Source: an uncultured Pelagibacteraceae bacterium (GTDB taxonomy: Bacteria > Pseudomonadota > Alphaproteobacteria > Pelagibacterales > Pelagibacteraceae). From it: a DNA stretch of 64,000 nt. This document shows positions 1 through 64,000 of this stretch, one piece after another. The notes under the pieces were generated by a model. It was not told where the DNA came from, did not search any database, and saw only the letters and a list, made by a program, of their open reading frames with translations. The DNA is taken from positions 35,533 to 99,532 of the forward strand of contig CACPEJ010000003.1 of the NCBI GenBank assembly GCA_902632935.1, written 5' to 3'. Every line of letters starts with the position of its first letter. Within the stretch, counting starts at the first letter, position 1. A program made the translations under genes and the position numbers.

Positions 1-1122
1 GCTATGCCAAGTTTTAAATAGCGCAGTATCTTTATTTGGAATAAATTTCTCATAAAGAGTTTCTTCTGGTAATAAATCTTCTTGAGTTTTTGTTTGTTCT
101 TTTTCTTCAGCTGCCTCTCTGTGAATGATTTGAATATTTTTACAAAAATTTTCACTACTTCTTACTAAATGCGCTCTCTTTTTAATTGTTTCTAAATCTA
201 AATCTGAATATGGCTTTTGTTTTAATGCGAACCGTTTATCTAAAATCACTGGTGCTTTATTAGTTTTTAAAACTCTTAAGGCTTTAGGACTCATCTTTTT
301 TAAAACATCTCTAAGCTGATTTACAGTTAAATCTAATAATGGTTCTGGATCTCTACGACAGTCCCACAAATATCCCCATGAAGCATAGGATGGATGAAAG
401 GAATGTTTAGGATGTAAAGAGCAACCAAGATACATCATATTTCTTCCCTTTACGTTTTCAAAAATAGAGTAAATCCCCTCATTTGTTAAAAGTGTTTCTA
501 CACTTGATTTTGTTGATGTTTTTAAAAAATTTTCCCAATTTTCTTTATGTTTGTCTTTTACTATTCTAAGGACTTTTAAAGCTGTATAAGCATCATGGTA
601 AGCAGTGTGTTGTTGTGAAGTGTCAAATCCTTGCATCCGGGCTAGTGCTTCGAGAGCCAGAGAGGGGTTGCCCGCTTCGGTAAGTTCTGTTTTTAAAGTT
701 TCAGGATCTAATGTTTGAGCTGCCCTTGTTATATGGAGGCCATCTGCTTCTCGATTAGGTGATGAGTGAGTAATATATGGGTATCGATTTCCTTTAAAAA
801 AATTAAAATGGAACATGCGACGATCAAAATTTAAATTAGACCAGCCCATAAACAAACTTGGCCCACACTTAGTGAAAAAGTTTTCAACCGCTCCCAAAAA
901 ATCGTAATGGGAATAATTACCTTTTGTTAATAAATCAACACTAGTCGAATTTACTAGCAATGCCTTTCCACTCGGCACTTCTCCTTCAGGCATACGCCCC
1001 CTAATGCTTAACTTTCCAATTTCTTTTAAATTTTTATCAACTACTACAGCTCCAAACTCTATTATGGATCCCCATATTGTTGAATTTGTTGTCTCTGTAT
1101 CGTAAATTACAATCTTATCCAT
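1..1122 (-). CDS. sbcB: Exodeoxyribonuclease I (3' end cut by window edge)
   Basis: I translated this frame by hand because it has no stop in the window and is missing from the ORF track. The protein starts MDKIVIYDTETT, the first acidic motif of DnaQ-fold 3'-5' exonucleases. It continues with FMGWSNLNFDRRMF (matching the GYNNVRFDD motif of E. coli ExoI) and AYHDAYTALKVL (third exo motif). The later part (PLLDLTVNQLRDVL, KTNKAPVIL, LYEKFIPNKD) follows the ExoI-specific domains beyond the nuclease core, which separates it from DnaQ epsilon. The family degrades single-stranded DNA 3' to 5' in recombination and mismatch repair. About 374 residues are visible; the C-terminus lies outside the window. 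Only three bases separate its ATG from the stop of the upstream exonuclease, so the two are probably co-transcribed with rmuC. Confidence 0.88.
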   Translation of the reverse strand, partial: MDKIVIYDTETTNSTIWGSIIEFGAVVVDKNLKEIGKLSIRGRMPEGEVPSGKALLVNSTSVDLLTKGNYSHYDFLGAVENFFTKCGPSLFMGWSNLNFDRRMFHFNFFKGNRYPYITHSSPNREADGLHITRAAQTLDPETLKTELTEAGNPSLALEALARMQGFDTSQQHTAYHDAYTALKVLRIVKDKHKENWENFLKTSTKSSVETLLTNEGIYSIFENVKGRNMMYLGCSLHPKHSFHPSYASWGYLWDCRRDPEPLLDLTVNQLRDVLKKMSPKALRVLKTNKAPVILDKRFALKQKPYSDLDLETIKKRAHLVRSSENFCKNIQIIHREAAEEKEQTKTQEDLLPEETLYEKFIPNKDTALFKTWHS

Positions 1123-1125
1123 ATT

Positions 1126-1893
1126 TTATTGAACCAAATTATTCATCTCATTAAATTTTTTTAATCTTCCTAAAAACAAATTTTGATATGTTACTAGTTC
1201 GGGCCCTTGAATTTTAAACTCTTGAAATAAATTATCCACTGTGCAAACAAGAATAATACAAGATGTAATATTAGAATTATACACAACATTATGTGCTAAA
1301 GAATACGCTGCACATTGTAATAGCCAACTATCTATATACTCGAATTTTTTTGGTCTCCGCGCATTTTTAAAATCTATGATGCAAGATTGACCCTCATAAA
1401 TTCCTACACAATCAGCAGTACCCGCGTACCTATCAGGATAATAAAGTGTACATTCAACTCCCCATATTTCCTCTAGTCTATTTTTTAAACCCTTTTCAAT
1501 AATTTCTTTAGCCATTGTTTTATATTGTTCTTTATCCTCAAAGAAACTCAAGTTTTCTCTTCCTAAAAGAAAAGACTCTAAGTAACTGTGCATTTGAGAC
1601 CCGCGGGAAGCAGCGTCTTTAACAATCTTATTTGCTACAGCTTCTCCTGTTCGTTCTCGCCAGTTGGCTAAAGCAGCCTTATCCTCTTCAGATTTTGTTG
1701 CATCTAGAATTGAGGTGACGCTTGGTAATTTTGTTTCACCTAATAAGTATCTTCTTATTCCATCTTCAGTTGCTCTTGATGATGTAGGATAGTTATATTT
1801 CTTATTCCATCGCATGAGATTTCTTATAGAGGGTATTTTCTGAAAAAAGAAATTATTTTTTAACTTGTCTATTTCTCTCAACGAAATTCTCAA
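1126..1893 (-). CDS. PD-(D/E)XK exonuclease, phage/MGME1-like
   Basis: A 255-aa protein with the nuclease signature GTADCVGIYEGQSCIIDFKNA: an Asp, a short spacer, then the D-x-K motif of the PD-(D/E)XK fold. The preceding KLPSVTSILDATKSEEDKAALANWRERTGEAVA region resembles MGME1-like/phage exonucleases, which trim single-stranded or flapped DNA ends. That family match is from memory. The start is uncertain. The listed start is a TTG at 1893 and overlaps the rmuC end by 41 bp; an ATG at 1815 (MRWNKKYNYP) would leave a 37-bp gap, but neither has a clear Shine-Dalgarno. It sits between rmuC and exonuclease I, making a three-gene DNA-end-processing block. Confidence 0.8.
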   Translation of the reverse strand: MRISLREIDKLKNNFFFQKIPSIRNLMRWNKKYNYPTSSRATEDGIRRYLLGETKLPSVTSILDATKSEEDKAALANWRERTGEAVANKIVKDAASRGSQMHSYLESFLLGRENLSFFEDKEQYKTMAKEIIEKGLKNRLEEIWGVECTLYYPDRYAGTADCVGIYEGQSCIIDFKNARRPKKFEYIDSWLLQCAAYSLAHNVVYNSNITSCIILVCTVDNLFQEFKIQGPELVTYQNLFLGRLKKFNEMNNLVQ

Positions 1894-2950
1894 CGTTCTC
1901 AGTTAGTACAGCTTTTTCAACTTGCTCGGGATCTTTTATATTTTCTAAAGTTCTTGTAATTGATCTAGCATCAGTTCCAAACTTATCAACAACACTCATC
2001 GCCTCATCTAATTTTTTTCTTAAAACTATTACATTGTCAAAATGTTTAGCAAATCTTGTGCTGATTGTTTTTAGATGATTGTAAATTTCCACAGCTCCCT
2101 TTTGAACTTTTAATGATTGAAAACCCATATGTAGGGATTGTAAATAAGCTGAGAGAGTATTAGGGCCACAAATAACAATTTTATATTTTCTCATCAATTC
2201 TTGAGTAAGTAATTCTTTTGAACTTGGATCTTGATACTCGGTTAATTCTCTGTAAAGACTTTCTGAGGCTGCATAAACTATGGCAAAATCAGTTGTTTTT
2301 GGTGGTACTATATACTTCTCATTAACGCTTTTTGCTTTCAACTTAAAAGCACTTGCCAATTTTGCTCTAGCATCAGCAACTGCTTTTTTATCATCTGCCT
2401 CATGTGCATCTGTAATTGCTTTAAATTTTTCGACTGGAAAATGAGAGTCCACTGGGACCAAAACATCTCCTTGAAGTTTGATAGCAAATTCCACATTCTC
2501 ACTAGTATCCTCTTTCATCTTCACATTAGTCATAAATTGAGATGCGGGTAATAAGTCCCTCATAAGCGCATCAAGGCTACTCTCTGCTAAAACACCATAT
2601 TTCTTAACGCCAGCAAGTATTTTTGTAATACCTTCTTGGCTTTGATTTAATAATTGAACCTGTTGATTGAAATTTCCAACCTTTTCATCAACCTTAGTTA
2701 AAGCCTCAGTCATGTCTTTTGTAACACCAGTTGATAAGGCATTAAACGAAGTAGACATAGAACTTAATGAGGTATTGATTGTAGCATTTAAGCTATCTTT
2801 GAGTTTTACAATTTCTGCATTTAAATTAGCTATTTCTTCAGCTTCTTTATTTTCATCTTCTTTTTTAGTTTTAGACTTAATGTTTAAATAAAGAATTGCT
2901 AATGTTGCTATAAGCAACAAACCTAAAATTATTATTAAAATTGTATCCAT
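1853..2950 (-). CDS. rmuC: DNA recombination protein RmuC
   Basis: The 365-aa protein begins with a single membrane anchor (residues about 4-24), followed by a long predicted coiled coil (about 30-110) and the conserved RmuC core with VEFAIKLQGDVLVPVDSHFPVEKF (about 153-176) and ALRELT-like/PNTLSAYLQ motifs. RmuC has a predicted endonuclease-like core and restrains recombination at inverted repeats in E. coli; its biochemistry is poorly known. An excellent Shine-Dalgarno, AAGGAGG, lies about 15 nt upstream of the ATG, which fixes the start. It is the first core gene downstream of the accessory island (42 bp after the 69-aa ORF), so read-through from the island is possible. Confidence 0.92.
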   Translation of the reverse strand: MDTILIIILGLLLIATLAILYLNIKSKTKKEDENKEAEEIANLNAEIVKLKDSLNATINTSLSSMSTSFNALSTGVTKDMTEALTKVDEKVGNFNQQVQLLNQSQEGITKILAGVKKYGVLAESSLDALMRDLLPASQFMTNVKMKEDTSENVEFAIKLQGDVLVPVDSHFPVEKFKAITDAHEADDKKAVADARAKLASAFKLKAKSVNEKYIVPPKTTDFAIVYAASESLYRELTEYQDPSSKELLTQELMRKYKIVICGPNTLSAYLQSLHMGFQSLKVQKGAVEIYNHLKTISTRFAKHFDNVIVLRKKLDEAMSVVDKFGTDARSITRTLENIKDPEQVEKAVLTENVENFVERNRQVKK

Positions 2951-2992
2951 GATTCGTATGTTATACCTCCTTGATTATATTTAAAGTTTTTT

Positions 2993-3202
2993 TCAATTTA
3001 CTTTTACGATTATGTTATTTTTTATTATTACCTCTGCAAAAAATTCACGTCCTTTATTCTCGGTTGAATGAGGCCTGTTGCTACCAACTAACACTCCACT
3101 TTCCTTATACTCAGGTCCAAACATACTGGTTTCAGTATAATTAAGTGTTTTTCCTATATTTTCCTTAAGCTCTTTTTTGGATTTGTAATTAAAAATTAGC
3201 AT
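2993..3202 (-). CDS. Small conserved-looking hypothetical protein (69 aa)
   Basis: The start ATG overlaps the TAA of the preceding 96-aa ORF by one base, an arrangement that usually means translational coupling. The sequence is compact (KKELKENIGKTLNYTETSMFGPEYKESGVLVGSNRP, then REFFAEVIIKNNIIVKVN) and reads like a small all-beta fold. I recall similar short proteins in marine phage and SAR11 genomes, but could not check this. No function can be assigned. It is the last gene of the leftward island operon, just before rmuC. Confidence 0.65.
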   Translation of the reverse strand: MLIFNYKSKKELKENIGKTLNYTETSMFGPEYKESGVLVGSNRPHSTENKGREFFAEVIIKNNIIVKVN

Positions 3203-3492
3203 TAGTTTAATAACCTTTTGGGGACTTTACCCATCATAATTTCTTTCATATCTGAAAATTCTGAAGCAACATGATTTTGAACTGTTTTTATAAATGACTT
3301 GATAGTTTTTTTATTATAGCCCAAATTTTTTAAAATCTTCTCAGCCTCTTTTTCATTTTCAGTAGAAATATAATGCTCAGCGATAGATAAATACCTAAAA
3401 AAAACCTCTTTTTGATTTTCTGATTTTAATTCTGATAGTTTTAGCTCCATTAAGTAACTTTTATCCATTATTTGATATATATCTTTAGGCAA
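3202..3492 (-). CDS. Hypothetical alpha-helical protein (96 aa)
   Basis: The 96-aa product is mostly helical and charged (ELKLSELKSENQKEVFFRYLSIAEHYISTENEKEAEKIL) with no motif I recognise. The helical pairs are vaguely TPR-like, which is inference only. Its 5' end overlaps the vsr 3' end by 8 bp and its stop overlaps the next start by one base. It is therefore embedded in the same leftward transcript as vsr and the GHKL ATPase. It may be a small accessory or immunity-type component; nothing in the sequence decides. Confidence 0.6.
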   Translation of the reverse strand: MPKDIYQIMDKSYLMELKLSELKSENQKEVFFRYLSIAEHYISTENEKEAEKILKNLGYNKKTIKSFIKTVQNHVASEFSDMKEIMMGKVPKRLLN

Positions 3493-3856
3493 TGATTAGA
3501 CGTTCCAGAGTGTTAAAAGTTTTATCAATATTCTTTCCTTTTAAAGTACACTCCCATACATCAATGACTTTCCAACCTAATTTTTTAAGTTTATCTTTAT
3601 TAATAAAATCTCTCTTTTTATTTAGTTCTAATCTTTCTATCCAATATTGAGTTTTAGTCTTTGGCACATTGCTATGGGCGCAGCCGTGATAATGCCAATA
3701 GCAACCATGAACGTTTAGAATTGTTTTATGTTTATGCAGAACTATGTCTGGTTTGCCAGGAAGTTTTTTTACATGAATTCTAAATCTATAACCATTTTTA
3801 TATAGTATAGATCTAATTAATTTTTCTGGTTTAGTGTTTTTGGATTTAGTATTCAA
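3485..3856 (-). CDS. vsr: Very short patch repair (Vsr) endonuclease
   Basis: The 123-aa protein shows the whole Vsr core: SKNTKPEKLIRSIL at the N-terminus, LPGKPDIVL with the catalytic Asp, VHGCYWHYHGC with the catalytic and zinc-binding His/Cys, YWIERLELNKKRD, and LGWKVIDVWEC with the last zinc Cys. In E. coli Vsr nicks next to T in T:G mismatches made by deamination of 5-methylcytosine, so it usually travels with a Dcm methylase, as here (dcm at 8567). Vsr-like nucleases are also reported as restriction components next to GHKL ATPases. The N-terminus is some 15-20 residues shorter than E. coli Vsr, which is common in the family. It lies 4 bp after the 258-aa gene in the same operon. Confidence 0.93.
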   Translation of the reverse strand: MNTKSKNTKPEKLIRSILYKNGYRFRIHVKKLPGKPDIVLHKHKTILNVHGCYWHYHGCAHSNVPKTKTQYWIERLELNKKRDFINKDKLKKLGWKVIDVWECTLKGKNIDKTFNTLERLIIA

Positions 3857-3860
3857 GTTT

Positions 3861-4637
3861 TCAAATCTGGTTTAACTTTTTGAGTTCATCAAATTCTTTA
3901 GGAAGTAATAAAACTATATCATTTGGATCCATTGACCATATATCATAAATTTCATTATATTGATTTAACTTATCAATTAGTCTTCCTAAGGATGCTTTAA
4001 CTAAAGTTTTTTTATTTTTTTTTCTGATATATTTTTTTGAGTAGCCTGGTCTGGGTTTATTATTTTTTTTATCAAAATAAAGTTTATAAGAGATATGGCC
4101 ACTGGGAATAAAATTTTCATTTATTCTGTGACTAATAAACTGTTCTAAATAATCTGATCCAAAATAAGGTGCTTTTGATAAAAATAATTTAGATGACTCT
4201 CCATAAGTATTCACAGCATACCATGGGGTCCTAATTAAATGTCTATTTCTAACAAACCAATCTTGATTAAGAATATATCTGTGTTCCGAGTAACCTGTCA
4301 TTTCAATACTAAACACTTCATTAAAATGAAATAATGTTATCCAGTCCCACATTTTTTCATCAAAATATATTTCATTTTGATTACAATCTTTTAATAATTC
4401 ATTTAAATAAATTCCAAGATCATATGAATTTTTAAAATTTTGTTTTTTTAAAATTTTTCCATTCTCAACTTCTGAACTAAGTGTGTCGTTATTCAGCAGA
4501 TTTTCAATCTCATCTTTTAGTTTTTTAGTAAATCCTTTTTTGATGTCTTTTTTATTCTGTATTATTGATTGCTTAATTTTATCGTAGATTAAAATATACT
4601 TATTATGACCATCCTCTGTAAATCTTCTCAGTTTCAT
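3861..4637 (-). CDS. Unknown 258-aa protein of the Dcm/Vsr/GHKL operon
   Basis: I do not recognise a characterised family. The protein is rich in aromatic residues (WDWITLFHFNEVFSIEMTGYSEHRYIL, then RHLIRTPWYAVNTYGES) with a basic middle and a C-terminal helix. It has some resemblance in layout to uncharacterised DUF6339-type proteins found in defence loci; this is an unverified memory. There is no Walker A, no obvious nuclease triad and no membrane segment. Its ATG overlaps the stop of the 295-aa gene by 4 bp and vsr follows after 4 bp, so it is a stoichiometric-looking member of the system. It could be a specificity, adaptor or effector subunit. Confidence 0.82.
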   Translation of the reverse strand: MKLRRFTEDGHNKYILIYDKIKQSIIQNKKDIKKGFTKKLKDEIENLLNNDTLSSEVENGKILKKQNFKNSYDLGIYLNELLKDCNQNEIYFDEKMWDWITLFHFNEVFSIEMTGYSEHRYILNQDWFVRNRHLIRTPWYAVNTYGESSKLFLSKAPYFGSDYLEQFISHRINENFIPSGHISYKLYFDKKNNKPRPGYSKKYIRKKNKKTLVKASLGRLIDKLNQYNEIYDIWSMDPNDIVLLLPKEFDELKKLNQI

Positions 4638-5521
4638 ATTTCGCTTTCCTCAAGGTCGATAGATGGAGCAAAGTTATTGTAAGAAATAAATTTATCTATC
4701 AGTTTTTTCCCAGAGGCGTCTGGTAAATTACTGACAAAAGTATTTACTACATCCTCTATCCATTGCTCAGCTTCTGGATTTGTTTCGGTCTCTCCATTAT
4801 CAATTATTAACAAAGACTCGGGAGTAGTAATTTCGGGATCACCTAATTTTTTATTTATTTCCTCAAACCATTTTGATTTCCAGGGACAATCTTCAAATTT
4901 ATTATCTGTTAAATATGTTTTAAGTAGCTCTCGAAGTGCTGCTGTATAGATGAGTGTTTTTTGGATAGGGTCTATATTATTGTCTAACTTATGTTTTATG
5001 TTACATCCTCTTTTTAGTACTAAGATTGGCTTATTACCTGGGGTCATTTCTAGTTTAAATGCTGTACCAATATCATCCTCCCTGGTTGGCAATAAAGATT
5101 CTGTTTTATAATTCCCATCTTTTCCATCGTCTGGTTCATCATAAAATTCCCTTATTTTAGATCTACCAATTATCCTATAAACGACTACATCATTAAATTT
5201 ACCTTTTTTAGAGACAAAGAGATTAAATCTTACAGCATCTTTATCAATATTGTTAACAAAGTAAGAAAAGGTATTACTTTCTTCTTTATTCAAAGTTTTA
5301 ATATCTCCCATGTTCCATGGTTTTAATCCAGCACCTCTATTGTTGTAAGCTTGAAAAAAAACCTCACAATCATCATCAAAATTATGTCTTTTCAAATTCA
5401 CTTCTACTTTAATATGAATTCCATCATTAGAAATTTTATCTAGCAAAACCTTCACGTCAGGATTTTCACCTTTATGTGTGATTCTCTCCTCATCAAAAAT
5501 TGTAATTGTATTTTTAGACAT
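4634..5521 (-). CDS. Unknown 295-aa protein coupled to the GHKL ATPase
   Basis: No family recognised. The N-terminal half reads as beta-rich (GIHIKVEVNLKRHNFDDDCEVFFQAYNNRGAGLKPWNMGDIK), and the C-terminal half has a helical stretch (LIYTAALRELLKTYLTDNK) followed by an acidic tail ending DLEESEI. The start codon overlaps the stop of the GHKL ATPase gene by one base, implying tight coupling and a likely physical partnership with the ATPase. It lacks ATP-binding, helicase or recognised nuclease motifs. I infer a DNA-binding or structural partner, with low certainty. Confidence 0.82.
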   Translation of the reverse strand: MSKNTITIFDEERITHKGENPDVKVLLDKISNDGIHIKVEVNLKRHNFDDDCEVFFQAYNNRGAGLKPWNMGDIKTLNKEESNTFSYFVNNIDKDAVRFNLFVSKKGKFNDVVVYRIIGRSKIREFYDEPDDGKDGNYKTESLLPTREDDIGTAFKLEMTPGNKPILVLKRGCNIKHKLDNNIDPIQKTLIYTAALRELLKTYLTDNKFEDCPWKSKWFEEINKKLGDPEITTPESLLIIDNGETETNPEAEQWIEDVVNTFVSNLPDASGKKLIDKFISYNNFAPSIDLEESEI

Positions 5522-7674
5522 TAGCTCTCTCTTTCATACATGTGATGTATCATAAATTTTTCCTCAGATTCTTTTCCAAAACCAGTTATTGAAAAGTCAA
5601 AATCTTCTTTTGAGGCAGCGCAAACAATTTTATTCTTATCATTCTTAACGATATTAAGTGATCCATGCACATTATACTTGAAAGTTTTAGTGTCACTAAA
5701 ATCAAAATCTTCCTCACAATAGTTATTGTATGGTCTTGTAGTGCCATCATCATATGCTGCTGTGATACGGATCTTAATTGGATAAAAGGTATAATTATTT
5801 TTTCTAAATTCTTCAAATTCAGTTAGTCTGTTATTTGTTGACATTATGCCTTGATTAATCTTTTGGACGTGTTTTTTTGGTAATTTATCTTTTCTTTCAT
5901 TTAATAATTTATTTGCTTCTTTAATAAATAATTCACCTTGCTCTTCATATCTTGCTATATCCTCTTTCTTATATTTTACACCTTTGGCAACCCAATAAAT
6001 TTTATCATTTTCTTTTTTTACTCTTGCTCGATATGCTTTTAATTTATTAGGTATTTCTGGTAACTTATATTTTGAGGTAAGAACATCATCGTTTTCGTCC
6101 TCATCATCTTCCTCTCCATGATTTTCATTTTCTATCTCTCTATCTGAAATTATTGAACATAAGTCTAAAGTTGTTTTCTCATCTAAAGTATCACCACTCT
6201 GACTTAATAAATCCTGTAATGACATGAAAGCATGATTCAAAAATGAAATATAAGGTCTTTGAACATTATGTTTATAGAAAACCTTATATTTAGGATGGTC
6301 AACTCTTACTCTAGTATGATTTGCAACTTCTCCATTTTTTACAAGTAGCATCGACTCTTCTTCTTGAATATCCGCAAAGAAGAAATTAGTAGTTCTTTTT
6401 CGACATTGTGTAATTGGCATGTCACCACGTAATGTATCGCAATACTTATATTGTTGATTTGCATAATCGGGAAATTTTTTTACGTAAAAATTAAAAGTAC
6501 AATTAACATCTTCAAATTGGTCGGTAAGCTTGCCCTCTTTAAGTATTTTTTTTGCGAGGATGAATTTTAATTGATATTTAATTATTTTCCCTTCTTTATA
6601 TAAATTTTGTATTTCATCCGTAAGATTTGACGAAACATCCAGAGAGGTTGGTCTTTGAGGTACAATACTCAAATCAAAATTTTTCGCCTTATTTTGATCA
6701 ATTTCATCTATAAAATCAAAATATTCTTCTATCATTTTTTTATCAGTTTCATTTTCAGAATATTTTTCTTTATAAATTTCAAGTAACGTATCTTTATTAA
6801 TCTCTTTTCCACTAGCGACCTCAACTCTTAATTTTTTTCTTAAAATTGGGACTCGATAATTTTTACAAATTGTTTCTTTTACTTTATCGAGAGTGACATC
6901 TTCGTTAATAAAGGGGATTACTACTGTTAATCCAGGTTCTTTTTTTCTTTTAACACCAAAAATTTTTTTAAGTTCATCAATTTTCTTTTGGTTACTTATA
7001 GGAAGAGCCCAAAATTTTCCTTGATAATCTTTACTTTCAACTTTGTCCCCAAAATGAACAAAGGGTTTATATTCTGTCCCGTTAAGTTCAAAGATACCGA
7101 AATATGAAATTCCCATAAAAAATTCAGTCCCATCATCTCTAACTGTGAAAAAGAAAAAAGTTGAAATATCGGAACTCAAACAAAAAGTTTGTTTACCTTC
7201 TCCCTCACTACCGCCCAAATGAGCAGCCTTACCTTTTCTTCTGCCCCCTATCTCATGAGTAAACTGATGTATCAGATTAGGTTGACCGTTAGGTAATTTT
7301 GAAAAATAATGATTTGGATCACCAAGTAATCCTGTTGTATTAAAATCTTCCATTATTAGACAATTTATATCTTGCCCATGTTCTGGAATTTTTTGCATTG
7401 CAGAAAGTTCTGAATTTTCAAGATAATCTTCAAATTTATCTTTTAAGAAATTTTCCTTAAAGCTTGTATATGAAACTCTAGTAGCATGAATTTTAATCAA
7501 AGTATTTGAGAAAGATTTTGCAATAGCATCTAAGGCATTTTGTATAAATTCTAATACACAGCTTAATGCGTTAAATTTATCTTGTGGTTTTGAATCACCT
7601 GGTTCGTCACCCTCTCCAACAGGGCCTGCAACCCATGTAAAACTTTTAATTATTTTTCTATTAAGTTCATTCAT
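5521..7674 (-). CDS. GHKL (Bergerat-fold) ATPase, MORC/paraMORC-like
   Basis: The 717-aa protein has the three hallmarks of the gyrase/Hsp90/histidine kinase/MutL fold: an N-box E-x3-N-x2-D-A (EFIQNALDA, residues 42-50), a motif MEDFNTTGLLG (108-118) replacing the usual D-x-G-x-G, and a glycine-rich ATP lid GGSEGEGKQTF (154-164). An S5-like transducer would follow (PGLTVVIPFI region), then a long unique C-terminal half with an acidic, low-complexity linker (NENHGEEDDEDENDD). Prokaryotic MORC and paraMORC proteins are known mainly from restriction-modification operons (Iyer, Abhiman and Aravind 2008). They are thought to couple ATP-driven dimerisation to DNA remodelling. It overlaps the 92-aa ORF by 8 bp and the 295-aa gene by 1 bp. 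It is not a housekeeping MutL: no C-terminal endonuclease motif, and the family-wide context is dcm plus vsr. Confidence 0.88.
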   Translation of the reverse strand: MNELNRKIIKSFTWVAGPVGEGDEPGDSKPQDKFNALSCVLEFIQNALDAIAKSFSNTLIKIHATRVSYTSFKENFLKDKFEDYLENSELSAMQKIPEHGQDINCLIMEDFNTTGLLGDPNHYFSKLPNGQPNLIHQFTHEIGGRRKGKAAHLGGSEGEGKQTFCLSSDISTFFFFTVRDDGTEFFMGISYFGIFELNGTEYKPFVHFGDKVESKDYQGKFWALPISNQKKIDELKKIFGVKRKKEPGLTVVIPFINEDVTLDKVKETICKNYRVPILRKKLRVEVASGKEINKDTLLEIYKEKYSENETDKKMIEEYFDFIDEIDQNKAKNFDLSIVPQRPTSLDVSSNLTDEIQNLYKEGKIIKYQLKFILAKKILKEGKLTDQFEDVNCTFNFYVKKFPDYANQQYKYCDTLRGDMPITQCRKRTTNFFFADIQEEESMLLVKNGEVANHTRVRVDHPKYKVFYKHNVQRPYISFLNHAFMSLQDLLSQSGDTLDEKTTLDLCSIISDREIENENHGEEDDEDENDDVLTSKYKLPEIPNKLKAYRARVKKENDKIYWVAKGVKYKKEDIARYEEQGELFIKEANKLLNERKDKLPKKHVQKINQGIMSTNNRLTEFEEFRKNNYTFYPIKIRITAAYDDGTTRPYNNYCEEDFDFSDTKTFKYNVHGSLNIVKNDKNKIVCAASKEDFDFSITGFGKESEEKFMIHHMYERES

Positions 7675-7945
7675 AATTTCTCAATTCTCTTTTTATTACC
7701 TCAATTTCATTTAAGCATTTTTTTAAAATAAACTTACTTTTTGAAACTTTTATAAATTTTAATATATTGGTTGGTAAATTTAGAATTTTATTTAGTAAAA
7801 ATAATATTTTCTTGTTTTTATAAAATTCAATCTCTGTTTTTTTGGTGAATTCAACACTTTGTAAATATATTGTATAATCCCTTGCAAATTCTTGAGCGTA
7901 TTGCAATCTGTCCTTTAAACAAGAATGGAAATAATCTCTTTTCAA
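7667..7945 (-). CDS. Small basic protein upstream of the GHKL ATPase (92 aa)
   Basis: The 92-aa, Lys-rich protein (for example FLLNKILNLPTNILKFIKVSKSKFILKKCL) matches no family I know. The listed start is a TTG, supported by a strong Shine-Dalgarno AAAGGAG about 7 nt upstream (around 7951-7957), so it is probably translated. Its end overlaps the GHKL ATPase start by 8 bp, placing it first or second in the ATPase cistron chain. Basic charge suggests nucleic-acid contact; this is a guess. It could alternatively be a short leader ORF that sets ATPase translation. Confidence 0.6.
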   Translation of the reverse strand: MKRDYFHSCLKDRLQYAQEFARDYTIYLQSVEFTKKTEIEFYKNKKILFLLNKILNLPTNILKFIKVSKSKFILKKCLNEIEVIKRELRNYE

Positions 7946-8203
7946 TTAAACTCCTTTATAGTTAGTTTTTAACGCGTACAAGCTACATAGAAAGAAAGAA
8001 AGGTGTAGCTTTGCACGCATTAAAATTTGCATAGTTAACTTGCCAATTGCAACTTTTGAACACAAACATAAGAAAAAACCAGGATGCACTCTGGCAAGAG
8101 GTATTGTAAGTGTTCTTTCGATGTAGCTGCCCACCGTGTATGATAACCTCTTCTTATTAAGGTGCATCAATTCTCTAATTTTATTTTTTAAAATACTGCT
8201 CAT
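7946..8203 (-). other. Gap between the 95-aa and 92-aa ORFs; doubtful 85-aa ORF
   Basis: This stretch has a noticeably higher GC content than its neighbours between about 8040 and 8160. One open frame (start ATG at 8203, MSSILKNKIREL) fills it exactly, overlapping the 95-aa ORF by 23 bp and ending right before the next Shine-Dalgarno. However it has no ribosome binding site, and its Cys/Leu-rich composition is unlike the Lys/Asn-rich proteins around it. I could not find a tRNA, a terminator stem or a recognised small RNA. It may be a decayed gene, a regulatory RNA, or a fragment acquired from elsewhere. Confidence 0.25.
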
Positions 8204-8468
8204 AAAGATTTTCTGAATTTTGGTTTTTGTTTTTCTTCTTAGAATTGCGGCTCCATTTGTCATAAACAAATTCTTTGCTCCATTTTTTTAAACAATCCTC
8301 AACAATTTTTTGTGCTTTATCTGGTACCTCGTAAGTATTTCTATTAGACAAATATCCAACACCTCTTAAAGCACTTTTTAGAAGTCTCATTCTCAAGTTA
8401 AAATAATGCTCAAACTTTTCCGATGGCGTCATATGTCGTGTTCTGCTATTATCGTCTTTCTTAACCAT
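8181..8468 (-). CDS. Small basic hypothetical protein divergent from dcm (95 aa)
   Basis: The 95-aa protein (MVKKDDNSRTRHMTPSEKFEHYFNLRMRLLKSALRGVGYLSNR, then a Lys/Asn-rich tail) is not a family I recognise. It begins with an ATG preceded by AAAGGTC. It faces dcm across a 98-bp divergent gap that must hold promoters for both directions, and a small basic protein in that position could be a regulator of the system. No helix-turn-helix can be called with confidence. Confidence 0.6.
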   Translation of the reverse strand: MVKKDDNSRTRHMTPSEKFEHYFNLRMRLLKSALRGVGYLSNRNTYEVPDKAQKIVEDCLKKWSKEFVYDKWSRNSKKKNKNQNSENLYEQYFKK

Positions 8469-8566
8469 TTTTATGACCTTTAATTACCCCTTCTTTTCTC
8501 TATTATATTTCTTAATATATTTCATTTGCGTTTTCACAGACGATCTGATAACAGTTTTGAAACTAA

Positions 8567-9775
8567 ATGTCAAATGATAAATTAAAAATTGCTGAATTAT
8601 TTTGTGGGGCTGGCGGTTTTGCAGAAGGAGCCAAAAAAGCTGGTTTTAAGCATATTTGGGGTGTTGATCTTCATAAAGATTCCTGTGAAACCTTTAAAAA
8701 TAATCAAAAATGTGAGGCTTTTCATGAAAAAATAGAGGATTTTTCAAAGCCAAAAAGACTTGAGAAAGTAAAGAGAGATTTTGGAAAAATTAATGGTCTC
8801 CTTTTTGGATTTCCCTGTAATGATTTTAGTTTAGTAGGCAAAAATGAAAAAATGGAGGGTAAATTTGGTGGTTTATATACATATGCTTGTGATGTACTAA
8901 ATTTTTTTGAACCTGAATTCTTTGTTGCAGAAAATGTCACTTCTCTAAGTAAAAAATTAAAACTCAATTCATCGCACCAGGTAATAGTAGAAGAGGAATT
9001 TAATAAAGAAGAGCTAAAAAATCAGAATTACCAAAATTTTAAAAAAATAATGGGTGATTTAGCTAAATGTTCTAAACATGGATATAGAATTTACGCTGAT
9101 AATTATAAGTTCGAAGAATATGGAATTCCACAAACAAGACATAGAATTATATTAGTTGGTTTTAGAGGTGATTATTTTGATAAAAATAACATTAACTTTG
9201 AAAAACCAAAAAAAATAAAAGGACCTTTTACAACTTGTAAAAAAGCCCTCCAAAAAATACCTAAATGGGCTGAACACCAAGAGCTAACAAATCATGACGA
9301 AAGAGTTATACGAAGACTGAAAAAGACAGCTGAAGGTAAAAATGTTTGGGATTTAGGTGACGATAAAGATGGTCTCCCTGGAGTCAAAAAAGCAAGAATG
9401 AGCCATATCTATAAAAGATTAGATAGTTCAAAACCTGCCTATACTGTCACTGGAAGTGGAGGTGGAGGGACACATGTATATCATTATAAAGAAAATAGAG
9501 CTTTAACGAATAGAGAAAGAGCAAGATTACAAACTTTTCCTGATAAATATAATTTTGTTGGAGGAAAAGAGTCTGTAAGAAGACAAATTGGGATGGCTGT
9601 ACCTGTATTAGGAGCAGAAAAAATAATGAAAGCTGTCAAAAAAGCATTAAAAAAAAATAAAAAGCAAACTACTTTTCATCACGACTGGATGATAAAAGCC
9701 AAAGGGAAAGATTTATACTTTACGGGAAAAGAAGAATTAGGGCCACAAATGAGTTTTGATTTTAATAATTCTTGA
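8567..9775 (+). CDS. dcm: DNA (cytosine-5-)-methyltransferase
   Basis: The 402-aa protein has the ordered motifs of C5-cytosine methylases: motif I AELFCGAGGFAEG (residues 9-21) for S-adenosylmethionine, motif IV GFPCNDFS with the catalytic Cys84, motif VI AENV (121-124), motif VIII QTRHRIILVGF (189-199), and motifs IX-X LTNRERARLQTFPDKY and RRQIGMAVPVLGAEKI. The target recognition domain falls roughly between 200 and 320, with GGGGTHVYHY near its end; its target cannot be read from sequence. It methylates DNA in the cytoplasm and would mark self DNA for the neighbouring Vsr/GHKL operon, which is transcribed divergently. The name dcm denotes the family, not the CCWGG specificity. Codon use is as AT-rich as the host, so transfer, if any, was from a similar genome. 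Confidence 0.95.
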   Translation: MSNDKLKIAELFCGAGGFAEGAKKAGFKHIWGVDLHKDSCETFKNNQKCEAFHEKIEDFSKPKRLEKVKRDFGKINGLLFGFPCNDFSLVGKNEKMEGKFGGLYTYACDVLNFFEPEFFVAENVTSLSKKLKLNSSHQVIVEEEFNKEELKNQNYQNFKKIMGDLAKCSKHGYRIYADNYKFEEYGIPQTRHRIILVGFRGDYFDKNNINFEKPKKIKGPFTTCKKALQKIPKWAEHQELTNHDERVIRRLKKTAEGKNVWDLGDDKDGLPGVKKARMSHIYKRLDSSKPAYTVTGSGGGGTHVYHYKENRALTNRERARLQTFPDKYNFVGGKESVRRQIGMAVPVLGAEKIMKAVKKALKKNKKQTTFHHDWMIKAKGKDLYFTGKEELGPQMSFDFNNS

Positions 9776-9788
9776 TAGATTACATAAT

Positions 9789-9920
9789 ATGGATTTAATA
9801 TTTATCTTTAAAATTATAGTAGTAATAGGAATTTTAATTGGACTTTATGCAATTATCAGAAATCTAGACATTATAAAAATTATTCTTATTTACTTTAAAG
9901 ATAAATTATTTGGTAAGTAA
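9789..9920 (+). CDS. Small single-span membrane ORF after dcm (43 aa)
   Basis: The hand-translated ORF MDLIFIFKIIVVIGILIGLYAIIRNLDI... is too short for the ORF track. It has one clear hydrophobic segment (about residues 3-23), then a basic tail ending DKLFGK. It starts 13 bp after the dcm stop on the same strand and runs 15 bp into the 3' end of the convergent hisG. No good ribosome binding site is visible. It could be a real small membrane protein of the island or chance in an AT-rich sequence. Confidence 0.35.
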   Translation: MDLIFIFKIIVVIGILIGLYAIIRNLDIIKIILIYFKDKLFGK

Positions 9921-10595
9921 TCTTATTAAACTTTTTAACCCCTTTTTCTTCTTACTTTTCTTTGAGCTAAATATACAAGCTTGAGACTTTAGTATTTCTC
10001 CATCATTTAAAATTCTAAGATTGTTTTGTCTAAGTGTAGCTCCTGAGCTTGTGATATCAGATATAAGCTGCGCAGAATTCATTGCACACATCAACTCAGT
10101 GCTGCCAAGTGATTTAACAATGGTAAAGTTGGTGACACCTCGTGAATAAAGAAACTTTTGTGTGAGATTTACGTACTTCGTTCCAATTTTTAACAATGAT
10201 TTATTACTTTTTTTGTAATCCTCTGCAACCTCATCAAGATCTAAAGTGGTAAATAAGTCGATAAATTCGTTTGGACAAGCAAGAACTAAGGTTGCAAAAC
10301 CAAAATTAAGCTTTTTTTCCAATTTGATATTTCTTTGTATATTGATATCAGACTCCTTTAAGAGATCTAATCCACTTATACCAATATCTAAATTACCAAT
10401 AGATAACTGATCTAAAATTTCTCTTGCGTGCATAAATGAAACTGAAATATTAGGTCTTCCTTTGATTTTACCTATCAATTCTCTTTTGCCTCTTTCAAAA
10501 AAAATTCTCAATTTCTTTTTTTTTAATACTTTTTCAGACTCTTCTTTTAGTCTGCCCTTAGATACAATTCCTATCTTAATCTTTTCTTTATTCAT
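9906..10595 (-). CDS. hisG: ATP phosphoribosyltransferase, short form
   Basis: The product is the short form of HisG (about 229 aa): IGIVSKGRLKEES at the N-terminus, GNLDIGISGLDLL and FATLVLACP in the core, and the PRPP-binding region VKSLGSTELMCAMNSAQLISDITSSGATLR. It catalyses the first step of histidine synthesis, ATP plus PRPP to phosphoribosyl-ATP. The short form lacks the regulatory ACT-like domain and needs HisZ, encoded immediately upstream, to be active. I take the ATG at 10595 (MNKEKIK) rather than the TTG at 10604; it overlaps hisZ by 8 bp, a coupled arrangement that fits the HisG-HisZ complex. Confidence 0.95.
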   Translation of the reverse strand: MNKEKIKIGIVSKGRLKEESEKVLKKKKLRIFFERGKRELIGKIKGRPNISVSFMHAREILDQLSIGNLDIGISGLDLLKESDINIQRNIKLEKKLNFGFATLVLACPNEFIDLFTTLDLDEVAEDYKKSNKSLLKIGTKYVNLTQKFLYSRGVTNFTIVKSLGSTELMCAMNSAQLISDITSSGATLRQNNLRILNDGEILKSQACIFSSKKSKKKKGLKSLIRLLTK

Positions 10596-11649
10596 AAACC
10601 CCAAGATTTATTGCAGCACCTACAGCAGGTATATTTTTCAAACCAAGATTTTTTTGTGCCATATTATTATAGCGACCTCCTGCAATATAAGTCTTCGTCT
10701 TATTTTTTATTTTTATATCAATTGAAAAATTGAATGAATCATAATACTCAATTTCTTTACCTCGACCATTGCTGGCTGAAAATTCATACTTGAGATTTTT
10801 TTGACTAAAATTAGTGATTGGAAAAAAATCTTTACCAACAAATATATTCAAATTATATTTTTTGAAAAATCTATTAAGTTGACGTGGTGCATCTTTTAAA
10901 GATGTTTTAATTTTAAGAAACTCCTTAATTATTTTTGCACTATACTTTCCAGTTTTTGTAATTCTTGGATTTTGTAGTTTATTTTCATATCTTGAAAGTA
11001 TTTCTTTATATGATCTTCCAGCAATCATTCTTTTCGGGTTATCCTTTTTCATTTTAAGATAGATTTTATGATCAGCAGAAACTACGAAAGGATCGATATC
11101 TAGATTACTTTCTAATCTTTTTAAGAGTTCTAAAAAATATTTCTCATTCCAGTAAAATTTAATAAGACGATTTTGCCATCGAGGTACAATTGGAAGTTTT
11201 TTAATTAAAAGCTCAAATAATTTAAAATTACCAATTTTAATTGTTGCCTTTTTAAATCCTGAGGTTTTCAACATTTTAATTGAAGTATCAACAATTTCCT
11301 TGTCATCTTTGTTTTCATCTTTAGATGAAAAAATCTCTATTCCTATTTGATCTATAACTGTTTTTTTATTATTATAAGATTTTCTAAAAGCGTTACCTGA
11401 ATAGAAAATTTTTTCTCTTTTATCGATATCTTTTTTTGCATAATGCAAAATTGCCGAAAGGCTAAGATCGGGATTTAGTGCGAATTCTTTACCTTCAGAA
11501 TTATTAAAAGAAAACAAATATTTTCTAAAATTTTCACCTGATCTTTGAAGAATATGACTGGCCTCAATTACTGGAGGCAATTCAATAAACTTAAATCCCC
11601 TAGACTTAATAGTTTTAAGGATTTTGTTAAATAAATTTTTTGATTTCAT
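10588..11649 (-). CDS. hisZ: ATP phosphoribosyltransferase regulatory subunit HisZ
   Basis: The 353-aa protein resembles a histidyl-tRNA synthetase catalytic domain without the anticodon-binding domain: FIELPPVIEASHILQRSG, then ALNPDLSLSAILHYAK where the synthetase has ALRPE-type motif 2, and a degraded C-terminal end AGGRYNNM...GAAINLGVYE. Such paralogues (HisZ) form an octamer with short HisG and mediate histidine feedback. It lies between hisS and hisG and overlaps both (23 bp and 8 bp), so all three are co-expressed. Placing HisZ next to its parent-type enzyme hisS supports the assignment. Confidence 0.93.
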   Translation of the reverse strand: MKSKNLFNKILKTIKSRGFKFIELPPVIEASHILQRSGENFRKYLFSFNNSEGKEFALNPDLSLSAILHYAKKDIDKREKIFYSGNAFRKSYNNKKTVIDQIGIEIFSSKDENKDDKEIVDTSIKMLKTSGFKKATIKIGNFKLFELLIKKLPIVPRWQNRLIKFYWNEKYFLELLKRLESNLDIDPFVVSADHKIYLKMKKDNPKRMIAGRSYKEILSRYENKLQNPRITKTGKYSAKIIKEFLKIKTSLKDAPRQLNRFFKKYNLNIFVGKDFFPITNFSQKNLKYEFSASNGRGKEIEYYDSFNFSIDIKIKNKTKTYIAGGRYNNMAQKNLGLKNIPAVGAAINLGVYE

Positions 11650-13024
11650 TTACTAAATTTTCTTTTGAAAAAGTGATTTGATTATCTTCACCCTTAATAC
11701 CTAGGAGGTTCTTAAGTGTAATTTTATTATCTTTAAATTCATTTTCTCCACAAATAACTGCAATCGGGCAACCTCTTTTATTTGCATATGTCAGTTGTTT
11801 CCCAAGATTTTTCTTACTATCTAAAAAAATTTCTGAATTAATATTATTTTTTCTTAAAACTTCCAAAATCTCGTAATAATTTTTTAAATATTTTTCATCC
11901 ATTACACAAACGATAACTGGTTTTTGATCATCTAATTGGACTTGATTTATTTGAGACATAGCAAACAAAAGTCTATCCACACCAATACTGACACCTGTTC
12001 CAGGTATATCGACACCTTTAAATCTTGAAATTAACTTATTGTATTGTCCACCAGAGCATACGCTACCAATATCAATTTCTTTACCTTCATTATTTGTTGT
12101 TTTAAAATTTAGATTGGTCTCAATACAAAAGCCATCATAATACGCCAATCCTCTAACTATTGTAAAATTAGTTTTTACCTGATCAGAATAATTTCCAAAA
12201 TTTAAAACTTCAAATAATTCTTCCAATTCTTTTATACCTTCTTGAGTGAGAGGATTTTTAAAATTTTCTTTAAGTTCCTTTAAATCTTTAATTCTCAAAA
12301 AACTTAAGATTTTAGAAGCTTGATCATCACTTAAGTTTGCTCCTTTTGTTATAGCCCCACTTCTATCTTTTCTTTCTTTTCTTAATAATTCTTCAACACC
12401 CTTTAAACCAAATCCAGGTTTATCAAGTTTATCTATGGCTCTCATTACTTTAATTTGTTTTTCCTTTTCAATTTTCAAATCTTCAATTAAGCCTTGAACA
12501 ATTTTTCTATTACTTACATTGATGGTAAATTGATCTTTTTTTAAACCACATTCAATTAAAGTACTTGCAACTAAATTACATAATTCAGCATTTGCTTGGG
12601 CTGGATTTACTTTGCCTACAATATCACAATCAGCTTGAGTAAATTCTCTAAAACGTGCATTGCCAGACTTTTCATTTCTAAATACATTTTGAATAGCATA
12701 TCTTTTATAAATGGATGGAAGTTCTTGATTATTTTGGGCAACAAATCTTGCTAAAGGACTGGAAAGATCGTATCGAAGAGTAATATTCTTTTCACCATCA
12801 TTAAAAGAAAAAACATCAGACATAGGATTACTATCATCCTCTGCAAGAAAGGATCCTATATTTTCTGCAATTTCAAATGATGGGGTTTCTAAAGGATCGA
12901 AACCATATTTAATAAAATTACTCTCAATGACTTTTAATAGTCTTTTTTTGAGAATTAATGTTTTATTCCATCTATCTTCAAAACCTGAAGGTAATCCAGG
13001 AATTAATTTGTTTTCTTTATTCAT
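11627..13024 (-). CDS. hisS: Histidine-tRNA ligase
   Basis: Class II synthetase of 465 aa. Visible are GFEDRW at the N-terminus, FRNEKSGNARFREFTQADCDIVG (motif 2), the histidine-A-like motif VRGLAYYDGFCIE, GSVCSGGQYNKLISRF, motif 3 GVSIGVDRLLFAM and a C-terminal anticodon-binding domain. The ORF track starts 16 codons upstream inside tRNA-His; the ATG at 13024 (MNKENKLIPGLPSGF) is the correct start. The motif reads GLAYYDG, unlike the GLDYY form of E. coli HisRS. This fits the divergent alphaproteobacterial HisRS that charges tRNA-His without G-1, and its cognate tRNA lies 4 bp upstream. Confidence 0.95.
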   Translation of the reverse strand: MNKENKLIPGLPSGFEDRWNKTLILKKRLLKVIESNFIKYGFDPLETPSFEIAENIGSFLAEDDSNPMSDVFSFNDGEKNITLRYDLSSPLARFVAQNNQELPSIYKRYAIQNVFRNEKSGNARFREFTQADCDIVGKVNPAQANAELCNLVASTLIECGLKKDQFTINVSNRKIVQGLIEDLKIEKEKQIKVMRAIDKLDKPGFGLKGVEELLRKERKDRSGAITKGANLSDDQASKILSFLRIKDLKELKENFKNPLTQEGIKELEELFEVLNFGNYSDQVKTNFTIVRGLAYYDGFCIETNLNFKTTNNEGKEIDIGSVCSGGQYNKLISRFKGVDIPGTGVSIGVDRLLFAMSQINQVQLDDQKPVIVCVMDEKYLKNYYEILEVLRKNNINSEIFLDSKKNLGKQLTYANKRGCPIAVICGENEFKDNKITLKNLLGIKGEDNQITFSKENLVNEIKKFI

Positions 13025-13028
13025 TTTT

Positions 13029-13103
13029 TGGTACCCGGGCTGAGAGTCGAACTCAAACTTAAAGTTCCACAAACTTCCGTGCTAACCATTACACCACCCG
13101 GGC
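13029..13103 (-). tRNA. tRNA-His (GTG)
   Basis: The minus strand folds into a full cloverleaf: acceptor GCCCGGG/CCCGGGT, D-stem GTGT/GCAC, anticodon stem GAAGT/ACTTT with loop TTGTGGA (anticodon GTG), T-loop TTCGACT, and an encoded ACCA end. The base before G1 is A rather than the G-1 nearly universal in tRNA-His, the discriminator is A73, and pair 1-72 is G-U. This is the altered tRNA-His described for one alphaproteobacterial clade. It sits directly upstream of hisS. Confidence 0.95.
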
Positions 13104-13172
13104 TTATCCTTTTTGTTTTTATCTTATTTTGTGTGGATTTAAAATTATAATATAAATGATTATTCGCTAGCT

Positions 13173-13274
13173 TTAGCCAGCATGGAAATGAGTATGCGCA
13201 ACTCTATTAGTTCCTTCAAGAGGTTTTCTTAAAGTACTTTTTATTGCCAACTTATTTAACTCAATTTTTTTCAT
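13173..13274 (-). CDS. Doubtful 33-aa ORF with HTHFH C-terminus
   Basis: A short frame from an ATG at 13274 encodes MKKIELNKLAIKSTLRKPLE...VAHTHFHAG. It lies in the 270-bp spacer between cspA and tRNA-His. No ribosome binding site is visible. Just after its stop the transcript can form a six-pair stem with a UAAA loop (one G-U pair), overlapping the stop. It may be a real mini-protein or a remnant. The rest of the spacer holds the cspA terminator and AT-rich sequence. Confidence 0.25.
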   Translation of the reverse strand: MKKIELNKLAIKSTLRKPLEGTNRVAHTHFHAG

Positions 13275-13320
13275 AAAATGCTTTTTAGACAAAAAAAATG
13301 ATAATGCAACCCCTAAAAGA

Positions 13321-13357
13321 AAAGGACGTATATCAACTAGTAGATATATCGCCCTTT
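13321..13357 (-). terminator. Intrinsic terminator after cspA
   Basis: An inverted repeat of about 14 pairs (AAAGGACGTATATC against GATATATCGCCCTTT, one bulge and one G-U pair) with an 8-nt loop lies 16 bp beyond the cspA stop. In the leftward transcript the stem is followed by a U-rich stretch (UUUCUUUU). It is one of the few convincing terminators in the window. Confidence 0.75.
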
Positions 13358-13373
13358 TTATAATTTTAGAAAA

Positions 13374-13586
13374 TTAGTCTAATTTTTTTAAATTTACTGC
13401 TGAAGGGCCTTTCGGACCATCTTCAAGAGTAAATTCTATTTTATCACCCTCATTAAGATATCTCATGCCCGCTGCTTTAACTGCGCTTGCATGTACAAAT
13501 GCATCTTTTTCTTTATCGTCTCTTTCAATAAAACCGTAACCTTTTTTACCGTTAAACCACTTTACTTTTCCTTGTATTGTACTCAT
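13374..13586 (-). CDS. cspA: Cold-shock-domain protein
   Basis: The 70-aa protein is a single cold-shock domain with both RNA-binding motifs: [13 protein letters not shown] (RNP1) and DAFVHASAV (RNP2). Length and ending ([14 protein letters not shown]) are typical of alphaproteobacterial CspA proteins. It binds single-stranded RNA/DNA and acts as an RNA chaperone in the cytoplasm. The ATG is preceded by AAAGGACGAG. The gene stands alone between tRNA-Phe and a strong terminator, so it probably has its own promoter. Family membership is certain; whether it is cold-induced is unknown. Confidence 0.93.
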
Positions 13587-13613
13587 CTTGTTTACTCGTC
13601 CTTTTGTTATTTA

Positions 13614-13652
13614 TTATTTCAAGAGGTTAATTTCTTTTGCAGTTATTTCAAG
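13614..13652 (-). promoter_or_regulatory. Direct repeat CTTGAAATAA upstream of cspA
   Basis: The ten-base sequence CTTGAAATAA occurs twice on the minus strand, 29 bp apart start to start, in the 77-bp leader region of cspA. CTTGAAA resembles the -35 element of alphaproteobacterial heat-shock sigma (RpoH) promoters, but no matching -10 is obvious. It may be a paired promoter or regulator site, or chance in AT-rich DNA. Confidence 0.3.
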
Positions 13653-13663
13653 GTGAAACTTTG

Positions 13664-13739
13664 TGGTGGGCCCTCCAAGAATCGAACTTGGTCTTTTAGA
13701 TTTTCAGTCTAACGTACGCACCAGCTATACCAAAGGCCC
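13664..13739 (-). tRNA. tRNA-Phe (GAA)
   Basis: A 76-nt cloverleaf on the minus strand: acceptor GGGCCTT/AGGGCCC, D-stem GTAT/GTAC, anticodon stem TTAGA/TCTAA with loop CTGAAAA (anticodon GAA), T-arm CCAAG-TTCGATT-CTTGG, discriminator A and encoded CCA. It lies 13 bp downstream of infA and upstream of cspA on the same strand. Confidence 0.95.
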
Positions 13740-13752
13740 TTATTTTATCAAA

Positions 13753-14015
13753 CTATCCCCTGAAGATTATTCTTCCCTTAGTCAGATCATATGGGGTCAT
13801 TTCTACTGTCACATTGTCACCCTGTAACACTCTAATTCTATTTTTTCAGTCTATAAGACTAGTCCCCAACTAGTTAAAGTTGGGGACTAGCCCCGTAACT
13901 TTCCTGCAGTATGGGCGGTTACTGTATGCCCATTTTCTAATTGCACTCTAAACATAGCATTAGGTAATAAATCAATAACTTTACCCTTAAATTCTAATAA
14001 GTCTTGTTTTGACAA
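13753..14015 (-). CDS. infA: Translation initiation factor IF-1, interrupted by a hairpin insertion
   Basis: Two halves of a normal 71-residue IF-1 are present but do not form one ORF. The 5' half starts at a TTG (13 nt after AAGGAG) and reads [41 protein letters not shown], then Gly and a TAG at 13887-13889. The 3' half resumes at 13845 as [30 protein letters not shown] and ends at TAG 13753. Together they match the family end to end except for 47 extra bases after Arg41, in the GKMRKN loop that contacts the 30S A site. IF-1 is normally essential and single copy, and hisD ends 2 bp upstream as usual in alphaproteobacteria. Neither half shows decay beyond the insert. Recoding, RNA removal, a second copy elsewhere, or an assembly error are all open. 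Confidence 0.85.
13846..13892 (-). repeat. 47-nt hairpin element inside infA
   Basis: The extra sequence contains a perfect 13-bp inverted repeat (CTAGTCCCCAACT and its complement, 13859-13871 and 13878-13890) with a 6-nt loop. A second 5-bp stem follows (AGTCT-TAT-AGACT). Its GC content is well above the gene's. The length, 47, is not a multiple of three, and in the reading frame a TAG comes one codon after the junction while a TGA directly precedes the resuming AAA codon. There is no U-run after the stem in either direction, so it is not an intrinsic terminator. No target duplication or second copy was noticed in the window. Confidence 0.8.
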
Positions 14016-14017
14016 AT

Positions 14018-15301
14018 TTAGTTTCTCCTTATTCTTTTTTTTACAGATTGAGCATGTCCTGCTAACCCCTCGTAATTTGCAAGAGTTATAACTGATGGCC
14101 CAAGACTTTCAATACCCTTTTTTGATAAGTTTATGTAAGAAATTCTTTTATAAAATTCATTAACACTTATACCGCTAGAATATTTCGCAGAGCCATTTGT
14201 TGGCAATATATGATTTGATCCAACGTTATAATCTGTCATTGCCATAACAGCATATTTTCCTAAGCATATTGAACCAGAATTTTTAATTTTTGGTATAAAA
14301 GATTTGTAGTTTTTAACATTTAATTCCAAGTGTTCAGGTGCAATTTTATTTACGATACTAATAATTTTACTATCGTTTGCTACATACATTAAAATTCCAT
14401 TTCTCTTTAAACTTTTTTTTGCCACAGATTCTCTTGGAATACTTTTTAATTGTTTTGAAATTTCCATCTGGACTTTACTAATTAGTTTTTTGTCTTTTGA
14501 AATCAATATGCATTGTGCTTGAGGATCATGTTCTGCTTGACCGATTAAATCACTTGCAGCCCACTCAGGATTTGAGAATTTATCACAAACAATAGTTATT
14601 TCAGAAGGACCTGCCGTCATGCCTTCGATACCAACATCCCCAAAAACTTCTTTTTTTGCCGCTGCTACATATGAATTCCCGGGTCCAACTATTTTATCAA
14701 CTCTTTTAATTTTTTTAGTTCCATAAGAGACAGCTGCTATAGCAGATGGACCACCAATAGAGTAAATTTCTTTAATTTTACATTTTCTTGCTGCGTATAA
14801 AACAGCCGGATTTTGATTTCCCTTGAAACCTGGGTTTATCATTACAATTCTTTTAACTCCCGCAACAATTGCTGGTATAGCATTCATAAGCACACTTGAT
14901 GGATAAGATACAAGTGAACCTGGAACATAAATTGCAACAGACTCTAAAGGTAAATATTTATATTCAAGTTTATTTTTGAATTTATCTGTATACGAAATAT
15001 TCTTAAATTTTTGTAAGGAATGGAATTTATAAATTCGATTATAGGCTGTGTCGATTGCTTTCTTAACTTTAGGATTTAAAGACTTTATTAATTTATTAAT
15101 TTTTGTAGCACTAGGTATAATTGTAGTATTTCGATTAAATTTCCTTTCATATTTAATTAATGCTTTATCACCATTCTTTTTTACATCATTAATAATATTA
15201 GTTACAGAAACTTTGTCAGATTTTATACTTTTTCTCCTTTTAAAAAGTAAATAATCCAAATTTTTATCAAAATTCTTAGTTTTACTATTTAATATTTTCA
15301 T
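14018..15301 (-). CDS. hisD: Histidinol dehydrogenase
   Basis: The 427-aa protein matches HisD throughout: [20 protein letters not shown], the NAD-site region [34 protein letters not shown] with the zinc/catalytic His-Asp residues, IAPEHLEL and the glycine-rich end [13 protein letters not shown]. It performs the last two oxidations of histidine synthesis, histidinol to histidine, using zinc and NAD. It follows the DUF2948 gene by 2 bp, and its last codons contain the Shine-Dalgarno for infA. The remaining his genes except hisG/hisZ are outside the window. Confidence 0.96.
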
Positions 15302-15303
15302 AA

Positions 15304-15696
15304 TTATTTAATTTCGTTTTGATCCTCAAGCCGCGCTTCGATAGTTTCTGTCGTCAAAGCTATGTGGGCATTATTATTAAAAATAAGATTTATTTCATAA
15401 TCATCATTATTTTTCAAATAATCAATTCCAATTAATTCTAAAACTAAATCTTTGTTTGATTGATTGATATTTTTTGATCTTACTTTATCAACAAAATCAA
15501 ATCGACAAATACTATTGATTTTCTTACCCTCTTGATCGGTTTCAATTTTAGTTCTTTCAATAGATAATAAAAAAACCTTATTAGATGCTAGATACTTTAT
15601 ATCTGTCACTTTAACTTTTGCACCTGAACTACAAGCAGAAATCATTTGTAGCCCCTCTTGATCATTTGCAATTATTTTTGCTAAATATTTACTCAT
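15304..15696 (-). CDS. DUF2948 family protein
   Basis: The 130-aa protein (KIIANDQEGLQMISACSSGAKVKVTDIKYL, then RFDFVDKVRS and IALTTETIEARLEDQ) matches the alphaproteobacterial DUF2948 family, whose conserved place is between murA and hisD, as here. The function is unknown. Its start overlaps the murA stop by one base and hisD begins after 2 bp. The sequence is soluble, with no signal peptide or membrane segment. Confidence 0.85.
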   Translation of the reverse strand: MSKYLAKIIANDQEGLQMISACSSGAKVKVTDIKYLASNKVFLLSIERTKIETDQEGKKINSICRFDFVDKVRSKNINQSNKDLVLELIGIDYLKNNDDYEINLIFNNNAHIALTTETIEARLEDQNEIK

Positions 15697-16955
15697 TATT
15701 TCAATCTTTTAATTTTAACACCAATTTTTTTTAATTTATTTTCAATATTTTCATATCCCCTTTCCAAGTGATAGACTCTTCCGACAATACTTTTACCATT
15801 CGCCACCATTGCGGCTAATACTAAAGCAACACTGGCTCGTAGGTCACTAGACATCAATTCAGCACCAATAAATTTGGTATTGCCCTCAATTAATGCTTTA
15901 TTGTTTTGAATATTTATTTTCGCGCCCAATCTTTGCAACTCAGCAACATGCATAAATCTATTCTCAAAAATACTTTCAGTTATAGAACTTTTCCCAACGC
16001 TCTTGCACATTAATACCATTAATTGAGCCTGAAGATCTGTTGGAATGCCTGGAAACTCTTTAGTTTTTATATTTTTAATAGGTTTTATTTTGTCAGGTCC
16101 TTTTATAAAAATTTTGTTATCCAAAGTTTTAATCTTTGCCCCGACTTTTTTTAATAGTTCAATTTCGGTATTAATTATATTTGGGTCTAAATTTTTAATT
16201 TGTAGATTGCCTTTAGCAAGCGTTGCCGCTACACAAAAAGTTCCCGCCTCTATTCTATCAGCCATAACTGTGTGACTTGTTTGATTGAGAGAATTAACTC
16301 CTATGATGGTGCAGGTTCTTCCAGACCATTTTATATTTGCACCTGCTTGACTTAAGAATTTTGTTAAATCTTTAATTTCAGGTTCCACGGCACAATTTTT
16401 TAAAATTGTTTTACCTCTAGCTAAACATGCAGCTATTATAGAATTTTCTGTAGCGCCTACACTAATTTTAGGAAAATTTATTTTTTTGCCTTTAAGTCTT
16501 CCATTTGATTTGGCTAAAATATAACCATCTCGTATTTTATATTCCATTCCCAACTTCTTTAATGCACTAAGGTGATAATTTACAGGTCTTGCACCTATAA
16601 GACATCCGCCAGGCAAAGATGTTTTAGATTTATGAAATTTAGAAATTAATGGACCCAACACTAATATTGAACCTCTCATTGTTTTTACAAGTGAATAACT
16701 TGCAAAAGTTTTCATATTCTTTTTATTAATAATTTTTGCAGTTTTTCTGTCTTTAGATAAAGTTATTTTTGATCCAAGAGATTTTAATAAATTAAGCATA
16801 GTATCTATATCTCTTACTCTAGGTAAATTTTTAATAATTACTGGTTTGTCAAATAATAAAGTTGCTGCAAGAATTGGTAGAGATGCATTTTTAGAACCCG
16901 AAATCGAGACTTTACCCTTGATTTTACAAGGACCATTAATCAGAAATTTATCCAT
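15696..16955 (-). CDS. murA: UDP-N-acetylglucosamine 1-carboxyvinyltransferase
   Basis: The 419-aa enzyme shows the EPSP-synthase-like double barrel: GSKNASLPILAATLL near the N-terminus, the PEP-binding loop LPGGCLIGARPVNYHL with the catalytic Cys, GATENSIIAA, MADRIEAGTFCVAA and EFPGIPTDLQAQLM. It adds enolpyruvate from PEP to UDP-GlcNAc, the first committed step of peptidoglycan synthesis, in the cytoplasm. The retained Cys predicts fosfomycin sensitivity (family knowledge). It sits between dcd (3 bp upstream) and DUF2948 (1-bp overlap). Confidence 0.96.
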   Translation of the reverse strand: MDKFLINGPCKIKGKVSISGSKNASLPILAATLLFDKPVIIKNLPRVRDIDTMLNLLKSLGSKITLSKDRKTAKIINKKNMKTFASYSLVKTMRGSILVLGPLISKFHKSKTSLPGGCLIGARPVNYHLSALKKLGMEYKIRDGYILAKSNGRLKGKKINFPKISVGATENSIIAACLARGKTILKNCAVEPEIKDLTKFLSQAGANIKWSGRTCTIIGVNSLNQTSHTVMADRIEAGTFCVAATLAKGNLQIKNLDPNIINTEIELLKKVGAKIKTLDNKIFIKGPDKIKPIKNIKTKEFPGIPTDLQAQLMVLMCKSVGKSSITESIFENRFMHVAELQRLGAKINIQNNKALIEGNTKFIGAELMSSDLRASVALVLAAMVANGKSIVGRVYHLERGYENIENKLKKIGVKIKRLK

Positions 16956-16958
16956 AAA

Positions 16959-17519
16959 TTACTTTTTTATTTTAGCAACCTGTATGGTGGTTTGTCCCTG
17001 ATATTTACCGTTTTTTGATTTATATGTCGTTTCTGGCTGGGTATCTGATTTAAAAAATAAAAATTGAGCAATACCCTCGTTTGAATAAATCTTTGCAGGA
17101 TTAGGAGTTGTGTTGCTTAATTCGATAACAATATTACCTTCAAATTCATTTTCAATTGGCGTTACATTACAAATAATTCCTGTTCTCGCATAAGTACTTT
17201 TTCCAACACAAATACAAAGGACATCTTTTGGAATTCTAAAATATTCAATGGTCTTTGCCAAAACAAATGAATTTGGTGGAATTATACAATATGGCCCCTT
17301 TCGCTCAATAAAGTTTTCATCAGAAAAGTTTTTTGGATCCACTAACGAACTATTAACATTTGTAAATATTCTATACTCGTCAGAAATTCTGACATCGTAA
17401 CCCATGCTACTTAATCCATATGATATCTTTCCCTCAGAAACCTGATGATCCAAAAAAGGTTCAATCATGTTATGCTCTTTACACATTTTTTTAATCCAAG
17501 TGTCAGGTTTAATAGACAT
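16959..17519 (-). CDS. dcd: dCTP deaminase
   Basis: The 186-aa trimeric dUTPase-fold enzyme has [58 protein letters not shown] and the C-terminal lid [23 protein letters not shown]. It deaminates dCTP to dUTP for dTTP synthesis. Its start overlaps by 11 bp a small ORF encoded just upstream in another frame, and murA follows after 3 bp, so all are one transcript. Confidence 0.95.
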
Positions 17520-17634
17520 TACTTTTCTTTCTTTTTATTTTTTTTTGGAAAATTTTTCTTCTTTTTAAATTGCCACGTAGTGCTATAGCCTCTCTATTTT
17601 TTCTCTCTTTTATTTTATCAATTTTTTCTTTCAC
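17509..17634 (-). CDS. Small basic conserved-type protein (41 aa)
   Basis: The hand-found ORF starts at a GTG that overlaps the stop of the 66-aa gene (GTGA) and reads [41 protein letters not shown]. The [15 protein letters not shown] core resembles very small proteins annotated widely in alphaproteobacteria (from memory). It is strongly basic and probably helical; function unknown, possibly ribosome or RNA associated. It ends 11 bp inside dcd. It fills a gap that would otherwise be empty in a genome with almost no gaps, which supports it being real. Confidence 0.7.
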
Positions 17635-17831
17635 TCTTTGTTGGGATTTGTAAGGAAATCTAAAGTTATTGGTTTAGATGCATCTAAAGCTTTATCCTTA
17701 TTATCATCTTTTTTAGGGCCTTCTTTTGCTAATCTTTTTGCTTTTTTTTCAGCAAGTTTTCTTTCCCTTTTCGCTTGCTTTTCCATGAGCTTGGCACTTT
17801 TAGTTGATTTATAATCGTAATGAATACCCAT
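17631..17831 (-). CDS. Small charged hypothetical protein (66 aa)
   Basis: The 66-aa protein is a Lys/Glu/Ala-rich helix (LMEKQAKRERKLAEKKAKRLAKEG) followed by a short tail [12 protein letters not shown]. No domain is recognisable. Its stop codon overlaps the GTG of the next small gene, implying coupling to it and to dcd. The layout tRNA-Thr, 66-aa, 41-aa, dcd is a compact unit; similar charged mini-proteins are common in streamlined alphaproteobacteria. Function unknown. Confidence 0.7.
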   Translation of the reverse strand: MGIHYDYKSTKSAKLMEKQAKRERKLAEKKAKRLAKEGPKKDDNKDKALDASKPITLDFLTNPNKE

Positions 17832-17931
17832 AAAATTTCCTTGGTAAGATATAAATCATATTAATCAAAAAATTAAGGCAATAATTTGGAAAAAATGCTC
17901 TATTATCAATAAAAATAGAATTGATCCAAAT

Positions 17932-18005
17932 GCTCCTATAGTTAAATGGCATAACGTGTCCATGGTAAGGATAAATTCCAAGTTCGATTCTTGGTGGGAG
18001 CACCA
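17932..18005 (+). tRNA. tRNA-Thr (GGT)
   Basis: A plus-strand cloverleaf: acceptor GCTCCTA/TGGGAGC, D-stem GTTA/TAAC, anticodon stem TGTCC/GGATA with loop ATGGTAA (anticodon GGT), T-arm CCAAG-TTCGATT-CTTGG, discriminator A and encoded CCA. Its 3' end touches the stop codon of the convergent TVP38 gene. Confidence 0.94.
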
Positions 18006-18731
18006 CTAATTTTTATAAAAAGACTTTCTAAGAAAAATTGTAATCAAGACTAAACTAAAAAAGGCTAAAATTGGAATATATATTTCAGGTGAATAAATTA
18101 TATCTGTAATTTTAGGAACTTCTGAATTTTGTTCTATTACTTTTTCCAGACCACTACCTAAAGAAACAGCTAAAAAAATTTGAGGTATAATTCCTATTAA
18201 TGATGCGAAAAAAAAATTTTTTACCCTTACATCAAAAATTGTAGGCAAAATGCAACTAAGTTGCCAAGGTATTCCTCCAATAAATCTATATACTAAAAGA
18301 TAATAAAATTCAGACTTTTTAAATTTTCTCTCTAAATTTTGATATCTGTTTAAAAATTTATCTCTAATTAGATCTTTTAAAAAATAGTTTCCAAAAATAT
18401 ATAGAAATGTTGCACCAACACTCATACCTATGACCACAATTATAGTACCCAGCCATTTGCCAAACATAAATCCTCCTAGTAATGCAATTGGAGAACCAAA
18501 ACCTAAAAATGGGAAAACCCATAATATTGTGAAAATTAAAAAAATTATGGATATTAAAAACAAATTAGAATTTTTTAATTTTAGAAAATACAATCTGTTT
18601 TCTTTAATGAAGTCATAAGAAGTAATTTCTTGAATACTAAATTTTGAAAAAAACAATAACACAAATATAGTAAGTAAAACCAAGTATGATAAACCTATTA
18701 TTATTTTAGTTTTCTTAGCTTTTTCCATCAT
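18006..18731 (-). CDS. TVP38/TMEM64 (DedA-like) membrane protein
   Basis: The 241-aa protein has about five or six membrane spans and the family core: LWVFPFLGFGSPIALLGGFMFGKWLGTIIVVIGMSVGATFLYIFGNYFLKD, then YYLLVYRFIGGIPWQLSCILPTIFDVRVKNFFFASLIGIIPQIFL. The F-x-x-Y/R-F-x-P-like stretch RFIGGIPWQ corresponds to the conserved VTT-domain helix. Family members include phospholipid scramblase-like and DedA transport proteins of the inner membrane; the exact substrate here is unknown. It is divergent from rpmH and ends immediately beside tRNA-Thr. Confidence 0.85.
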   Translation of the reverse strand: MMEKAKKTKIIIGLSYLVLLTIFVLLFFSKFSIQEITSYDFIKENRLYFLKLKNSNLFLISIIFLIFTILWVFPFLGFGSPIALLGGFMFGKWLGTIIVVIGMSVGATFLYIFGNYFLKDLIRDKFLNRYQNLERKFKKSEFYYLLVYRFIGGIPWQLSCILPTIFDVRVKNFFFASLIGIIPQIFLAVSLGSGLEKVIEQNSEVPKITDIIYSPEIYIPILAFFSLVLITIFLRKSFYKN

Positions 18732-18819
18732 GGTTAATGGTATTTATAAATCTTCTATTTGCTATTTATATATTTAATTATTATAAAGGGCGAAATTTTA
18801 TATAAATTTAACCGCTTTT

Positions 18820-18981
18820 ATGAAAAGAACATATCAACCATCTAGGAAAAAAAGAAGCCGAACCCATGGTTTTAGATCAAAAATGAAAACCAAGGGAGGC
18901 AGAAAACTTTTAAAAAGAAGAAGAGCTAGAGGAAGAAAAAATTTAACAGTATCCTCAACTGTTAAAAGAAGAAGAAAATAA
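18820..18981 (+). CDS. rpmH: 50S ribosomal protein L34
   Basis: The 53-aa ORF is absent from the track but clear: [45 protein letters not shown]. This is the highly conserved L34 sequence, slightly longer than the usual 44-47 aa because of a Lys/Arg-rich tail. It is a basic component of the large subunit near the exit tunnel. It leads the rpmH-rnpA-yidD-yidC series, with rnpA 10 bp downstream. Confidence 0.97.
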
Positions 18982-18991
18982 AGCCAACTCA

Positions 18992-19333
18992 ATGAAAAGC
19001 AAAATTGTTGCTCTTTCAAAGAATGAAGACTTTAAAACTTTACTCAAAAAGAAAAAAGTATCAAACAGATATGTAACAATTTTTTTTGGTAATATTAATA
19101 AAAAAAATAATCAGAAACTTAATATTTCTTTTGTAACTAAGAAGAAGATAGGAAATGCTGTAAAGAGAAACAAGATAAAGAGGAGACTAAGGAATATTAT
19201 GAATGATGCTGTTAAAGAAATATCTCTAAAATATCACTATTCATATCTTGTTATTGCTAAGTCAACTATGCTAAATAATGAATTTAAAATTATAAAAGAA
19301 ACCTTATTTCAGGATTTTAAAAAAATTAAATAA
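18992..19333 (+). CDS. rnpA: Ribonuclease P protein component
   Basis: The 113-aa basic protein contains the RNase P protein signature [21 protein letters not shown] (RNR motif) after the central strands [11 protein letters not shown]. It binds RNase P RNA and helps process pre-tRNA 5' ends. The stop overlaps the yidD start by one base. Position directly after rpmH is the classic arrangement. Confidence 0.95.
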
Positions 19334-19572
19334 TGAACATTTTTACAATTATATTTATAAAATTAATTCAGGCTTACAAATACCTAATAAGTCCATTACT
19401 AGGTAACTCTTGTAGGTACTTTCCATCTTGTTCCGATTATAGCATTGAGGCATTAAAAACTTATGGTTTTTTTAAGGGTGGATATTTAAGTTTAAAAAGG
19501 ATTCTTTCATGCCACCCTTTTAAAGAAGGTGGAATTGATCCTGTAAAAAAAGAAATAAAAATTAAAAAATAA
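19333..19572 (+). CDS. yidD: Membrane protein insertion efficiency factor YidD
   Basis: The 79-aa protein shows the full YidD pattern: [59 protein letters not shown], with the three conserved Cys. The N-terminal hydrophobic/amphipathic helix associates with the inner membrane, where YidD assists YidC-dependent insertion. It overlaps rnpA and yidC by one base each, so the three are translationally coupled. Confidence 0.95.
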
Positions 19573-21251
19573 TGGACTCTAAAAATACAATAGCAGCTAT
19601 AGCTTTATCATCTGCTGTAATTGTTTTATGGGCATTATTCTTTGTTCCAGAAAAATCAACAGTGAATCAAAATATTGTTGAAAAAAAAAAAATTGAACAA
19701 AGCGGTGATGCACCAAGTTTAGAACAAAAGGAAACACAAATTACAATTTCACGAGATGATGCATTAAAACAAAGTGAAAGAATTCAATTTGAAAATGAAA
19801 ATATTATAGGTTCAATATCATTAAAAGGTGCATCAATAGATGATTTAACTTTCAAGAATTATAAAGTAACCCTTGATAATGAAAAAAGAGTAACTTTATT
19901 AGGACCTCGAAATATTAAAGAAGGATATCTAATAGATAGTGGTTTTGTTACTTCTGATAAAAATGTTGATGTTCCTAACTCAGATACAATTTGGTCAATA
20001 GAAGGTAACAACAAACTCACAGACGGGTCTCCAATAAAACTAACATGGTCCAACGAACAGGGCCTAAAATTTGAAAAAGTAATATCTTTAGATGATAAAT
20101 ATCTTTTTACAGTTAAACAAAAAATAATTAATGAGAGTAATAATAAATATGATTTTTACTCATATGGACAAATAATAAGAAATGAAATTCCGGAAATAAT
20201 TGACTTTTTAATTCTTCATGAAGGACTCATTGCAACTTTAGATGATGAATTAATAGAGGAGGATTATGATGATATTCAAGAAAAGAAGTTTACTAAAGTA
20301 GCTAATAAAGGGTGGTTAGGGATAAGTGATAAATATTGGATTACTTCCTTAATACCACCAAAAGATAAAGAGTTTAAAACAACATTCGACTATAAAAATA
20401 AATTTAGAGCAAATTTTATTTCTACAGATCCTTTGGCATTAAATGAAAAAAGTTTAATTGAAGAAGAATTACAAATTATCGTTGCTGCAAAAAGAGTGGA
20501 TGTGATAGACGGATATGCTGAAAAACTCAACATAGATAAATTTGATTTAGTTATTGATTGGGGATTTTTGTACTTCATAACCAAACCTCTATTTTATGGA
20601 ATTGATTATTTCTTTAAACTACTTGGAAACTATGGTTTGGCAATTATAGCTATCACTATTTGTATTCGTTTAGTTTTTTTCCCATTAGCTAATTTCTCAT
20701 TTAAAAGCATGGCAAAAATGAAAGTTCTTCAACCAGAAATGGTTCGTTTAAAAGAGCTGCACAAAAATGATAAAATGAAACTTCAACAAGAAATGATGGC
20801 TCTATACAAAAAGGAAAAAGTAAACCCTATGTCAGGTTGTTTGCCAATTCTTGTTCAAATACCTGTATTTTTTGCATTATACAAAGTTTTGTTTGTCACT
20901 ATTGAAATGAGACAAATGCCATTCTATGGATGGATTCATGATTTAAGTGAGAGAGATCCTACAAGTATATTTAATATTTTTGGTTTATTGCCCTACGACG
21001 TCCCAAGTTTCTTGGTTATTGGAGCTTGGCCAGTAGCTATGGGAGTTTCGATGTGGGTGCAACAAAAATTAAATCCCGCACCTACTGATCCAATGCAGGC
21101 TAAAATTTTTGCTTTCTTTCCACTTTTCTTAACTGTAATACTCGCACCATTTCCAAGCGGGTTAGTTATTTACTGGACCGTTAATAATATTTTAACAATG
21201 GCTCAGCAAGTATTTATTATGAGAAGAACAACAGTCAAAACGACAACCTAA
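19572..21251 (+). CDS. yidC: Membrane protein insertase YidC
   Basis: The 559-aa protein has the Gram-negative YidC layout: an N-terminal membrane anchor (about 7-25), a large beta-sandwich periplasmic domain (about 45-330), then the conserved 60KD_IMP core with YGLAIIAITICIRLVFFPLANFSFKSMAKMK (with the key membrane Arg), VNPMSGCLPILVQIPVFFALYKVL and a final PSGLVIYWTVNNILTMAQQ. It inserts and folds inner-membrane proteins alone or with SecYEG. It is coupled to yidD; argB follows after 21 bp. Confidence 0.96.
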   Translation: MDSKNTIAAIALSSAVIVLWALFFVPEKSTVNQNIVEKKKIEQSGDAPSLEQKETQITISRDDALKQSERIQFENENIIGSISLKGASIDDLTFKNYKVTLDNEKRVTLLGPRNIKEGYLIDSGFVTSDKNVDVPNSDTIWSIEGNNKLTDGSPIKLTWSNEQGLKFEKVISLDDKYLFTVKQKIINESNNKYDFYSYGQIIRNEIPEIIDFLILHEGLIATLDDELIEEDYDDIQEKKFTKVANKGWLGISDKYWITSLIPPKDKEFKTTFDYKNKFRANFISTDPLALNEKSLIEEELQIIVAAKRVDVIDGYAEKLNIDKFDLVIDWGFLYFITKPLFYGIDYFFKLLGNYGLAIIAITICIRLVFFPLANFSFKSMAKMKVLQPEMVRLKELHKNDKMKLQQEMMALYKKEKVNPMSGCLPILVQIPVFFALYKVLFVTIEMRQMPFYGWIHDLSERDPTSIFNIFGLLPYDVPSFLVIGAWPVAMGVSMWVQQKLNPAPTDPMQAKIFAFFPLFLTVILAPFPSGLVIYWTVNNILTMAQQVFIMRRTTVKTTT

Positions 21252-21272
21252 ATTTTGATTTAAAATAAATTA

Positions 21273-22121
21273 ATGGACTTAAAAAAAATTCTTCCTGAAA
21301 ACGGACCCCCAATAAACGAGGTTAATAAATATATAGAAAAATATAAAAATGACCTGATTGTCATCAAATATGGAGGAAATGTTTTAATTGATAGAAATAT
21401 CTTTGATAATTTTATTACTGATTTAAGTATCTTAAATAAATTAGGTCTTTCAGTTATTGTAGTTCATGGTGGAGGTCCAAGGATCAAGAGAGAATTAGAA
21501 AAATCTAATATTCAATCAAAATTTATAAGAGGTTTAAGAATCACTGATGAAAAAATTATAAACATTGTTGAGTCAGTCTTAATAGATTTTAACAATGATA
21601 TTGTAAGCTCTTTGAACAAAAAAAATACAAAAGCGGTCTCTATCCACACTAAAAAAGATAATATTATTGAGGTCGTACCAGAGGCAAAAGAATTAGGTTT
21701 TGTTGGTCTACCAAATAAGATTAATAACGATATTTTATTAGATATAATTCGACAAAATAAAATACCAATTATTTCACCACTAGGCTTAGATAAGAATAAT
21801 CAAACACATAATATTAATGGTGATACTGCGGCAATGGCTGTAGCCAAATCTGTCAAATCAAGAAGATTACTATTGATGACAAATGTTGATGGTGTTTTAA
21901 ATAAAGAAAAAAAACTTATAGATGAAATATCCTCATCCGAAATATTAGAAATGGTAAAAGATGAGACAATCACTGAAGGAATGATACCTAAAATAAATGC
22001 TTGTCTAGATGCTGTTAATAATGGAGTTACAGCAGCAGGTATAATTAATGGTACAAAACAGCATTCTTGTTTATGGGAAATTTTCTCAGACAAGGGATCA
22101 GGTACATTAATAAGAAAATGA
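21273..22121 (+). CDS. argB: Acetylglutamate kinase
   Basis: The 282-aa amino-acid-kinase-fold protein has KYGGNVLID, VVHGGGPRIKRELEK, FIRGLRITDEKI, NINGDTAAMAVAKS and TEGMIPKINACLDAVNNGV. It phosphorylates N-acetylglutamate in arginine synthesis, normally the feedback-regulated step. Length is that of the hexameric family, but the N-terminal regulatory helix is modest, so arginine sensitivity cannot be judged. Its stop overlaps the next start (ATGA). Confidence 0.95.
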   Translation: MDLKKILPENGPPINEVNKYIEKYKNDLIVIKYGGNVLIDRNIFDNFITDLSILNKLGLSVIVVHGGGPRIKRELEKSNIQSKFIRGLRITDEKIINIVESVLIDFNNDIVSSLNKKNTKAVSIHTKKDNIIEVVPEAKELGFVGLPNKINNDILLDIIRQNKIPIISPLGLDKNNQTHNINGDTAAMAVAKSVKSRRLLLMTNVDGVLNKEKKLIDEISSSEILEMVKDETITEGMIPKINACLDAVNNGVTAAGIINGTKQHSCLWEIFSDKGSGTLIRK

Positions 22122-22807
22122 ACTTAAAAGAAAAAAAATATTTGCTACTTGATCTTGATGGTGTTTGTTATGGAAAGCATAATAACTATTCTTTAGAGCG
22201 TGTATTTGGTCAAGTTTCAAAGAGGATGACTCAATTTATATCTGAAAAACTTAAAATTGATAAAGATAAAGCTAAAGAATTACAAACAAATTATTTCTAT
22301 AAATATAATACATCATTAAGAGGATTAATGGTCCATAATGGAATATCACCAGATGAATTTTTATCTTACGTCCATGAAATTGATTTATCATTTATGAAAG
22401 AAGATAAAATTATGAGAAATGAGCTTAAACAATTAGATATGGAAAAATTTATTTTCACCAATGGTAGTGCTGAACATGCTGCTAATATTTTAACTCACTT
22501 GGGTGTGTATGATTTGTTTGGAAGAGATAAGGTTTTTGATATTAAAGATGCTGGTTATGTACCTAAACCAGAAGCAGAAACCTTCGACTTAATGGTAAAA
22601 AAATTTGGTATAAATCCAAAAGAGACTATTTACATTGAAGATATAGCTAAAAATTTAAGTATAGGTCACGAACGAGGTTGTACAACCGTTTGGTTAATTA
22701 ATGATGAGCATTTTGGAAAAATGGATGCAGACAAAGATTTTATTTCACACAAAATTGAAAATCTGTCTTTATTTCTAAAAGAAATAAGGCTATTAAAAAG
22801 TAATTAA
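22118..22807 (+). CDS. HAD-family pyrimidine 5'-nucleotidase-like hydrolase
   Basis: The 229-aa HAD protein has motif [11 protein letters not shown] with the nucleophilic Asp, a helical cap ([12 protein letters not shown]), motif [13 protein letters not shown], the motif III Lys in [10 protein letters not shown] and motif [12 protein letters not shown]. This pattern fits the pyrimidine 5'-nucleotidase (Sdt1/Phm8-type) subgroup usually found beside dapD and argB in alphaproteobacteria. Substrate uncertain. I use the ATG at 22118, which overlaps the argB stop by 4 bp, rather than the track start inside argB. dapD begins 2 bp after the stop. Confidence 0.85.
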
Positions 22808-22809
22808 TT

Positions 22810-23637
22810 ATGTCTTTAGAAAAAATAATCAATGATGCTTGGGAAAATAAAGATCAGGTAAACCAAAATTCTGATCAAAATTTAAAAGATGCTATTAACC
22901 AAGTTATTGCTGATTTAGATAGTGGTAAATCAAGAGTTGCTGAGAAAATAAATGGAGAATGGGTAACTCATCAGCACCTTAAGAAAGCTATAATGTTAAG
23001 TTTTAGAATTTACCCAATGGAAAATTTAAATGGTCCTTATAGTAGTTGGTATGATAAATCACATTTATTAAAAGGTAAAACTGCAGGATGGACCAAAGCT
23101 GATCATGAAAAAGCAGGTTTTAGAATGGTTCCGAACTCACCAGTAAGAAAAGGTTCATTTGTCGGAAAAAATGCTGTTCTTATGCCATGTTATGTAAACA
23201 TTGGAGCTTATATTGACGAAGGAACGATGATTGATACTTTTGCAAGAGCTGGTAGTTGTTGTCAGATAGGTAAGAATTGCCATATTTCTGCAGGATCGGG
23301 TGTTGGTGGAGTTCTAGAGCCCGCGCAAGCTTTACCAACAATCATAGAGGATAATGTATTTCTTGGAGCGATGTCAGAGGTAGTTGAAGGCGTAATTGTT
23401 GGAGAAGGTTCAGTTTTAAGTATGGGTATGTATATTGGTCAATCAACTAAAATAGTTGAAAGGAAAACTGGGAAAATTACTTATGGTAAAATACCTCCTT
23501 ATTCAGTTGTAGTTCCAGGCTCGTTACCTGATAAAAATAATTCTTCTGCACCCTCCTTGTATTGTGCAGTAATAATTAAACAAGTTGATGAAAAAACAAG
23601 ATCTAAAACTTCTATTAACGACCTCTTAAGAGACTAA
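22810..23637 (+). CDS. dapD: Tetrahydrodipicolinate N-succinyltransferase
   Basis: The 275-aa protein is a left-handed beta-helix acyltransferase: [69 protein letters not shown], followed by further hexapeptide turns and [15 protein letters not shown]. It succinylates tetrahydrodipicolinate in the lysine/diaminopimelate pathway and acts as a trimer. The partner dapE follows after 2 bp. Confidence 0.97.
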
Positions 23638-23639
23638 AA

Positions 23640-24797
23640 ATGAAAACTTTAAATGAGTTAAAATTAGCTAAAGAGCTAATCAGATTTCCTTCTATCACTC
23701 CAGTTGATGCTGGGGTAATGAAATTTTTAGAAAAAAAATTAAAAAAATTAGGTTTCAAAACAAAAATATTGGAATTTAAAGAAAGAGGATTTCAGCCTGT
23801 AAAAAACTTGTATGCAAGATTAGGATCTAAGAAACCGAATTTTATGTTTGCAGGACATGTTGATATTGTCCCTCCAGGAAACATTACGGATTGGACAGTA
23901 AATCCATTTAAACCATCTGTCAAAAAAGGCCATTTAATTGGGAGAGGTGCAAATGATATGAAAAGCTCTGTTGCAGCTTTTGTGTCTGCTGTAAGCACTT
24001 TTCTATCAAAAAATAGAAAATTCAACGGATCAATAAGTTTACTTATTACTGGAGATGAAGAAGGTGATGCAGTAAATGGCACCAAAAAAGTTGTAGATTA
24101 TTTAAAAAAAAGGAAAGAGAAAATTAACTTTTGTCTTGTTGGTGAACCAACAAATCCAAATAAATTAGGTGAAATGATAAAGATTGGACGTAGGGGTAGT
24201 TTAACTGGTAAATTAAATATTTTTGGTCAGCAAGGCCATGTCGCATATCCTCATAGAGCTAATAATCCCTCAACTATAATTGTAAAAATTTTAAAAGAAT
24301 TAAAAGATATTAAATTTGATAGAGGATCAAAAAACTTCCAACCTACAAACTTAGAGGTTACAAAAATAAATATAAATAATAACGCTGATAATGTTATCCC
24401 GGCTATGGCTGAGGCAACATTTAATATAAGGTTTAATAATAAACATTCGTCAAATTCTATTAAAAATAGACTTAATAAAATTTTTAAAAAAATAACCAAG
24501 AAAAATAAATCAAAATTTAAAATTGATTATAGAGTTTCAGGTGAGGCATTTCTAACAAAGCCAAATGAGACAACGCACATGATACAAAATATCATAAAAA
24601 AAGTGACCAAAATTAAACCAAAGCTATCTACTACAGGTGGAACCTCAGATTTAAGATTCATAAGAAAAATATCACCTGGATTAGAATTTGGACTTGTTGG
24701 AAAAACAATGCATAAAGTTGATGAAGCCGTATCTTTAAAAGATTTGAAAAATCTTAAGAAAATTTATGAAAACATTTTAATAAATTATTTTAAATGA
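23640..24797 (+). CDS. dapE: Succinyl-diaminopimelate desuccinylase
   Basis: The 385-aa M20 metallopeptidase-fold enzyme has the metal ligands in order: FAGHVDIVPPG (His), GRGANDMKSSVAAF (bridging Asp), TGDEEGDAVNGT (Glu-Glu pair) and the late His in GKTMHKVDE. It removes succinate from N-succinyl-LL-diaminopimelate, two steps after DapD. Its stop overlaps the start of the HDAC-like gene by 4 bp, so that gene is drawn into the same transcript. Confidence 0.95.
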   Translation: MKTLNELKLAKELIRFPSITPVDAGVMKFLEKKLKKLGFKTKILEFKERGFQPVKNLYARLGSKKPNFMFAGHVDIVPPGNITDWTVNPFKPSVKKGHLIGRGANDMKSSVAAFVSAVSTFLSKNRKFNGSISLLITGDEEGDAVNGTKKVVDYLKKRKEKINFCLVGEPTNPNKLGEMIKIGRRGSLTGKLNIFGQQGHVAYPHRANNPSTIIVKILKELKDIKFDRGSKNFQPTNLEVTKININNNADNVIPAMAEATFNIRFNNKHSSNSIKNRLNKIFKKITKKNKSKFKIDYRVSGEAFLTKPNETTHMIQNIIKKVTKIKPKLSTTGGTSDLRFIRKISPGLEFGLVGKTMHKVDEAVSLKDLKNLKKIYENILINYFK

Positions 24798-25717
24798 AAA
24801 CAGCGATCATAAATTCTGACTCCTATGAAAAACATAATACTGGCGATGGTCATCCTGAGCAGCCTAAGAGAGTAATTGCTATAAAAGAAAAGTTAAAAAA
24901 AAGAAAAGACCTAATCTGGGATAAGCCAGATAATGTTCCTGATGATATATTGTCTATGACACATTCAAAAGACTATATAAATAATTTAAAAGATTCTTTT
25001 CCTCAAAAAGGCCTAAAGTTTCTAGACGGCGATACTGTTGTATCACCCGAAAGTAAAAAAGCAGTTTTTGATGCTGCTGGTTCAACAATTAGAGCAATAG
25101 ATGGAATAGAGAGTAATCAATTTAAAAATGCATTCTGTTTAGCTAGACCACCTGGGCACCATGCTGAAAAAAATAAAGCTATGGGATTTTGTTGTATATC
25201 AAACGCGGGAGTAGCAACAAACTATTTAGTGTCAAAATATAAATACAAAAAAATTGCCTGTGTAGATTTTGACGTGCACTGGGGTAATGGAAATTATGAT
25301 GTCATGCGTAATAATAAAAATTCATTATATATTTCTACGCACCAATATCCTTTTTATCCTGGGGGTGGAACAGATAAAGATAAAGGAGACTTTAATAATT
25401 CATTGAATATCCCTTTGCCCGCTGGGACAAACTCTGAAGAATACTTTAATGCATTTGATAGGGTGTTAGAAAGATTAGTTCAATATAAACCAGATTTTCT
25501 CATATTTTCAGCAGGTTTTGATGCACATAAAGATGATCCATTAGCTCAATTTCAACTTAGTTCAAAAGATTTTTATGAAATTACTAAAAGGACATTAGCG
25601 GCTACTAATAAGTTTACCGCAGGTAAAGTTGTTTCTATACTTGAAGGTGGATATGATTTAAATGCTCTAGCAGAAAGCGCTAACGAACATGTTAATGCAT
25701 TGGTAGAATTCAATTGA
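24794..25717 (+). CDS. Histone deacetylase-like (acetoin utilisation/acetylpolyamine) amidohydrolase
   Basis: The 307-aa protein has the arginase/deacetylase motifs: NTGDGHPEQPKRV, ARPPGHHAEKNKAMGFCCISN with the charge-relay His pair, VDFDVHWGNG and FSAGFDAHKDDPLAQ with the zinc ligands (Asp, His, Asp), and LEGGYDLNALA. Bacterial members remove acetyl groups from small molecules such as acetylpolyamines or from proteins; the substrate here is unknown. It is coupled to dapE (4-bp overlap), and a SET-domain gene follows after 30 bp. Confidence 0.9.
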   Translation: MKTAIINSDSYEKHNTGDGHPEQPKRVIAIKEKLKKRKDLIWDKPDNVPDDILSMTHSKDYINNLKDSFPQKGLKFLDGDTVVSPESKKAVFDAAGSTIRAIDGIESNQFKNAFCLARPPGHHAEKNKAMGFCCISNAGVATNYLVSKYKYKKIACVDFDVHWGNGNYDVMRNNKNSLYISTHQYPFYPGGGTDKDKGDFNNSLNIPLPAGTNSEEYFNAFDRVLERLVQYKPDFLIFSAGFDAHKDDPLAQFQLSSKDFYEITKRTLAATNKFTAGKVVSILEGGYDLNALAESANEHVNALVEFN

Positions 25718-25747
25718 TAAATATCTAGCCCATCATAGATCGACTTC

Positions 25748-26242
25748 ATGAAACTATACAAAATAGAAAAATCAAAAATTGATAATAAAGGTCGTGGACT
25801 TTATGCTACTAAAAATATCAAAGAAGGTACAAAAATTATTAATTACTTAGGAAAAATAATTACAAATAAAGAAGTCGAAGAGTCAGATAAATATGACAAT
25901 AAAAAACCTATTTATCTATTTACTCTAAATAAAAAATATACCTTAGATGGTGATTTCTCATTTAATATTGCTGGATTGGTAAATCATAGTTGTAATGCGA
26001 ACGCACGTTATGATGGTAAGGGTTTAAAAATTTGGATAACAGCTGATAGAGATATTAAAAAGGGCGAAGAGATAACTTGTGATTATGGTTTTAGTTTTGA
26101 TAAAGAAGATTACAAGCAATTTCCTTGTAAATGTAAATCAAAAAATTGTTGTGGTTTTATAATTCGTGAGGAAAGTAGATGGCGAATAAATCGTAAATTT
26201 GCGATGAGTAATAAAAAAAAATTAATAAATAACTCTCGTTAA
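25748..26242 (+). CDS. SET-domain lysine methyltransferase
   Basis: The 164-aa protein is a minimal SET domain: GRGLYATKNIKEGTKIINYLGKII at the N-terminus, the SAM/catalytic signature LVNHSCNANARY, GEEITCDYGFSFD, and a post-SET zinc cluster CKCKSKNCCGFI. SET proteins transfer methyl groups to protein lysines. In bacteria they are uncommon and targets are mostly unknown; ribosomal or DNA-associated proteins are candidates. It lies just after the deacetylase-like gene, and its 3' end overlaps convergent truA by 21 bp. Confidence 0.9.
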   Translation: MKLYKIEKSKIDNKGRGLYATKNIKEGTKIINYLGKIITNKEVEESDKYDNKKPIYLFTLNKKYTLDGDFSFNIAGLVNHSCNANARYDGKGLKIWITADRDIKKGEEITCDYGFSFDKEDYKQFPCKCKSKNCCGFIIREESRWRINRKFAMSNKKKLINNSR

Positions 26243-26962
26243 ATAGAGACCTTGGGGTGGTGCAGGTGGAGCACATAGTTCTCTTTTTTTAGACTGCATT
26301 ACATTGACAAATCTTTTTAATGTCCATTTTTCTTCCCCAACATATTTTAAACAACCAACCATAGACCGAACTTGTTGTTGTAAGAAAGATTGAGATCTGA
26401 ATTCTATTTCAATCTTATTTTTTGTAGATCTAATTTTTACAGATTTCATAGTCTTTATTGAACTTTTAGCCCTACAACTCGATTTTCTAAAAGTACTGAA
26501 ATCTTTAGTACCAATCAATTTTCTTGCAGCACCTCTCATCAATTTCAAATCAAGATCTTTTATAATATGCCAGCCTCTATTTTTATCTAAAACTGGTCCA
26601 CTAATCCGATTAATAATCACATAATTATAAACTCTCATTTTAGCTGAAAATCTAGCATGAAAATTATTACCTCTTTTTGTAATTTTAAGTATTGCTATTC
26701 CATCTTTATTTAAAAAATGATTGATTGATTTTAAAAACCTATCAATTTTGATAATCTTATTTTTACAATCAAAATGTGCTGACTGCTCTTTGGCATGTAC
26801 ACCAACATCTAATCTTCCAGCCCCATATATTATGATTTTTTCTTTTAAAAGTTTTGAAATTTTCTCTTGTAATAACCCCTGGACAGTTTTTCCTTTTTTT
26901 TGAATTTGCCACCCCCTAAAATTAGTGCCCTCATATTCAATTAATATTTGATACCTAAACAT
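26222..26962 (-). CDS. truA: tRNA pseudouridine synthase A
   Basis: The 246-aa TruA has IEYEGTNFRGWQIQ, the catalytic loop GAGRLDVGVHAKEQSAHFD (Asp kept; Thr of the usual GRTDxGVHA replaced by Leu), KDFSTFRKSSC, and FLQQQVRSMVGCLKYVGEEKW. It makes pseudouridine at positions 38-40 of the tRNA anticodon stem-loop. It overlaps fmt by 8 bp; truA-fmt-def is a standard alphaproteobacterial cluster. Confidence 0.95.
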   Translation of the reverse strand: MFRYQILIEYEGTNFRGWQIQKKGKTVQGLLQEKISKLLKEKIIIYGAGRLDVGVHAKEQSAHFDCKNKIIKIDRFLKSINHFLNKDGIAILKITKRGNNFHARFSAKMRVYNYVIINRISGPVLDKNRGWHIIKDLDLKLMRGAARKLIGTKDFSTFRKSSCRAKSSIKTMKSVKIRSTKNKIEIEFRSQSFLQQQVRSMVGCLKYVGEEKWTLKRFVNVMQSKKRELCAPPAPPQGLYLTRVIY

Positions 26963-27887
26963 TTGATAACTTTGAGCCCTTTTTAATTTGAGAGCCCAAC
27001 ATAAATTCGCTAATTGTTTGTGGTCTTTTTCCTTGTCTTTGAATTTCGAGAATCTTAATAGATTGGTTTTTATTACACGCTACCTCCAGCTGATTTGAAA
27101 TTATTTCTCCAACTTGACCTATGCCATTACCAATTTCGGCTTTCAAAATTTTATATCTTTCGCCATTAAAACTAAAAGAAGCACCTGGGGAGGGAAATAA
27201 TCCATTTATTTTTCCAATTATTTTAGAAGCATCCTCGTCCCAATCAATCCGTGACTCCTCCTTATCAATTTTTTTTGCATAAGTAGCTTTTGAATGATCC
27301 TGATCAATAAACTTCGCCTTATCTTCAAGTATATCATCCACATTATCTAAAATTTTTTCAGCAGCTAAAGCGGATAGTTTTTCTGAAATTTCTTGAGCAT
27401 TTTGAGTTTGATCTATTTTGATTTTATAAATATTACTTACTGGTCCGCTATCCAATTCTTTTTTGATCTTCATAATACTTATGCCCGTTTCAGGATCTAA
27501 ATTCATAATTGATCTCTGGATTGGTGCTGCGCCTCGCCAACTTGGAAGAATTGAGGCGTGAATATTTACAAAACCTTTTTTGGTTAAGTTTAAAAAATTT
27601 TCAGGAATTATTTGTCCATATGCACACACTATTGCAAGATCGGCATTTAACTCTTTTAAAAATTCATACTCCACATGATTATCCTTAAGTGTCTTGGGTG
27701 TTCTATAATCTATATTTAAAGTTTCAGAGATACCCTGAATTGGACTTTTGTTAATTTTTTGTCCTCTATGAGATTTTTGCGGTGGTTGAGTAAAAACCAC
27801 AGAAATATTATAACCATTTTGATATAGAGATTTTAAGATAGGAACACAAAATATTGGTGTACCCATAAAGATAATCTTATTTGCCAT
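26955..27887 (-). CDS. fmt: Methionyl-tRNA formyltransferase
   Basis: The 310-aa enzyme has IIFMGTPIFCVPIL, the formyl-folate-site region AYGQIIPENFLNLTKKGFVNIHASILPSWRGAAPIQRSI, GISIMKIKKELDSGP and the C-terminal domain ending with the LxGSQIKKGSKL stretch. It formylates Met-tRNAi for initiation. It lies 2 bp after def, whose product removes the formyl group, forming a functional pair. Confidence 0.96.
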   Translation of the reverse strand: MANKIIFMGTPIFCVPILKSLYQNGYNISVVFTQPPQKSHRGQKINKSPIQGISETLNIDYRTPKTLKDNHVEYEFLKELNADLAIVCAYGQIIPENFLNLTKKGFVNIHASILPSWRGAAPIQRSIMNLDPETGISIMKIKKELDSGPVSNIYKIKIDQTQNAQEISEKLSALAAEKILDNVDDILEDKAKFIDQDHSKATYAKKIDKEESRIDWDEDASKIIGKINGLFPSPGASFSFNGERYKILKAEIGNGIGQVGEIISNQLEVACNKNQSIKILEIQRQGKRPQTISEFMLGSQIKKGSKLSNV

Positions 27888-27889
27888 CT

Positions 27890-28411
27890 TTAAACTACTA
27901 TTCTGTCTGGATTTTTTTTAATTTTTGAAATTTTTTTTATAATAAAATCTTTCTTTAATTTTGATAAATGGTCAATAATTAATTTTCCATCTAAATGATT
28001 TATTTCATGTTGAATACAAGTAGATAAAAGCCCGTCACATTTAAGATTTTTCTTCTCCCCCTTTTCGTCAATATATTCCACCTCACAAATTTTTGGTCTC
28101 TCAATTTCAATAAAAGTTTCAGGTATTGATAGACAACCCTCCTCGTACACCGATGTCTCTTCGCTTAAGTTTTTTATTACAGGATTGATTAATGCAATAG
28201 GTTGATTTTCTTCATCCTTATTCGAAACGTCAACAACTAAAACTCTTTTTAGTATACCTACTTGAACTGCAGCAAGACCAATTCCCTTGGAGTGGTACAT
28301 TGTTTCAAATAAGTCTTCAATTAATTTTTTTTCATTAATTCCAACTTTTTCAATTGGATCAGAAATTTTTTTTAATATTTCATCTGGAACTGTAACAATT
28401 TCTTTAAGCAT
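27890..28411 (-). CDS. def: Peptide deformylase
   Basis: The 173-aa metalloenzyme shows all three motifs: GIGLAAVQVG, EEGCLSIPE (metal Cys) and QHEINHLDG (metal His pair with catalytic Glu). It removes the N-formyl group from nascent proteins. Start MLKEIVTVPDEILKK is typical. It is the first gene of def-fmt-truA, 21 bp after the 591-aa secreted protein. Confidence 0.96.
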   Translation of the reverse strand: MLKEIVTVPDEILKKISDPIEKVGINEKKLIEDLFETMYHSKGIGLAAVQVGILKRVLVVDVSNKDEENQPIALINPVIKNLSEETSVYEEGCLSIPETFIEIERPKICEVEYIDEKGEKKNLKCDGLLSTCIQHEINHLDGKLIIDHLSKLKKDFIIKKISKIKKNPDRIVV

Positions 28412-28432
28412 AAATAATAATTAAACTAATTT

Positions 28433-30208
28433 TTAAACTTTTAAAGGAAGAACTTTAAGTAATATCTTATTTCTAATCCAATCAATATTAAGCTTATTGA
28501 GAGCTGTAATTATAAAATAAATTGTATCTTCATCTATTCTGTCAATTTCATCTTGTCCAATCACTTCAGCAATTCTCAAAAGGGCTAAACCAGTTTCACT
28601 ATTATTAATCATAATTTGTATATCTGTAGGAATTTCATTTTCATCAATTTGATACAAATCATCGTATTTTTCTGAAATTTCAATTCCATCATATCTTAAC
28701 GACTCTAAAAATATAATATCTTTTTTAGATAGAAAATATTTTTTGTTTTTTTTTATCTTTTTTAAAAAATTATTTGTATCTTTAGAAATTTTGGAACTAG
28801 CATAATCACCATTAAAGTAATTAATTAGTTTTGATTGATGCATTATATCATTATTAAACTTAATTTTTTTATCTTCATCCTTTTCAATTTGAATATTTGT
28901 ATAATAAAAACTGGTTAAATTATCTGGTATATCCACTGGATTAATTTTCTCGAGAAAGATTTTTAATTCAAAATCAAACGCTTTGTCTAAATCATCATCT
29001 TTAAAGGAATTTTTTAATACTCTTAATAACTTTAATTTTTCTACCATTTCTGACTCGAGTAAAATTTTCTGATAAATAAGAGCCCTACCCTCAATTTTAG
29101 AGAGTTTTTTATATTCATTTTGAGCATTGAGAAGTTGATTAAAATTAAATTGGAATCTTTTATATAAATTAAATAATTCTTTTTCTGGATAATTTTTATC
29201 ATGAACAGCTTTTTCTATAGTTCCTATTTTCTCAATTTCTGAAACATCAATTTGTTTAAATGAACCTAGTAAATTTGCAGATGAAAGATATTTCCAAATT
29301 ATTTTTTTAGTTTTATCGTTAGGTTCGAAATTAAAATTTGGATTTGTTTGATGAGCTAAATAAAAATCAAATATTGATTTTTCAGATACTGAGACATCTA
29401 TTTTTTTTGTATATTTTAGTAAATAATTTATTTTTTTTTCGAAATATTCATCTTTAAAACCTGTTTCTTTTTTTAAATCTAAAATTAATTGAGCTTCCTC
29501 TCTTTTATTATTTTTAATTAAACAATAGATGTTAAATTTGGATAAATACTCATCTGCAATTAGTTCATTATTTTTTGAAAATACACTGCAAGCTTTATCA
29601 ATTTTTGAATTAGAGAGATGTTCATCCACAAGATATTTTGTGAGTTCTGGGTGTAAATTAATTATTTGATTTTGAATTAAATATTCTTCGATTAAATCTA
29701 GGTTTGAGTTTTTTATTAACCAATCTGACTTTAATTTTAGAAATTCGTTATCTGATATATTTTTTTTAGGACTATGAGCATTAATTAAGAGTGAAGTATT
29801 AATGATTTCAATTGCATCATTAGAAAGATCCATCTTATTTAGTTTTGTAAGCAAATTTTCTAATTGGTCTCCATCTGAATTAGCCCACATATCTACATTG
29901 AGACCATAATCTTCAGGGTCATATAATCCGATTATTTTAATTTCTTTTGTATCAAACTTTTCATCAAGATTAATAATTGATTTTTGATTTTGATTTTGCA
30001 TTCCAAATACACTTGGCTCGATACTCTCTTGTAATATATTTTCCCCATTTGAAATTTCTGAATTGTTTGTTATGTTTTTTTCTTCAATTTCTTTTTTATC
30101 TATATTCCAAATATCAACTGGTTTTTCTTCTGCACTAGCAATAGAAGTGAAAAATAAAAAAAATAAAATTAAAAAATTTTTTTTATTTAACAATTTTAAA
30201 ATTTTCAT
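28433..30208 (-). CDS. Secreted helical protein of unknown function (591 aa)
   Basis: The first 26 residues form a clean signal peptide (Lys-rich start, ILFFLFFTSI, then ASA before EEK), so the protein is probably periplasmic. The rest is a long series of amphipathic helices rich in Asn, Asp and Lys, for example LLNAQNEYKKLSKIEGRALIYQKILLESEMVEKLKLLRVLKN, suggesting a solenoid (TPR/SEL1-like) without a clear consensus. No catalytic motif is visible. It overlaps the upstream 59-aa membrane gene by 26 bp and precedes def. I do not recognise the family; it may be a SAR11-type lineage protein. Confidence 0.75.
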   Translation of the reverse strand: MKILKLLNKKNFLILFFLFFTSIASAEEKPVDIWNIDKKEIEEKNITNNSEISNGENILQESIEPSVFGMQNQNQKSIINLDEKFDTKEIKIIGLYDPEDYGLNVDMWANSDGDQLENLLTKLNKMDLSNDAIEIINTSLLINAHSPKKNISDNEFLKLKSDWLIKNSNLDLIEEYLIQNQIINLHPELTKYLVDEHLSNSKIDKACSVFSKNNELIADEYLSKFNIYCLIKNNKREEAQLILDLKKETGFKDEYFEKKINYLLKYTKKIDVSVSEKSIFDFYLAHQTNPNFNFEPNDKTKKIIWKYLSSANLLGSFKQIDVSEIEKIGTIEKAVHDKNYPEKELFNLYKRFQFNFNQLLNAQNEYKKLSKIEGRALIYQKILLESEMVEKLKLLRVLKNSFKDDDLDKAFDFELKIFLEKINPVDIPDNLTSFYYTNIQIEKDEDKKIKFNNDIMHQSKLINYFNGDYASSKISKDTNNFLKKIKKNKKYFLSKKDIIFLESLRYDGIEISEKYDDLYQIDENEIPTDIQIMINNSETGLALLRIAEVIGQDEIDRIDEDTIYFIITALNKLNIDWIRNKILLKVLPLKV

Positions 30209-30362
30209 TAGGAATAGTTTTATCTATATCTTTTTTAGGAGCTGGAAAATCAATCTTGTTCAGTAAAAAAATAATTAAAAAAAAGACAAGCAAAAGTAAA
30301 ACTAATTTAGTTACAATACCTACAATACTTCGGCTTGAACTTGTTTTTTTTATAAATTGCAT
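30183..30362 (-). CDS. Small single-span membrane protein (59 aa)
   Basis: The hand-translated ORF reads MQFIKKTSSSRSIVGIVTKLVLLLLVFFLIIFLLNKIDFPAPKKDIDK, with one strong membrane helix (about 14-34) and a short, charged outer tail. It is absent from the ORF track. It overlaps the start of the 591-aa secreted protein by 26 bp and is divergent from aroK (57 bp between starts). The coupling suggests it anchors or assists the secreted protein. No close family recognised. Confidence 0.65.
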   Translation of the reverse strand: MQFIKKTSSSRSIVGIVTKLVLLLLVFFLIIFLLNKIDFPAPKKDIDKTIPNENFKIVK

Positions 30363-30419
30363 ATACTTTTAACTAATTTCAAATTAAGACATATTTGTGG
30401 TTTTTCAATAAAGAAAATT

Positions 30420-30923
30420 ATGAAATCTGATAGAAATATTGTTTTTTTAGGTATGATGGGATCTGGTAAAACATCTATCGGATTTTTAGTTTCAAAAAAA
30501 CTAAAACTAGATTTTTATGATGTTGACCATTACATAGAAAATAAGCTTAAAATGAAAATTTCAAGTATATTCAAAAACAAAGGTGAAAAATTTTTCAGAG
30601 AATACGAGGAAAAAATTACTTTAGAACTCTTGAAAATTAAAGGAATAGTATTGTCTCTTGGTGGTGGTGCTTTTTTAAACAGAAATATTAGAAACGAGGT
30701 TTTAAAGAACCACATATCTTTTTGGCTAAAAACCAATGATGATATTTTAATCCAAAGAATAAGAAAAAGTGCTAAAAGACCATTAGCTTATAATGTTTCT
30801 AATAGTGATTTACAAAATATGATAAAAAATCGTAATAAATATTATGCAAAAGCACAAAATAAAATTGATTGTCACAATAAAACTAAAAAAGAAATTGTTG
30901 ATAAAATTTTAGATATTATATGA
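30420..30923 (+). CDS. aroK: Shikimate kinase
   Basis: The 167-aa P-loop kinase has FLGMMGSGKTSIG (Walker A), FYDVDHYIE with the shikimate-binding Asp, GEKFFREYEE, LSLGGGAFLN and the lid Arg in RPLAY. It phosphorylates shikimate in aromatic amino acid synthesis. The track ORF begins 21 codons too early; the ATG at 30420 (MKSDRNIVFLG) is the natural start. Its stop overlaps aroB by 4 bp. Confidence 0.94.
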   Translation: MKSDRNIVFLGMMGSGKTSIGFLVSKKLKLDFYDVDHYIENKLKMKISSIFKNKGEKFFREYEEKITLELLKIKGIVLSLGGGAFLNRNIRNEVLKNHISFWLKTNDDILIQRIRKSAKRPLAYNVSNSDLQNMIKNRNKYYAKAQNKIDCHNKTKKEIVDKILDII

Positions 30924-32026
30924 AACCAATTAAATTGATAATTAAGACTAATTATGAAAAATATTCAATATTCATTGGAAAAAATCTTATTACAAAAATA
31001 TCAAGTTTGATGGTCAATAATTCCATTAAATCAAAAAAATGTTTATTGGTAGTTGACAGAAAAGTTCCTAAAAAATTTATTTCTGAAATTAAAAAAAAAC
31101 TAAGAAATAAAAAAATATTTTTATTCAATTTTAATGCCAACGAAAAAAATAAGAACCAATCTACTATAAATTCAATCTTAGAAATTTTACTTAATAAAAA
31201 TTTTTCTAGAGAAGACAGTTTATTAGCGATAGGGGGAGGTATAACTGGAGACGTTGGAGGTTTTGCTGCAAGTTTATTTAAAAGAGGATTACATTTTGTA
31301 AATATCCCCACCACTCTTTTGGCTCAAGTAGACTCATCGATTGGTGGCAAAACAGGAGTAAATTCTAAGTATGGAAAAAATCTAATTGGTAGCTTCTATC
31401 AGCCGAAATTAGTCATAAGCGATATAGATGCTTTAAAAACACTCAATAGAAGAGAAATTGTTTGTGGATACGGTGAAATTTTAAAACACTCTATAATTTC
31501 TAAAAAGAAATTCTTTAAATATTTGGATAAGAATTTTGATAACATTATCAAACTTAAATCTCCTTATATAGAAAAGGCAATATTTGAGAGTTGTAAAATT
31601 AAAAAAGATGTAGTTGAAAAAGATGAAAAAGAAAACAACTTAAGAAAAAAATTAAATTTTGGTCACACTTTTGGTCACTCATTTGAAGCTTCATTAGGAT
31701 ATTCAAAAAGATTAAATCATGGCGAAGCTGTTATTCTGGGAATGATGGTTGCATTAAAATTTAGCAATAAGAATAAATTCCTAAATTCTAATGATTATAA
31801 ATTAATTTCTGCTCATTATAAAAATTCAAAATTACCTTCAAATATTAAAAAATATTTTAAAAGGAAAGATCTTGATAAAATTATTAAATTTATGAAAACT
31901 GATAAAAAAAACAATTCTGATAAAATAAAGTTGGTTTTATTAAAAAAAATGGGCCAAACAATTTTAAATCAAGAATACTCAGTAAGAAATTTAAATGAAT
32001 TCTTAAAAAATGAATTAATTGATTAA
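30920..32026 (+). CDS. aroB: 3-dehydroquinate synthase
   Basis: The 368-aa enzyme has the NAD-site GGGITGDVGGFAASLFKRGLHFVNIPTTLLAQVDSSIGGKTGVN and metal ligands in EKDEKENNLRKKLNFGHTFGHSFEA and LNHGEAVILGM. It makes 3-dehydroquinate, the second shikimate step. aroK-aroB is a conserved pair. The 3' end overlaps convergent bolA by 12 bp. Confidence 0.96.
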   Translation: MKPIKLIIKTNYEKYSIFIGKNLITKISSLMVNNSIKSKKCLLVVDRKVPKKFISEIKKKLRNKKIFLFNFNANEKNKNQSTINSILEILLNKNFSREDSLLAIGGGITGDVGGFAASLFKRGLHFVNIPTTLLAQVDSSIGGKTGVNSKYGKNLIGSFYQPKLVISDIDALKTLNRREIVCGYGEILKHSIISKKKFFKYLDKNFDNIIKLKSPYIEKAIFESCKIKKDVVEKDEKENNLRKKLNFGHTFGHSFEASLGYSKRLNHGEAVILGMMVALKFSNKNKFLNSNDYKLISAHYKNSKLPSNIKKYFKRKDLDKIIKFMKTDKKNNSDKIKLVLLKKMGQTILNQEYSVRNLNEFLKNELID

Positions 32027-32275
32027 AATTTGAATAGAATGAATATATTTATTTAATTCCTCACTTAAAATTTTGTAAATTTTTTTATCACTATCAATTC
32101 TTTTCATTTTTTTAAGTTCCTTTGAAACTAAAGAAATTTTAAGATGAAATTTACCTGCCTGGTTTCCAGCATGATTTTTATGGAGAAAAGATTTATCTTC
32201 AATTAATATACTTTCTAAAGCAATTTGATTTTGTAGTTTTTTTTTTACGATTGCAATTAAATCATTTATATTCAT
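32015..32275 (-). CDS. bolA: BolA family protein
   Basis: The 86-aa protein follows the BolA fold: IEDKSFLHKNHAGNQAGKFHLKISLVSKEL with the conserved His pair region, then RIDSDKKIYKILSEELNKYIHSIQI. BolA proteins pair with monothiol glutaredoxins to handle [2Fe-2S] clusters or act as regulators. Here bolA is divergent from the J-domain gene and next to cobST, the usual alphaproteobacterial neighbourhood. It could bind DNA or Fe-S; the sequence does not decide. Confidence 0.88.
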   Translation of the reverse strand: MNINDLIAIVKKKLQNQIALESILIEDKSFLHKNHAGNQAGKFHLKISLVSKELKKMKRIDSDKKIYKILSEELNKYIHSIQILIN

Positions 32276-32293
32276 AAGTATAATTATATTATC

Positions 32294-32827
32294 ATGAAAA
32301 TTATTTGCGACTGGAATAATTGTAAAGAAATTGGTGAATATAAAGCGCCAATTGAAAAGGATAATAGTAAAAAATATAGAATGTTATGTTTAGAACACGT
32401 AAAAGAATTTAATAAAAATTGGAATTATTTTTCCGGTATGAATGATGATCAGGTAATTAATTTTTTAAAATCAGATATGATATGGCATAAACCTACTCAA
32501 AGTTTTAGTTCATCTGATAATTTTTTTAAAGTTTTATGGAATAACACCTTAAAAGACGAAATGGATAATGATAAATTTAAAAGTGAATTCAATCATATGC
32601 GTCAATTTAAATTTGATCATAAAGATATTAAAGCCTTTAGTATATTAGGTGTTTCGGTAGGTTTAAAATGGCAAAAAGTTCAGGAAAAATTCAAAACACT
32701 TGTCAAAAAATTTCACCCTGATATGAATGCCGGAAATAAAAAATATGAAGAAAAACTAAAGTTGATTACTTTAGCTTATACACAACTAAAAAATACATAT
32801 AGGAACAAAATTGACACCCAATCTTAA
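32294..32827 (+). CDS. J-domain (DnaJ-like) protein
   Basis: The 177-aa protein has an N-terminal part with possible metal-binding residues (CDWNNC near the start, MLCLEH) and a C-terminal J domain: [53 protein letters not shown] with the HPD tripeptide that stimulates Hsp70. It lacks the G/F and zinc-finger regions of DnaJ proper. It overlaps cobS by 17 bp, the conserved alphaproteobacterial order. It may chaperone the CobS/CobT complex; this is inference. Confidence 0.85.
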
Positions 32828-33785
32828 CATTCAACCTGATATTAAAATTTCATTAAAACAATCATTCGGTATTGATACTGAGATGGAAGTAGACGCATTC
32901 TCTGAAAAAAGCGAATATGTTCCAGAAATAGATAAAAATTATAAATTTGATAGAGATACAACACTGGCAATTGTCTCTGGATTTGCACACAATAAAAGAG
33001 TTCTAGTGCAAGGTTATCATGGTACAGGAAAATCTACACATATAGAACAAATTGCCGCTAGATTAAATTGGCCCTGTATTAGAGTAAACTTAGATAGCCA
33101 TATCAGTAGAATAGATCTAATTGGTAAAGATGCTATCGTTCTTAAAGAAGGAAAGCAGGTCACACAATTTAATGAAGGTATTTTGCCATGGTCAATTCAA
33201 AATCCAGTAGCTTTAGTTTTTGATGAGTATGACGCTGGAAGACCCGATGTAATGTTTGTCATTCAAAGAGTTCTTGAAGCTGAGGGTAACTTTACTCTTT
33301 TAGACAAGAATAAGGTCATAAAACAAAATAAATTTTTTAGATTATTTGCTACATCAAATACAGTCGGTTTAGGAGATACAACTGGTCTTTACCATGGAAC
33401 ACAACAAATCAATCAAGGTCAAATGGATAGATGGAATATTGTAACAACACTAAATTACCTCAGTCTAGATAAAGAAATGGATATTATATTAGCGAAAAAT
33501 AAACCTTTAAATAATCCCAAAGGTAAAGAAAAAGTATCAAATATGATAAAAGTTGCATCTTTAACTCGTAAAGGATTTATAGCTGGTGACATAAGTACTG
33601 TAATGAGTCCAAGAACTGTATTACATTGGGCTGAAAATGCAGAAATTTTTAAAGATGTAGGATACGCATTTAGAGTCACTTTTCTAAATAAATGTGACGA
33701 AATTGAAAAAAATACAATTGCTGAATACTATCAAAGATGTTTCGGAGAAGAACTACCTGAGTCACTTGCAAATATTCAAATTTAA
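32811..33785 (+). CDS. cobS: CobS-type AAA+ ATPase (MoxR-like)
   Basis: The 324-aa AAA+ protein has Walker [19 protein letters not shown], Walker [11 protein letters not shown], sensor [14 protein letters not shown] and GQMDRWNIV. It matches the CobS subunit of aerobic cobaltochelatase, which inserts cobalt with CobN and CobT. The start is a TTG with AGGA 8 nt upstream. No CobN or other corrin genes appear in the window, and SAR11 is generally held not to make B12 de novo, so the complex may serve another purpose. Confidence 0.9.
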
Positions 33786-35585
33786 ATGAAAAATAATAAG
33801 GCTGAAAACTTAAGAGAAAAACTTAAGCAAGCTCTAACTTCAACAGCAAGAGTGATTTCTGATGATATCCATCTTAAAACTATTGATAAAAAAAATAAAA
33901 AAGATTTGAATTTTGTTGATATTGAAAATCTTAACTCAAGGGGAGATTTTATTAAAGCTAGAGCAGAGTCCGACTCTTCTGCTTTAAAAAAAAAGTTTTC
34001 AAATGATGAGATTTATAAAAAAAATTTACCTTTAAATTCCTCATATAAGACACTTTATTCTATTGCAGAAAAAGTAAGATATGAATGCCTAGGCTCAAAA
34101 ATGTTAAAAGGTATAGCAAAAAATCTTAAAGAAAATTATGATCAAATAATCCAATTTAAAAGAAAAGACCAATTAAATTCAAAAGAAGATGTTCCAGTGG
34201 TGGAAGCTTTTGAATTGTATATGTTAAAGAGATTTCTAAACGTCAAATTAAATACCTTAACCAATAATATGTTAAATTTTTGGGAAAAAGACTTCGATAG
34301 AGTAATGAACAAGCACATTGAATTTTTAAAAGAAAACTTAGAATATCAAAATGAATATTCCTCAAAGTTTTCAGAAATATTACAAGAAATGGATATTTTT
34401 AAAAATGAGGACAATGAAGAAACCAAGGAAGAAAACCAAGATGATGGTCAAAATAATCCCTCTAATGATGACCAAGACAACAATTCAGATGACTCTAGAG
34501 ATGAAAATGACAATGAGGAAACTGAAGCAAGCTTAAACTCTGAATATGACATAGATGAATACAAACTTGATGAGCAACTAATTGATAGTGAGTCTGATCA
34601 AAAAAATAACGAACAAGTTATTCAAAAAAAATCAATTAATGATTTAAATACAGACTATAAGATATTTACAACCCAGTTTGATGAAATAACAAAAGCAGAA
34701 AATTTAGAAAATTCTGACGAAGCTTCAAAATTAAGAAAAACTTTAGATCAACAGTTAATAGGTTTTCAAGATGTCATTACCAAACTTGCAAACAAACTTC
34801 AAAGACAACTACTGGCAAAACAAAACAGGGCTTGGGAGTTTGATTTAGAGGAGGGGTTATTAGATAGTTCAAAATTACCAAGAATAATAATGGATCCTTA
34901 TAATTCATTATCTTTTAAAAAAGAAAAAGATTTAGATTTTAAAGACACTGTCGTTACTCTTTTAATAGATAATTCAGGATCTATGAGAGGGAGACCAATT
35001 ACAATTGCTGCGATTTGCGCTGATATTTTATCAAGAACCTTGGAAAGGTGTTCTGTCAAAGTTGAAATATTAGGTTTCACAACTAAAAATTGGAAAGGTG
35101 GAAAAAGTAGAGAGTTTTGGAATAAAGAGGGTAAACCAAAAACACCAGGTAGATTAAATGATTTAAGACACATAATTTATAAAGGGGCTGATACCCATTG
35201 GCGACAGTGTAAAAATAATCTTGGTTTAATGTTAAAAGAGGGATTGTTAAAAGAAAATATTGATGGAGAAGCAATTTCTTGGGCATTTAATCGATTAAAA
35301 AAAAGAAAAGAAGAAAGAAAAATATTAATGGTAATTTCTGATGGTGCACCAGTTGATGACTCAACTCTGTCAGTCAATTCAGGGGATTTTCTTGAAAAAC
35401 ATTTAAAGAAAATTGTGAAATTTATCGAAGAAAAAACTGAAACTGAAATTTTAGCGATTGGAATAGGCCATGATGTATCAAGATACTATAATCGAGCGAT
35501 AAAGATTACAGATGTCAATGAATTAGGTGATGTCATGATTTCTCAATTGAGTGAACTTTTTAAAAGTAAAAAAAATTTACATTAA
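33786..35585 (+). CDS. cobT: CobT-type VWA-domain protein
   Basis: The 599-aa protein has a helical N-terminal half, a very acidic low-complexity linker ([22 protein letters not shown] onward, about 205-260), and a C-terminal von Willebrand A domain with the metal-ion-dependent adhesion motif DNSGSM and the late [10 protein letters not shown]. It is the expected partner of CobS, directly adjacent with no gap. Together they form an ATPase/VWA chaperone pair like BchI/BchD. The 3' end overlaps the convergent sensor kinase by 4 bp. Confidence 0.9.
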
Positions 35586-36850
35586 AGATTGAACAAATCT
35601 TTATTTTTCCACTTTATTGTCACTTCAGCTCCACTTCTTGTTTGAGAATTCCAACAATTAACAGTGGCAAAATTTTTTTCTAGTAAAGTCTTTCCTATAA
35701 ATAATCCTAAACCTAATCCACTATTTTTATCAGTTGATTTGAGATAAGGTTCTCCAATTTTGGATAAAATATCGCTTGGATATCCATTACCATCATCTTC
35801 AATGGTAATTTCTGTAAAATCATTATCACTTTTCAAATTTATAAAAACTTTGCTTTTACAAAACTTATTTGCATTGCCAATAAAATTTCTTAATCCATAA
35901 ACTATTTCAATCGATCTATAAATTTTCTTTGAATTTAGATCTTGTTCTAGATTTAAACTAAATTCTTTTTTACTTGTTTCCTTAAATGATGAAATAATTT
36001 GTCTTAAATATTCTTTCATTGATAAGTCCTCATCAATAAATTCGTCTTCCTGATCAGGATTTAAGGATAATCTTTTTAATATTTCATTACACCTTTCAAC
36101 TTGACTCAACAACAATTTAATATCTTGTGAAACATCTTTTTGATCTTTTAGTTGTTTTGATAATTCCTGAGTAATTACCTTTATTGTTGATAAGGGTGTC
36201 CCTAATGAATGTGCAGCTGCTGCAGCTTGTCCACCTAAAGATAACATCTCATGTTCTTTAGCCATAATTTCTTCCATTTTATTTAAAGCATCTTTTCTTA
36301 ACTTGCTTTCAGCACCAAATATAATTGCAAAATAATTTAAAAAAAGAAGAGCAATTATTAAAGATAAAGGGATAGCATAGATATAATAATTACTCACATG
36401 AAAGTGATCACTTAAGGGTCCGGGTAAGTCTTTTGAAAAAAAGGTTAAGCCTACAATAGATAAAGTAGTTAATAATACTAATAGTGAATTAGTTTTAAAA
36501 CTCAAATTTGATGAAGCAAAGACACTTGGTATTATTAAAAAAATGACAAATGGATTTTTCACACCCCCTGTAAGATAAATCAATCCACATAATTGTATTA
36601 TATCAACGAGTAAATGAATAAATGCTGATCTATCTGTTAATTGCGTTTTTTTGTAGATAAAAATTAAGTAAAGATTACTAATTACTCCAATAGAAATAAA
36701 TAAATTTGCAAAAATAAAGTTAAAATCAAAATTTAGATAAAAATATACTAGATATACCGATATTAATTGACCAATAATACCAATCCACCTTAAATTTATA
36801 TAAATTGATTTTTTTAAAGAATATTGTTTTGAAGTTTCAAAAAACTTCAT
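35582..36850 (-). CDS. regB: RegB/PrrB-type redox sensor histidine kinase
   Basis: The 422-aa protein has about six membrane spans (residues 20-180), the [16 protein letters not shown] motif that in RegB lies at the quinone site, an H-box [17 protein letters not shown] and N/G boxes ([35 protein letters not shown]). A Cys (VERCNEIL) is in the place of the redox-active Cys described in RegB. RegB senses respiratory redox state and phosphorylates RegA; no regA is visible in the window. The start is directly after gyrB (2 bp). Confidence 0.88.
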
Positions 36851-36852
36851 TT

Positions 36853-38916
<2,064 letters not shown>

Positions 38917-39027
38917 TTATTTTACGGAAAAAATAATTATATCATTTTTTGCATTAAATTGCTCTTTTTATAATTTTACCAATTTGTAAAAAATGTGAAA
39001 TTGACCGCATAAAATAAAGATTATTTG

Positions 39028-39117
39028 TGGCGGAGAGAATGGGATTCGAACCCATGAAAGAGTTACCCCTTTACACGCTTTCCAAGCGTGCGCCTTCAAC
39101 CACTCGGCCACCTCTCC
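39028..39117 (-). tRNA. tRNA-Ser (GGA)
   Basis: A 90-nt class II tRNA on the minus strand: acceptor GGAGAGG/TCTCTCC, anticodon stem CACGC/GCGTG with loop TTGGAAA (anticodon GGA), a long variable arm, T-arm TGGG-TTCGAAT-CCCA, discriminator G and encoded CCA. It lies between gyrB and the glycan cassette. Confidence 0.95.
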
Positions 39118-39126
39118 ACTTATATT

Positions 39127-39801
39127 TCATTTTTTTCTAACAACTAAATTATTTTGAAAATACTCAATTTCCAAATAATCAGAATATAGAGACAAAAATT
39201 TATCAATACCTACGTATGATTGTAAAATTCTATTATCATCATGTTGTAAAAAATCATCAAAAAACATAAGTCCATTAACTTTTAAAATTTTAAATGCTTC
39301 AATTGCATCAGACAGAATATCTTCCCCATTATGAGATCCATCAATATAAATAAAGTCAAAATGAACATTTTCTTTTAACAATTTTCTCATTGAAATAACT
39401 GAATCATTTTTTATTTTCTTAAAATTAAATCCTGAGAGATTCTGATCAAAAGCTTTTTCTATTAAATCAAAATTAGGTGAAAGTGTTTTACTATTCGGAT
39501 TAGGCATATCCCATATATCTAAAAAAAAGGCATTTACAAATTTGTATTCAGATAAAACGTAAAAAGAAGATAATCCCTCATAACAACCTACCTCCAAATA
39601 ATCAAATTTTGAGCTCTTATCTTTTGGCAAAAAAAAAGTGAAAATTTCAAAATTGTTTAAAAACCATTTTTGTGAGAAGTTTTTGTGATCTAATTTTTCT
39701 TCAAATATTTTTTTTTGAGAAGCATAGTCCTTTTTACATCTTTTTTTTAATGCTTTAGATTTATAATAGTGTAAAAAATATTTTAATTTTAAAAAAAACA
39801 T
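39127..39801 (-). CDS. Class I SAM methyltransferase (Methyltransf_24-like)
   Basis: About 224 aa from the ATG at 39801; the track ORF extends upstream across the divergent epimerase gene and is rejected. Rossmann motifs are [19 protein letters not shown] (motif I, SAM), [10 protein letters not shown] (motif II acidic), [41 protein letters not shown]. Such enzymes modify sugars, lipids or peptides in surface polysaccharide loci. Neighbours (epimerase, GT17) point to a cell-surface glycan. It lies 9 bp from tRNA-Ser. Confidence 0.8.
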
Positions 39802-39836
39802 ATTAATCAATATATTCAAAAATATTAAAAAATGAA

Positions 39837-40781
39837 ATGATACTTGTAACAGGATGCACTGGATATATAGGCTTTCACATTTGTGAATTTTTAGAATTGA
39901 AAAGATTGCCTTATTTTGGAATTGATAACTTTTCAAGATCTCATTCAAAAAATATTATTAATAAAAAAAAGTTTTTAAAAACTGATATAAACTCAAAAAT
40001 CATTTCATCTTTAGTCTCTTCAAAAAAAATTCATACTGTAATACATGCTGCAGCTTTGAGCTTTCCACCAGAGTCAGAAAAAAATCGAAAAATTTATTTT
40101 AAGAATAATATTGAAAAAACAAAAACTTTTATTGATGTATGTGTTAAAAATAATATTAAGAAATTTATTTTTTTATCGAGTTCTAATGTATATAATTTTA
40201 ATCCAAATAATATTAAGGCAGCATCTGAAAATCAAAAAAATAAGCCCACAAATTATTATGGTAAGACGAAATCTATAATTGAGAAATATTTGAAAAATAA
40301 ATTTGAAATCTGTTACATACTAAGATTATTTAATATAGCTGGTTATATAAATAAAAAAGAATTTTTTGAATTCAAAAATAAATTTAGAAGAATTATGCCT
40401 GTAATAACTGAAGCCTCTAGAAAAAAATTGCTATTTAAAATAAATCTTGTGAAAAGTAAAAAAAAGTTAATTTATCCAGGAAGAGACTTTGTTCATATAA
40501 AAGACTTTTTAAGTATTATTCTTAAAATTTTAAAAAGAAACAACATTGGTTCATATATTATGAATGTAGGGAGTGGAGAACTTATCTATTTGGATAAAAT
40601 AATCAAAATCTTTGAAAAAAAGATGAATAAAAAAATTTCTTACAAAAAAAAATTTTATGAGTTGGGTAACTATAACTATACTTTGAGTAACAATTATAAA
40701 TTAAGAAAAATATTAAATTTCGATTTTAAATTTAATATTAATGAAATTATTAAAAGCTGTATTAAAAAAAAAGTTATATAA
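39837..40781 (+). CDS. NAD-dependent epimerase/dehydratase (extended SDR)
   Basis: The 314-aa protein has the Rossmann motif MILVTGCTGYIGFHICEFL, the strand-turn IHAAALSFPPES, a catalytic FLSSSNVY (Ser) and NYYGKTKSIIEKYL (YxxxK), and DFVHIKDFLSIIL. This is the UDP-glucose 4-epimerase/dehydratase subfamily, acting on nucleotide sugars. The exact substrate is unknown. It is divergent from the methyltransferase (35 bp between starts) and overlaps the convergent GT17 gene by 8 bp. Confidence 0.87.
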   Translation: MILVTGCTGYIGFHICEFLELKRLPYFGIDNFSRSHSKNIINKKKFLKTDINSKIISSLVSSKKIHTVIHAAALSFPPESEKNRKIYFKNNIEKTKTFIDVCVKNNIKKFIFLSSSNVYNFNPNNIKAASENQKNKPTNYYGKTKSIIEKYLKNKFEICYILRLFNIAGYINKKEFFEFKNKFRRIMPVITEASRKKLLFKINLVKSKKKLIYPGRDFVHIKDFLSIILKILKRNNIGSYIMNVGSGELIYLDKIIKIFEKKMNKKISYKKKFYELGNYNYTLSNNYKLRKILNFDFKFNINEIIKSCIKKKVI

Positions 40782-41580
40782 TCCAATTTCTATAAAAACC
40801 TTTGTTTTCAATCAAATATTGAGGAAAAAATTGTTCACTAAACTCTAATTTAGAAAATTTGATATTTCTTCCAAATAAATCTTTATTTTCTTTTACTCTT
40901 TTTTTTATTGTCTCTAAATCACTATTTTCAAGAGTATCTAATTCAGAATGCGTCCATGCTTTAATCTTTTTCTGAATATCTTCTTCAGACATTAAATATG
41001 AAAAATGCCAACCAGCTTTATTTAACACTTTTATTTTCTTAAATTTATCAAATCTAAAAAAACTATATTTCAAATTTTTTTTAGCGACAAGTCTTAACCA
41101 ACTAAATGATTTCAAATTTTTAAATTTTGAAACACGACTACCTTCCCAAACATCTTTATATTGTTCTGACAACAAGTTTAATTTGTAATAAAAACAATAT
41201 TGTTCACAAATTACTATATTATTACCAATACTCGGTAAATCACTTATGACTTCAGGATTTATAATTTCATCAGCGTCTGAATATATTATTAAATCATCTG
41301 GTTGAGTATCTTTTAATCCATTCATTAGAAAATTTCTTTGATAATCTTGCCTTTCCCAAATTCCTAGACTTTCTGGAAAGTTATCAATTTTTAAATAAAT
41401 AATTTTGTGACTAAAATTTTTGAATTTTTTATGATCAAAAAGGTATCCTTTAATTTTACCTCTATGATCATAATAAGACTCACAAATTACAAAATAGTCT
41501 ACATACTTATCTAATATGTTAAATCTTATTTCAGTTAATAAATTTTCATTAAAAAATATAAAACAATCGTAAATTTTCAT
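40774..41580 (-). CDS. Glycosyltransferase family 17-like protein
   Basis: The 268-aa protein resembles GT17 enzymes: [59 protein letters not shown], and the DxD-like metal site [13 protein letters not shown], followed by [20 protein letters not shown]17 includes animal MGAT3 N-acetylglucosaminyltransferase and bacterial surface-glycan enzymes. It overlaps lepA by 4 bp on the same strand, so it could be expressed with the lepA series. Confidence 0.85.
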
Positions 41581-43385
41581 TTAGCACCTTTGATCTTTAA
41601 AACTCCTATAAATGCCTCTTGAGGAATCTCAACTCTTCCAAATTGTTTGGATCTTGCTTTTCCCTTTTTTTGTTTTTCTAAAAGTTTTCTTTTTCTATCT
41701 GTTGCTCCACCACCATGTATCTTTGTCAGAACATCTTTCTTAAAACCTTTAATTGTTTCTCTTGCGATAATTTTGCCACCAATCGCAGCTTGTACGGGGA
41801 TCATAAAATTATGTCGAGGTATCAAATCTTTTAATTTTTCACAAACTTCTCTTCCGGTTTTTTGAGCAAAATCTTTATGTATCATCATGGCAAGTGCATC
41901 GACTGGTTCACTATTAACTAAAATGCCAAGTTTTACTAAATCTCCCTCTCTATGCTCTAAAATTTCATAATCAAAACTTGCATAACCACTTGTCATAGAT
42001 TTAATTCTGTCATTAAAATCAAAAACTACTTCATTTAATGGGAGTTCATAATTTACTACAGCTCTGTTACCTGAATATGAAAGATTAGTTTGAATCCCTC
42101 TTTTATCCTGACATAATTTTATTATTGAACCTAGGAATTCATCTGGAGTTATTATGGTAGCTTTAATCCAAGGTTCCTCAATTGAATTAATAATTGTTGG
42201 ATCAGGAAGAGTTGATGGATTTTGCAAGTCCATTATTTTCCCATTATTCAAGTTAACTTTATAAACTACTCCAGGTGTAGTTGTTAATAAGTTAACATCA
42301 AACTCTCTTTCTAATCTTTCTGTAATGATTTCAAGATGTAAGAGACCTAAAAATCCACATCTAAATCCCAATCCTAGAGCTGATGATGACTCTGCTTCAT
42401 ATGAAAAACTTGCATCATTTAATTGTAATTTGGCTAGCCCATCTTTTAATTTTTGATACTCAGAGCTATCAACTGGAAACAATCCACAAAAAACTACAGG
42501 TTTACTTGGTTTAAAACCAGGCAATGCATTCACAGGTGGTTTTGATGCATCACAGATAGTGTCACCAACTTTTGTTTCTGAAAGAACTTTAATTCCTGTA
42601 GTAATAAAACCTATTTCGCCAGTATTTAATTCATTTATATCTTTTGCTTTTGGTGTAAAAACTCCAACTTTTTCAACTATATAATCTTGATTAGTAGAGA
42701 GCATTTTAATTTTCATATTTTTTGTAAGTTTACCATTAATTACTCTAACTAAAATCACGACACCTAAATAAGTGTCATACCAGCTATCAACTAATAGACA
42801 TTTTAAATCTTTATCAGTATCACCTTTTGGGCTCGGTAATTGATTGATAATTTGCTCCAGAATGTCATTTATACCTTCTCCGGTTTTTCCTGAACAAGGA
42901 ATAGCATTTTCAGTATCAATTCCAATAACATCTTCGATTTGTTTCTTTGTTCTATCTAGATCAGAAGCAGGTAAATCTATTTTGTTTAAAACAGGAATAA
43001 TTTCATGATTAATATCTAGAGCTTGATAGACATTAGCCAGTGTTTGAGCTTCGACACCCTGGGTACTATCTACAATTAATATTGATCCTTCACAGGCATA
43101 CAAAGATCTGCTTACCTCATAACTAAAATCTACATGACCAGGGGTGTCTATAATATTTAAAATATAATTTTTTCCGTTTTTAGCTTTATAATTCAACTTT
43201 ACAGTCTGTGCTTTTATTGTGATACCTCTTTCTCTTTCTATATCCATAGAGTCAAGTACTTGTGATTTCATTTCTCTCTCTGTCAAACCACCACATTGAT
43301 GGATTATTCTATCAGCTATTGTAGATTTCCCATGATCAATATGAGCAATGATTGCAAAATTTCTTATATTATCGATTGTACTCAT
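41577..43385 (-). CDS. lepA: Elongation factor 4 (LepA)
   Basis: The 602-aa translational GTPase has [14 protein letters not shown] (G1), [12 protein letters not shown] (G3) and NKIDLPASD (G4), with the EF-G-like domains and the LepA-specific C-terminal [36 protein letters not shown]. LepA binds ribosomes and affects initiation and stalled translocation. It follows pheT by 7 bp, ending the translation-factor block. Confidence 0.97.
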
Positions 43386-43392
43386 TTTAATT

Positions 43393-45798
43393 TTAAGATC
43401 GAATTTTAGCGCCAGTTTTATTTTCTACTGCTTCTATGATTGAATTATTAATTTTCTCTAAATCCTTATCGTTTAAAGTTTTTTCTGATGACTGAATTGT
43501 TATGCTGATAGCTATAGACTTTTGATTATCTGGGATATTTTCACCTTCATAAACATCAAAAACTTTTATATTGCTAATAAGATTTGGACTCACATTAGAA
43601 ATTACACTTATAAACTCTTGTGCCTCTACATCTTTATTAACCACAAATGCAAAATCTCGCTCTGATTTTTGAAAATCCGATACAGAAAACTTCAATTTTT
43701 GATCTTTTAATGTTTTTCTTGAAAGTTTTAAATTTTCTAAAAAGATTTCAAAACCTATTAAATTTTCAGTTTTAATATCAATTTTTTTTAAAATATTAGG
43801 ATGAATTTCACCAAAATAAGCTGCAACTTTATCTTTTTTATGATCTAAGAAAATTCTCCCAGACTTCCCTGGATGATAATAATTGGGTGTTTGGCTATCA
43901 ATAAAAAATTGATCAGAATTATAACCTGCCTCATTCAAAGTTTGCACCACATCTCTTTTTGCATCAAATAAATCAATATTTCTCTCTTTATCGATCCAAG
44001 AAAGTCTTGATTTTTTACCGGCTGACAAACCACAAACTACTGTCTTTTGCTCACCTGGTTTTGAACCAGTAAAAACAGGACCTATCTCAAATATAGATAA
44101 ATCTTTAAAACCTCTATCCAAATTTTTACTCATGTACATGATTAAATTTGAAAATATGGAATTTCTTAAAACTCCCAATTCGGAACTTATAGGATTTACA
44201 ATTTTTATTTCTTTACCAGCTTCTCTAAAATGATTGTTATAACTTTGATCTGTAAATGACCATGTTATTGTCTCTAAATAACCCTTTGAAGCAATTGCTC
44301 TTTGTAAGAAATGGAATAATCTTTGAGTTTGAGTTAAAGTAGATTTAGATCTATCCTTAATTGGGTCAATTGTTTTTATTTTATCGTAACCACTTATTCT
44401 CACCAACTCTTCAATAATATCTATTTGCTGTGATATGTCTGGTCTCCAGGAAGGAACTATCAACTTTAAAGAATTTTTTTCTTTTTTAATAATGAAACCA
44501 AGATCGGTCAAAATTCTTTGGATTTCCTTTTCAGAAATTTTGAATCCAACTATATTTTCAAAAGAATTTACATCAAAGTTTATAATTTTGGTTTTATAAG
44601 ATTCAATTTTTTGAATATCGATTTTACTAACTTCGCCACCGCAAATTTCTTGAATTAGTGATGCTGCTTTCTTTAAGCCGGTTTCGATGGATAATGGGTC
44701 AATTCCTCTTTCAAATCTAAATTTTGCATCTGTATCTAAATTCAATTTTTTTGCCGTATTTCTAATTGATCTTGGATCAAAATAAGCAGACTCTAATAAT
44801 ATATTTTTAGTATCAAATTCTGTGCCTGATCTTGTGCCCCCAATAATTCCACCTAATCCTAAAACTCCTTTGTTGTCACTAATAACACACATACCTTTTT
44901 CTAACTTATAAATTTTATTGTCAAGTGCTGTAAATTCTTCTCCAGATTTTGAGTTTCTTACGATTATCCCTTTTTCAATTTTATCAGCATCATATGCGTG
45001 TAATGGTCGGTTAATATCTAGCATTACATAATTTGTTATATCAACAATAGCTGAAATAGGTTTTTGACCAACTGAAATTAATTTATCTTTAAGCCATTGA
45101 GGACTCTCGGTATTTTTTACATTTTTAATTAAACAACTTCCAAAAGCACTACACCCTTGTCCTTTCTCCTTATTAATCTTAACTTTTAAATTTTGTTTTG
45201 ATTTTAATTTAATCTTTTTTTCTTTAGATGCTATTAACCTTCCAAAACCTGAGGCTGCAAGATCTCTAGCTATTCCCTTCACACCAAGACAATCTGGTCG
45301 ATTAGGTGTAATAGATAAATCAATAAGATTAGATTTTGATTTTGAAAAATAACTTTTACCAATATTTTTTTCATATTTTTTTGATAATTCGGTAATACCA
45401 TCACTCTCATCAGATAAATTTAACTCAGACTCAGAGCAAAGCATTCCGTAAGAGGTTACACCTCTAATTTTTGCTATTTCTAATTTTGTGTTAGTCTTTG
45501 GGATAATTGCACCTGGAGGTGCATATATTGTAATAAGTCCTTCATTCGCATTGGTGGCACCACACACAACTTTTTTAAGCTCTTTCTCACCAACATTTAC
45601 GTCACAAACTTTAAGTCGATCTGCGTTTGGATGTTTTTCTGTCTTGATAATTTTTGCAACTTTAAATAGTTGATTATCAGATGAAAGACTTTCCACACTT
45701 TCTACCTCCAGCCCTATATTGGTAAGTTGTTCTAAAAGATTTTTTTCTTTCAGATTAGTTTTTAAATGATCTTTTAACCAATCAAATGTGATTTTCAT
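43393..45798 (-). CDS. pheT: Phenylalanine-tRNA ligase beta subunit
   Basis: The 801-aa subunit has the expected domain order: N-terminal tRNA-binding OB fold ([23 protein letters not shown]), B3/B4 editing region, B5, the catalytic-like core ([26 protein letters not shown]) and a C-terminal ferredoxin-like anticodon-binding domain ([14 protein letters not shown]). It forms the alpha2-beta2 enzyme with PheS. The start overlaps the pheS stop by 4 bp. Confidence 0.97.
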
Positions 45799-46862
45799 CT
45801 ACTTAGGCCTCTATAGTTCGTAGGTACGTCTAAAGGATCAAATCCAAAATGGTTTAACCATCTATAATCACAATCAAAGAAAGCTCTTAGATCATTAATT
45901 CCATATTTCAACATCGCTAATCTATCAATTCCTATTCCAAACGCATAACCTTGAAACTTAGTTGGATCAACCTTAACATTTTTTAAAACATTTGGATGAA
46001 CCATCCCGCAACCCAGTATTTCTAGCCACTTATCACCTTCCCCTATAATAATTTTTCCATCTTTGATTTCATATCCAATATCAACTTCGGCAGATGGTTC
46101 TGTGAAAGGGAAATGACTTGGCCTAAATCTCATCTTTATTTTTTTAACTTCAAAAAATTCTTTGATAAAATAATTCAAACAACCTTTTAAGTGACCCATA
46201 TTAATATTTTTGTCTATATGAAGACCTTCAACTTGGTGAAACATTGGTGAATGTGTTTGGTCACTATCCGATCTGTATGTTCTGCCAGGTGCAATTATTT
46301 TAAAAGGTGGTTTGTCTTTTAACATTGTTCTAATTTGAACAGGAGACGTATGAGTGCGCAGCAATCTTTCTTTTTTTTCGTCAAGATAAAATGTATCATG
46401 CATATCTCTTGCTGGATGATTGTCTGGAGTATTTAAAGCAGTAAAATTGTTATATTCATTTTCAACATCTGGTCCTTCCTCTACACTAAAGCCTATTTCA
46501 GAAAATATAGAAGATATTTCATCAATTGTTTGTGATACAGGATGGATTTTACCCCTTACAAATGATCGCTCTGGTAAAGTAACATCAATTTTTTCTTTTT
46601 CCAATTTTTCATTAATATTTGCTTTTTCTATTTGGTTTATTTTTAAATTTATTAGATCATGGAGTTCATCCTTAATGATATTCAAATCAGATGCGAATTT
46701 TTTCCTTTCTGAGACATCAAAATTACCTATTTTTTTAAATTGAGATGAGACCAACCCATTTTTACCAAATAGATCAGATTTAATTTGATTAAGTTCTGCT
46801 AGATCTAATTTACCTTTTAATTTTGATGTAAATTCGTCTCTTATTTTTTTTAGATCAGACAT
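45795..46862 (-). CDS. pheS: Phenylalanine-tRNA ligase alpha subunit
   Basis: The 355-aa catalytic subunit has an N-terminal coiled coil, then [50 protein letters not shown], the phenylalanine-site region [18 protein letters not shown] and [14 protein letters not shown] (motif 3). It activates Phe and charges tRNA-Phe with PheT. rplT lies 43 bp upstream; no attenuator hairpin or Phe-rich leader peptide is apparent there. Confidence 0.97.
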
Positions 46863-46905
46863 TTTTACAGATTATTTCTTCAGCGAAATAAAACAATAGT
46901 GAAGA

Positions 46906-47262
46906 TTAATTTAAAGCAGATTGTGCTTTTTGGACAATAGTTTTAAAGGCTTCTGGGCTATCATAGGCTATCTCAGCTAAAATTTTTCTATCAATTTTAA
47001 TTCCACATTTATTTAAACCATAAATAAACTTGGAATATGTCAAACCTTCAGCTCTTACACCCGCATTGATTCTTTGTATCCACAATGATTTGAAGTCTCT
47101 TTTCTTATTTCTTCGATCTCTATATGCATATTGCATAGCTTTTTCCATAGCTTGCTTTGCAACTCTAATAGTATTTTTTCTTCTTCCCCACTGACCTTTT
47201 ACAGCTTTTAAAACTTTTTTATGTTTAGCTCTACTTGTTACACCTCTTTTAACTCTTGCCAT
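46906..47262 (-). CDS. rplT: 50S ribosomal protein L20
   Basis: The 118-aa basic protein matches L20 throughout: [68 protein letters not shown]. It is an early assembly protein of the large subunit and in some bacteria represses its own operon. It begins 1 bp after rpmI. Confidence 0.98.
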
Positions 47263-47263
47263 T

Positions 47264-47470
47264 TTAACCCCTTAAGCTGTAAGGCATATACGATTTAACA
47301 ATTTTACCATCTTGTTTTGACATCGCAGTAGTGCCCCTAAGTTTTCTTATTTGAGAATTAGTTCTTTTTATCATGCCGTGTCTCTTTCCAGCTTGGGCCA
47401 TCATAACTTTCCCTCTAGCTGAAATTTTAAATCTTTTTTTTGCTGAGCTTTTTGTTTTTAATTTTGGCAT
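47264..47470 (-). CDS. rpmI: 50S ribosomal protein L35
   Basis: The 68-aa protein [52 protein letters not shown] is a typical L35. It sits between infC (53 bp upstream) and rplT (1 bp downstream), the universal infC-rpmI-rplT order. Confidence 0.97.
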
Positions 47471-47523
47471 AATTGGACGAGGTTATACAAAGAATGTAGA
47501 AAATTTACAACCTATATTAAAGC

Positions 47524-48069
47524 CTATAAAGGTTGAATTACCATAATCATTTGCTTTCCATCAAACTTGGGGTGCAATTCGACTTTACCAATATCTTTCA
47601 TATCTTCTTTAATTTTGGCCATTAATTCATTTCCCAAATGAGAGTGTTGAAGTTCACGTCCTTTAAATCTAATGGTGAACTTTACCTTATCACCTTTGGC
47701 AATAAATTTTTTAGCATTTTTTACCTTAAACTCATAATCATGCGTTTCAGTTACTGGTCTCATTTTAATTTCTTTTAAAGCAATTATTTTTTGTTTCTTT
47801 TTTGCAAGGTTTGCTTTTTTTTGCGCATCATATTTATATTTACCCATGTCCATTATTTTACAAACTGGGGGATTGGCATTTGGGGCAATTTCGATTAAAT
47901 CCAAACCTTGATTTTTTGCCATTGAGATTGCCTCATTAGTATTTAAAACACCTAAGTTTTCTCCATCACTTGCAATAACTTGAACTTCGGGTGAGGAAAT
48001 TCTGTTATTTGATCGAGGACCACGATCCTTGGTTCTTCTTTGAAAATAGTTTTGCTTAAAATCTGCCAC
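47524..48069 (-). CDS. infC: Translation initiation factor IF-3
   Basis: The 181-aa protein has NNRISSPEVQVIASDGENLGVLNTNEAISMAKNQGLDLIEIAPNANPPVCKIMDMGKYKYDAQKKA at the N-domain and KIKEDMKDIGKVELHPKFDGKQMIMVIQP at the C-domain. The start codon is GTG and touches the thrS stop directly (TAA then GTG). A rare start codon is used for autoregulation of infC in E. coli (AUU there); GTG is milder. IF-3 prevents premature 50S joining and checks the start codon. Confidence 0.96.
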   Translation of the reverse strand: MADFKQNYFQRRTKDRGPRSNNRISSPEVQVIASDGENLGVLNTNEAISMAKNQGLDLIEIAPNANPPVCKIMDMGKYKYDAQKKANLAKKKQKIIALKEIKMRPVTETHDYEFKVKNAKKFIAKGDKVKFTIRFKGRELQHSHLGNELMAKIKEDMKDIGKVELHPKFDGKQMIMVIQPL

Positions 48070-49992
48070 TTAAATATTTGAAGGTGCTTTGTTTAAAGCA
48101 GAAAATTTTTTTAGAAATGAGTTTAGTTCCATATTTTCTTGTTTATTTGTATCCAATCTTCTAATGGTTACTGAGTTACTGTCAACTTCTTTTTTACCAC
48201 AAATTATTAAAAGAGGTATTTTCGCTAATGAATGATCTCTTATTTTATAATTTAAATTATGATTTTTTAAATCAACCATTGATGTAATACCAACTTCTCT
48301 TATCTTATCGGAAACTTTTTTTGCGTATTCTTCGAAATCTTCAGAAATAGGTATAACAACTGTTTGTAATGGAGATATCCAAAATGGAAATTTTCCAGCA
48401 TAGTTTTCAATTAGAATACCTATAAATCTCTCAAGTGATCCAAATAATGCACGATGTAACATAACGGGAACTTTCTTTGTGCCATCTTTATCTACATATG
48501 ATGCATCTAATCTACCTGGTAAATTTAAATCAACTTGGACTGTTCCACATTGCCAATCTCTTCCTATTGCATCTCGTAAAACAAACTCTATTTTTGGACC
48601 GTAAAATGCTCCCTCACCTTTATTTATACTATACTCAAGTTTAGAAGCTTTGACTGCCTTTAACAAAGATGCTTCAGCTTTATCCCAAATCTCATCTTCA
48701 CCAACTCTTACCTCTGGCCTATCAGCATATTTAAGAATTACATTTTCGAAACCTAGATCTTTATAAATTTCTAATATCAAATTTGTAACATTTAAACATT
48801 CATTTGTGATTTGATCTTCGGAGCAAAAAATATGAGCATCATCTTGGGTGAATGCTCTTACTCTTAATAACCCATGTAAAGCACCAGATGGTTCATATCT
48901 ATGAACTTTTCCAAACTCAGTAATTCTTAGAGGTAAATCTCGATAACTTTTAAGACCTTGATTAAAAACTTGTATATGTCCAGGGCAATTCATTGGTTTA
49001 ATTGCAAAAACTTTTTCATCAGGAGTTTCTGAGGTATACATGTTTTCCCCATATTTTTCCCAATGACCTGATTTTTCCCACAATAATCTGTCTAATACCT
49101 CTGGTGTGTTCACCTCTTTGTATCCGGCTAGGTCCTGTTTAGCTCTCATGTAATTAATTAATTTTTGAAATAACGTCCAACCTTTCTCATGCCAAAAAAC
49201 AGACCCTGGACTTTCCTCTCTAAAATGAAACAAATCCATTTCTTTACCCAATTTACGATGATCTCTTTTTTCTGCCTCTTCAATTCTTTTTAAATAATCG
49301 TCTAGATCTTTCTGGGAGGCCCAACTTGTACCGTAGATCCTTTGAAGCATTTCATTTTTTGAGTCACCTCGCCAATATGCGCCTGAAACTTTTGTAAGCT
49401 TAAAGGCTTTGCCAATTTTACTAGATGATACTAAATGAGGTCCTCTACATAAATCATACCAAGTATCTCCATGATGGTAGACTGAAAGTTCTTCAGTTTC
49501 TGGAATACTCTCAATAATTTCTGCCTTATATTTTTCTCCAATTTTTTTAAAATGCTTAATTGCTTTATCTCTTTCCCATACTTCTCGTCTTGTTTTTAAA
49601 TCTTTGTCAATTATTTCTGACATCCTTTCTTCAATTTTTTTTAAATCGTTATCTGTAAAGGGCTCCTTTCTGGCAAAGTCATAATAAAATCCATTTTCTA
49701 TAACTGGTCCAATAGTAACTTGTGTGCCTGGATATAATTCTTGAACTGCCATAGCCATGATATGTGCAGCGTCATGTCTAATAACTTCTAAACCCTCTGG
49801 GTCTTTTGCTGTAAAAATTTTAACGGAACAATCTTTATCAATCAAAAAATATAAATCTTTTAATTCTCCATTCACACTCATTATCAAGGCTTGTTTTGCT
49901 AATGATTTGCTAATTTTTTCAGCAATCTCTAGGCCTGTCACTTTTTTAGGAAAATCTAAATTGTTTCCGTCTGGTAAAGTAATTATGGGCAT
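48070..49992 (-). CDS. thrS: Threonine-tRNA ligase
   Basis: The 640-aa enzyme has an N-terminal TGS domain (residues 1-60), the editing domain (HDAAHIMAMAVQELYPGTQVTIGP, and WYDLCRGPHL), and the class II core: AIKPMNCPGHIQVF with the zinc Cys, FGKVHRYEPSGALHGLLRVRAFTQDDAHIFC (motif 2), VMLHRALFGSLERF (motif 3), and an anticodon-binding domain at the end. The order thrS-infC-rpmI-rplT-pheS-pheT is the same as in E. coli. Confidence 0.97.
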   Translation of the reverse strand: MPIITLPDGNNLDFPKKVTGLEIAEKISKSLAKQALIMSVNGELKDLYFLIDKDCSVKIFTAKDPEGLEVIRHDAAHIMAMAVQELYPGTQVTIGPVIENGFYYDFARKEPFTDNDLKKIEERMSEIIDKDLKTRREVWERDKAIKHFKKIGEKYKAEIIESIPETEELSVYHHGDTWYDLCRGPHLVSSSKIGKAFKLTKVSGAYWRGDSKNEMLQRIYGTSWASQKDLDDYLKRIEEAEKRDHRKLGKEMDLFHFREESPGSVFWHEKGWTLFQKLINYMRAKQDLAGYKEVNTPEVLDRLLWEKSGHWEKYGENMYTSETPDEKVFAIKPMNCPGHIQVFNQGLKSYRDLPLRITEFGKVHRYEPSGALHGLLRVRAFTQDDAHIFCSEDQITNECLNVTNLILEIYKDLGFENVILKYADRPEVRVGEDEIWDKAEASLLKAVKASKLEYSINKGEGAFYGPKIEFVLRDAIGRDWQCGTVQVDLNLPGRLDASYVDKDGTKKVPVMLHRALFGSLERFIGILIENYAGKFPFWISPLQTVVIPISEDFEEYAKKVSDKIREVGITSMVDLKNHNLNYKIRDHSLAKIPLLIICGKKEVDSNSVTIRRLDTNKQENMELNSFLKKFSALNKAPSNI

Positions 49993-51147
49993 TTAATTTA
50001 GTAATCTCTTATACTCTGAATAAGTAGAAAAACACATTTTTTCAACATTAAATTTTTTTATAATGTTTTTTCTTCCCTCCTTACCCATTAATTTTAAGGA
50101 AGTTTCATCCATCGTCATTGCTTGAATGATTTTTTTACTCAAGGAGCCTGCGTCACCAGATTCAAATAACAACCCGGTTTTTTCGTTTAAAATTGTCTCA
50201 TTTGATCCTCCAATATTACTAGCAATAATTATTTTTTCCATAGATTGTGCCTCTACCGCAACTCTTCCAAAAGCTTCAGGTTCAATTGATGCTGAAACTA
50301 TAATATCAGAAACCTTATAAGCTAAAGCCATATCCTTACAATGGTCTATGTATTTTACTTGATTGGTCAGATTATACTTTTCAGTTAATTTGATAAGTTT
50401 TTCTTTATAAGAATCTCTTCCCTGATCACTGCCTAATATTACAACATGAAATGCTTCGTATCCTAATTCAATTTTAACTAAATTTATTGCCTCAATAAAT
50501 AATTCTTGACCCTTCCATGACGTAAGTCTACCTGGCATAAGAATTATTTTTTTTTCATCAGTAATACTCCACTCATTTAAAAGTTTTTTTTCATCAGTTT
50601 CAATTTTGGTTGTTGGATCAAAATAATCTACATTTATGCCCCTAAAAATTACTAAAAATTTTTTTTTAGAATTCAAGAATTCCTGATAATTCTCTTGAAT
50701 ATGTGAAAAGATAAAGTTTGATCCTGCTATTACCAAATCTGACCTTACCATTACTGAATTATAAAATTTTTTTAATCTACCTCTAAAATTATAAGTCCCA
50801 TGAAATGTAGTAACAAACTTTCTTCTAGTTAATTTTGTTGCAAATAAACACGACCAAGCTGGCGCTCGACTTCTTGCGTGAACAATTGAAATATTAAAAA
50901 TCAAAATTATTGCTATTAAAATAATTGAATTTATCAAAATCAATAATGGGTTTTTACTATGGACAGGAAGCCTTATTAATTTAACTTTTTTTTTATCAAT
51001 AAACTTAGTTAACTCTCCACCACTTGTAACAATGTAAGATTTACAATTATTTTCAGGTAAAAAATGTGCAATATCATAGCAACCAGTTTCTGCACCTCCA
51101 TAACCTAATTTTGGGATTACTTGCAAAACATTTAAATTAGATGACAT
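49993..51147 (-). CDS. Glycosyltransferase family 4 (GT-B) enzyme
   Basis: The 384-aa protein starts with LQVIPKLGYGGAETGCYDIAHFL (N-domain), has a hydrophobic stretch LILINSIILIAIILIFNISIVHARSR, and the donor-binding C-domain with MPGRLTSWKGQELFIEAI and EPEAFGRVAVEAQSMEKIIIASNIGGSNETI (E-x7-E motif). It probably adds a sugar to lipid A core or exopolysaccharide at the inner membrane. Acceptor unknown. Its stop lies next to the thrS start without a gap. Confidence 0.88.
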   Translation of the reverse strand: MSSNLNVLQVIPKLGYGGAETGCYDIAHFLPENNCKSYIVTSGGELTKFIDKKKVKLIRLPVHSKNPLLILINSIILIAIILIFNISIVHARSRAPAWSCLFATKLTRRKFVTTFHGTYNFRGRLKKFYNSVMVRSDLVIAGSNFIFSHIQENYQEFLNSKKKFLVIFRGINVDYFDPTTKIETDEKKLLNEWSITDEKKIILMPGRLTSWKGQELFIEAINLVKIELGYEAFHVVILGSDQGRDSYKEKLIKLTEKYNLTNQVKYIDHCKDMALAYKVSDIIVSASIEPEAFGRVAVEAQSMEKIIIASNIGGSNETILNEKTGLLFESGDAGSLSKKIIQAMTMDETSLKLMGKEGRKNIIKKFNVEKMCFSTYSEYKRLLN

Positions 51148-51189
51148 TTTAAATAATTATATAATAATAGACAAAACTAATAAACTTTT

Positions 51190-51936
51190 ATGACAAATTT
51201 TAATTACTTAAAAATTTCCACTACAAGAAAAATAAGATATCTGAAACTACATCAAAAAAATGCCACCTATATTGTTTTTTTGCATGGTTTTATGTCAGAT
51301 TTGGAAGGTAAAAAACCTCAAGCATTTTTAAAATTTGCAAAAAAAAATAAATTAGGTTTTCTTGCTTTAGAATATTCAGGTCATGGTAAATCATCAGGAA
51401 AATTTATTAATGGTAATATTTCAAAATGGACTAGGGACACTACTTTAGTAATTCAAAAAGTTGTCAAAAAAAACGATATTATATTTATAGGATCAAGTAT
51501 GGGGGCTTGGATTTCTTTAAACCAGTTTAGTCTTATCAAAAACAAAATTAAAGGTTTTTTAGGAATAGGTTCAGCGCCAGAATTTCTTGATAAACTAATG
51601 TGGAATAAATTTTCTAATAAAATGAAGATTGAAATTAAAAAAAAAGGTGTCATAAATTTAAAACATGGTGATTATGAATACCCAATCACTTACCAACTGA
51701 TTAAAGATGGAAGAAAAAATAAAATTTTAAATAAAAAAATAAATCAAAATGTAAATATAACAATGGTTCATGGGAGTAAAGATAAATCTGTACCTGTAAT
51801 TTTCTCAAAAAAAGTTTTGAAAATATTTCAATCTAAGAAAAAGAAATTAGTAATTATAAAAAATGGTGATCATAGTTTATCTTCACCAAAATGGCTTAAG
51901 ATATTAAAAAAGGAGCTAAAATTAATGATTAGCTAA
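51190..51936 (+). CDS. Alpha/beta hydrolase
   Basis: The 248-aa protein has the fold's oxyanion region FLHGFMSDLEGKKPQAFLKFAKK, LEYSGHGKSSGKF, the nucleophile elbow FIGSSMGAWISL (G-x-S-x-G), a late Asp in HGSKDKSVPV and catalytic His in KNGDHSLS. It resembles palmitoyl-thioesterase/ABHD10-like or carboxylesterase enzymes; the substrate is unknown. It is divergent from the GT4 gene and overlaps convergent gltB by 8 bp. Confidence 0.88.
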   Translation: MTNFNYLKISTTRKIRYLKLHQKNATYIVFLHGFMSDLEGKKPQAFLKFAKKNKLGFLALEYSGHGKSSGKFINGNISKWTRDTTLVIQKVVKKNDIIFIGSSMGAWISLNQFSLIKNKIKGFLGIGSAPEFLDKLMWNKFSNKMKIEIKKKGVINLKHGDYEYPITYQLIKDGRKNKILNKKINQNVNITMVHGSKDKSVPVIFSKKVLKIFQSKKKKLVIIKNGDHSLSSPKWLKILKKELKLMIS

Positions 51937-54900
51937 CTTTTTGTATTTTTGTTTTTGTGGAGATTGGATTTTCAAGCTTATCTATCATTTCTTTTGGACA
52001 AACCTGTACAAAATTCTTTAACTCGTTTTCAAAGTCATCGATTATTTTTTTTGATAAACTGGACTCTGTTTCATTACTATGCTCGAGTACCAATTCTTTT
52101 AAAAATTTTGACCAATACTCAGTTTCAACATTTTGCCATACAACTGAGTCTGGATTAACTTTTTTTTCAAATTCCTTTGATTTATCGTAAATAAAAGCCA
52201 TTCCCCCTGTCATGCCTGCTGCAAAATTATCTCCAACATCTCCAAGAATTACTGCTGTACCACCTGTCATATATTCACAACCATTTGAATCACAGCCTTC
52301 AATAACAGTTATGGCACCAGAATTTCTTACTGCAAATCTATCTCCAGCTTGACCAGCTGCAAAAAGTTTACCTGACGTTGCCCCATAAAGAACTGTGTTC
52401 CCAATAATGGTATTCTCATTCGAAATTAAATTACTTTCATCAGGAAGTCTTATCGAAATGGTTGCTCCAGACAAACCTTTCCCAACATAATCATTTGCAT
52501 CACCTTTTAAATTAAGTTTAAGTCCTTTTGCAGTAAATGCACCAAAAGATTGCCCAGCTGAACCTTTAAAATTTAGAGTTAAAAAATTTTCCTCTAATTT
52601 TTCATAACCATATTTTTTATATAAGTGATGTGAAATTCTAGTACCCACAGCTCTATTAGTATTTTTAATTAAAAACTCGTTATTTATTTTTTCTGAATTA
52701 TCTAAAGCTTTTTCTATTTGAGGCCAAATTTCTTGATCCAGTGTATCAGGAACTTGATTAATTTCCGATATCTCACAATACCTCTTATTATTACCAGGGT
52801 CTGCTTGTACGAATAGTGGATTAAGATCTAAATCATCTAAATTAGGTGAGGCTTTACTTACCTGCATTAATAAATCTGTTCGACCGATAATCTCATTTAA
52901 AGATTTAAAACCAAGCGAAGCTAAAATTTCTCTTACCTCTGTGGCAATAAACGTAAATAAATTTACAACTTTATCAGGAGTTCCAGTAAATTTTTCTCTT
53001 AATTTTTCATCTTGTGTGCATACTCCAACAGGACAAGTATTAGAATGACATTGCCTCACCATTATACAACCCATCGCTACTAGTGCAGTAGTTGCTACAC
53101 CATACTCCTCTGCACCCATCATTGCTGCGATAACAACATCTCTTCCAGTTTTAATTCCTCCATCGGTTCTTAAAGTAACTTTATGTCTTAGATTATTTAA
53201 TGTTAAAACTTGATTGGCCTCCGTTAGTCCCATCTCCCATGGAATACCTACGTATTTTACACTTGTTTGAGGTGTAGCTCCAGTTCCTCCATTATGTCCT
53301 GAAATTAAAATTATATCAGCTTTTGCTTTTGCAACACCGGCTGCAATAGTACCAACGCCAGAAGATGCAACTAATTTAACTCCAATTCTTGCCTTAGGAT
53401 TGATTTGTTTTAAATCATAAATAAGCTGAGCTAAATCCTCAATTGAATAAATATCATGATGCGGAGGTGGGGAAATTAGTGTTACACCTGGCGTTGAATG
53501 TCTTAGCTTGGCAATCTCATCTGTTACTTTAAATCCTGGTAATTGGCCACCTTCACCAGGTTTTGCACCTTGAGCAATTTTAATCTCAATTTCATTACAA
53601 TTGTTTAAATAATTAACTGTTACACCAAATCTTGCTGAAGCAATTTGTTTTACTCTCGAATTTGCACTATCACCGGAGTCCATGATCTTAAATCTATTAG
53701 CATCTTCACCACCTTCTCCACTACAGGATGCACCTTTAATTCTATTCATCCCAATAGCTAATGTTTCATGTGCCTCCTTGGATAATGCTCCGTGAGACAT
53801 ACTTCCGCTACCAAATCTTTTTAATATTTTTTCTATTGGTTCAACCTCAGAAATTTGAATAGATGGTCCTAATTTTTTTTTTCTAAAATCTATCAAATCT
53901 CTTAGATTAATTGGTGGCAAGTTATATATTCCCTCAGCATATTTTTTATAAGCTGTATATGAGTTTGATCCTACAGCACTTTGTAACAAGTGGATTAATC
54001 TGCCTTGGTATTGGTGTGTTTCTCCATTTTTTCTGTATCTATAAATCCCACCAATAGGTAAAACTGTATCAGTGCTTTCAAATGCCTCTTTATGTATTGC
54101 ACGTATTTTTTTTTCGATTCCTGACAATCCAATACCAGAAATTTTTGAAGTCACTCCTGGAAAATAATCATCAACTATTGATCTGCTTAGGCCAACAGTT
54201 TCAAAATTACATCCACCTCTATAAGAACTTAAAACAGATATACCCATTTTTGACATGATTTTTAATAATCCTGCATTCACTGATTTGATATATCTTTCAA
54301 CACATTCATCAAAACTATACTGGCCAAATAACTTTTTCTCATGCCTTTGATATAAACTATCAAAAGCAATATATGGATTAACTGTTGTTGCTCCAACACC
54401 TATTAATGTTGCAAAAGAGTGGGTGTCCAAAGCTTCACCAGATTGAACATTAATTGAAACATATCCTCTTAATTTTTTATCAATTAAAAAAGTATTAATT
54501 GCACCAACGCATAATAACATTGGCATTGGCATTCTTGTGTCTGAAATAGATTTATCGCTTAAAATTAATTGTGTTACACCCTGTCTAACAGCAACTTCCG
54601 ACTCTTTTTGAATCCTTTTAATAGAGTCAAATAAACTTTGATCATTCGAAAAAGTACAATCTATAGAGACAGAGTTTTTTCCGAAAAAATTAATAAATTT
54701 ATTAAATTGTGAATTCGATATAATCGGACTATTTAAAACATAAATATTTTCTTTAGTTAAAGTATCAAAATCTAAAATATTCCCAAGATTACCAAATCTA
54801 GTTTTCAAACTCATAACTTTATTTTCTCTTAAAGAGTCAATCGGTGGATTCGTCACTTGGCTAAAGTTTTGTCTAAAAAAGTGATAAAGTGGTCTGTATT

Positions 54901-56434
54901 TATCTGATAGAACTGCTAAGGGTGTATCATCGCCCATGGAACCCGTTGCTTCTTTTGCATCTTCAGCCATTGGATGTAAAATTAGCTCTAAATCCTCTAA
55001 ACTAATTCCAAAAGTGTGTTGTCGTCTCCTTAAATCTTCACCATCAAAATTATGTTTCTCATTAGAAATGGTTAATTTCTCATCCAAATCTATTATCTGA
55101 GAATTGAAATGCTTATATTCTTTTGCCAAATAGTCTTTAATTTGATTATTCGTAAACACTTTGCCTTTTTCAATTCTCACTCCAATTATCTCCCCTGGGC
55201 CAAGTCTTCCTTTTGATAGAATTCTTTTTTCATTTAATTCAATCATTCCAGTTTCAGATCCGGCAAAGAGAAACTTATCTTTTGTTATTGCGTATCTTAA
55301 AGGCCTTAAACCATTACGATCATTTGCTGCAATGACCCATTCATTATCTGTTGCGGCTATTGCGGCAGGACCATCCCAAGGTTCCATAGTACTATTTAAA
55401 AAATTAAACAGCTGTTGATGGCTTTTTGGAAGAGTTTTATTTCTTTTTGACCAAGCATCAGGGATCATCATTAATTTTGCTAGAGGTGCAGGTTGGCCAG
55501 ATTTATTTAATAACTCAAAAACATTATCTAGTGCCGCAGAGTCTGAAACTCCTTTTTGTATAACTGGCTTTAAATTTTCTACATTTTCAAAAAGAGGGCT
55601 ACTCATTTCTTGTTCATGAACTCTCATCCAGTTTTTATTTCCTTTGTAAGTATTAATTTCACCATTATGAGCAACTGCTCTAAATGGTTGTGCCAAACTC
55701 CAGCTTGGAGCGGTATTAGTTGAAAATCTCTGATGAAAAATTGCAAATCTTGAAATAAATCTTTCGTCCTTTAAATCTAAGAAAAAATCTGAGATAGCCT
55801 CAGCTAAAAACATGCCCTTATAGATAATTGATTTGGAACTTATTGAGCAAATATAAAAATTATTTAATGATAAATTGAATGCTTTATTCTCAATTTTTTT
55901 TCTTGTTTCATAAATTTTTCTTTCAAGATCTTTATCAAGCAAATTTTTATCATTCGATTTAAAAAGCACTTGGATTATCTCTGGCATAGTTTGGAAAGCT
56001 TTTTCTCCTAAAACTTTTGGATTAACAGGGACTTGTCTCCATCCATAGATGCTAAAATCGTTTTTGGTCAACTCACTTTCTACAATCGTCTTACAGCTTT
56101 CTTGTGAGGAGTAATCATTTCTTGGTAAAAAAATCATTCCAACACAAATATCAGAGCCATCATGTGTGTGACCTGTAACCTCTATTTTTTCAACAAAGAA
56201 ATCTTTGGGTATTTCTAAATGAATACCTGCCCCATCACCTGTTTTTCCATCAGCATCAACAGCTCCTCGATGCCAAACAGCCTTTAAAGCTTCAATTCCA
56301 TATTCTACAACCTCTCTTGATTTTTTTCCCTCTGTCGATGCAATTAACCCTACTCCACATGCATCATGTTCCATTTCTTTAGAATAAACATTGTTTTTAG
56401 TAAGTAATTCTAAATTTTTTTTGTATGTACTCAT
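51929..56434 (-). CDS. gltB: Glutamate synthase large subunit (NADPH)
   Basis: The 1501-aa protein opens with a short propeptide ending before Cys26 (HDACGVG), the N-terminal nucleophile of a class II glutaminase. It continues with the central domain, the FMN-binding synthase domain (PGEGGQLPGFKV, STPGVTLISPPPHHDIYSIEDL, SGHNGGTGATPQTS), the 3Fe-4S Cys cluster CHSNTCPVGVC and a C-terminal beta-helix. With GltD it makes two glutamates from glutamine and 2-oxoglutarate. Its start overlaps the gltD stop by one base. Confidence 0.97.
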   Translation of the reverse strand: MSTYKKNLELLTKNNVYSKEMEHDACGVGLIASTEGKKSREVVEYGIEALKAVWHRGAVDADGKTGDGAGIHLEIPKDFFVEKIEVTGHTHDGSDICVGMIFLPRNDYSSQESCKTIVESELTKNDFSIYGWRQVPVNPKVLGEKAFQTMPEIIQVLFKSNDKNLLDKDLERKIYETRKKIENKAFNLSLNNFYICSISSKSIIYKGMFLAEAISDFFLDLKDERFISRFAIFHQRFSTNTAPSWSLAQPFRAVAHNGEINTYKGNKNWMRVHEQEMSSPLFENVENLKPVIQKGVSDSAALDNVFELLNKSGQPAPLAKLMMIPDAWSKRNKTLPKSHQQLFNFLNSTMEPWDGPAAIAATDNEWVIAANDRNGLRPLRYAITKDKFLFAGSETGMIELNEKRILSKGRLGPGEIIGVRIEKGKVFTNNQIKDYLAKEYKHFNSQIIDLDEKLTISNEKHNFDGEDLRRRQHTFGISLEDLELILHPMAEDAKEATGSMGDDTPLAVLSDKYRPLYHFFRQNFSQVTNPPIDSLRENKVMSLKTRFGNLGNILDFDTLTKENIYVLNSPIISNSQFNKFINFFGKNSVSIDCTFSNDQSLFDSIKRIQKESEVAVRQGVTQLILSDKSISDTRMPMPMLLCVGAINTFLIDKKLRGYVSINVQSGEALDTHSFATLIGVGATTVNPYIAFDSLYQRHEKKLFGQYSFDECVERYIKSVNAGLLKIMSKMGISVLSSYRGGCNFETVGLSRSIVDDYFPGVTSKISGIGLSGIEKKIRAIHKEAFESTDTVLPIGGIYRYRKNGETHQYQGRLIHLLQSAVGSNSYTAYKKYAEGIYNLPPINLRDLIDFRKKKLGPSIQISEVEPIEKILKRFGSGSMSHGALSKEAHETLAIGMNRIKGASCSGEGGEDANRFKIMDSGDSANSRVKQIASARFGVTVNYLNNCNEIEIKIAQGAKPGEGGQLPGFKVTDEIAKLRHSTPGVTLISPPPHHDIYSIEDLAQLIYDLKQINPKARIGVKLVASSGVGTIAAGVAKAKADIILISGHNGGTGATPQTSVKYVGIPWEMGLTEANQVLTLNNLRHKVTLRTDGGIKTGRDVVIAAMMGAEEYGVATTALVAMGCIMVRQCHSNTCPVGVCTQDEKLREKFTGTPDKVVNLFTFIATEVREILASLGFKSLNEIIGRTDLLMQVSKASPNLDDLDLNPLFVQADPGNNKRYCEISEINQVPDTLDQEIWPQIEKALDNSEKINNEFLIKNTNRAVGTRISHHLYKKYGYEKLEENFLTLNFKGSAGQSFGAFTAKGLKLNLKGDANDYVGKGLSGATISIRLPDESNLISNENTIIGNTVLYGATSGKLFAAGQAGDRFAVRNSGAITVIEGCDSNGCEYMTGGTAVILGDVGDNFAAGMTGGMAFIYDKSKEFEKKVNPDSVVWQNVETEYWSKFLKELVLEHSNETESSLSKKIIDDFENELKNFVQVCPKEMIDKLENPISTKTKIQKVS

Positions 56435-57873
56435 TATGCAACTTTAGATTTTTTTAATTCGATATTTTCAAGATAAGATTTGATTGATAAAGCAGCATCT
56501 CTACCATCTTTAATCGCCCAAACAACTAAAGATGCACCTCTTACAATATCTCCGGCAGCAAAGACACCTTTAATATTAGTTTCCATAGTATCAAAGTCAG
56601 TTTTAATCGTTCCCCATTTTGTAACTTGTAATTCTTGTGCTTCAAATAATAATGGCAAGTTTTCTGGATCAAATCCTAAAGCTTTTATTACCATATCTGC
56701 TTTAATTTCAAATTCAGATCCTTGTTTAATTTCTGGTCTTCTTCTCCCTGAGTCATCTGGATCGCCAAGTTGAATTTGATCTACAATTAATTTCTCAATT
56801 TTATTTTTTCCTCTAAATTCTTTTGGACTAGACAACCAAACAAATTCAACACCCTCTTCTTCTGCATTAGCTACTTCTCTTGCAGATCCAGGCATGTTAT
56901 CTTTATCTCTTCTGTATAAACATTTAACTGAATTAGCTTTTTGTCTTACAGATGTTCTGACACAATCCATTGCGGTATCTCCACCTCCAATAACAACTAC
57001 ATCTTTACCCTCAGCATTTAATATACCTTTATCGAATAAATCAACTTTGTCTCCCAACCCCTTTTTGTTTGATGCAGTTAAAAACTCCATAGCAGGAAAA
57101 ATATTATCTAAATCATTACCTGGCAGATTAATTTCTCTTGGTTTATAAACTCCAGTAGCAATTAAAATTGCATCATGTTTTTTTCTCAATTGCTCTAAAG
57201 TTGCATCCTTACCAACCTCAAAATTTTGCTCAAATTTAATTCCACCATCTTTCAACAATTTTGTTCTTCTCTCGACCACATGTTTCTCTAATTTAAAATT
57301 TGGAATTCCATAAATTAACAAACCACCCGCTCTGTCATATCTGTCATAAACTGTAATTTGATATCCATTTTTCCTAAGTTGTTCAGCAGCTGCCAGTCCA
57401 GCAGGTCCAGCACCAATTATTCCAACACTTTGTTCTTTTTCGTGTTTGATTGATATAGGCTTTACCCATCCGTTTTCCCAAGCACTATCTGTAATATATT
57501 TTTCGACTGATCCAATTGTTACAGTGCCATGACCTGACTGCTCAATAACACAATTACCCTCACATAATCTATCTTGAGGGCATATTCTGCCACAAACCTC
57601 AGGCATATTATTTGTGCTTTGAGATAATTCATAAGCTTCCTTCAATCTGCCCTCAGCAGTCAGTTTAAGCCAATCAGGAATGTTGTTACTTAAAGGACAA
57701 TGGACTTGGCAAAAAGGAACTCCACATTGAGAGCATCTACTTGACTGCTCTTGCGCTTTTTGAGTGATAAATTCATCATAGATTTCATTAAAATCATCTT
57801 TCCTGTTATCAACTCCTCTTTTAGGTGGGGTTTGTTGACCTATTTTTACGAATTTTAGCATTTTATCGGTCAT
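56434..57873 (-). CDS. gltD: Glutamate synthase small subunit
   Basis: The 479-aa protein has N-terminal 4Fe-4S Cys motifs (CSQCGVPFCQVHCP, CGRICPQDRLCEGNC), the FAD site GIIGAGPAGLAAAEQLRKNGYQITVYD, the NADPH site VVIGGGDTAMDCVRTS and AAGDIVRGASLVVWAIKDGRDAA. It passes electrons from NADPH to GltB. It is the first gene of gltDB; the 184-bp gap to uppP (57874-58057) must hold both divergent promoters and otherwise shows only AT-rich sequence. Confidence 0.96.
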   Translation of the reverse strand: MTDKMLKFVKIGQQTPPKRGVDNRKDDFNEIYDEFITQKAQEQSSRCSQCGVPFCQVHCPLSNNIPDWLKLTAEGRLKEAYELSQSTNNMPEVCGRICPQDRLCEGNCVIEQSGHGTVTIGSVEKYITDSAWENGWVKPISIKHEKEQSVGIIGAGPAGLAAAEQLRKNGYQITVYDRYDRAGGLLIYGIPNFKLEKHVVERRTKLLKDGGIKFEQNFEVGKDATLEQLRKKHDAILIATGVYKPREINLPGNDLDNIFPAMEFLTASNKKGLGDKVDLFDKGILNAEGKDVVVIGGGDTAMDCVRTSVRQKANSVKCLYRRDKDNMPGSAREVANAEEEGVEFVWLSSPKEFRGKNKIEKLIVDQIQLGDPDDSGRRRPEIKQGSEFEIKADMVIKALGFDPENLPLLFEAQELQVTKWGTIKTDFDTMETNIKGVFAAGDIVRGASLVVWAIKDGRDAALSIKSYLENIELKKSKVA

Positions 57874-58057
57874 AATTTTTTACAAATTTATCGCAAAATA
57901 TACATAGTTTTTATTAGTAAAAGAAATAAATAGGTCAGTTATCATTACCTAATTATAATAATATTTAGCTTAAAATCTACTTATTCTAATTTTTGCATAC
58001 CTAATATGATTAAATCGAATTGTTTAAAATGAATATTTTTTAAGCTACGACACATGT

Positions 58058-58825
58058 ATGTTGCAAGATTTTATAGAAATTTTAATTCTTTCTGCTGTTC
58101 AAGGAATTTCCGAATTTTTACCCATAAGTTCGTCAGCTCATTTAATATTGGTATCAAATTTTTATGATTTAGAAACAAGTTCTTTATTAATAGACATAAG
58201 TCTACATTTAGGCTCATTAATTGCAGTAATTTTTTATTTTAGAAAAGAGCTATTTTATCTAAGAAATGATAATAAGTTATTGAGTTTAATAATTATTGGC
58301 TCATTGCCTTTAATATTTTTTGGATACATTTTATATTCCACTGAATTTATTCATCTTTTAAGAAATACAAAAGTAATTGCATCAACAACACTATTTTTTG
58401 GATTCATACTTTTCTTTGCTGATCAAAGGAAAATTGATCGAAATATTTCTAAAGATTTAAATATTAAATCAGTTTTATTAATTGGTTTATTTCAAATATT
58501 AGCGTTGATACCAGGAGTTAGTAGAGCTGGAATAACGATTACGGCAGCAAGATTTTTGAATTTCAATAGAACAGACGCTAGTAAAATTTCTTTTTTACTA
58601 TCTATACCTGCATTAGCAGGAGCAAGCTTCCTAAGTTTAAGAAAGGTTTTTGAACAATCAATAGAAATAAATTATTTGTTATTGATTGCTACTTTTTTAT
58701 CATTTATGTTTTCATTTTTTACAATTAAGTATTTTCTTAAATCTATAAGTAAAATTTCTTTTAATGTATTCGTAATTTATCGGATAATTCTTGGCTTAAT
58801 TTTACTTTATATAATATATATTTAA
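58058..58825 (+). CDS. uppP: Undecaprenyl-diphosphatase
   Basis: The 255-aa membrane protein has seven to eight spans and both catalytic motifs: GISEFLPISSSAHLIL (E-rich loop) and PGVSRAGITITAARFLNF. It recycles undecaprenyl pyrophosphate for peptidoglycan and glycan synthesis and confers bacitracin tolerance when abundant (BacA family). Two ATGs lie close together (58054 and 58058, in different frames); only the second is in frame. The end overlaps the convergent EamA gene by 4 bp. Confidence 0.94.
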   Translation: MLQDFIEILILSAVQGISEFLPISSSAHLILVSNFYDLETSSLLIDISLHLGSLIAVIFYFRKELFYLRNDNKLLSLIIIGSLPLIFFGYILYSTEFIHLLRNTKVIASTTLFFGFILFFADQRKIDRNISKDLNIKSVLLIGLFQILALIPGVSRAGITITAARFLNFNRTDASKISFLLSIPALAGASFLSLRKVFEQSIEINYLLLIATFLSFMFSFFTIKYFLKSISKISFNVFVIYRIILGLILLYIIYI

Positions 58826-59712
58826 CTTGCTTTCCTTATTAATGGAACTAATTGAGATAATAAAACTCCACTTAATATAAAAAAACAACCAAGTAAATTG
58901 TTAATGCCTAATATTTGATTTAAAAGAAACCAGGCGGCAATTGTTGCAAACACACCCTCCAAAGAAAAAATTATTGCTGCTGGTGCTGGAGTTATATTTC
59001 TTTGAGCATAAATTTGTAAAACAAATGCAAAACCACCTGATAAAATACCAGCATATAAAATCGAGTCTATTTCATTTAATATATTAGCGATTACAAATTC
59101 TTCAGAAAATAAAACTATTATAAATGAGAATAGAGCAACTAGCAGAGTTTGAATTGCACCAATAGTCAATGGCAGATTGTACTTTTTGACAATCATACCA
59201 GTAAAAATAATATGTGTACTCCAAAATAAAGCTCCTAATACCACAAGGGTATCGCCTAATCTTATAGTTGCATCTTGAAAATTTGTTAATAAATATCCGC
59301 CGATTAAACATAAAATTACTGATGGCCATACACTCCAGTGTAAAAAATCTTTTTTAAAGATGAAAATAATTATTGGGACCATTGGCACATAAAAAATTGT
59401 AAAAAAAGCAGCATTTGCTACATCAGTGTAAAGCAACGCAACCTGTTGTAATGCTGAGCCCAAAAATAATGATAGTCCAATTAAAAAGGACAGGATAACG
59501 AATGTTTTTGTATCAAACCTAAATTCTTTTTTTAGTTTTTTTGCTTCAAACATAAATGCTAAAGGAACAATTGCTAAAAAACCCACAAAAAATCTTACTG
59601 AATTAAAAGTGAATGGGCCGATGTCGTCCATGCCTGTATCTTGTGCAACAAATGTGGTCCCCCAAATGAAAGTGCATAATAGTGCACTAAATAATGAGAG
59701 AGTTTTTGACAT
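58822..59712 (-). CDS. EamA/DMT-family transporter
   Basis: The 296-aa protein has ten hydrophobic spans in two EamA repeats (FSALLCTFIWGTTFVAQDTG and LGALFWSTHIIFTGMIVKK, with the repeat-end motif PAPAAIIFSLEGVFATIAAWFLL). Drug/metabolite transporters export or import small metabolites across the inner membrane; substrate cannot be told. It lies 4 bp after the PDH E2 gene on the same strand. Confidence 0.88.
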   Translation of the reverse strand: MSKTLSLFSALLCTFIWGTTFVAQDTGMDDIGPFTFNSVRFFVGFLAIVPLAFMFEAKKLKKEFRFDTKTFVILSFLIGLSLFLGSALQQVALLYTDVANAAFFTIFYVPMVPIIIFIFKKDFLHWSVWPSVILCLIGGYLLTNFQDATIRLGDTLVVLGALFWSTHIIFTGMIVKKYNLPLTIGAIQTLLVALFSFIIVLFSEEFVIANILNEIDSILYAGILSGGFAFVLQIYAQRNITPAPAAIIFSLEGVFATIAAWFLLNQILGINNLLGCFFILSGVLLSQLVPLIRKAS

Positions 59713-59716
59713 ATTT

Positions 59717-60991
59717 TTACACAGCTAATTTGTAAGCAAAATTTTTTCCAAGATTGTCTTTCAAATCGTTGTTAAATCGAGCTGCTTCAGCTCCATCAAT
59801 TATTCTGTGATCATATGATAAAGATAAAGGTAACATTGTTCGTGTAATAAATTTTCCATCAATAAAAATTTGTTTTTTTTGAGATTTGCCAACTCCCAAA
59901 ATTGCAACTTCAGGATAATTAATTATAGGTGTAAAAAAAGAACCGCCAATACCTCCTAGACTTGTTATTGTCATAGAACCACCAAATAATTCTTTTTTAT
60001 CAATTTTAAGATTCCTGCACTGTTCACTTAATTTTTTAAGTTCGTTGCCAATTAATGAAATATTCTTATTATCAGCATTTCTTAGTTTTGGCACCATAAG
60101 TCCGTGCTTCGTATCTACTGCTATTCCAATATGGTAATACTTTTTTAAGGTCATTTTTCCTTTATCAATTTCATCTATAGATGAATTAAAATTTGGAAAT
60201 TTTTTAAGTGATGCAGTTAATGCTTTGACGATAAAAGCTAAAGGAGTAATTTTTTTTTTTTCTCCAGTGTAGATATCTGTAAGAGATGTTCTAAACTCCT
60301 CTAATTCAGTTATATCTGCTTCATCATGATTAGTCACATGGGGAATATTGGTCCAAGAATTCATAAGATATTTAGACGAAAGTCTCTTCACTCTTGGAAT
60401 ATCCTTTATTTCTGTTTTTCCAAATTCAGAGTGAGGATATTCTAGTTCTATCGTTTCATCTTTTTTGAATTCTTTTTCAGAATTTATCTCAGGTTTATTT
60501 GCGACAAATGACTTTACATCACTTTCAGTTACTCTTCCTAGTCTTTCACTACCTTCAACTTTACTAATATCAACACCAAGTTCTCTTGCAAATTTTCTGA
60601 CTTTTGGTGAGGCTGCAGTTTTTTTAGAAAAATCTTTTACGATAACATTTTTTGATCCAACTTCTCTTCTAATTTCTATTTTTTTTTCCTTAGTATTTTC
60701 TTTTTTAATTGTTTTTATTTCTTCAGTTTTTAATTCGATTTCATCTTGATTGTCTTTTAATTCAATTTCTAATATTTTATCACCTTCAGAAACCTTATCC
60801 CCAACATTTAAATTTAATTCTGTAACTATTCCATTATGTAATGAGGGTATTTCAACACTCGATTTATCACTTTCAATTGTTATTAAAGGATCATTTTTTT
60901 TTATCTCTTGACCCTTTTTGACTATAATTTCAATAACCTCTACATCTTTAAATTCACCAATATTTGGAACTTTTATATCTTTTTTGGGCAT
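59717..60991 (-). CDS. aceF: Dihydrolipoamide acetyltransferase (pyruvate dehydrogenase E2)
   Basis: About 424 aa from ATG 60991 (MPKKDIKVPNIGEFKD); the track start 26 codons upstream lies inside the E1 gene. Domains in order: one N-terminal lipoyl domain with TIESDKSSVEIPS (Lys is lipoylated), an acidic/Lys-rich linker, a peripheral-subunit-binding domain (AASPKVRKFARELGVDISKVEGSERLGRVTESDVKSF) and the catalytic acyltransferase with LPLSLSYDHRIIDGAEAARF (HxxxD-type His). It forms the E2 core that makes acetyl-CoA. It begins one base after the E1 stop. Confidence 0.94.
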   Translation of the reverse strand: MPKKDIKVPNIGEFKDVEVIEIIVKKGQEIKKNDPLITIESDKSSVEIPSLHNGIVTELNLNVGDKVSEGDKILEIELKDNQDEIELKTEEIKTIKKENTKEKKIEIRREVGSKNVIVKDFSKKTAASPKVRKFARELGVDISKVEGSERLGRVTESDVKSFVANKPEINSEKEFKKDETIELEYPHSEFGKTEIKDIPRVKRLSSKYLMNSWTNIPHVTNHDEADITELEEFRTSLTDIYTGEKKKITPLAFIVKALTASLKKFPNFNSSIDEIDKGKMTLKKYYHIGIAVDTKHGLMVPKLRNADNKNISLIGNELKKLSEQCRNLKIDKKELFGGSMTITSLGGIGGSFFTPIINYPEVAILGVGKSQKKQIFIDGKFITRTMLPLSLSYDHRIIDGAEAARFNNDLKDNLGKNFAYKLAV

Positions 60992-60992
60992 T

Positions 60993-63900
60993 CTATAATT
61001 TTGTTGGCATAGGTTTATCAATATCAATCTTATACTTTTTGATCGCTTCTTTTGCATATTTTGATGCAATAAGCTGTTCCTTAGCTAAAATACTCAAACC
61101 ATATGTTGTGATATGTTCCTTATCAACTTCAAAAAATTTTCTTAACTTCTTTCTTGTATCACTTCGACCAAATCCATCCGTTCCTAATGAATAAAAACTT
61201 TTATTTACGTATGGTCTGATCTGGTCAGAATTCATTCTCATATAATCAGAAGCTGCTAAAATTGGTCCTTCGGTATTACCCAAACATTTTTCTACATAGC
61301 TTTTTTTAGGCTCTTTATCAGGATTTAGAAGATTGTATCTCTCTACCTCAAGGCCATCCCTTCTTAATTCATTAAAGCTGGTTACACTCCAAATCTCACT
61401 ATCGATTTGATACTCATTTTGTAATATTTCGGCACCAGCTATCATTTCTCTTAAGATTGTGCCAGATCCAAGAAATTGAATTTTAGTTTTTTTATACTTG
61501 TTAAACTCCTTTATTTTATACATTCCTTTTAAAATACCATCCTCACATGATTTATCTTTTGGCATTTCTGGATGAGGATAATTTTCATTCATGGTCGTAA
61601 TATAATAGAAAATATTCTCTTTTTTCTCATGCATTCTTCTTAAACCTTCTCGAAAAATGACTGCAAGCTCGTAGTGAAATGTTGGATCGTATGATCTGCA
61701 ATTAGGAATAGTTGAAGCCATCAAATGACTATGACCATCTTGATGTTGTAAACCTTCCCCAGCAAGAGTTGTTCTTCCAGCGGTTGCTCCGATTAAAAAC
61801 CCTCTGGACTGGCTATCAGCACCCGCCCAAGCAAAATCACCAATTCTCTGAAAGCCAAACATTGAGTAAAAAAGATAAATTGGGATCATTTCTATATCAT
61901 GGTTTGTATATGAAGTTCCTGCAGCGATCCAAGATGACATCGCTCCAGCCTCGTTAATTCCTTCCTCTAAAACTTGACCACTCTTTTCCTCTTTATACGA
62001 ACTTAATTGAGCAGAATCTTCTGGCTCATATTTTTGACCTTCATGAGCATAAATTCCTATTTTTTGGAAAAAACCCTCCATTCCGAATGTTCTAGCCTCA
62101 TCAGGTATGATTGGAACCAGTCTTGGTGCAACATTTTTATCTCTCAAAAGGTTTGTTAACATTCTGACCAATGCCATTGTGGTCGACATTTCTTTTTCAC
62201 CTGTAGAAACTTTCATATTATCAAAAATATCTTTTGGTGGTGCTTTAACAGGTTTCGCGTAAGTTGTTCTTTCAGGAATAAAACCACCCAGTTGAATTCG
62301 TCTTTCATTTATGTATTTAATCTCTGGAGAATTTTGATCAGGCTTGTAGTATTCAATATTCTTAACTTGTTGATCTGTTAATGGAACATCAAACCTATCT
62401 CTGTAATACATTAAGTCGTCGATATCTAACTTCTTAGTCTGGTGAGTTGTATTTACACTCTCACCACTTTTGCCCATTCCATAACCCTTAATAGTTTTTG
62501 CAATTACAACTGTAGGACTTCCAACATTTTTAGATGCTTTATCATAAGCTGCAAAAACTTTATGAGGATCGTGACCACCCCTGTTTAATCGCCAAATATC
62601 TTTGTCTGAAAGACTGGAAACCAACTCTTTGGTCTCTAAATATTTTCCAAAAAATTTTTCTCTCACATACGCACCATCCCTTGCTTTCATTGCTTGATAC
62701 TCGCCATCGACAGTCTCATTCATTGTTTTAACTAAATGACCTGTTTTATCATTAGCAAGCAATGGATCCCAATAAGAACCCCAAATAACTTTTATAACAT
62801 TCCATCCTGCACCTCTAAAAATTCCCTCTAATTCCTGAATTATTTTTCCGTTTCCACGAACTGGTCCGTCTAGTCTTTGAAGATTACAATTTACAACAAA
62901 TATTAAGTTATCTAATTTTTCTCTTGCGGCTAAACCAATCGCGCCTAAAGATTCAGGTTCATCCATTTCTCCATCACCTAAAAATGCCCAAACTTTTCTA
63001 CCTTCATCTTTGATGAGACCTCTATTGATTAAGTACTTCATGAATCTTGCTTGATAAATTGCAAGCATTGGACCTAATCCCATGGACACTGTTGGAAATT
63101 GCCAAAAATTCGGCATTAGCCAAGGATGAGGATATGAGGAAAGACCACCAGGGTTTACTTCTTGTCTAAAACTATCTAATTGTTTTTCGTTAAGTCTACC
63201 TTCTAGATAAGCTCTAGCGTACATACCTGGAGCGCTATGACCTTGAAAATAAATTAAATCTCCACCAAATTTATTATTTTTAGCTCTCCAAAAATGATTC
63301 ATACCAACATCGTAAAGAGTTGCAGCAGATGCAAAAGTTCCAATATGCCCTCCAAGTTCTGGGAATTTTTTATTTGCTCTAACTACCATTGCGGCAGCAT
63401 TCCATCTAATTAAAGATCTAATTCTTCTCTCTATGTTTTGATCTCCATTAGATTTTTTTTCCTCGTTAACTGGTATAGTGTTTATATAAGGAGTATTTTG
63501 CGTATAGGGTATATTGGCACCCTCCATATAAGCTTTGTTAATAAGTTCTTTAATTAAATAATGTGCCCTCTGATTTCCGTCTTTTTCTATTACTGCTGAC
63601 AAAGACTCTAGCCATTCACTTGTTTCTAGTGGATCGATATCCCCTTCTTTAACTACTTGGATTATTTTTGGTTTTTCGGTCTCAATTATTTTTTGTGGAA
63701 TATTTTGGTCCTGATGTTTTCTTAAAGTACTCTCAGCTTCTTGGATTAAATTTTCAGTTTCTTTTGGAACACTTTCTTTTTGAGATAATGATTGATTTGA
63801 AGAAATATTTATTAATAGATCTCCCTTTGAAACCTTATCTCCAACTTTAACATTTACAGACTCGACTTTGCCAGAAAATATTGATGGTATTTCAACACTC

Positions 63901-64000
63901 GATTTATCACTTTCAATAGTAACAACAGGATCATTTTTTTTAACATCTTGACCCTCTTTTACTAAAAGTTCTATAACTTCCACATTCTCAAAATCACCTA
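60993..64000 (-). CDS. aceE: Pyruvate dehydrogenase E1, homodimeric, with N-terminal lipoyl domain (cut by window edge)
   Basis: The frame stays open to the window end; the listed ORF start is a GTG inside the lipoyl domain, and codons GDFEN precede it. Residues about 1-65 of the visible part are a lipoyl domain (EVIELLVKEGQDVKKND, TIESDKSSVEIPS). After a Glu/Gln-rich linker (65-115) the classic AceE follows: NWRWNAAAMV-type IRWNAAAMVVRANK, the thiamine diphosphate site GDGEMDEPES...NCNLQRLDGPVRGNGKI, FGFQRIGDFAWAGAD, and EGLQHQDGHSHL. A lipoyl domain is usual on E2 and some E3, not on E1. The two lipoyl domains of aceE and aceF are nearly identical, also in DNA. The start lies beyond the window. 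Confidence 0.93.
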   Translation of the reverse strand, partial: GDFENVEVIELLVKEGQDVKKNDPVVTIESDKSSVEIPSIFSGKVESVNVKVGDKVSKGDLLINISSNQSLSQKESVPKETENLIQEAESTLRKHQDQNIPQKIIETEKPKIIQVVKEGDIDPLETSEWLESLSAVIEKDGNQRAHYLIKELINKAYMEGANIPYTQNTPYINTIPVNEEKKSNGDQNIERRIRSLIRWNAAAMVVRANKKFPELGGHIGTFASAATLYDVGMNHFWRAKNNKFGGDLIYFQGHSAPGMYARAYLEGRLNEKQLDSFRQEVNPGGLSSYPHPWLMPNFWQFPTVSMGLGPMLAIYQARFMKYLINRGLIKDEGRKVWAFLGDGEMDEPESLGAIGLAAREKLDNLIFVVNCNLQRLDGPVRGNGKIIQELEGIFRGAGWNVIKVIWGSYWDPLLANDKTGHLVKTMNETVDGEYQAMKARDGAYVREKFFGKYLETKELVSSLSDKDIWRLNRGGHDPHKVFAAYDKASKNVGSPTVVIAKTIKGYGMGKSGESVNTTHQTKKLDIDDLMYYRDRFDVPLTDQQVKNIEYYKPDQNSPEIKYINERRIQLGGFIPERTTYAKPVKAPPKDIFDNMKVSTGEKEMSTTMALVRMLTNLLRDKNVAPRLVPIIPDEARTFGMEGFFQKIGIYAHEGQKYEPEDSAQLSSYKEEKSGQVLEEGINEAGAMSSWIAAGTSYTNHDIEMIPIYLFYSMFGFQRIGDFAWAGADSQSRGFLIGATAGRTTLAGEGLQHQDGHSHLMASTIPNCRSYDPTFHYELAVIFREGLRRMHEKKENIFYYITTMNENYPHPEMPKDKSCEDGILKGMYKIKEFNKYKKTKIQFLGSGTILREMIAGAEILQNEYQIDSEIWSVTSFNELRRDGLEVERYNLLNPDKEPKKSYVEKCLGNTEGPILAASDYMRMNSDQIRPYVNKSFYSLGTDGFGRSDTRKKLRKFFEVDKEHITTYGLSILAKEQLIASKYAKEAIKKYKIDIDKPMPTKL

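Follow-up and report, generated by a model that had tools for sequence, protein, structure and literature searches.

The infA gene in this 64,000-nucleotide stretch of Pelagibacteraceae DNA (the window) is split into two coding segments by a 47-nt insert carrying a long hairpin. Comparison with related genomes indicates that this insert most probably serves programmed translational bypassing and belongs to a dispersed family of hairpin elements of about 44-54 nt. In total, 27 such inserts were found. They occupy eight sites in five genes and come from at least 22 genomes, all within one Pelagibacteraceae genus. The first-pass annotation of the window had proposed, as its lead idea, bypassing of the kind known from T4 gene 60 and the yeast byp elements, and this is the reading that the sequence comparisons support best.

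The interrupted infA gene

The infA gene occupies positions 14015-13753 of the minus strand, between hisD (14018-15301) and a tRNA-Phe gene (13664-13739). Its 5' segment (13893-14015) encodes IF-1 residues 1-41 from a TTG start and ends in ...HTAGKLR, the last codon being CGG (13895-13893, Arg41), with GGC TAG coming next. The non-coding insert (13846-13892) consists of a hairpin, GGCUAGUCCCCAACU-UUAACU-AGUUGGGGACUAGUC together with the 3' side of its base, which lies directly 3' of the take-off codon (13856-13892) and holds an in-frame UAG (13889-13887), followed by an AT-rich linker (13855-13849) and the landing triplet UGA (13848-13846), linker and triplet together spanning 13846-13855. The frame resumes 47 nt past CGG at AAA AAT AGA (KNR...), and the 3' segment (13753-13845) encodes residues 42-71 (13845-13756) up to the stop TAG (13755-13753). 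Both halves separately score as Pfam eIF-1a/IF-1, with E values of 9e-11 and 5e-11. The layout given in the first-pass annotation, infA split after residue 41 by a 47-nt insert with an in-frame stop, is thus borne out in its coordinates and in the Pfam matches of both halves; that the gene lies on the minus strand had not been stated there. The TTG start (14015) is also present in nearly all relatives.

The 13-bp stem and 6-nt loop described at the outset are exact in the sequence, and the stem lengthens to 15 bp through a G-C and a G.U pair at its base. Folding of the insert region as RNA gave -31.6 kcal/mol (z = -6.7 against shuffles), and the stem pattern occurs once in the 64-kb window and in none of 100 shuffles. 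A second small stem (GTC-TTATA-GAC), annotated at the same time, does exist in the window but has not been kept in relatives, and it is probably incidental since they lack it. A search of the window's own genome returned no copy of the infA element beyond the known one.

Distribution of the element family

Related SAR11 genomes and other host genes had been named as the place to look for the element, and the search yielded the 27 inserts mentioned above. With the joined protein as query, we found infA cut at the same codon as in the window in another genome of the genus, G053, in which the flanks have diverged and the hairpin is nearly identical. A pattern search of the 399 genomes of the genus retrieved G197, whose infA carries two inserts, the second nine codons on. 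When the pattern was run over 84,980 species genomes of bacteria and archaea, 12 stretches matched, nine of them on Pelagibacteraceae contigs and all nine within infA or thioredoxin coding sequence; one of these nine (L055) is very close to the window. The remaining three, in Nocardioides, Paenibacillus and Gordonia, were judged to be chance matches.

A covariance model of stem and sequence (R1), which matches the window at 13846-13898 (TTA CGG plus the insert) with 70.5 bits, was run against 397 genomes of the order in addition to the 399 of the genus. Among the 13 genera of the order covered, only the window's own carries elements. The sole other R1 match at the level of the class (G741) is a GC-rich repeat array and was set aside as chance; weak matches in L081, L082, L084 and L085 and a set of 28-nt matches resemble ordinary terminators or unrelated hairpins, and in the match L090 the reading frame is intact. 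No match to the hairpin patterns was obtained in 2.9 million viral contigs, and therefore there is no sign of a phage source.

The inserts fall after Arg41 of infA (six inserts, each in a different genome, and these genomes are for the most part strongly diverged) and after Gly50 of the same gene (five inserts); between FG and VRGIPT (five), RG and IPT (one) and at the active site between WC and GPC (one) of thioredoxin (trxA); between NIG and FDDE of exodeoxyribonuclease I (five; PF08411, with an NCBIfam exodeoxyribonuclease I assignment for which the fragment scores below cut-off); between RPPG and HHA of a histone-deacetylase-family gene (three; PF00850); and between VRG and NACVS of ribosomal protein S1 (rpsA; one, in the 97% complete genome G452). 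Genes interrupted in this way are likely to be called truncated or missing by annotation pipelines. No report of such elements in SAR11 was encountered in the open-access journal literature searched.

Two thioredoxin loci deserve separate mention. In L072 (1420-1900, genome G435), a single thioredoxin gene bears two inserts, one of which splits the CGPC active site, with TGT at take-off and TTT at landing, codons that do not match. In L103 (G637), the thioredoxin gene adjoins the exodeoxyribonuclease gene of L108 and looks unlike the trxA that other relatives have there, a possible gene replacement; its insert has GGG at take-off and AGA at landing.

Shared anatomy of the elements

Anatomy was compared over 24 distinct elements. 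The inserts measure 44-54 nt, and their lengths modulo 3 fall into classes of 13, 6 and 5 elements. Stop-codon readthrough is excluded by these lengths, since all frame classes are represented. Every insert lies as a non-coding gap between two coding segments, and at each of them the resume point restores the frame and the exact residues of intact homologues, none being lost or added. The take-off codon is NGG at seven of the eight sites and TGT at the eighth, and the hairpin begins 1-2 nt after it (a gap of 0-1 nt) in all 24 elements, with minimum free energies of -22 to -34 kcal/mol. Both sides have changed in five of 16 stem pairs, and the resulting covariation score was reached by none of 500 shuffles. 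In the exodeoxyribonuclease I gene of G654, site and hairpin are retained, while the stem consists largely of other sequence. The linker is AT-rich and places 5-14 nt ahead of the landing triplet; neither its sequence nor its length is conserved.

The first stop lies one codon past take-off in 14 of the 24 elements and later in seven, and two inserts have none. The A site at take-off is usually occupied by the sense codon GGC; a stop stands there only at the thioredoxin WC site (1/24). The in-frame stop is therefore not the essential part of the element, being later or absent in nine cases. At the Gly site of infA, GGG is the codon in only one of 30 intact relatives, and because these relatives so rarely use it, the third G of the take-off codon probably belongs to the element or is required by it. 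A loop of UUUAAY, set within C-UUUAAYUA-G, recurs in many elements, and so does an invariant G.U pair at the foot of the stem (GGCU/AGUC), patterns hinting at sequence-specific recognition beyond plain pairing. In some folds the upstream exon also paired with the linker over a longer stretch; this was rejected, as it is inconsistent across sites.

Match between landing triplet and P-site tRNA

Every linker triplet was scored against the anticodon of the tRNA reading the take-off codon, with anticodons taken from the near-complete genome G452 (Gly UCC and GCC; Arg UCU, UCG and ACG; Cys GCA); tRNA-Arg(UCG) and tRNA-Gly(UCC) were also identified in the genome from which the window comes. In 22 of the 24 linkers, no other triplet matches the anticodon as well as the one immediately preceding the resume codon; the exceptions are a tie in L056 and the active site of thioredoxin (TGT/TTT). 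The observed match total was reached in 0 of 20,000 random-triplet draws, a p-value that overstates independence because the elements are related; taking one value per site (nine groups) gave the same result. The landing codon is cognate to the tRNA of the take-off codon in 19 of 24 elements, most relatives having GGG/GGN or AGG/AGA. The five non-cognate pairs are CGG/UGA (the window), CGG/AGA (twice), GGG/AGA and UGU/UUU. The first-pass annotation had raised the objection that TGA does not match the window's take-off codon. This difficulty largely disappears once the tRNA is considered: tRNA-Arg(UCG), which reads CGG, pairs with UGA by G.U, G-C and A-U, with a single wobble pair, and this triplet tops all others in the linker.

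Selection, gene copy number and possible exchange

Among the interrupted infA genes (two near-identical genomes set aside), pS ranges from 0.54 to 0.94, near saturation; pN, by contrast, starts from 0 and does not exceed 0.18 in the first half or 0.17 in the second. Judged by these values, both halves are under strong purifying selection, and the second half could not have been kept unless it were translated in its own frame. When the window is set beside G053, the hairpin differs at one of 37 positions and the linker with the landing triplet at five of 10 (range 4-6). With far fewer changes than the linker, the hairpin itself, on this comparison, is selected or recently exchanged. A second, uninterrupted infA was named at the outset as what would count against the interpretation; none was found in the eight interrupted genomes searched, and the chance of having missed a real one in all eight, given their stated completeness values, is about 7e-6. 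The joined-protein search left 16 genomes of the genus with no infA match, which fits their incompleteness.

On the hisD tree, each of the two infA insertions needs at least four changes, among close relatives that do not have them. L066 and L067 have nearly identical interrupted infA genes, and their hisD sequences group with those of the uninterrupted L017 and L019; this disagreement suggests that whole interrupted alleles have been exchanged by recombination. A comparison of filled and empty sites (CAA GGG-insert-GGT GAT in L067, CAA GGT GAT in L019) points to the landing codon being the original codon of the host gene, in effect duplicated by the insertion. The inserts probably occupy highly conserved motifs of their host genes, much as homing elements do. 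Downstream of infA, the tRNA-Phe gene (13664-13739 in the window) has several very different sequences in the close relatives L012, L017, L050, L051, L060, L066 and L067, L066 and L067 being an example of a differing pair, as if the tRNA-Phe gene or an infA-tRNA block had been repeatedly exchanged.

Proposed bypassing and alternative explanations

From this evidence we infer that the insert is skipped during translation, by the following order of ribosomal steps. The ribosome would translate until NGG (in the window CGG, for Arg41) occupies the P site, at which point the very stable hairpin starting at the next nucleotide would fill the A site and stall it. The peptidyl-tRNA would then release its take-off codon, the ribosome would cross the hairpin and the 5-14 nt of AT-rich linker, and the same tRNA would re-pair with the landing triplet (UGA by tRNA-Arg(UCG) in the window, GGA at most Gly sites). 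Decoding would restart at the next codon and produce a single full-length IF-1. We think it likely that these are dispersed, probably mobile or horizontally exchanged hairpins in the chromosome of free-living bacteria, and that they are bypassed in essential genes (those for IF-1, S1 and thioredoxin) without a dedicated nascent peptide. The ribosome may be shunted past the still-folded hairpin and, once the P-site tRNA has paired again, land 5-14 nt beyond the base of the stem. Some observations speak against bypassing. The matched landing codon could be a relic of target-site duplication, the five non-cognate elements mentioned above lack a strict codon match, and the position of the in-frame stop is not constant. 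A common nascent-peptide signal is impossible across such different host proteins, and none is expected, since these proteins are unrelated.

The rival that deserves most attention is removal of the insert at the RNA level, with hairpin and linker forming a tiny intron whose ends are religated by an RtcB-independent enzyme pair. Joining as NGG^...^resume (or NG^...NG^A) would give the correct residue everywhere, also in the window with its non-identical landing codon, and the strong conservation of the hairpin would suit an intron. However, RtcB, the usual candidate for a bacterial RNA ligase, is absent (PF01139) from all 14 genomes considered, 13 of them element-bearing and one a complete genome of the genus, and the window has no match to an Rfam intron family; neither an intron core nor a known ligase was found in these searches. 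Excision also sits poorly with a linker of variable sequence and length, and leaves unexplained why the triplet before the resume codon tracks the identity of the P-site tRNA and why GG is kept at Gly sites amid a changing linker. An RNA intron offers no reason for the tRNA match except target-site duplication, the traces of which should decay. Because the landing triplet fits the P-site tRNA and RtcB is missing, we favor bypassing and regard excision as unlikely.

We consider it very unlikely that translation stops at TAG and re-initiates past the hairpin, giving two IF-1 peptides that assemble. The TAG close behind take-off, a hairpin that could favor re-initiation and an in-frame GTG at the sixth codon after the window's resume point would be in keeping with a split protein. 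Yet this GTG is GTA in G053 and GTC in G353, the elements share no start codon in the stretch from hairpin to resume point, conservation at the beginning of the second half is as strict as in the remainder, and two elements have no in-frame stop in the insert at all. The cuts, moreover, fall in the CGPC active site of thioredoxin, within the single domain of IF-1 and in the middle of S1. Even less probable is a decaying pseudogene, with a functional infA elsewhere or a dispensable IF-1. The window's genome is only 65% complete, which taken alone leaves room for a second infA, but the eight-genome search described above speaks against one, pN stays far below pS in both halves at near-saturated synonymous divergence, and there is a single kind of lesion throughout, always with frame-exact resumption; the initial view that this is not a decayed pseudogene is upheld. 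Least credible of all is an artefact of sequencing, amplification or assembly. Isolate names, where known, are of the AG-xxx kind, taken to denote single amplified cells, and hairpins are typical products of single-cell amplification chimeras, but the same element recurs at one and the same codon in genomes whose synonymous sites are close to saturated with changes, its stems covary, its linkers are specific to the site, and the contigs that carry it reach 369 kb.

Comparison with known systems

Rickettsia palindromic elements are short palindromic inserts in alphaproteobacterial protein genes that are kept in frame and translated as extra residues. The SAR11 inserts differ from them in occupying all three frame classes and mostly containing stops, and so they cannot be translated through.

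Efficient bypassing has been established so far in T4 gene 60 and in yeast mitochondria, and a 2016 review of recoding remarks that few cases are known (PMC5009743). If the interpretation proposed here is true, ordinary bacterial ribosomes can pass over some 50 nt with no special nascent peptide, on compact elements lodged in essential genes of a very abundant bacterial group. The elements would then provide a natural mutational series of stem, linker and codon variants for testing the mechanism, and would show how frame-breaking inserts persist in a streamlined genome.

In T4 gene 60, a 50-nt gap with a Gly take-off codon, a nearby stop and an A-site stem-loop is crossed to a matched GGA landing codon in another frame (PMC5009743, PMC11194080). 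The SAR11 elements resemble it in their gap of 44-54 nt, in having a hairpin at the A site and a stop close by, and in passing from one Gly codon to another; sliding in gene 60 stays processive up to 56 nt (PMC11194080), a distance that spans the SAR11 gaps. Gene 60, however, is a single gene of a phage; it needs a nascent peptide (KKYK) and has both a 5' stem-loop and a small stem-loop at take-off. The SAR11 elements share no nascent peptide, and their eight sites are spread over five bacterial core genes that are unrelated to one another. They take off from NGG instead of GGA, and their 15-bp stem, which begins immediately past take-off, is much stronger than the little stem-loop that gene 60 has in the A site.

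In the mitochondria of Magnusiomyces capitatus, the byp elements are numerous short inserts in core protein genes, some with imperfect landing matches (PMC5009743). As far as the published description allows the two to be likened, the SAR11 inserts are similarly short, scattered and frame-breaking, and some of their landing pairs are loose. Instead of 81 inserts in one yeast mitochondrial genome, however, there are one or a few per genome on a bacterial chromosome, and all have a long hairpin, whereas byp bypassing has been described as independent of mRNA context. By analogy, the SAR11 elements may work as the gene 60 and byp systems do.
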